Part shown: piece after piece, positions 1 to 24,473 of the stretch | Layout: every line of letters starts with the position of its first letter | Numbering within the stretch: the first letter of the stretch is position 1 | Notes under the pieces: generated by a model | Databases searched by the model: none | Told to the model about the DNA's origin: nothing | Seen by the model: only the letters and a program-made list of their open reading frames with translations | Virus record (IMG/VR): IMGVR_UViG_3300030117_002533 | Span: 1-24,473 of that record | Strand: one strand, 5' to 3' | Origin: a virus | Length of the DNA stretch: 24,473 bases | Program-made: the position numbers and the translations under genes

Positions 1-2
1 GT

Positions 3-482
3 AATCATGGTGAGGCTTCTCGTTCACAAAAAGGTCAGGTTGTTACTAACAGATTAGATAACACAGATACTATGCACTTGCAGATATGTGAAGAGATAAT
101 GAAAGCTAACCCTAAAAGATATAAGAAGGTATCTGTTGTAGTTCCTGAAGGCTTTCATCAAGTTATGACTATCAAAACTATACCATGTGCTTGGACTCAT
201 GGTCACATGACAGGTTTTAGTGGAGGTAATCCTGAAACTAAGATAGAAAACTGGTGGAAAGGTCAGATGTATGGCTTCTTACCTGCAAAAGATGCACAAA
301 TTCTTATTACAGGTCATTACCATCACTTTCGTGCAAAGCAACAGGGAGATAGGACTTGGTTTCAATCACCTAGCTTAGATAAATCCTTAGACTTTACTGC
401 TAGAAGTGGTATGTGGTCGCACCCTGGTGTGCTTACCTTTACTGTTAATAAAAAAGGTTGGGATAACTTAAAGATTTTATAA
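3..482 (+). CDS. Calcineurin-like metallophosphoesterase, C-terminal part (gene starts before the window)
   Basis: The reading frame is open from the first bases, so only the 3' part is visible (159 codons). It begins at Asn-His-Gly-Glu, the metal-binding GNH(G/D)E block of metallophosphoesterases. Further on are a His within THGHM and a GHYHHF block matching the GHxH motif that completes the two-metal site. The N-terminal DxH and GDxxD motifs would lie upstream. The family hydrolyses phosphodiesters; phage members may process DNA or nucleotides, but the substrate cannot be told here. The ATG at 72 is internal and is not the start, because conserved GNHGE residues precede it in frame. It is the only + strand gene in the left third and converges on the leftward operon, separated by a terminator. 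Family assignment is fairly secure; the role is unknown. Confidence 0.8.
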   Translation, partial: NHGEASRSQKGQVVTNRLDNTDTMHLQICEEIMKANPKRYKKVSVVVPEGFHQVMTIKTIPCAWTHGHMTGFSGGNPETKIENWWKGQMYGFLPAKDAQILITGHYHHFRAKQQGDRTWFQSPSLDKSLDFTARSGMWSHPGVLTFTVNKKGWDNLKIL

Positions 483-487
483 TAGAA

Positions 488-529
488 AAAACCTACCTAA
501 CTGTATTTAGCAGCCTTGTGGTAGGTTTT
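488..529. terminator. Bidirectional intrinsic terminator between convergent genes
   Basis: The 10-base arms AAAACCTACC (488-497) and GGTAGGTTTT (520-529) are perfectly complementary around a 22-base loop. On the + strand the stem is followed by CTCTTTTTATTT. On the - strand it is followed by a run of six T. It lies between the stop of the + strand phosphoesterase (482) and the stop of the - strand gene ending at 536, the expected place for a shared terminator. Confidence 0.8.
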
Positions 530-535
530 CTCTTT

Positions 536-838
536 TTATTTATTTATTGAATTTTCAATAACTGTTTTATGGTCTAAACGAAAATTGTAAAAATGAGTTA
601 GTTTGTAATCATCATACAATTCATCCTTTAATTTTTTATCATTATATATTTGATAAAGATAATACCTAGGTATCTTATAACTTTTTCCATCTGCAAAAGT
701 CATCAAGACATCTGCATTTAAAGTAGCCCAATGCACATTGTCTAGTTCATTACCTTTAATAGTATTTTCATCCTTACCCCATTCAACATCTAACAAGTTA
801 GAGTTTTCTGGTATTTCAGATATTAATTTAATATCCAT
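536..838 (-). CDS. Hypothetical acidic protein with its own promoter
   Basis: This 100-aa protein matches no family I recognise. It has no membrane segment or cysteines and mixes acidic and aromatic residues; the C-terminal half is rich in Tyr, Asp and Lys. The start is well supported by AAGGAGG five bases before the ATG. It is the last leftward gene, and 70 bases separate it from the nuclease gene upstream. That gap contains a good sigma-70-type promoter overlapped by an inverted repeat, so it can be expressed independently of the operon. Transcription should end at the terminator at 488-529. Separate control suggests a regulator or a host-takeover protein, but this is inference. Confidence 0.75.
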   Translation of the reverse strand: MDIKLISEIPENSNLLDVEWGKDENTIKGNELDNVHWATLNADVLMTFADGKSYKIPRYYLYQIYNDKKLKDELYDDYKLTHFYNFRLDHKTVIENSINK

Positions 839-866
839 GTTTCCTCCTTAGTTTTGTACTGATACC

Positions 867-895
867 ATGTTAGCACATGTTGACACATTTGTCAA
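867..895 (-). promoter_or_regulatory. Leftward promoter with overlapping inverted repeat (possible operator)
   Basis: Read on the - strand there is a consensus -35 TTGACA (895-890), a 17-base spacer, and TAACAT (872-867) preceded by TGC, giving an extended -10. The -35 is the left arm of a perfect inverted repeat, TTGACA-AATG-TGTCAA (895-880). This is a plausible repressor site. It drives the 100-aa gene starting at 838. Confidence 0.65.
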
Positions 896-906
896 ATCGT
901 GTATTT

Positions 907-1383
907 TTACAATGGAAGAATTTTGTATTTTTTTTCTTGACCTTTGAAGTCTTTCTCGTGATAAGTTTCGTATTCCTCTATGCTATCCCACATCTGTAGC
1001 ACTTCCTCAAATGAATACCACTTGACCTCTTTAGTTTTTCTGTTGACATAAGTCAAACCAACTTTAACTTCAGGATAATCTTTTGCTCTGTCATACATCT
1101 CTTGTAGTTTATCCATATCAGAGAACTTTATTTTCTTTGTACCTTTAACCTCTGTCAAAAATAACTTATCTCTCCTGTTAAAGATGTAATCAGGAATAGT
1201 TATTATGTCTGTGTAGTACCAAAAGAAATTAATACTATGTTCCCATGGGCTAGTTGCTGCTTTTAACCAGTCTTTTTGTTTTACTAGCCCTAAGTCTGTA
1301 AGGTGTTGCTCAAAGATATCCTCTGCTTTTTTACCAACACCATCCTCTACCCTGTCGTTGTAATCCATTTCGTTAAAAAGCAT
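907..1383 (-). CDS. PD-(D/E)XK superfamily nuclease
   Basis: This 158-aa protein has the nuclease core Pro64-Asp65 followed 12 residues on by Glu78-Val-Lys80, each in a beta-strand-like hydrophobic context (PDYIF and LFLTEVKG). Acidic residues in the helix around 21-25 could complete the metal site. This is the pattern of RecB-like, Holliday-junction and VRR-type nucleases. It shares the operon with a Rad52-like annealing protein, so a role in phage recombination or DNA processing is likely. Start and stop of neighbours overlap as TAATG at 1383. The Shine-Dalgarno is weak (GAAGAG), so translation is probably coupled to the 62-aa gene upstream. Superfamily call is good; the exact type is unresolved. 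Confidence 0.72.
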   Translation of the reverse strand: MLFNEMDYNDRVEDGVGKKAEDIFEQHLTDLGLVKQKDWLKAATSPWEHSINFFWYYTDIITIPDYIFNRRDKLFLTEVKGTKKIKFSDMDKLQEMYDRAKDYPEVKVGLTYVNRKTKEVKWYSFEEVLQMWDSIEEYETYHEKDFKGQEKKYKILPL

Positions 1384-1571
1384 TACTCTTCTTCTTGGTT
1401 AGCTGTTGTAAGTACTTGTATGTTAGGAAGTATTGCAAGTAATTGCAGTTGTCCATTAGGCAACACAATACTTTTACCCATAAACAAAGGCACTTCCTTT
1501 TCATTTCTCCTGTTTAATAATTCTGCAATCAACATACCTTCTGTTGCTTTGCTTATCATTACATCAATCAT
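1383..1571 (-). CDS. Small hypothetical protein (62 aa)
   Basis: Not recognised. It has a hydrophobic, Leu-rich centre and C-terminal half and ends in three Glu. The start is supported by AAAGGAG about six bases upstream. The ATG lies inside the end of the 39-aa gene upstream (ATGATTGA overlap), and its own stop overlaps the nuclease start, so all three are probably translationally coupled. Confidence 0.65.
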   Translation of the reverse strand: MIDVMISKATEGMLIAELLNRRNEKEVPLFMGKSIVLPNGQLQLLAILPNIQVLTTANQEEE

Positions 1572-1683
1572 TCTTTCTCCTTTTATTTCCTCTCTTGTTT
1601 AACTTAACCCATACATCATAATCAAAATCAAAATGGTAGTTCAGTTGTTTTAGCTCCCTGCTCTTTTTCTTTGAGTAAGGCAT
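1564..1683 (-). CDS. Small basic protein (39 aa), start shifted inward
   Basis: Short Lys/Arg-rich protein with a central aromatic patch (YHFDFDYDVW). A longer frame is open to 1746, but the ATG at 1683 is preceded by GGAGG with a seven-base spacing; upstream starts lack any ribosome binding site. It therefore begins inside the 99-aa gene (56-base overlap) and ends overlapping the start of the 62-aa gene. Function unknown; it may bind nucleic acid by charge. Confidence 0.55.
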   Translation of the reverse strand: MPYSKKKSRELKQLNYHFDFDYDVWVKLNKRGNKRRKND

Positions 1684-1927
1684 TACATGTCCTCCATTCC
1701 CACTTATATGGGTTGTTATCATCTTGTAGTTTATATCTCTGTCCACAAAATAAATTACCTTTGCTATCTGTGTACATTACTTTATCTTTATTATTACAAA
1801 GATAAGATGCTTTACACTTTCTATCAGGCTCAGGTGGTATATCAAAATTGTAGTTAGGATATCTCTTTTCTAATTTCTCTTTAAGTTTCTTAACATTAAA
1901 GATTTCCCCTGCACTTTCTAAATCCAT
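1628..1927 (-). CDS. Hypothetical cysteine-containing protein (99 aa), possible zinc-binding
   Basis: Not recognised. Four cysteines are spread through the second half (Cys-Lys-Ala-Ser-Tyr-Leu-Cys, then single Cys before Gly-Gln and Asn-Ala), compatible with a zinc-stabilised fold. The N-terminal third is basic and helical. It starts three bases after the stop of the Rad52-like gene without a clear Shine-Dalgarno, so translation is probably coupled. Its position between annealing protein and nuclease suggests a DNA-handling accessory, by inference. Confidence 0.6.
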   Translation of the reverse strand: MDLESAGEIFNVKKLKEKLEKRYPNYNFDIPPEPDRKCKASYLCNNKDKVMYTDSKGNLFCGQRYKLQDDNNPYKWEWRTCNALLKEKEQGAKTTELPF

Positions 1928-1929
1928 GA

Positions 1930-2886
1930 CTACGATGGGTCTTTTAGTGTCCAGTCTCCATCTGTGTCAATCCAATCAAATATATTTTTCTTTGTTGCAT
2001 TACCACTAGCTAAGAAATCCTTAGCTTTCTTTACAAGCTCTGTCTGTCCATCATCAGTAGCTTGTGCAACTTTATCATTAAATGTTTTAAGTTGCTTGTC
2101 TGTTGGTGGCTCTTGCTCCCATGCTCCACTTGGTATGTCTGTCATTTCATCTCCTTCTTTTCCTTCTTGTATTGGTTGTGTATCAAACACAACATCAAGA
2201 ATATTTTCATCCTCTAAAAACACTTCAACTCTATTTAAGAATTTGTCCATGTCTTTATTTGTCCAGTTGTTAACATCCTCGTTAACCTCTGTATCTTTTA
2301 CCATGTCATTGTATATCTTAGTCTTTACCTCTCCCATTTTTTTTGAGTTAGGTATCATTTCTTTTAGTATCGTATTCAATTGCTCTGCAACAGGTTGCTT
2401 CTTAGCTCCAATGTCCTCTGCAAATTTGTTAGCACTTTCGTTTGTTGTTACTGCTACTTCTTTTGCAGTTGGGCTAGGTTTATTTGGCTTTGGTTTTGGT
2501 GGAGGTGCTCCCTCATCATCATAAAAATCATCAGTTCCACTCCACAATTCAACGCCTAGTCCTGCTCTCATACTTGCTCTTTTAAATGCGTCACTCTCTG
2601 CAAGTTTAAGACACTCACCTTGTGTTGCTCTCTGTAAAGCTGGTGCTTCAACATCTCCTGCACCCTGGTAAACCTTACCATCAATAGTTAATTTACCAAT
2701 TGCACCTATAACTTTGTCATTAATTATGATTGGGTCAAACTCCCACTCGTATTCTACATCACAGTCTCGTAGTCTCTCTACATATACTGCATGATTAACA
2801 AACTTTCCAAACTTTCCCTTTGGTGGGTCTTGTACTACCTCCTCTGGAAAAGGTGCAAGAAGTTTCTTTTTAGTTTCTTTATTCAT
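1930..2886 (-). CDS. Rad52-like single-strand annealing protein
   Basis: This 318-aa protein has an N-terminal region (about residues 25-120) with the layout of Rad52/Sak-type annealing proteins. A strand-rich part carries a Glu/Trp-rich stretch and GAGDVEA. It is followed by a helix with AESDAFKRASMRAGLG, the hallmark block of that family. An acidic, Pro/Lys linker follows (about 125-165). The C-terminal half is acidic and helical and may bind partners. Such proteins coat and anneal single-stranded DNA for recombination and replication restart, and phages often pair them with a nuclease, as here. The start is supported by GAGGAGG directly before ATAAATG. A distantly related ERF/RecT-type protein is the main alternative. 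Confidence 0.68.
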   Translation of the reverse strand: MNKETKKKLLAPFPEEVVQDPPKGKFGKFVNHAVYVERLRDCDVEYEWEFDPIIINDKVIGAIGKLTIDGKVYQGAGDVEAPALQRATQGECLKLAESDAFKRASMRAGLGVELWSGTDDFYDDEGAPPPKPKPNKPSPTAKEVAVTTNESANKFAEDIGAKKQPVAEQLNTILKEMIPNSKKMGEVKTKIYNDMVKDTEVNEDVNNWTNKDMDKFLNRVEVFLEDENILDVVFDTQPIQEGKEGDEMTDIPSGAWEQEPPTDKQLKTFNDKVAQATDDGQTELVKKAKDFLASGNATKKNIFDWIDTDGDWTLKDPS

Positions 2887-3105
2887 TTATTCCTCCTCTG
2901 TTCTTGTTGCCTGTATAACTGCGAATACTCTTTGTCTTGTGACTTTAAGTATTGCTGCAATTTTTATCATGGATAGACCATTATTGTATGCGTGTGTGAC
3001 AATTTGTTGTCGTTGTTCTAATAAATTGTCTAAGTTATTTTGGTTGTGGTCTATCTGTTGTTGTATATTTTCTAGTGTCAATTCAATATCATTAACATCT
3101 ATCAT
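2887..3105 (-). CDS. Small helix-turn-helix DNA-binding protein (sigma-70 region 4-like)
   Basis: This 72-aa protein has an N-terminal helical/coiled stretch rich in Gln, Asn and Leu (about 5-34). It is followed by a helix-turn-helix (about 36-66): helix with a Gly turn, then IAAILKVTRQRVFAVI, the recognition-helix pattern VxxxRVxxxI seen in sigma-70 region 4 and small phage regulators. Likely a transcriptional regulator or DNA-binding accessory. The start has AGAGGAGG five bases upstream. The tail Glu-Glu-Glu-stop (GAG GAG GAA TAA) supplies the ribosome binding site of the Rad52-like gene, which starts at the next base. Confidence 0.7.
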   Translation of the reverse strand: MIDVNDIELTLENIQQQIDHNQNNLDNLLEQRQQIVTHAYNNGLSMIKIAAILKVTRQRVFAVIQATRTEEE

Positions 3106-3142
3106 CTATCCTCCTCTAATTTGTATAATTTTATTTAATTGT

Positions 3143-3349
3143 TTAGCTAGTCACAGCAATTAATCTAACTATGAAAGCGTCTCTATGGTCATTGTCTTTC
3201 AACTCTCTAACCTTTAGTTGTGCCTCATGTAGAGTATCGAAGTCAAACTCCATACTTCCACCATAAATAGATGTGCTTAGAACTTTATACATAGTCTCCT
3301 TATGTACATATCTAGTGTCAAGTTTAACAGGTATTGTCATGTATGTCAT
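3143..3349 (-). CDS. Small hypothetical protein (68 aa)
   Basis: Unrecognised; alternating hydrophobic residues near both ends with a helix between (strand-helix-strand pattern). The start is uncertain: ATGs at 3349 and 3340 are both without a Shine-Dalgarno, and the first lies just after the stop of the preceding gene, so reinitiation is likely. A 37-base AT-rich gap follows before the HTH gene. Confidence 0.55.
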   Translation of the reverse strand: MTYMTIPVKLDTRYVHKETMYKVLSTSIYGGSMEFDFDTLHEAQLKVRELKDNDHRDAFIVRLIAVTS

Positions 3350-3351
3350 TG

Positions 3352-3627
3352 CTAAAATGGTGGTTTTTGATAGTCCATTGCACCATCATAAGCTAATTCA
3401 TCATTGAGTTCTGCTAACTCTACCTCTTTAAATAGTTTTTTTAGGTGTCTAATCTGCTGCTTGTAGATATATTTTTTAGTATCGTATCGTGCATATCTAT
3501 CATCACTCCACCACCTAATACTATCTTTCTTTTCTTTCTCCAGGTTATCCAACTCTGCTTGTAGTTCATCTTGTAAATGTTCAATGACTTCGTACGAGTT
3601 AGGATAACTCCTAAATTTTTTTGACAT
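3352..3627 (-). CDS. Hypothetical charged helical protein (91 aa)
   Basis: Not recognised. Long charged helices (EVIEHLQDELQAELDNLEKE, then a Lys/Arg-rich helix) suggest a coiled-coil or nucleic-acid-associated helical protein. The start is supported by TAAGGAGG and overlaps the stop of the zinc-ribbon gene as TAATG. Confidence 0.65.
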   Translation of the reverse strand: MSKKFRSYPNSYEVIEHLQDELQAELDNLEKEKKDSIRWWSDDRYARYDTKKYIYKQQIRHLKKLFKEVELAELNDELAYDGAMDYQKPPF

Positions 3628-3779
3628 TATCCCTCCTTAATTTTTATACATTTTGGGCAATATGCAATTCCCTTACGACCTGAGATAGTCATAATTTTGT
3701 GTATTCCATTTTCGTAATAATCAAAAGAAACATTACAAATATTACAAAACTTGTAGGTCCAATCAGTATTAGTTTCCAT
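3627..3779 (-). CDS. Small zinc-ribbon protein (50 aa)
   Basis: Read directly from the - strand. It encodes two CxxC pairs: Cys12-x2-Cys15 and Cys41-x2-Cys44 (FCNIC and YCPKC), separated by 25 residues. This is the spacing of a four-Cys zinc ribbon. The ATG is preceded by AAAGGAGGAATA, and the gene is linked by one-base TAATG overlaps to both neighbours. Its own end (AAG GAG GGA TAA) makes the ribosome binding site of the next gene. Probably binds nucleic acid or a host protein; no family named. Confidence 0.75.
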   Translation of the reverse strand: METNTDWTYKFCNICNVSFDYYENGIHKIMTISGRKGIAYCPKCIKIKEG

Positions 3780-3997
3780 TATTCCTCCTTTATTGCACCT
3801 GTTAATACATAGTATTCGTGCAAATCTTTCTGCTGCTCCTGGTTTAACATACCTACAACAAAGTTGTACCTATCTAAATCAATCTTGCTTAGCTTTTGTT
3901 GTTGTTTAAAATGTCTGCGTAGTGCGTAGTTATCAGCCATAAGACCTGATAAAAACCATGCAAACAAAACAAGCCCTATTAATAAATACATCTGCAT
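3779..3997 (-). CDS. Small single-pass membrane protein (72 aa)
   Basis: Residues 3-20 are an uncharged hydrophobic stretch typical of one transmembrane helix. It is followed by a basic patch (RRHFKQQQK) and a hydrophilic helical tail, so the tail would be cytoplasmic by the positive-inside rule. Function unknown; early phage membrane peptides often alter host physiology or exclude other phages, but nothing here proves this. Start follows GAGGAGGAATA, and both ends overlap neighbours as TAATG. Confidence 0.65.
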   Translation of the reverse strand: MQMYLLIGLVLFAWFLSGLMADNYALRRHFKQQQKLSKIDLDRYNFVVGMLNQEQQKDLHEYYVLTGAIKEE

Positions 3998-4158
3998 TAT
4001 TCCTCCTCTAATTTATTTATTTCTTTTGAAATTTTTTCATTAAGCTCGTAATCTGATTCAGGAATATAAGACCATAAAATTTCTATTTGTTTTTCTAACT
4101 GTTTTATTTTGGTCATCATTTTTTTGTAGAAAAATAAATGTATTCTGTCCATCATCAT
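3997..4158 (-). CDS. Small helical protein (53 aa)
   Basis: Read directly. Three consecutive Met codons open the frame and the first has GAGGAGGAATA upstream. A basic N-terminus is followed by a Lys/Gln/Glu helix that could form a short coiled coil. It ends in Glu-Glu-Glu-stop, whose codons are the ribosome binding site of the membrane protein gene. Overlaps both neighbours by one base. Function unknown. Confidence 0.65.
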   Translation of the reverse strand: MMMDRIHLFFYKKMMTKIKQLEKQIEILWSYIPESDYELNEKISKEINKLEEE

Positions 4159-4385
4159 TATTCCTCCTCACCTAAATAATTATTTTCTAATCTATTGTCA
4201 TCACAAGAGTGAAAATCGTACTCAGCAACTTTGATAAATATTTCATTGATTAAACAAGTATCAAATTCAAAACCATAAACTCCCTCATCATCTCTATAAA
4301 CTAAGAGTTCATCAAGTCGTTTTAGTTCTTCTTCTCTATGTGGATATCTGCTTGTTAATTCAGCTACCATTTCTTCGTGTGTCAT
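4158..4385 (-). CDS. Hypothetical acidic protein (75 aa)
   Basis: Unrecognised, strongly acidic, with two cysteines and a helical N-terminus (MVAELTSRYPHREEELKRL). Start has AGAGGAGGAATA directly upstream; the stop is a TAATG overlap and the end is Glu-Glu-Glu, again serving as the next ribosome binding site. Confidence 0.68.
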   Translation of the reverse strand: MTHEEMVAELTSRYPHREEELKRLDELLVYRDDEGVYGFEFDTCLINEIFIKVAEYDFHSCDDNRLENNYLGEEE

Positions 4386-4395
4386 TATTCCTCCT

Positions 4396-4698
4396 CTACT
4401 TTACGATTAATTTATAATCGTGTTCTCTTTCTTCTTCTTCGTTATCTACAAAATATGCAACTACTGTATCATCAGTTTCTTTGTTGTTCTCATAATATCT
4501 AACATCTACTGTGTCATTTATGTTTATAAATGATTCTAATTTTAAAACAAAATCGTTATTACAACTTTGACCTTCGTTCAATGCGTTCTCTAAAACTTTT
4601 ATTGCTTCATCTTTAGATTGGTAATATGACTTTTCCCAACTACCACCACCATAGTTATCATTAAAATCTTGAACAACAACATATATATTATCTTCCAT
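4396..4698 (-). CDS. Hypothetical acidic protein (100 aa)
   Basis: Not recognised. Starts with a strand (IYVVVQDF), a Gly-rich turn, then a helix with DEAIKVLENAL; the second half has further strands and a Glu-rich stretch. This strand-helix beginning recurs in several small proteins of the operon. Start is supported by AGGAA at seven bases and overlaps the end of the 41-aa gene by 11 bases. Confidence 0.65.
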   Translation of the reverse strand: MEDNIYVVVQDFNDNYGGGSWEKSYYQSKDEAIKVLENALNEGQSCNNDFVLKLESFININDTVDVRYYENNKETDDTVVAYFVDNEEEEREHDYKLIVK

Positions 4699-4813
4699 TA
4701 TTATTTCCTGTTCTGTCTAACATTTCTAATCTTCCAATAAGATACCTTGCTTCTTTGTAATTACTTTCTTCTAGAAGTTTTGCTATATTTTTTATAACTT
4801 TATTTCTATCCAT
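4688..4813 (-). CDS. Small helical-hairpin protein (41 aa)
   Basis: Read directly; AGAGGAGGAATA precedes the ATG. Two short helices joined near a Tyr-Lys-Glu-Ala motif (IAKLLEESNYKEARYLIGRL) resemble one TPR-like hairpin. A similar protein lies at 6408-6536. The stop lies 11 bases inside the next gene. Function unknown. Confidence 0.62.
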   Translation of the reverse strand: MDRNKVIKNIAKLLEESNYKEARYLIGRLEMLDRTGNNNGR

Positions 4814-4823
4814 TATTCCTCCT

Positions 4824-4940
4824 CTATTTAATTCCTTTCCAATCTTTGTCAAGATTGAAGTTTGTAATTATTCTTTGTCGTATATTTTCTTTGTTAGCTT
4901 TCCAGTAAAGGTAAGCCTTTCGTTGTCTGCTTACTTCCAT
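4824..4940 (-). CDS. Small basic protein (38 aa)
   Basis: Read directly. Rich in Arg, Lys and aromatic residues (RQRKAYLYWKANKENIRQR). The ATG lies inside the end of the preceding gene (ATGGAAGTAA overlap) with only a weak purine-rich ribosome binding site, so coupling is likely. Its TAG stop is the first base triplet before the AGGAGG of the 41-aa gene. A nucleic-acid-binding role is possible from charge only. Confidence 0.5.
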   Translation of the reverse strand: MEVSRQRKAYLYWKANKENIRQRIITNFNLDKDWKGIK

Positions 4941-5026
4941 TTGGTCTGCATTCTTTCGCCTATTTTTCCATAAACAAAGTCGCCACGCTTTTTGCTTTGG
5001 GCTATCCTCCTCTGTTTTCTGTTCAT
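4931..5026 (-). CDS. Short basic peptide (31 aa), first gene of an operon segment
   Basis: Read directly. The ATG has AAGGAGG five bases upstream and is the first start after the promoter region at 5050-5084. Sequence is dominated by Lys, Arg and Gln. Being promoter-proximal, it may act as a leader peptide or a short effector. Function unknown. Confidence 0.58.
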   Translation of the reverse strand: MNRKQRRIAQSKKRGDFVYGKIGERMQTKWK

Positions 5027-5052
5027 GTTATCCTCCTTGTAAATAACCATGT

Positions 5053-5084
5053 ACATAGATTACTATGTGAATATGTGTTGTCAA
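5053..5084 (-). promoter_or_regulatory. Leftward promoter candidate with inverted repeat
   Basis: On the - strand a perfect -35 TTGACA (5084-5079) is followed 16 bases later by TAATCT (5062-5057), a weak -10. The -10 lies in an inverted repeat, ACATAG-TAAT-CTATGT (5068-5053), which could be an operator. It sits just downstream of a terminator and upstream of a well-marked gene start (5026), which supports reinitiation here despite the poor -10. Confidence 0.5.
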
Positions 5085-5090
5085 GTCATA

Positions 5091-5121
5091 TAAAAGAAAA
5101 ACCCTCTGGGGCAGCAGAGGG
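5091..5121 (-). terminator. Intrinsic terminator closing the upstream part of the leftward operon
   Basis: On the - strand the stem CCCTCTG (5121-5115) and CAGAGGG (5108-5102), loop CTGCCC, is followed by TTTTTCTTTT. This is a textbook rho-independent terminator. It lies 30 bases past the stop of the 47-aa gene and directly before the next leftward promoter. The other strand also has T-rich sequence after the stem but no gene to terminate. Confidence 0.85.
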
Positions 5122-5151
5122 CTTTTCTTCGTATCGTATAACTAAGGGGAG

Positions 5152-5295
5152 TTATACAAATGGATTTTGTAATTGCTCATAACCATAATTAGATAATCTT
5201 AATGTATCTTTGACACCTGCAACATGTTTAATATTGTTCCATGCCTCATCAAAGTTGTTCTCTTTTATTGTTACTACTAAATATTTTTCTTTCAT
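5152..5295 (-). CDS. Small hypothetical protein (47 aa)
   Basis: Read directly. GGGAG lies five bases before the ATG. Pattern is strand (KYLVVTI), turn, helix containing FDEAWNNI, then a second strand-like part, resembling a minimal beta-alpha-beta unit. Last gene before the terminator at 5091-5121. Function unknown. Confidence 0.65.
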   Translation of the reverse strand: MKEKYLVVTIKENNFDEAWNNIKHVAGVKDTLRLSNYGYEQLQNPFV

Positions 5296-5305
5296 TATTT
5301 CTCCC

Positions 5306-5674
5306 TCATACAGTTTCTGTCTTTGGTTCAAAGCCTAGAATAATATTAGCCATAAAAGAAAAATAATTTTCTATAACTTTGTTTTCTAGTTTCTCTGTTG
5401 GGTTTGGGTCTATGCTACCCATGTCAATCGCTAGTTCTACAATATCCCAATTCATATATGGAATGTTCATAGATAAACCAGCTAACCAATCTGTCATTGC
5501 TTTAGCTTTCCCATAGCGTTCAATAGCCCATCCATACTCATTATTGAATCTATCAAAGATATATTTTATTTTTTCCTCATCTGTTGTTAATTGGTTTCCA
5601 TCATTATTAACCTCAATGGTTTCTAATATATATCTTTTATAGTTTTCTTTATATTTTGTGTGGTGTAGTTTCAT
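5306..5674 (-). CDS. Hypothetical phage protein (122 aa)
   Basis: The frame is open to 5701, but the ATG at 5674 has AAAGGAGG four bases upstream and overlaps the preceding stop as ATGA; the upstream extension merely encodes the ribosome binding site. A central block with EKIKYIFDRFNNEYGWAIER and KAKAMTDWLAGLSMNIP resembles a widespread phage/plasmid protein of unknown function that I cannot name. Helical and soluble, no cysteines. Probably an accessory early protein. Confidence 0.68.
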   Translation of the reverse strand: MKLHHTKYKENYKRYILETIEVNNDGNQLTTDEEKIKYIFDRFNNEYGWAIERYGKAKAMTDWLAGLSMNIPYMNWDIVELAIDMGSIDPNPTEKLENKVIENYFSFMANIILGFEPKTETV

Positions 5675-5793
5675 TTTTCCTCCTTTATAGAATTTATCCA
5701 ATCATTTCTTGACATACTATCAACAAAATTCTCTGCATCGTCCATATCTTTTGCTTGAAAAGATACAGATATTGTATATACTTTTTCGTCCAT
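5671..5793 (-). CDS. Small hypothetical protein (40 aa)
   Basis: Read directly. GAGAGGA precedes the ATG. A strand (VYTISVSF) is followed by a helix (DMDDAENFVDSM). The final Lys-Glu-Glu-Lys codons contain the AAGGAGG of the next gene, and the stop overlaps its start by four bases (ATGA). Confidence 0.65.
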   Translation of the reverse strand: MDEKVYTISVSFQAKDMDDAENFVDSMSRNDWINSIKEEK

Positions 5794-5833
5794 TATTCCT
5801 CTCCCTTAGTTTTGGCTTTATCTTTTATAAAGC

Positions 5834-5868
5834 TCCTAGAGGATACCTGTTAAAATATCCTCCTAGAG
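5834..5868 (-). repeat. Intercistronic hairpin repeat, copy 1
   Basis: On the - strand, CTCTAGGAGGATA and TATCCTCTAGGAG can form a long stem with one bulged G, followed by CTTTATAAAAG. It starts four bases after the stop of the 130-aa gene and ends about 40 bases before the 40-aa gene. The whole gap, through ACTAAGGGAGAG, is similar to the gap at 6677-6750. Possible weak terminator, processing site or mobile repeat. Confidence 0.7.
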
Positions 5869-5870
5869 TT

Positions 5871-6263
5871 TTACCAGTAATAATCGTCCTCTGTTTCCTC
5901 TGCTTGTACTGTAAATGTATCATCTGAGAAATTAACATAAAAGCCCTGTAATACTCCATCTTTGAAAATACCTTTGACTTTGTATGTACCATCTCCATGA
6001 GTTGTTGCAGTTGCAAAACCATTTTGAGTATTTCCAAAACCCTCGCCAACTGAAGTTCTTTCACAAACATTTGTGTAAAAGTTCTTTTTGTTGTCTAGTG
6101 TTGGGTCATTAAGAAAACTAACTTCACTTCTATTGTTTTGAGTGTAATTCATTTCCTCATTGCCTAGCGTATCTTTTTTAATGTAGCAAGGGTCTATTAA
6201 TAGAACTTGCCCACTGTCAACGCCAATTTCTCCTACTGTTTTTGTTTCGTATGTTTCGTACAT
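5871..6263 (-). CDS. Phage protein of the DUF4241-like type (130 aa)
   Basis: The start of the mature fold, VGEIGVDSGQVLLIDPCY, and the later GDGTYKV and GVLQGFYVNF blocks resemble a beta-rich protein common in phages and bacteria (DUF4241-like) with no known function. The conserved Asp-Pro-Cys-Tyr and the Gly-Asp-Gly turn are its most recognisable features. Start follows GAGGAGGAATA and overlaps the preceding stop as TAATG. The frame at 5825-6070 on the same strand is a shadow without a ribosome binding site. Family assignment is from memory of the pattern only. Confidence 0.65.
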   Translation of the reverse strand: MYETYETKTVGEIGVDSGQVLLIDPCYIKKDTLGNEEMNYTQNNRSEVSFLNDPTLDNKKNFYTNVCERTSVGEGFGNTQNGFATATTHGDGTYKVKGIFKDGVLQGFYVNFSDDTFTVQAEETEDDYYW

Positions 6264-6415
6264 TATTCCTCCTCCTCTATCGCAATTACATCTGCACTAT
6301 CCAATGGATTTTTGTATGGCTCTTCCTCATAACATTTACTATCTTTAATAGCTTGTTCTTTTGTATCGCCAAATCCAACTCTATCAACTTGATATGTAAT
6401 TCTGTATCTAGCCAT
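6263..6415 (-). CDS. Small acidic hypothetical protein (50 aa)
   Basis: Read directly. Starts with a strand (YRITYQV), then a helix (DTKEQAIKDS), one Cys, and a tail of four Glu whose codons form the ribosome binding site for the 130-aa gene. GAGG lies six bases before its ATG, which overlaps the end of the 42-aa gene by eight bases (ATGGCTAG). Confidence 0.65.
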   Translation of the reverse strand: MARYRITYQVDRVGFGDTKEQAIKDSKCYEEEPYKNPLDSADVIAIEEEE

Positions 6416-6536
6416 TACTCACCTCTCCTATTTTTAATCTGTAAAGAATTTTGATTGCTTCATCGTATTTGTACTCATCAATGAGATTCTTAGCTGCGTT
6501 TCTAGCTTTTATATTTGGCTCAAGTTCTTGTTGCAT
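6408..6536 (-). CDS. Small helical-hairpin protein (42 aa)
   Basis: Read directly. GGGGAGGAATA precedes the ATG, and TAATG links it to the 46-aa gene. The helical segment AAKNLIDEYKYDEAIKILYR parallels that of the 41-aa protein at 4688-4813, and both genes end a few bases inside the next gene. Probable diverged paralogues; function unknown. Confidence 0.62.
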   Translation of the reverse strand: MQQELEPNIKARNAAKNLIDEYKYDEAIKILYRLKIGEVSNG

Positions 6537-6676
6537 TATTCCTCCCCTATCTCTACTGATACTATTGCTCTATCTTGTTCTAAGAAGTTCTTATATAGTT
6601 CCTCAAAGAATTTTTTATCTTTATCTTTGTAATTAGAAAACTCTTTATTGATTTCTAATTCTAGTTTTATTTTCAT
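6536..6676 (-). CDS. Small charged protein (46 aa)
   Basis: Read directly. GGGAG lies upstream of the ATG. Rich in Lys and Glu with an aromatic helix (KKFFEELYKNFLEQDR). Ends Gly-Glu-Glu-stop, giving the next ribosome binding site and a TAATG overlap. Confidence 0.62.
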   Translation of the reverse strand: MKIKLELEINKEFSNYKDKDKKFFEELYKNFLEQDRAIVSVEIGEE

Positions 6677-6712
6677 TTACTCTCCCTTAGTTTGTTTGTT
6701 GAGTTTATAAAA

Positions 6713-6748
6713 CTCCTGGAGGATTCCAGTTATAAAATCCTCCTAGAG
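6713..6748 (-). repeat. Intercistronic hairpin repeat, copy 2
   Basis: On the - strand, CTCTAGGAGGATT pairs with AATCCTCCAGGAG over 12 of 13 positions and is followed by TTTTATAAA. It begins four bases after the stop of the 75-aa gene, the same placement as copy 1 at 5834-5868. The downstream ACTAAGGGAGAG before the next start is also shared. Confidence 0.7.
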
Positions 6749-6750
6749 TG

Positions 6751-6978
6751 TTACACAAGTTCTAATCTTAATTCTTGAATACCACAAGCATTTCTGAAAC
6801 GCTTAGCATCAAAATTATCATTGAACTTTGAGAATGTACTAATGAAATCATTTTGTAAATGTTCCAATACTTTCAGACCATACCATTTTTCGTCATCAGT
6901 ACTTTCATTGCTATAAAATACAATCATTGCTCTTTCGTTTATATCCTTTGCAATTTTCTCAAAATGCTTCCTTGTCAT
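6751..6978 (-). CDS. Small phage protein (75 aa), first gene of the leftward operon
   Basis: The opening MTRKHFEKIAKDI and the closing pattern FDAKRFRNACG match a type of small phage protein seen in many tailed phages, of unknown function. Helical, soluble, one Cys. TAAGGAGG lies five bases before the ATG. It follows the long non-coding region and is the promoter-proximal gene of the leftward operon. Confidence 0.7.
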   Translation of the reverse strand: MTRKHFEKIAKDINERAMIVFYSNESTDDEKWYGLKVLEHLQNDFISTFSKFNDNFDAKRFRNACGIQELRLELV

Positions 6979-7211
6979 TGTTCCTCCTTAGTTATTATGT
7001 AAATAAGTATAGACGATAGATAATATATGTCTGGTATTTCCTTAATATTTTTTTCCCACTCTCTTTATGGATTTGATTGCCTGGGTTTCAATATGGGTGG
7101 GGGGTGTTCTAAAGTTTTTCCTATAAGTCTTTACGCATATACTCACAACACCAACACAGAATAAAACATTTAACCACAGATGAATTCTAGAAAACTTTAA
7201 AAGGTTATATA

Positions 7212-7248
7212 TGGTAAAAATTACCAATTAAACAAATGGTAATGTCAA
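7212..7248 (-). promoter_or_regulatory. Leftward early promoter with three TGGTAA half-sites
   Basis: On the - strand a perfect -35 TTGACA (7248-7243) and a weak -10 GGTAAT (7225-7220) are 17 bases apart. Three 6-base half-sites cover it: TGGTAA at 7237-7242 abutting the -35, TTACCA at 7221-7226 over the -10, and TGGTAA at 7212-7217 at the expected start site. This is a typical repressor-controlled layout. A transcript from here would have a leader of about 230 bases before the gene at 6978. Confidence 0.55.
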
Positions 7249-7475
7249 TCTGCGTCCCCCATTATTCTTTGTCTTAGATACCTATATTTAACTTACACAA
7301 AGTGAACAATACAGTAAACAATTAGTCTACTATATATTGTGTGCTTTTAGTGACCTACTACATCTAGTGGGTGAACTATCACAGTAATATTGGTTAGTGT
7401 TACCTATTTGTTTTAGAGTATTCTTACACTCTTTACATTTCTTCAATAGTGTCTAGTCTAGCTGCTTTTTTATAA

Positions 7476-7600
7476 CAGGCATCCAATGCAATGTAGTTGC
7501 GATTCTGCCTGATTACTTAGTTTGGTTAGACCTTGGGTAGCTTACTTGTCTTTCTAGTTGGTCAGGTTTCCCTGGTAAGCCTTTTGTGCTCCTGATGCCC
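7476..7600. ncRNA. Candidate structured RNA (strand undecided)
   Basis: A GC-enriched island (about 46% over 7531-7610 against about 24% just after) with nested complementary segments. These are CAGGCA (7476-7481) with TGCCTG (7506-7511), enclosing GCAA/TTGC; GCTTAC (7540-7545) with GTAAGC (7575-7580), enclosing CAGG/CCTG; and GGCATC (7478-7483) with GATGCC (7594-7599) closing the whole. The first and last pairings compete. No reading frame explains it. Confidence 0.35.
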
Positions 7601-7640
7601 TCTTTACCTGTATCTATCTACTCCTAAATAATATTTATAG

Positions 7641-7668
7641 TTGAATAATAACACAGAGATAATATAAT
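7641..7668 (+). promoter_or_regulatory. Rightward promoter for the packaging/structural module
   Basis: TTGAAT (7641-7646), a 16-base spacer, and a perfect TATAAT (7663-7668). It points toward the small ORFs and terminase starting at 8074. A second candidate, an extended -10 TGC-TATACT (7743-7751), lies 80 bases further on without a clear -35. Confidence 0.5.
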
Positions 7669-7692
7669 ACAAGTACCTGTATGTGGGATATA

Positions 7693-7776
7693 CTAAATAA
7701 TATGCAAGAAATGGTTTCTGGGGCAACTCATTAACCATTTTTTGCTATACTGAAGATAACATGATTCTTTATTCAT
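7693..7776 (-). CDS. Possible short peptide (27 aa)
   Basis: Read directly. A strong CAGGGAGGAA lies just upstream of the ATG, but the spacing is only about three bases and the peptide (two Cys, Trp, mixed) resembles nothing. It starts within an inverted repeat (AACATGA/TCATGTT, 7758-7779), with another (CCCTAG/CTAGGG, 7793-7809) upstream. Could be a leader peptide or chance. Confidence 0.3.
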   Translation of the reverse strand: MNKESCYLQYSKKWLMSCPRNHFLHII

Positions 7777-7792
7777 GTTCCTCCCTGTATAG

Positions 7793-7809
7793 CCCTAGCT
7801 TGTCTAGGG
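7793..7809. repeat. Perfect inverted repeat CCCTAG-N5-CTAGGG
   Basis: Six-base GC-containing arms around a five-base loop, between the zinc-finger gene stop (7833) and the short ORF start. No U-tract follows on the - strand; on the + strand one lies 16 bases away. A standard terminator is therefore not supported; an operator or RNA hairpin fits better. Confidence 0.5.
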
Positions 7810-7832
7810 TGTGCAAAATAAAAAATTTTTTT

Positions 7833-8039
7833 TTACGCCTGAGGTTCTTGTAAACCATCAGGCAGCTTTCTACCTTTGATTCTAGGAAATGATTTAGGTT
7901 TGTGATTATTACAATATCTATACTTGTTATATTTAGATATAACTGTATCGCAGGTTTCCTTCAAACATATTCTTCCACTACTATATGAAGTAGAGGGTTT
8001 GTAATTAGGATTTTTATTTCCTTTTATATAATCACTCAT
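7833..8039 (-). CDS. Small zinc-finger protein (68 aa), possibly leaderless
   Basis: Contains Cys25-x4-Cys30-x12-Cys43-x2-His46, with the block CDTVISKYNKYRYCNNHKPK between and after, resembling CCCH-type zinc fingers in small phage proteins. The flanking tails are basic (KGNKNPNYKPS and RIKGRK), suggesting nucleic-acid binding. Unlike nearly all other leftward genes it lacks a Shine-Dalgarno. A TATACT box ends only nine bases before the ATG, which would place the transcript start at or next to the start codon. It sits alone on the - strand, divergent from the terminase operon, so it could regulate late genes. Function is inference. Confidence 0.62.
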   Translation of the reverse strand: MSDYIKGNKNPNYKPSTSYSSGRICLKETCDTVISKYNKYRYCNNHKPKSFPRIKGRKLPDGLQEPQA

Positions 8040-8073
8040 ACAAGATATAGTATAGTTAGGAGAACTAAAACTT

Positions 8074-8130
8074 ATGTATGGTTACAAGAAGAAGAAAAAG
8101 AAATCTGGAAAGAAAAAAGGTAGAAAATAA
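8074..8130 (+). CDS. Lysine-rich micro-peptide (18 aa)
   Basis: Read directly: MYGY followed by ten Lys among the remaining 14 residues, with Gly, Ser and Arg. AGGAG lies 11 bases before the ATG, a little far. Short poly-Lys ORFs often occur near phage packaging genes. It could bind DNA, or be a non-functional run of AAG/AAA. Directly followed by the His-rich gene. Confidence 0.4.
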   Translation: MYGYKKKKKKSGKKKGRK

Positions 8131-8133
8131 ATT

Positions 8134-8307
8134 ATGAAGATTAAAGGTGTTGATGTATCTAAGTTAACTAAGAGACAACAAGATACAATGAAAAAACATT
8201 CTAAACATCATAGTAAAAAACACATGCAGTATATGCACAACTCTATGCGTAGGGGTGCAACTTTTACACAGGCACACAACAGAGCTATGAAAGCAGTAGG
8301 TAAGTAG
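8134..8307 (+). CDS. Small His/Lys-rich protein upstream of terminase (57 aa)
   Basis: Read directly. Contains a SKLTKRQQDTMKKHSKHH start, six His and many Met/Lys, and a C-terminal helix (FTQAHNRAMKAVGK). I recall similar small proteins next to terminase genes in aquatic phages, with no known function. It occupies the usual place of a small terminase subunit, but is only 57 aa and has no visible HTH. No Shine-Dalgarno is evident. Basic and helical, so DNA binding is plausible. Confidence 0.6.
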   Translation: MKIKGVDVSKLTKRQQDTMKKHSKHHSKKHMQYMHNSMRRGATFTQAHNRAMKAVGK

Positions 8308-8327
8308 TGGCTGAGTATCGTGGATAA
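8307..8327 (+). CDS. Six-residue mini-ORF bridging to the terminase start
   Basis: GTG at 8307-8309 overlaps the TAG stop of the 57-aa gene by one base. The frame reads Met/Val-Ala-Glu-Tyr-Arg-Gly and stops with TAA at 8325-8327, overlapping the terminase ATG as TAATG. Terminase has no Shine-Dalgarno, so this could be a translational coupling step; it may also be accidental. Confidence 0.25.
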   Translation: MAEYRG

Positions 8328-10225
8328 TGCCTAGACCTAGGTGTAAAAGAAATGAATATTCTGGTGAGGAATGTCGCAAAGTAGCTGTTAAAGGTGGCAA
8401 GTTTTGCAGTACTCAATGTAGGCGTAGAGTCAGTTATTTAAAAAGTTTATCTAGTGATAAAAAAGTAGATAAGAGAGGGTCACATGAATCTAAATCTAGA
8501 GGAGCTAAATATCCAGATTTTGTTCAATACTATGCTGCTGATATAGAAAACAAAAAGAAAACACATCAACAAGTAGCAGACCTACTAGAAATAGATAGAA
8601 GTCAAATTACAAGAATGTATGCTGCTTATTTAGAAGATAAAGATAATTTTGAAGCACAACAAGATTGGTCTATATCAGAAGATACAGTTGAATCATTAAA
8701 AGATTTTAAAGAGTTTAGAGATAGGTATTTTAAAACAGAAACTGGTGACCTATACGAAACAGCAGAGTTCCATGAAAACTGGATAAACAACATTGTTGAT
8801 GCTATAGAAAATGGTAAACAACAAATGATACTAAGTCCACCTAGACATGGTAAAACAGATTTGTTAACACACTTTGCTGTATGGCAGATATGTAATAACC
8901 CTAACATAAGAATTATGTGGGTAGGTGGTAATGAAGATATTGCTAAGAATGCAGTAGGTGCTGTGCTTGACCATTTAGAAAACAATGAACAATTAAACGA
9001 AGAAATAAATGGACCAGGAGTTAAGTTCCAACCTAAAGTTAGGTCAGGTAAATCTTGGTCATCAGGACAATTTACTATAGGTACTAGAACAGTTACAGGT
9101 ATTAAATCACCTACTATGGTAGCTGTAGGTAAGGGTGGTAAAATACTTTCTCGTGACTGTGACTTAATTATTGCTGATGACATAGAGGACCATGGTACAA
9201 CAATACAACCTAGTGCTAGAGAACAAACAAGACAATGGTGGACAACTACTTTGTCATCTCGTAAAGAGGAACATACTGCTGTAGTTGTTATAGGGTCAAG
9301 ACAACACCCTGAAGATTTATATAACTTTTTACTAGAAAACCCTGAGTTTGAAACAATAGTAGAAGAAGCACATAGTTCAGAATGTGTATTACCAGAAACA
9401 GATATAGAAGAACATCGTGACTGTATGTTATGGGCAAGTAAAAGAACTTTTAAATGGTTAATGTCACAAAAAAATAATGCTGACACTACAGGTGGTAGAG
9501 CTATCTATGAAATGGTATATCTAAACAAAGCATTTGTAGAAGGTATAACAATGTTTAACTCAGAAGATATAGACCAATGTAGAGATGTAAACAGAGTAGT
9601 AGGACAGATACCAGCAGGTACGCATTTAATTGCAGGACTTGACCCAGCATCTACAGGTTTTCAAGCATGTTTCTTATGGGCAGCTAATCCAGAAACAGGA
9701 GAATTGTTTTTAGTAGATATAGAAAACGAACAGGGTGGTGGAATTATACAAGCAAGAAAATCTATAAAGAAATGGTATGATAAATATAATTTATCTCATT
9801 GGGTTATAGAAGAAAATGGTTTCCAAAAAGCTATTAGACAAGATACAGAGTTAAAAGAATACTGCAGTAGATTTGGTATATATTTAGAAGGTCATCAAAC
9901 ACAGAAAAACAAATATGACCCAATTTATGGTGTTGGTAGTATGCAACAAATGTTTGAGCAAAAGCTAATAAATTTGCCTTATGGTGATACAGAAAGCGAA
10001 ACTAAGAGTAATATATATCGTAGACAACTAATTTATTTTTCATCTGCTGCTAGTAAAGCTAGTAAAGCAAGAAACTATAAATCAGATGTTGTAATGGCTA
10101 GTTGGTTTCCATTAAAAGTTATAAGAAGATTAGGAAAAGAACGATTAGCTGAGGTAGGATTAGATTATGAACCAAGTTTTGGAGAATGGGATATAAGCGA
10201 TATGAACGAAAGCCCTTGGGGTTAG
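8327..10225 (+). CDS. terL: Terminase large subunit with N-terminal zinc/HTH extension
   Basis: This 632-aa DNA-packaging motor has an ATPase domain with Walker A SPPRHGKT (170-177) and Walker B LIIADD with acidic residues at 284-288. Its RNase H-like nuclease has Asp439 in AGLDPAST, Glu495 in VIEENG and Asp587 in KSDVVMA, the three metal-binding acids. Residues 1-35 hold Cys6, Cys16, Cys27 and Cys31, a probable zinc finger. Residues about 60-105 look like a helix-turn-helix (THQQVADLLEIDRSQITRMY). Typical large subunits lack this extension, so it may take the DNA-recognition job of a small subunit. The enzyme cuts concatemeric DNA and pumps it into the prohead. The portal follows after one base. 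Confidence 0.93.
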   Translation: MPRPRCKRNEYSGEECRKVAVKGGKFCSTQCRRRVSYLKSLSSDKKVDKRGSHESKSRGAKYPDFVQYYAADIENKKKTHQQVADLLEIDRSQITRMYAAYLEDKDNFEAQQDWSISEDTVESLKDFKEFRDRYFKTETGDLYETAEFHENWINNIVDAIENGKQQMILSPPRHGKTDLLTHFAVWQICNNPNIRIMWVGGNEDIAKNAVGAVLDHLENNEQLNEEINGPGVKFQPKVRSGKSWSSGQFTIGTRTVTGIKSPTMVAVGKGGKILSRDCDLIIADDIEDHGTTIQPSAREQTRQWWTTTLSSRKEEHTAVVVIGSRQHPEDLYNFLLENPEFETIVEEAHSSECVLPETDIEEHRDCMLWASKRTFKWLMSQKNNADTTGGRAIYEMVYLNKAFVEGITMFNSEDIDQCRDVNRVVGQIPAGTHLIAGLDPASTGFQACFLWAANPETGELFLVDIENEQGGGIIQARKSIKKWYDKYNLSHWVIEENGFQKAIRQDTELKEYCSRFGIYLEGHQTQKNKYDPIYGVGSMQQMFEQKLINLPYGDTESETKSNIYRRQLIYFSSAASKASKARNYKSDVVMASWFPLKVIRRLGKERLAEVGLDYEPSFGEWDISDMNESPWG

Positions 10226-10226
10226 A

Positions 10227-11972
10227 GTGACACCAGAAGAAATACAATACGCTATAACAAATCTGCACTTTGATAATCAGAGTGCTTATTCTACTAGAGG
10301 TCGTATTCGTGCAATAATGAATGGTGGACCTGATGGTATTCAGGCATTACTTGGAGATAACCTTAAAGGATTTCAAGATTGGCAAATACCTGTACCTAAT
10401 TTAATGATGTCAGGTTTAGAACACTTGTCACAAAAAATAGGTCGTATTCCTAATTTAAAAGTAGATGTACCTAACAATAAAGATTCTGATAGAGCTAGAG
10501 CTAAAGCAGATAAGATAGCTCGTATTGTAACTTCGTATGATGACACACAAAAACTAGATTTACAAATGCCACAAGTAGGTAGATGGTTACCTGGTTATGG
10601 TTTTGCTGTATGGGTTATTAGAGAGAAAAAAGGACCTGATGGTACGCCATATCCTTGTGCAGAATTAAGAGACCCTTACAACTGTTTCCCTGGTTACTTT
10701 GGTGCAGACCAACAACCAAAAGAAATGGCTATTGTTCGTAGAGTTCCTAAAGAAGCTCTAGCAAGAACTTATCCAAAATCTGCAGACAAGATTATGTCTA
10801 AAGATGGATATGAAACTAATACATTAGGTATAGGCAATGCGTATGCTTCTGCTTATACAGATTCTTACAATGGTAGTTGGGCTAACTCAAATGGCGAAGG
10901 TGATTTAATAGCAGAGTATTACAACTTAGATGGAACATACATATTCCACATGACTTCTGCAACTATTCTTGACTTCATACCAAATCCACTAGATAGTGGA
11001 CCTGCGTTTGTTATTGCAAAGAAATTTGCTTTTGACAGATTACAAGGACAGTATGACCAAATCATAGGACTTATGGCTTCTATGGCAAAAATTAATGTGA
11101 TGTCAATAATAGCTATGGAAGATGCAGTATTTACTGAAACTAACATATCTGGTGAGATAGAGTCTGGACAATACAGAAAAGGTAGATTTGCAGTTAATTA
11201 TCTAGCACCAGGTACACAAGTTTCTAAACCAGCATCAAATGTTCCTTATCAGATATTTCAACAAATAGATAGGATAGAAAGACAACTTCGTGTTGGTGGT
11301 TCTTATCCTGTATCTGATGATTCACAGTCACCACTTAGTTTTGCTACTGGTAGAGGATTAGAAGAATTAGGTGCAAGTATGTCATTAATGATTAGAGAAT
11401 ATCATACAGTTATGGCTGATGCTATAGAGATGATTGATTCTAAGAGATTAGAATGGGATACAAAAATGTATGGTGGTCAATCTAAAGACTTATCAGGTTA
11501 TTACAATAATCAATTTTTTAGTGAAAAGTATGACCCAGAAAAAGATATACAAGGTGCATATAAAACTAGAAGAGTGTATGGTGCTATGGCTGGATATGAT
11601 GAGCCACAGAAGATTGTAACAGGGCTGCAATTACTTCAAGCAGGTATTATAGACACACAAACACTACAAGAAAACCTTGATGGGTTAGATAACTTAACAA
11701 CTGTAAACAGTAGAATTACAAAAGAAAAAGCAGACAATATACTTTTTGATACATTATTGGCTCAGGCACAACAAGGAGACCCTAAAGCAACAATGGCTGT
11801 TGTGCAGATAAGAAAGAATCCAACAGATATGCAAAATATTTTGGATAAGTTCTTTACTGCAGAAGAACCAGAAATACCAAATGCAGAACAAGAATTGCTT
11901 GGAGGAGGTTCCCTACCACCACAGGGTCCTCCACCAGGCATAGCACAATTACTACAAGGTATGGGTGGATAA
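10227..11972 (+). CDS. Portal protein
   Basis: This 581-aa protein lies directly after the terminase, the normal portal position. Seen: an N-terminal helical region with NLMMSGLEHLSQKIGR, a central strand-rich wing (HEADLINE: RDPYNCFPGYFG, then a GEGDLIAEYYNLDGTYIFH part), a long helix near 265-290, and a helical clip/crown region with a Gly/Pro-rich tail. These fit an SPP1/P22-type portal fold, though I recognise it by position, size and pattern rather than by a strict motif. The portal forms the dodecameric ring that docks terminase and passes DNA. It begins at GTG, one base after the terminase stop; the Shine-Dalgarno is poor, suggesting coupling. Its stop overlaps the next ATG as TAATG. 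Confidence 0.8.
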   Translation: MTPEEIQYAITNLHFDNQSAYSTRGRIRAIMNGGPDGIQALLGDNLKGFQDWQIPVPNLMMSGLEHLSQKIGRIPNLKVDVPNNKDSDRARAKADKIARIVTSYDDTQKLDLQMPQVGRWLPGYGFAVWVIREKKGPDGTPYPCAELRDPYNCFPGYFGADQQPKEMAIVRRVPKEALARTYPKSADKIMSKDGYETNTLGIGNAYASAYTDSYNGSWANSNGEGDLIAEYYNLDGTYIFHMTSATILDFIPNPLDSGPAFVIAKKFAFDRLQGQYDQIIGLMASMAKINVMSIIAMEDAVFTETNISGEIESGQYRKGRFAVNYLAPGTQVSKPASNVPYQIFQQIDRIERQLRVGGSYPVSDDSQSPLSFATGRGLEELGASMSLMIREYHTVMADAIEMIDSKRLEWDTKMYGGQSKDLSGYYNNQFFSEKYDPEKDIQGAYKTRRVYGAMAGYDEPQKIVTGLQLLQAGIIDTQTLQENLDGLDNLTTVNSRITKEKADNILFDTLLAQAQQGDPKATMAVVQIRKNPTDMQNILDKFFTAEEPEIPNAEQELLGGGSLPPQGPPPGIAQLLQGMGG

Positions 11973-12184
11973 TGTCAATGAATAAAGAATTTGCAGATAT
12001 AGTACACAATTCTTTAGGTGATATTGATGAAAAAGGTGATGCTATTATTTTTCAATCTGGAGATGAAGCAAAAATATACCATGACCAAATGCCTCCTTTA
12101 GCTTTTCCTTTTGGTTATATGATTATTAGTTCTACATTTATGTTTTATGATGATGAGGATGAAGATGGCAACAAGGAGTTCTAG
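11972..12184 (+). CDS. Small acidic hypothetical protein (70 aa)
   Basis: Not recognised. A hydrophobic aromatic stretch (LAFPFGYMIISSTFMFY, about 43-59) is followed by an acidic tail (DDEDEDGNKEF). Overlaps the portal stop by one base and the next gene by about 20 bases. Might be a small head protein; no direct evidence. Confidence 0.6.
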   Translation: MSMNKEFADIVHNSLGDIDEKGDAIIFQSGDEAKIYHDQMPPLAFPFGYMIISSTFMFYDDEDEDGNKEF

Positions 12185-12578
12185 TAACAAAAACATAACC
12201 AAAGGTATGACTTATGGTAAAGGTAAACCACTTGGTTTTCAAATAGACAAATTTGGTTTACCTGTAGTAGATGGAAGAAGTACAAACTTACCTCCTGTAG
12301 CAACAAACACAACAGACCAAACAAGAGCAATTGAACCAATAGCTGAAGAAACATCTATTGCTATGAATGAAGGTGGAAAACCAGTAGTACCAGCTATGCA
12401 AATGAATAATATATTAGATATATTAAGAGATACTGAAAATATAAATGAACCTTTAATTTCTGGAGCAGTATCTCCATCAATAACACAAGAACAACTAGGA
12501 GATTTAGATTTTTTTGTTTTAGCTGACTTAGCAGAAAATAGTGATGTAAATGCAATAAGACAAGCTTTTAATATCTAA
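12165..12578 (+). CDS. Hypothetical structural-module protein (137 aa)
   Basis: The frame is open from 12147, but the ATG at 12165 (MATRSSSN) has GAGGA five bases upstream and avoids an odd Met/Arg/Lys-rich start. The N-terminal half is Ser/Thr/Pro-rich and probably flexible. The C-terminal part is acidic and helical, ending DVNAIRQAF. Overlaps the 70-aa gene and ends two bases before the 1690-aa gene. Function unknown. Confidence 0.62.
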   Translation: MATRSSSNKNITKGMTYGKGKPLGFQIDKFGLPVVDGRSTNLPPVATNTTDQTRAIEPIAEETSIAMNEGGKPVVPAMQMNNILDILRDTENINEPLISGAVSPSITQEQLGDLDFFVLADLAENSDVNAIRQAFNI

Positions 12579-12580
12579 CT

Positions 12581-15500
12581 ATGGTAAATCAACCTATTGG
12601 ACCATACACATTTGGTGAAGAGTACAACCAAATAACAGAAAAAAGTAGAGCATTAGAATTATCTTATAACAAAAAGAAAAACCAATTTACACAAGACCAA
12701 GTAGAAAGAACTAAAGAGTTAGCTAAGTTATATCCTGGAGCTCAATCTGGTTTGATTTCATCTGCTGTTTTAAAAGGACTTGATAATAAACAATTTGAAG
12801 AACTTTTAAAACTGCAGTACAAAGCTGTACCTAAATCACAACCATCATTTCCAAATACTATGGGTAATGATGTAGTAAATTCAGCTATGTTTAATTCTAC
12901 TTTTGGTAAAGTATTTAATTCAGTAGGAGAACAATTTAAATTACCTGAAGGTATGAAGTTTTGGAATAAATCAACATACCAAAGTGAACCTGTATATGGA
13001 ACACTTAAAGGATTATTTAGAACAATAGCATTAATTGGTGGTGCAGGAGCAAACGCAACTGTGGGTAAACCAGTAAGAGCGTTTGTAAAAACAGCAGAGG
13101 AAACTATAGAAGAACCTTTTTTAGGATTAGGTCAAATACAAAGACAAAAGGCAGAGGATTTAGCTGCTAGAGGATTAGCAGGTGACCCAGATGTCACAAT
13201 AGGAGATGTTGCTGCTGCAAGAGATGAAGCTAATAAAACAGAAAAAATTGGTCAACTTGCTGGTGTTGCTTTAACACTATCTGCTTTAACAGGTAAAGGT
13301 CCTACTGGTTTAAAAAAAGTTATTGGTAAAACATTTGCTGACAACTACAAAAATGCAGGAGCGTCTACTGCAGGTATAGCAGCACAAAAAATAAGAGAAG
13401 GTCAAGACCCTGGTGCAGTATGGAAAAGTTTTGGTGAAGGATATTTTCCACAAGGAAGAATAGTCGCTGAAGCATTAGAAGAACAAGAAGCCTATAAATA
13501 TAGAGGTCAAAATATAACTGCTGGTAGATATGTTGCAGAACTTGCAGGCATAGAACAAAACACTTTGTTATTTAATGCAGTTTCAGGAACTTTTGATTTT
13601 TATAAAGTTTTAGTAACTGACCCATTTTTAGTTGGTTCTAAAATATCAAAAGGTATAAAGTTTGCTAACAGTACACAAGGTAAAATACAAAAAGCATACA
13701 GAGCAGGAGAGTTTGAAAAGATACCTAGTATTGTTGATAACTTTTTAAATAGTCCTAAATCAGAAGGATTTCTAACAGCGTTTGCAGAATCAAATGATTT
13801 TAAAAAAATATTTGATGCAGTTAAAGACCCAGAGCTAGCACTTAACTTAGTTAAAACTAGAAATATAGATGAAGTAAAAAATCTTATGCAAGGTTTTGTA
13901 ATACAAAATCAAGGACTTGGAATACCTGCAATTATAAGGTCAAAAAATAGTTTAGGTTACAACAGAAATTTAGTAGATGCTTTAATGACAGCAAGAAAAG
14001 GAGATAAAGCTCCTTACTCCAAGTTTGGTGAATGGACACCTGACTCAGGAGCTGCATATGATGATGCTGCAGATTCTGTAAAAGTATTTAACCAATGGTT
14101 AGTAGAATTTAAAATACCAAAAAATATTGCTAATCAATTGTCTATAGAGTTTGCAGAAAAATCTGTAAAAGGTAATAGACCAGAAATGTCAAGAATATTA
14201 TTTGAAAAATTACCTTTACAAGTTAAAGAGCTAATGAAATCAGAAGGTTTTTCTAGTAAAACAATATCTAAAATAGATGACTACTTTGATGAGTTACAAG
14301 GAAAAATAAAAATATCAGGAACTAATAAATATGATATTCGTTCTTATTGGGCAAGTTTAGGAAAAACAGAAGGTGGAGGTTTGCAACCAATAGAAAAAGT
14401 ATTCAAAGGTATGCGAAGTATTCCTGGACCAGATGGAAAGCCAATAAATATGCCTACTCCATTTGATATTGGACAACACTTTGATGAGTTATGGTCATTA
14501 GGAAAACCATTAGATATAAGAAGAGCATTATCAACAGTTGAAAAATACACAAACATTGATGTTGGTAAAACTAAATTAGTAAATCTTGCAAAAAATTATG
14601 TAGATGATTTACCAGAATCTTCAAGATTAAAATTACCTGTAGAAAGTTTGTTAAAAAATGTAGTTCCAAAAGTAGATATGTTAGTAAGTTTTATACCTGA
14701 AACTTCAAGAAACTTTATTGACGATGTATTGTGGCCAGCTCAAAAAATATGGACAGGAGCACAACTGATTACAAGAATAGCCTGGCCTCTTAGATTATTT
14801 GGTGAAGGTCAATTTAGAATGGGATTAGATGGATTAGATAACTGGATAGAAAATCCTATTTCTACTTGGGCTTTTTCTAATTATTACAATGATATATTAG
14901 TTCAAGATTTTAGAAAAGGTATTAGACCTAGCAAAAGAGCTTATGATGAAATAGTTAGAGGTATAGTTGCTGATAGGCCTACAAATGTATTTGGTAAACA
15001 AGCACAAAAACAATTTGCACAACAAAGTTGGAAAAGAGTTATAAAGGGTGGAACTAAAAAAGAAAATTATGTTTCATCATGGCAACTTAATTTAAGATGG
15101 CCAATGGAAAGCGATTTAGCTCAATCAATAGCTAAAGAATTATTAGATGGTTCTGATTTAGTAAAAACAAAACAAAGTTTTTGGAATGGTTCACTTGCAA
15201 AAATTAGAAATCAATTGAATGATACAAGATATGATTTTGATGGTAACCCAATTAATCCTTATGTAAAACTTAATGATGCAGAAAAATATGTAGATGATTA
15301 TGTTCAATGGATTATGGACTTAACAAAAGGTGATGAAGAATTACTTGCTTTAATAGCAAATAGACAATTAAATTACCAAGGAAAGGTTATTACATTTAAT
15401 GATTTTGACAGATGGACACCAGCTAATCAAAAATTAATAAAACAATTTTTATCTGACAAATACGATATAGCACCAGATGTTTTATCAGCACCTGATTGGA

Positions 15501-17653
15501 TAACTAATCCACAAATAAAAAGTAAAACATTTGAAAGTTTTAATAAAGTTTCTCAATATTTATGGTACACCCTTGGAGAGTTGCCTGATGCAGAACTACA
15601 AAGAATACCAACATTCACTCAATACTATTGGCAAAATGTTGCATCACAATTACCATTTGGAGATTTAAAATCTGTAAAACATTTTGATGATTTGATAAAA
15701 CAATCAAAAGTTCCTGAAGAAGTTGCTCAACTGTATATTGCTGGCAAAAATGCAGCTATAAAAAAATATGGTTCTATAGAAAAAGCAATTAAAAAAATAC
15801 CAGAAAATATGAGATTATCTATAGATGAAATTAATGATTCTGCAAAAATGTATTCATTAGAAATGCACAACAGATTGTTGTATAACTTAAACCAAAAAGG
15901 ATATGTTGCTGAAGCATTACGATTAGTATTTCCATTCTTAGAACCTTGGAAAGAAATAATATTGAACTATCCAAGATTGTTTTTTAAGAATCCAGCAGGT
16001 CTTAGAAGAATACAATTAGCAACAGACAGAGGAACTAACAATGGTTTCTTTTATACAGACCCTGTATCAGGAGAAAAGTTTTATGTTACAGCTCCTACTG
16101 ACTTAACAGAGTATGTATATGGAATAGAAGATAGAGATTTGACAGGTTTTGAAGAAGATGTTCAATTAAGACTGTCATCACCTGTACAAGGTGCTAACTT
16201 GTTTACACAATCACCAATACCAGGACCAGGACCTATTATGAAATTTGCATATAAAACACTTAAAAAGTTTATGCCAGACTCACAATGGACACAAAAAATT
16301 GAAGATACAATATTTCCTTATGGCTTAGGTGACCCTGGATTAGAAGGTGCAACTATTGGTCAATTACCTGTGTATATGCAACAAGCATACAATACAGGAA
16401 CAAAAGGTAGTTTAGATGATATGGCTTGGGCTAATGATGTTGCTAACTCTTCTAAAATTATGACTAAAGCATGGTTTGAAGGATATTTGCCTTATGACCC
16501 AAGAACAGATGAAGGTAGAGTTTTATTTGAAAAAGATGTTATAGATTTAGCTTCAAGAATAAATGTATTTGAAAGTATGGCCAAGGGTATAGCTCCATCA
16601 TCTCCTAGAGCAGAAGCTGCATATAAATTACAACTTAGTGATAGACTTGCAGAACAAGCAGATTTTTTAGATAAAGAAAACCTTATAGAAGTATTAGAAG
16701 CCTTAATGCCTGCTGATTACGAGTTTGGTAAATATGATGATGATTACTTTACAAACACAGTTATAACTGCATTGTTTAGACAAGTTATTAATCAAGTAGA
16801 ACCAGGAGAAGAGTATTTAGCGTATCAAACAATTGCATCATTAATTGGTGGCACACCAGAAGATATGGATGCTGTATATACTGCTGTAGTTTTAGTACAA
16901 GGAAACACAACAACATTAGGTACTAGCTTGCCTTCAACAGAAGAAGAAGTTGAATGGTTTAATGCACATCCTGAAAAAGCAAAAGAGTTTAAATATACAT
17001 TCTCATTATTTGCACCAAATGTTTATGAGTATGATTTATTAGATGTTAACTCTTTTTATAATCAAGTAGATGAAGGACAAAGAATAACATTATCATTAGA
17101 TGAAAAAATAGAAAGAGCACAAGAAACATTTTTTAGAATAATGTTTAATTATCAATCTAAACATATTAGAGAAGCAAGAGCACAAAATAGAATATCAGAA
17201 AAAGATGCACAAGCTGAACTATCATTAATAAAAGCAAATCTATTAGAAGTAGTACCACTTGGTACAGATGCAAGAGATTTACCTAAAACAGAACCAGTAA
17301 GTAGATATGTTGTATTTGAAGAACTAAAGAAAGCAGCTAATGATGAGCTTATACTTACTACTGAATCAGGAAAAGGATTGCAAAAGTTTTTATATGGTGA
17401 TGATAAAAATGTTGGTTTTATGTATATGATAGAAAAAATACAAAATGAAAAGAAAAAAGTTACAACAAGTGGTGTAGAAGTATTAAAACCAGAAAATGAA
17501 GCAATAGAATATTTAGGAAGACAAGAATCAGCACAAGCTATGCGTGATTACTTATTTAACTGGGGAGCAAAAGTTGTAGAAGAATACCCAGACTTTGCAG
17601 GAATATATAGAACAAAGTTCTTATCCACAGTAGAATATCAATATACGCCATAA
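12581..17653 (+). CDS. Very large virion-associated protein candidate (1690 aa)
   Basis: By far the longest gene here. No enzyme motif was recognised. Seen: a charged N-terminus; two uncharged Gly/Ala/Leu-rich segments near 143-160 and 225-240 that could insert in a membrane; a Trp/Arg-rich middle near 717-740; a Pro/aromatic block near 1115-1140 (FPFLEPWKEI); and an acidic helical C-terminus. Length and position in the head module, rather than in a tail region, suggest an internal or ejected virion protein, as with large core proteins of podoviruses. It lacks the repeated coiled coil of a tape measure protein. No Shine-Dalgarno at its ATG, three bases after the previous stop. The role is inference. 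Confidence 0.6.
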   Translation: MVNQPIGPYTFGEEYNQITEKSRALELSYNKKKNQFTQDQVERTKELAKLYPGAQSGLISSAVLKGLDNKQFEELLKLQYKAVPKSQPSFPNTMGNDVVNSAMFNSTFGKVFNSVGEQFKLPEGMKFWNKSTYQSEPVYGTLKGLFRTIALIGGAGANATVGKPVRAFVKTAEETIEEPFLGLGQIQRQKAEDLAARGLAGDPDVTIGDVAAARDEANKTEKIGQLAGVALTLSALTGKGPTGLKKVIGKTFADNYKNAGASTAGIAAQKIREGQDPGAVWKSFGEGYFPQGRIVAEALEEQEAYKYRGQNITAGRYVAELAGIEQNTLLFNAVSGTFDFYKVLVTDPFLVGSKISKGIKFANSTQGKIQKAYRAGEFEKIPSIVDNFLNSPKSEGFLTAFAESNDFKKIFDAVKDPELALNLVKTRNIDEVKNLMQGFVIQNQGLGIPAIIRSKNSLGYNRNLVDALMTARKGDKAPYSKFGEWTPDSGAAYDDAADSVKVFNQWLVEFKIPKNIANQLSIEFAEKSVKGNRPEMSRILFEKLPLQVKELMKSEGFSSKTISKIDDYFDELQGKIKISGTNKYDIRSYWASLGKTEGGGLQPIEKVFKGMRSIPGPDGKPINMPTPFDIGQHFDELWSLGKPLDIRRALSTVEKYTNIDVGKTKLVNLAKNYVDDLPESSRLKLPVESLLKNVVPKVDMLVSFIPETSRNFIDDVLWPAQKIWTGAQLITRIAWPLRLFGEGQFRMGLDGLDNWIENPISTWAFSNYYNDILVQDFRKGIRPSKRAYDEIVRGIVADRPTNVFGKQAQKQFAQQSWKRVIKGGTKKENYVSSWQLNLRWPMESDLAQSIAKELLDGSDLVKTKQSFWNGSLAKIRNQLNDTRYDFDGNPINPYVKLNDAEKYVDDYVQWIMDLTKGDEELLALIANRQLNYQGKVITFNDFDRWTPANQKLIKQFLSDKYDIAPDVLSAPDWITNPQIKSKTFESFNKVSQYLWYTLGELPDAELQRIPTFTQYYWQNVASQLPFGDLKSVKHFDDLIKQSKVPEEVAQLYIAGKNAAIKKYGSIEKAIKKIPENMRLSIDEINDSAKMYSLEMHNRLLYNLNQKGYVAEALRLVFPFLEPWKEIILNYPRLFFKNPAGLRRIQLATDRGTNNGFFYTDPVSGEKFYVTAPTDLTEYVYGIEDRDLTGFEEDVQLRLSSPVQGANLFTQSPIPGPGPIMKFAYKTLKKFMPDSQWTQKIEDTIFPYGLGDPGLEGATIGQLPVYMQQAYNTGTKGSLDDMAWANDVANSSKIMTKAWFEGYLPYDPRTDEGRVLFEKDVIDLASRINVFESMAKGIAPSSPRAEAAYKLQLSDRLAEQADFLDKENLIEVLEALMPADYEFGKYDDDYFTNTVITALFRQVINQVEPGEEYLAYQTIASLIGGTPEDMDAVYTAVVLVQGNTTTLGTSLPSTEEEVEWFNAHPEKAKEFKYTFSLFAPNVYEYDLLDVNSFYNQVDEGQRITLSLDEKIERAQETFFRIMFNYQSKHIREARAQNRISEKDAQAELSLIKANLLEVVPLGTDARDLPKTEPVSRYVVFEELKKAANDELILTTESGKGLQKFLYGDDKNVGFMYMIEKIQNEKKKVTTSGVEVLKPENEAIEYLGRQESAQAMRDYLFNWGAKVVEEYPDFAGIYRTKFLSTVEYQYTP

Positions 17654-17663
17654 TGAGGAAAGT

Positions 17664-18647
17664 ATGATAACAGTATATAAATTAGAAGATGATGGTTCAG
17701 TTTCAAAAACAACTATTGAAAAAAGTCAATTAGAAATATATAAAAATTTAGGTTGGTCTGAAACACCACCATTAAATCCACTAGATATAATTGATAATAC
17801 TAGAGCAGGAGAAGATGTTATATTAGGTGGTGGAGTAAATTACACATCTACTTCTCCTTTTGGTTATCCCTCATTAATAAATACAGGACAAAAAAACGAA
17901 GATGGTACACCAAAATTTCAAGATGTTAATGTTTATCTACAAGGTTTAAATCCACAGGGTAATTGGTATTATCCAGGAGATGAAGATGTTATGTTAGATA
18001 AATTGTCTCCTAATGAAATAAGAACATTACAAGATAGATTAGTTAGAACACAATGGTTTGATATGGAAGCATACAGTCAAGAGTATGGGAGACCAGGTAG
18101 AGAGACAAGAAATGCTTTAATAAAAGCTATGACAGCATCTAACTTTTCAACAGGTGTTGGTTATGACACAGCAATAGATTTAGAATTATTAAATCCTGGT
18201 GAAGAGATTTATATACCAAACCAATATAGAGAAAGTGATAAAGCTACAAGACTACAAACAGTAGATGCAATATTTAATTCTATAGGCAAAAAAGCTACAA
18301 AAAAAGAAAGAAACTATTACGAATTAGTATTAAAAGAATTAGAACAAAAACAATTTTATAGTGATGAAGCTATTGCAAGAATGTCTGTTGAAGGACCTGA
18401 AGTTACAACAATAGAAACTAGAAAAAAAACTGTTGAACCTTTGTCTGAAAGACCAATAGAAACAGTAGAAACAGAAGAAATTATAGAACCTATACCAGAA
18501 GAAGTAGATGCAGTTGCTAGATTACAAGAAAGAATATCAGGAGATTTTGAAGGTGTGCTTGCTAGACAAAAAGATGTTGGTAGAGCAAGAAACAATGTAG
18601 GAAATATTAGTCAGTCCATAATGAGACTTAAATCATTAGGTGGGTAA
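17664..18647 (+). CDS. Hypothetical structural-module protein (327 aa)
   Basis: Not recognised. The N-terminal third is strand- and turn-rich (Gly, Thr, Tyr, Pro). The middle has a helical basic block with TKKERNYYELVLKELEQKQF. The tail is Thr/Glu/Pro-rich and probably disordered, then basic. Start is supported by GAGGAA three bases upstream; the stop overlaps the lysozyme start as TAATG. Tight coupling with the lysozyme suggests a shared virion role. Confidence 0.6.
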   Translation: MITVYKLEDDGSVSKTTIEKSQLEIYKNLGWSETPPLNPLDIIDNTRAGEDVILGGGVNYTSTSPFGYPSLINTGQKNEDGTPKFQDVNVYLQGLNPQGNWYYPGDEDVMLDKLSPNEIRTLQDRLVRTQWFDMEAYSQEYGRPGRETRNALIKAMTASNFSTGVGYDTAIDLELLNPGEEIYIPNQYRESDKATRLQTVDAIFNSIGKKATKKERNYYELVLKELEQKQFYSDEAIARMSVEGPEVTTIETRKKTVEPLSERPIETVETEEIIEPIPEEVDAVARLQERISGDFEGVLARQKDVGRARNNVGNISQSIMRLKSLGG

Positions 18648-19234
18648 TGGCTGTTTCTGTACGAATAAGTGATTTAGTAGAATACTTACAAGGCTTTGGT
18701 GTTAGTGATGCTTTAATACCATTATTAATTATGACTTCTTCTTTTGAATCTGGATTAAATAATAATGTTATTGGAACAAATAGTAATGGAACTAAAGATT
18801 ATGGTGTGTATCAAATTAATGTAGAAGGGTTTTATGAAAATAGAGATAAAGAAAAACCTGATAAAACATTAAGATTGTTTTTTGACAAAATTGGTAAAGA
18901 ATATACACAAAAAGAATTTATTAACAAAATAAACAATAACGAAAAATTTGCTTCACAATTTGTTGCACATTATATAAAAAGATTATCTGATAATCCTAAA
19001 TCTTTTGGAACTGATGGAGACCCATTAAACAAATGGAACGCATATAAAGACCATGTAGTACCTTTTACAAAAGGTGAAAAAATAAATAGAGACTTAGAAA
19101 GCGTTACTGATGCAATAGGTGCTTATGTTAATTCTTATATGCAAGTTAAATCTAAAGAATTTAAAAACTTGTTTGATTATGACTCATCTAGTATAGCTAA
19201 CATACCATCACCTAATGAAGGTAACAATGGCTGA
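18647..19234 (+). CDS. Virion lysozyme / lytic transglycosylase-like protein
   Basis: This 195-aa protein carries the lysozyme-fold signature. A helix ends in SSFESGLN with the probable catalytic Glu34; a loop follows, then DYGVYQIN, the (D)YGxxQIN block of transglycosylases and lysozymes. Later come an ASQFVAHYIKRL helix and a KWNAY motif. Such domains cut the glycan strand of peptidoglycan. No signal peptide or membrane helix and a position among structural genes argue for a virion-borne entry enzyme, not an endolysin. The C-terminal 50 residues are an extra helix and linker. AGGTGG precedes the ATG; the stop overlaps the next gene by eight bases. Confidence 0.8.
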   Translation: MAVSVRISDLVEYLQGFGVSDALIPLLIMTSSFESGLNNNVIGTNSNGTKDYGVYQINVEGFYENRDKEKPDKTLRLFFDKIGKEYTQKEFINKINNNEKFASQFVAHYIKRLSDNPKSFGTDGDPLNKWNAYKDHVVPFTKGEKINRDLESVTDAIGAYVNSYMQVKSKEFKNLFDYDSSSIANIPSPNEGNNG

Positions 19235-21065
19235 AGATAACACACCTATTCCTGATGATATATCATCATTAGAAGCAGAACTAGAATTTCAACAACTAGA
19301 AAATTCTATTGCTGAATTTAATAAAGCGTATGATGAACCAATAGATAGTAGATTTTTATGGAATTATATTGGTGGAAGGCAAATGGGTTATGGTAATGAT
19401 GAATTACAAATTATTGAAGATACAGCGTTTAGCAAAATTATGGATTACATGGATGAAAATGATTTACATTATACAGAAGTAGATGTTTATGATTTTATAC
19501 CAGAAGATAAAAGGTTATCTCCTTATTTAATATACAAAGAAAATATGAGAAACGAATATTACACAGATGACTTTGTAGAGTATATGACACTTGTTACAAG
19601 AAGAACACCATCAGGTATATACGATATAAAAACAGATGATATTCTTGATGCACCACCTAATCATTATATGGCAGAGTACGCATTAAAAGGCGCTCACGAA
19701 CAAGGACCAACAGTAAGATTTGAAACCTGGTCAAAAATAATTAATGGTAATGTTACAGATGGTTTTTTAAAGAAATTAAAATTTAAAGATTTTTTTAAAA
19801 AGGCATATCAAAGAACACAATCAAGAGATTTAATAATTAGACATATAAATAATTTATTTCCTGGTGGTTCATACGAAGCATATTTAGAAGAAAATTTTAA
19901 TAGAAATATGGAAAGAATGGGATTCACTCCTGAAGGTGATTGGTTACCAGAGATAAAAGAAAAGATGGTAATTAAATATACTGATATAGATGGCAAAGTT
20001 ACATACACAGATTTTTATGGAAAAGAAGTTAGTCCTGATGACCCAAGAATAAGTGATGATTCTAAGTTTGATGATTTAGTAAAACAATTAGAACCATCAT
20101 CTGAAGAATTAACAGAAGAACAAAAAATCAAAAAATTATATGATGATAATATTTTAACAGAAACAGAGTATGAACAAGCATTAAAAAAAGATGACATATC
20201 TTCTATAGACACACCTACAAATGTAGTAGATGATGGTTTTCCACCTGACCAAATTGAAGGTGAAGGTCCAATGGAAGGTGACTTTGGGCGAGATGCACCA
20301 GATGAAATTGATTATAAGTATGAATTAGCTGATGAAGAATTTAACAAAATAGTAAATAATGTAAACAATCTTGTAGATGAACTTCCATTAGAAGAAACAT
20401 TTAAAAATCAAGTTAAAAAGAATACTGCAAGAATAAGTAAAAATGTTGCTACACCAGGTGGAGTTATAGATTTTATAGATGTGTGGGAATTAGGAGTATT
20501 AGCTTTAGCTGTTGCTGCTATTTCTACAAATGAAGTAGATGAGATACCAACAATTATATATAATCAAGGTGTAAAAATGTACAATAGTATGCTATCTTCT
20601 GTTGGCATACCAGGACAAGTACAAGAAAAACCATATAATATAAATTTTGAAAAAGCTATAAAAACATTTAATATAGCAGAAATGTTTATGCCTACAGCTT
20701 ATGTAGAAAAAGCTGCTGTAAAAGAATTTAAAAAAGGGCAAACAGCAGGTGTGGATATATCTGTAGGACTAGGAGCAGGAGCAGGTGTACCACCAATGCA
20801 ATTTAAAGAACAAGAACCAAAACAAGATAATGGTGATATAAATAATATAATGGTTAATTTAATGAAAAATATTTCTAATGCACAAAAATCATATCCTATT
20901 ACAAGTTCTGAAATGTCTAATTTTAATAGAAATCCAATACAAGTAGTTCCACAAGATACTGCTGATAAACCAGTAAAAGTAGAGTATGATAGTAAAGAGA
21001 AACAAAAAATTGCTGAAATATACTCTGGTATGTTAAAAGCAATATCAGAAAGTTTGAAGAGGTAA
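19227..21065 (+). CDS. Large hypothetical virion-module protein (612 aa)
   Basis: An upstream in-frame ATG exists at 19215, but the ATG at 19227 (MAEDNTP) has GAAGG five bases upstream and gives an ATGGCTGA overlap with the lysozyme. The protein is very acidic in the first half. One hydrophobic segment lies near 412-433 (WELGVLALAVAAIS), a Gly/Ala-rich part near 515, and a helical C-terminus. It may contact membranes or other virion proteins. No family recognised. Context suggests a head-internal or ejected protein; inference only. Confidence 0.58.
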   Translation: MAEDNTPIPDDISSLEAELEFQQLENSIAEFNKAYDEPIDSRFLWNYIGGRQMGYGNDELQIIEDTAFSKIMDYMDENDLHYTEVDVYDFIPEDKRLSPYLIYKENMRNEYYTDDFVEYMTLVTRRTPSGIYDIKTDDILDAPPNHYMAEYALKGAHEQGPTVRFETWSKIINGNVTDGFLKKLKFKDFFKKAYQRTQSRDLIIRHINNLFPGGSYEAYLEENFNRNMERMGFTPEGDWLPEIKEKMVIKYTDIDGKVTYTDFYGKEVSPDDPRISDDSKFDDLVKQLEPSSEELTEEQKIKKLYDDNILTETEYEQALKKDDISSIDTPTNVVDDGFPPDQIEGEGPMEGDFGRDAPDEIDYKYELADEEFNKIVNNVNNLVDELPLEETFKNQVKKNTARISKNVATPGGVIDFIDVWELGVLALAVAAISTNEVDEIPTIIYNQGVKMYNSMLSSVGIPGQVQEKPYNINFEKAIKTFNIAEMFMPTAYVEKAAVKEFKKGQTAGVDISVGLGAGAGVPPMQFKEQEPKQDNGDINNIMVNLMKNISNAQKSYPITSSEMSNFNRNPIQVVPQDTADKPVKVEYDSKEKQKIAEIYSGMLKAISESLKR

Positions 21066-21066
21066 T

Positions 21067-22632
21067 ATGGCTGATTATGTATTTGTAGCTGACCCAGGTT
21101 TTGAAAGAAGAATATTAAAAGATGCAGAAAATAATACTGTATTTGTAAACTCACAACTTGAATTAGATTATTACACAGCACCAAGAGAAGGTGGGAGTTT
21201 TGATGGTGCTTATTGGTTTGATGATGGTTCTGCTGGTGTAATTACACAAAATATGATTGATACACAAATACAAACATCTGGAAAAACTATTTCTGAAGAA
21301 TATAATGATAAAGAATCAGCAGGTGATACTTTAGTTCAACCAAATACTGAAATAAGTAGTTTAAATTTATATGGCCCTGATGGTGAAATAGCTAATAATA
21401 ATGATGGAGAACCCATAGATACATCATTTGGTGCTGGTTCAACAAGTTTTAGTACTTGGAGTGGTAGAGATAAAGGACAAATACCACAAGGAGCAGAATT
21501 TTGGAATGTAGATGGAAATTATTATATAGTATATTTTATTCCAGGAACAGGAACTCCAATATATTATGATTCTAGTTTACAAGATTTAGAAAACATATTT
21601 GGACCTGTAGAATTTCCAGCAATACAAGAAAGTATTAAAAGTCCTACTTCAGCACAATGGAATAGTTCAATAAGATTTGGTGATTCTTTAGAATTAGCAG
21701 ACCCAAACATATATGACCCTAGTCAAAGTCCTTGGGTTTCTTTTGTAGATACTGTTGCTAAAGAATCAAAAATAAGACCATGGTTAAATGATGCAGAAAT
21801 GGTGCAATTATTAGCAGAATCAACACTAGAAGGTAGAACAGTAACTGATGCAGAATGGCAATCTACTGAATGGTGGAGAACACATACACAAGCAGAAAGA
21901 GATTGGTTATTATTAGCACAATCTAATACAACAGATTTTACAGGTGTTTTAACTGCTGATGCACAAAATAAAATAGAAAACGATAGATTAGCTATTAAAA
22001 ATTTAATGGAACAATCAGGTATTAATAACCCATCTGATGAATTAATTAATTGGGTATCAGAAAAATTTACTACTGGTTTATGGTCAGAACCTTTTGTAGC
22101 AGACCAAATAGAAATATTATCAGACCCTACATTAGAAGCAAACTTAGATACAGAATTAGATAATTTTATTACATCTGGTGAAGTAGATTACGATACAACT
22201 AGAGCAGGTGAATCACAAATTAAAAGACTTTCTAAAGAAATATTAGGACCAGTATTTGGTGCTAACATATCAGACTCTCAACTACAAACATGGGCAGGTA
22301 TGATTAGAAATGACCCAGATGCAGAAATTAATATAAGAGAAAAGATGATGAGTATGTTACAAGGTTTGTTTGGAGAAAATTATATAGATGGTTTAACTTA
22401 TGAAGAAATGGCAACACCATGGAGAGGTTTTACTACAAATACTTGGGGTGGAACATTAGATGAAAGTTCTACATTATTTCAAGATGTTGTTAAAAGTAAT
22501 GACATAAGTAAAGCAACTGAAATGTTATATAAAGAAGGATTAAAAGATGGTGGTTCAGAAAAAATAAAGAACGAAGTTTTATCTAGCATGGTAGGTCAAT
22601 TTGGTGGTGGAGGAGTTAGGAGAATAATATAA
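21067..22632 (+). CDS. Hypothetical virion-module protein (521 aa)
   Basis: Not recognised. The N-terminal 200 residues are strand- and Gly/Asp-rich with many aromatics. The C-terminal 300 are helical and acidic with Trp-rich helices (EWWRTHTQAERDWLL), ending in Gly-Gly-Gly-Val-Arg-Arg. GAGG lies four bases before the ATG; its stop overlaps the next start as TAATG. Likely structural by position. Confidence 0.58.
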   Translation: MADYVFVADPGFERRILKDAENNTVFVNSQLELDYYTAPREGGSFDGAYWFDDGSAGVITQNMIDTQIQTSGKTISEEYNDKESAGDTLVQPNTEISSLNLYGPDGEIANNNDGEPIDTSFGAGSTSFSTWSGRDKGQIPQGAEFWNVDGNYYIVYFIPGTGTPIYYDSSLQDLENIFGPVEFPAIQESIKSPTSAQWNSSIRFGDSLELADPNIYDPSQSPWVSFVDTVAKESKIRPWLNDAEMVQLLAESTLEGRTVTDAEWQSTEWWRTHTQAERDWLLLAQSNTTDFTGVLTADAQNKIENDRLAIKNLMEQSGINNPSDELINWVSEKFTTGLWSEPFVADQIEILSDPTLEANLDTELDNFITSGEVDYDTTRAGESQIKRLSKEILGPVFGANISDSQLQTWAGMIRNDPDAEINIREKMMSMLQGLFGENYIDGLTYEEMATPWRGFTTNTWGGTLDESSTLFQDVVKSNDISKATEMLYKEGLKDGGSEKIKNEVLSSMVGQFGGGGVRRII

Positions 22633-23492
22633 TGGATGAATTTTTAAGAGAAGCTAGAGCTTTATTACCATGGTTACCAGAATCTTTAATTCAGATATAT
22701 GTAAACGCATTTTCTCAAACTCAAAGTAATGATATAGCTATAGCAGAAGTAAGAAAAAGTCCAGAGTATGCACAAGTATTTCCTAAAAATACAAGAGAAG
22801 ATGGAACTGTAAGGCTTAGCGAACAAGATTATGCAGCAGTAAAAGAAAGTTATGGTTTAACTGTAGAAGATTATGGTTTAAATCCTGAATACTTTCAAGA
22901 CACATTTGGTACTTTAATAGAAAAAGGAATTGCTCCTAATGAATTTAGAGCAAGAGTAGAAGCAGCAAGGTCAGGAATAACAGAAAATATTCCAGCAGTT
23001 AAAGAATATTACAGAACAAACTTTGGTATGAATCTAACTGACAATCAAATATTTGCATCAATTATAGACCCAACAGTAGGTGAAGCAATATTAGAGGGAA
23101 GAATAACACAAGCACAAATTGGTGGAGAGGCAGCATCTAGAGGTTTTGATTTAAGTCCAGATGAAGTTAAAGCATTAGAAAGAGCAGGACTAACACAAGG
23201 ACAAGCAAGACAATTATTTGCAGCAGCAGAAACAGAAGTTCCAAGATTAGCTGCATTAACAAGAAGATTTAGAGGAGCAGAAGAAGAAGTTGCAGAAGGA
23301 CAATTGACAGCATCAGGATTATCTGAAAGAGAAGGTTTTGATATTGAAGAATTTGTTGAAGCACAAGTCTTTGCATCTGCTGAAGAGAGAGAAGAAATTA
23401 GAAGATTAGAGTCAGAAGAAGCAAGTACTTTTTCACCTATAACTGGACCTGCTAGAAGAGGTCGTAGGGTACAAGGTTTAGTACAAGAATAA
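22632..23492 (+). CDS. Hypothetical helical virion-module protein (286 aa)
   Basis: Almost entirely helical, with Ala/Glu/Arg-rich segments and repeated short helix-loop units (such as PNEFRARVEAAR, GEAILEGRITQAQI and TQGQARQLFAAAE). The C-terminus is basic (RRGRRVQ). AGGAG lies nine bases upstream of the ATG. It is the last gene before the capsid promoter. No family named; an interaction or core protein is possible. Confidence 0.58.
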   Translation: MDEFLREARALLPWLPESLIQIYVNAFSQTQSNDIAIAEVRKSPEYAQVFPKNTREDGTVRLSEQDYAAVKESYGLTVEDYGLNPEYFQDTFGTLIEKGIAPNEFRARVEAARSGITENIPAVKEYYRTNFGMNLTDNQIFASIIDPTVGEAILEGRITQAQIGGEAASRGFDLSPDEVKALERAGLTQGQARQLFAAAETEVPRLAALTRRFRGAEEEVAEGQLTASGLSEREGFDIEEFVEAQVFASAEEREEIRRLESEEASTFSPITGPARRGRRVQGLVQE

Positions 23493-23494
23493 AC

Positions 23495-23521
23495 TTGACA
23501 TACTATATCTAGTGGTATAAT
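23495..23521 (+). promoter_or_regulatory. Strong promoter for the scaffold/capsid operon
   Basis: Perfect TTGACA (23495-23500) and perfect TATAAT (23516-23521) preceded by TGG (extended -10). The spacer is 15 bases, shorter than the usual 16-18, which the extended -10 may offset. It starts three bases after the 286-aa gene stop and precedes scaffold and capsid genes, giving them separate high expression. Confidence 0.72.
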
Positions 23522-23527
23522 GAAATT

Positions 23528-23734
23528 GTCGCATAGTGGTAGTCTGCGAATATAAATTGACTCTGCACCTCCAGCTTATAACTGGCGTGTAAGCTGCGTA
23601 TTACAATTCGCCTAGTATCTGAATAGCCCAGAAGTGGCTGACAATTCAAGTTATTCATTATTATTATTTGTCGCCTATCGCATTATATTCCCAAGGATAA
23701 TGCAGTTAGTAGAAACTTGGAGTAGGAGATAACA
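23528..23734 (+). ncRNA. Structured leader upstream of the scaffold gene
   Basis: No reading frame fits. Visible hairpins are TCGCA-N11-TGCGA near 23529-23549; a nine-pair stem CAGCTTATA/TGTAAGCTG (one G-T pair) with a seven-base loop near 23573-23597; and AGCC/GGCT near 23626-23640 flanked by GAAT and ATTC. GCGAAT near 23547 is also complementary to ATTCGC near 23607. It is more GC-rich than nearby genes. It ends at AGGAGATAACA, the scaffold ribosome binding site. Could be a translation regulator, a stabilising leader or a separate small RNA. Confidence 0.5.
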
Positions 23735-24193
23735 ATGGAAAACGAGATGAACGAAACAGTAGAAGAAGGACAAGATAATAATGCTATCAAGCAAATGCGA
23801 GAACGCATCAAAGAGCTTGAAGTTGTTGAGAAAGAGTATAAATCTGTACAGGTAGCAAACGCTATCAAAGATGCAGGTTTTGACCCTGTTTCTGGACAAG
23901 GTAAAGCATTAAAAGACTTGTACAAAGGTGAATTACAACCTGAAGCTATACAACAGTTTGCTCAGGAAAACTACGGCTGGGGCTCAGAAACCCCTACTGA
24001 AGTTGACCCACAAGCTGCACAAAAAGCAAGAGTAGTAAGTAGCCAGGAAAGTTTAGATACTGTAATTGAAGCATCAGTACCAGTAGAACCTGTAGGCATT
24101 GATGACCAAATTGCACAAGCTCAACAAGATGGTGATTGGCAAACAGCTTCAAATCTCAAAGCAGACAAACTAAGAGCATTAACCCAAAAATAG
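23735..24193 (+). CDS. Probable scaffolding protein (152 aa)
   Basis: Acidic, helical protein directly upstream of the major capsid gene, the standard scaffold position. The N-terminal half is a coiled-coil-like helix (QMRERIKELEVVEKEYK), followed by a short region with GKALKDLYKGELQPEAI. The C-terminus is helical and ends in Lys-rich residues (LKADKLRALTQK), fitting the basic capsid-binding tail of scaffolds. A scaffold organises capsid subunits during prohead assembly and then leaves or is degraded. Start has AGGAG six bases upstream. The call rests on position and composition, as scaffolds conserve little sequence. Confidence 0.7.
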   Translation: MENEMNETVEEGQDNNAIKQMRERIKELEVVEKEYKSVQVANAIKDAGFDPVSGQGKALKDLYKGELQPEAIQQFAQENYGWGSETPTEVDPQAAQKARVVSSQESLDTVIEASVPVEPVGIDDQIAQAQQDGDWQTASNLKADKLRALTQK

Positions 24194-24208
24194 TAAAGGA
24201 GATTTAAA

Positions 24209-24473
24209 ATGGGTGCAGTATCAGGATTGGGAGACTCTTATGACCTCCCCAATTATGTGGGTGAGTTATTTAATATAACTCCAAACGATACACCTTTCCT
24301 TTCTGCTATTGGTGGAATGACTGGAGGTAAATCAGTTACCTCTAAACAGTTCACCTGGCAAACAGTTGACAATGCAACAGCAGCTCAAACAGTAGTTGTT
24401 GAAGGTGCAGATGCAACTTTCGCAGAGAGAAGCAGAAGTGAAGTAACAAACGTTACTCAAATTATGCAATATG
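24209..24473 (+). CDS. Major capsid protein, SU10 type (N-terminal part; continues beyond the window)
   Basis: The first 88 codons are present. The N-terminus, with YDLPNYVGELFNITPNDTPF, then GGKSVTSKQFTWQ and a GADATFAERSRSEV block, fits the SU10-like (HK97-fold) major capsid family. In that family the N-terminus precedes conserved strands with a TPF(L) motif and an Asn-Val-Thr-Gln segment. AAGGAG lies eight bases before the ATG. It shares the promoter at 23495-23521 with the scaffold gene 15 bases upstream. The name is strong for family; the rest of the gene cannot be seen. Confidence 0.87.
   Translation, partial: MGAVSGLGDSYDLPNYVGELFNITPNDTPFLSAIGGMTGGKSVTSKQFTWQTVDNATAAQTVVVEGADATFAERSRSEVTNVTQIMQY

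Follow-up and report, generated by a model that had tools for sequence, protein, structure and literature searches.

A predicted pseudoknotted RNA family at the early/late divergence beside the large terminase gene of uncultured phages

The pRNA of phage phi29 is a phage RNA with a covarying loop pairing of 4 nt. HK022 put and the Bacillus EAR element are processive antitermination leaders—RNAs that modify the polymerase—and put is present in two copies per phage, one in each of two early transcripts. GOLLD and ROOL are structured noncoding phage RNAs with tertiary loop contacts and of unknown function (PMC12286853). Most marine motifs of a survey from 2010 carry Rfam accessions, with Ocean-VI standing without one in the table of that survey (PMC2864571).

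Here, we describe an RNA to be placed next to these systems. It lies in an uncultured phage, for which the window—the whole stretch of 24,473 nt that was analyzed—was available. As judged from covariation among relatives, the minus strand at window positions 7620–7473 almost certainly encodes a member of a structured RNA family, located beside the gene of the large terminase subunit.

The intergenic region as a single sequence

A sequence-only reading of the window had pointed to 7440–7620 as a GC-rich stretch devoid of reading frames, whose nested complementary arms might mark a structured RNA. The enrichment is genuine: the stretch has a GC content of 41.4% versus 32.7% for the window, a value reached by just 2.6% of all 181-nt stretches therein, and within 6979–7832 the GC content of such stretches peaks at start position 7444. 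It is also frameless for the most part, with the exception of 7440–7446, which lie inside a small minus-strand ORF (7446–7330). The complementary arms turned out to fold at the level of shuffled sequence (z = 0.01 on the plus and 0.26 on the minus strand), and the fold energy of the surrounding 854-nt region is equally unremarkable against shuffles on both strands (z = −0.51 and −1.13). From a single sequence alone, the claim of a structured RNA would not stand. As fold energy carried no signal, the analysis moved to the comparison of relatives.

Relatives and conservation

The gene beside the RNA (8327–10225) encodes a large terminase subunit of the PHROG 38 type; the check for the type of packaging ATPase covered this window neighbor. 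Terminase and portal have their nearest isolates in Streptomyces siphoviruses, at an identity of ~20–27%. Two further genes of the window may be mentioned in this context. The late region of this small phage holds a 1690-aa protein (12581–17653), and part of a 57-aa gene (8194–8276) shows 79% DNA identity to a hypothetical gene of Prochlorococcus phage P-SCSP2, where the counterpart is located between the portal and capsid genes.

A homology search with the terminase yielded 80 viral loci. An iterated nhmmer search with the noncoding region as query gave 56 matches—some spanning just one end of the query—in which a small ORF, a linker that varies, and a highly conserved block (7519–7622) can be made out. 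This block reaches loci whose terminase identity is down to ~53%. Across 7620–7521, 20-nt blocks show 98–100% identity to the six more divergent of ten aligned near relatives, and the blocks flanking this island (7720–7621 and 7520–7461) show 63–94% identity to the same six. In the 16 distinct cores from terminase-derived loci, paired changes are already visible.

A pattern scan of viral contigs added at least the loci L081–L196, and the abundance of the RNA is hence to be read as a lower bound; since some contigs carry two locus ids, locus counts do not equal counts of independent genomes. Alignment A1 comprises 56 representatives, obtained by clustering at 96% the 89 distinct cores among the matches listed. 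Its rows beyond the terminase-derived loci came via a sequence pattern, which makes the invariance of the pattern letters circular there; the set of 16 rows found by terminase homology only is free of this circularity.

A covariance model of 96 positions, R1, scores the window copy at 80.1 bits, and this is its single hit in the window record, possibly a fragment. It matches 52 of the 80 terminase loci. Among the remaining 28, those inspected stop short of the site, except for L045–L048, in which the site is present and the RNA absent under R1 even with filters off. Among the matches listed, R1 recovers all 100 pattern-derived loci L081–L180 and all 16 of L181–L196.

The loci L045–L048 belong to a terminase sub-lineage without the RNA (further members are L206, L208, L210, L211, L215, and L216), which bears unrelated sequence at the same spot. 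For the L045–L048 group, only near-identical copies of this replacement sequence were found, too alike for covariation. In L048 (2773–3003, minus strand), and likewise in the other members, a pseudoknot-like complementarity can be seen between CCAGCTTTAAG and the downstream motifs AGCTGG and TTAAAG. Having lost or replaced the RNA, this sister group provides a natural experiment.

Covariation and fold of the RNA

The core of the RNA (7620–7525, minus strand) coincides with the island of 98–100% identity and with the span of R1. In A1, a structure of 21 base pairs is paired in 93.8% of all cells, with a covariation score of 0.873 versus 0.222 for shuffled alignments; none of 500 shuffles reaches the observed value, and sliding the structure along the alignment gives scores of at most 0.116. 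The 16 terminase-derived sequences behave alike, with 97.7% of cells paired and a score of 0.881 versus 0.243 (again 0 of 500 shuffles). Read on the minus strand, the wobble positions amount to 60 G-U cells versus 4 A-C cells; since G-U cells far outnumber A-C cells, the minus strand is taken to be the RNA strand. Evolution has kept the shape while the letters change, which therefore argues for a working RNA.

The predicted fold is nested, with P1 enclosing P2, P2 enclosing P3 and P4, and P4 in turn holding P5 and P6. P1 pairs UAGA (7616–7613) with UCUA (7530–7527), and all four pairs change on both sides within the 16 sequences. P2 joins GGU (7608–7606) to ACC (7538–7536) and reads RGU/ACY in the family consensus; its outer pair covaries between G-C and A-U (37:19 of 56 in A1), and the other two pairs are invariant. 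Between P1 and P2 lies an internal loop made of UACA (7612–7609) and CAAGG (7531–7535), the latter invariant also in the 16 motif-independent sequences. P3 (7598–7588) is a hairpin with a covarying stem and a 7-nt loop, AUCAGGA (7596–7590; AUC-RRR-N in the consensus), and is connected to P4 by an AAAG joint. In P4, formed by GCUUAC (7580–7575) and GUAAGC (7545–7540), covariation is seen as both-side changes in all five modelled pairs, with 100% of cells paired. P5 (CAGG-GAAA-CCUG, 7574–7563) varies in length among relatives; three of its four pairs change on both sides, and 79% of its cells are paired in A1, in which P5 is partly misaligned. P6 (7557–7550) is a mini-hairpin, C-UAGAAA-G, whose closing pair (columns 76–85) alternates between G-C and C-G (35:21) and is paired in 56/56 sequences. 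U7556, the first base of its loop, forms a base pair with A7590 in the loop of P3: in A1, this loop–loop pair (columns 31–77) appears as A-U, C-G, or G-C (32:15:9), likewise in 56/56.

The P3 loop bears a second interaction. Its tetramer CRRR faces an exact complement YYYG, which is located 38–67 nt 3′ of CAAGG. In the window, these are CAGG (7594–7591) and the CCUG (7479–7476) within GCCUGUUA (7480–7473). Among the matches listed, 126 of 126 distinct homologues are perfectly complementary, by way of four pairing types (CAGG/CCUG, CGGG/CCCG, CGGA/UCCG, and CUCG with CGAG), versus a mean of 47.4 and a maximum of 66 in 2000 swaps. In the terminase-derived set, 35 of 35 are complementary, versus a swap mean of 12.8 and a maximum of 22 (2000 swaps). 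The sole extra row that did not match in the first pseudoknot count is L200, which reaches just 18 bits with R1; L038, whose loop carries ACC rather than AUC, falls outside the first pseudoknot pattern and is admitted by the second. Judged by this covariation, the loop tetramer and the downstream tetramer are a predicted 4-bp pseudoknot. Counting both strands, the RNA would measure at least ~140 nt in the window and about 150 nt overall.

The element is hence 7620–7525 together with 7480–7473 on the minus strand. Place and kind had been named correctly by the sequence-only reading, and strand, extent, and details of the fold had not. A covariation test among homologues, whose failure would have counted against an RNA, came out strongly in its favor; one-strand use of G-U pairs, the pseudoknot, and a strand-specific promoter-like site described below lend further support. 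The most conspicuous hairpin, at 7476–7511 (CAGGCA...TGCCTG), was rejected as the main structure, as it lies mostly in the ill-conserved stretch 7481–7520 (identity 0.63–0.71); part of its 3′ arm (7479–7476) is in fact the pseudoknot partner of the loop at 7594–7591.

Search for known RNAs

At gathering thresholds, none of the 4227 families of Rfam 15 matches the window or ten homologous loci. Relaxing the search to E ≤ 10 for window positions 6900–7900 and eight further loci gave chance-level hits only, far under the family cut-offs. The Rfam scan that had been suggested along with the RNA thus names no family in the window; in the window and the scanned homologous loci, no model of a known riboswitch class, of GOLLD or ROOL, or of phi29 pRNA matches. 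The further suggestion of a large GOLLD-like RNA finds no support: there is no match to GOLLD or any other Rfam family in the window and the scanned homologues, the window holds no tRNA, and what all relatives share spans only ~150 nt.

Three nucleotide queries against 50,697 records of isolate phages found no copy, the matches being short and chance-like (E 0.8 or worse). A literature search, with subscription papers and preprints outside its reach, returned no description of the RNA. A pattern scan of 84,980 species genomes gave five stretches. R1 confirms L199 and the pair L201/L202—one contig and seemingly one copy—scores L200 at just 18 bits, and has no hit in L203, so that confirmed copies in species genomes come from two contigs only. 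One of these, for which the ORFs are at hand, has this terminase and portal as well and is hence read as phage sequence that ended up in the bin of a metagenome-derived genome. The best reading of these searches is that the predicted RNA family is new, being absent from Rfam 15, the searched isolate phages, and the searchable literature.

Genomic context

The RNA was located in 172 loci, 158 of which (among the loci listed) hold at least 700 nt 5′ of it. A divergent terminase gene is found there in 147 of the 158, and the other 11 hold only 700–2181 nt on that side; in compact genomes, the terminase start is ~80 nt away from the RNA. Gene order hence shows the predicted RNA to lie at the early/late divergence, beside the large terminase gene.

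Upstream of the core, a −35-like hexamer TTGTAT (7672–7667) is followed after 16 nt by a −10-like TATTAT (7650–7645) that is preceded by TG in the manner of an extended −10; the arrangement TTGTAT–16 nt–TATTAT is likewise present in the window-clade loci L002, L019, and L022. Across relatives, 98 of 116 distinct upstream stretches carry the extended TG at their best site on the RNA strand, and just 19 of the 116 do so on the other strand; the promoter-like −10 precedes UACA by a median of 35.5 nt. The mean sigma70 score is nearly the same on both strands (9.64 on the RNA strand versus 9.44), which leaves TG and the fixed spacing as the only source of the strand preference. With this promoter-like site upstream and minus-strand early genes downstream, the RNA is by sequence placed at the start of an early transcript, as would be expected for an RNA of the put type.

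Downstream, the first ORF preceded by a Shine–Dalgarno sequence follows the core at a median distance of 604 nt. Its identity is not conserved: the first downstream proteins of 108 loci fall into 64 clusters, the largest of which has ten members. Terminator-like hairpins are not in excess within the 500 nt past the core, with 11 versus 12 in shuffles (104 loci; shuffled within 50-nt blocks, which does not preserve dinucleotides), and the RNA therefore appears continuous with the early operon. The promoter-like site, the variable first gene, and the lack of a terminator excess, taken together, lead us to place the RNA at the head of the early transcript, untied to any one gene.

Several further observations concern this neighborhood. 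Between the noncoding region and a 68-aa minus-strand gene, at 7814–7842 of the window, relatives carry inserts of ~100 to 1300 nt. A 75-aa early protein (6751–6978, minus strand) shows a weak match, below cut-off, to the replication terminator protein family (E 0.0009). In L097, L084, and L153, a first early ORF has strong hairpins (GGTTCTCGAACT...AGTTCGAACC) just ahead of its ribosome-binding site.

Extent of the RNA at its 3′ side

Past the pseudoknot strand, separate clades have conserved noncoding blocks of their own, which in some of them extend over several hundred nucleotides. In an alignment of 31 sequences of one clade, APC-corrected covariation finds trustworthy stacked pairs solely in the core, and the long 3′ helices that RNAalifold proposes for the same 31 sequences at whole length are left unsupported by it. 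Across 25 distinct rows, a weak hairpin ~120–150 nt past the core is paired in 67 of 75 cells, a count that never rose above 65 in 1000 swaps. We claim no 3′ structure past this one weakly covarying candidate.

In the window clade, the downstream neighbor is a cysteine-rich ORF of 38 aa (7446–7330, minus strand; TTG start, CxxC...C), which starts 78 nt past the core and lies outside the RNA. Its product (KCKEC...YYCDSSPTRC) has no Pfam match; across relatives, the ORF starts with TTG or ATG and shows in-frame indels. The block 7340–7448, considered as a further piece of RNA, is in fact this ORF with its in-frame indels.

Possible functions

The position of the RNA, its promoter-like site, its indifference to which gene comes first, and the lack of a terminator suggest a leader that acts in cis on the early operon as a whole and not on a single gene, a reading to which we give about an even chance. 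The RNA would then form the 5′ part of the early transcript, as a leader that folds while emerging from the polymerase. The folded RNA might contact RNA polymerase or a host factor, and this contact might keep the long early operon transcribed. Processive antitermination as the action of such a leader is proposed tentatively, by analogy with put and EAR as the closest working parallels, and as a possibility rather on the doubtful side. Counting against a leader are the near-equal sigma70 scores on both strands, conserved blocks that in some clades reach hundreds of nucleotides further than a small leader needs, and the sister group around L045–L048, which does without the RNA altogether.

The main rival is a larger RNA acting in trans, GOLLD/ROOL-like in spirit and possibly 400–600 nt long, of which the pseudoknotted ~150-nt domain would be the universal 5′ part and the clade-specific blocks the rest, cut or terminated before the early genes. 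The median of 604 nt of noncoding sequence behind the core, blocks conserved clade-wise over several hundred nucleotides, the weakly covarying second hairpin, and the variable downstream gene speak for such an RNA; the terminators show no excess, however, trustworthy stacked pairs stay within the core of the 31-sequence clade alignment, and the window clade has a coding ORF that starts 78 nt behind it. We regard this reading as possible, if rather unlikely. A similarly speculative place is given to a broader view, in which the RNA would be a new class of phage RNA machine: a pseudoknotted 5′ domain, kept throughout a family of uncultured phages, would head an ornate RNA of 400–600 nt that acts in trans or on the host polymerase early in infection, and one sub-lineage would have exchanged it, in the same place, for a folded RNA of unrelated sequence.

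Riboswitch, origin RNA, and packaging RNA are less likely. In the first of these, an aptamer would bind a ligand and, through its pseudoknot, switch the early operon on or off; this would suit the compact fold, the pseudoknot, and the many invariant unpaired bases (UACA, AAAG, and CAAGG), as found in many aptamers. However, the first genes—64 clusters in 108 loci—point to no single pathway, no Rfam riboswitch matches, and no expression platform is visible, which makes a riboswitch improbable. Still less is to be said for a replication element, in which the early/late divergence would hold an origin RNA or a structured preprimer. The RNA does sit at the minimum of the cumulative GC skew and at the predicted head of a leftward transcript, but the skew changes where the coding strand does, the region shows no conspicuous iteron array, and no initiator was recognized among the scanned proteins; an origin as plain DNA element would moreover leave the RNA-type covariation unexplained. 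Very unlikely is a packaging RNA that serves the neighboring terminase in the manner of phi29 pRNA, with the tetramers pairing between RNA copies: its constant neighborhood to terL (147/158) and the covarying 4-nt loop pairing would fit, but the neighboring TerL belongs to the ordinary type, PHROG 38, Rfam gives no match, and a linker of 38–67 nt permits simple intramolecular pairing. That there is no functional RNA at all, and conservation arose by chance or from coding, would agree with a fold energy at shuffle level and is scarcely credible given covariation, pseudoknot, and strand-specific G-U use, also in the motif-independent set, and given indels within the element whose lengths are not divisible by three.

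An RNA family with covariation of this strength, a pseudoknot that covaries as well, and a constant place in the genome is a solid discovery. In a widespread group of uncultured phages, the RNA would mark where the early transcript begins, offering a direct handle on how these take over transcription, and the covariance model R1 makes further members easy to find.

Comparison with known systems

The RNA resembles phi29 pRNA in being a phage RNA with a covarying loop pairing of 4 nt. In contrast to pRNA, it lies next to the gene of an ordinary TerL, is predicted to be transcribed away from terL as the head of the early operon, and its tetramer pairing is probably intramolecular. Like put and EAR, it is a folded RNA placed, by sequence, close to where an operon transcript would begin and indifferent to the identity of the first gene; its fold and length are different. 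Moreover, put occurs twice per phage, and R1 finds a single match in the window record, which is possibly a fragment.

Among marine and cyanophage structured RNAs, manA, wcaG, PhotoRC-II, and Ocean-V were likewise found by comparison (PMC2864571). The comparison covers these four, which have Rfam accessions, and none of them matches here. GOLLD and ROOL are similar in being structured noncoding phage RNAs with tertiary loop contacts (PMC12286853). They measure several hundred to more than 800 nt, whereas the universal part here covers ~150 nt; the universal domain of GOLLD is at the 3′ side and the one described here at the 5′ side. GOLLD and ROOL often lie near tRNA islands, whereas the RNA family described here is positioned beside terL in a window without tRNA. 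A homo-oligomeric, RNA-only cage is a feature of GOLLD and ROOL; the RNA described here is, by sequence comparison, a compact, pseudoknotted domain predicted at the head of an early operon.
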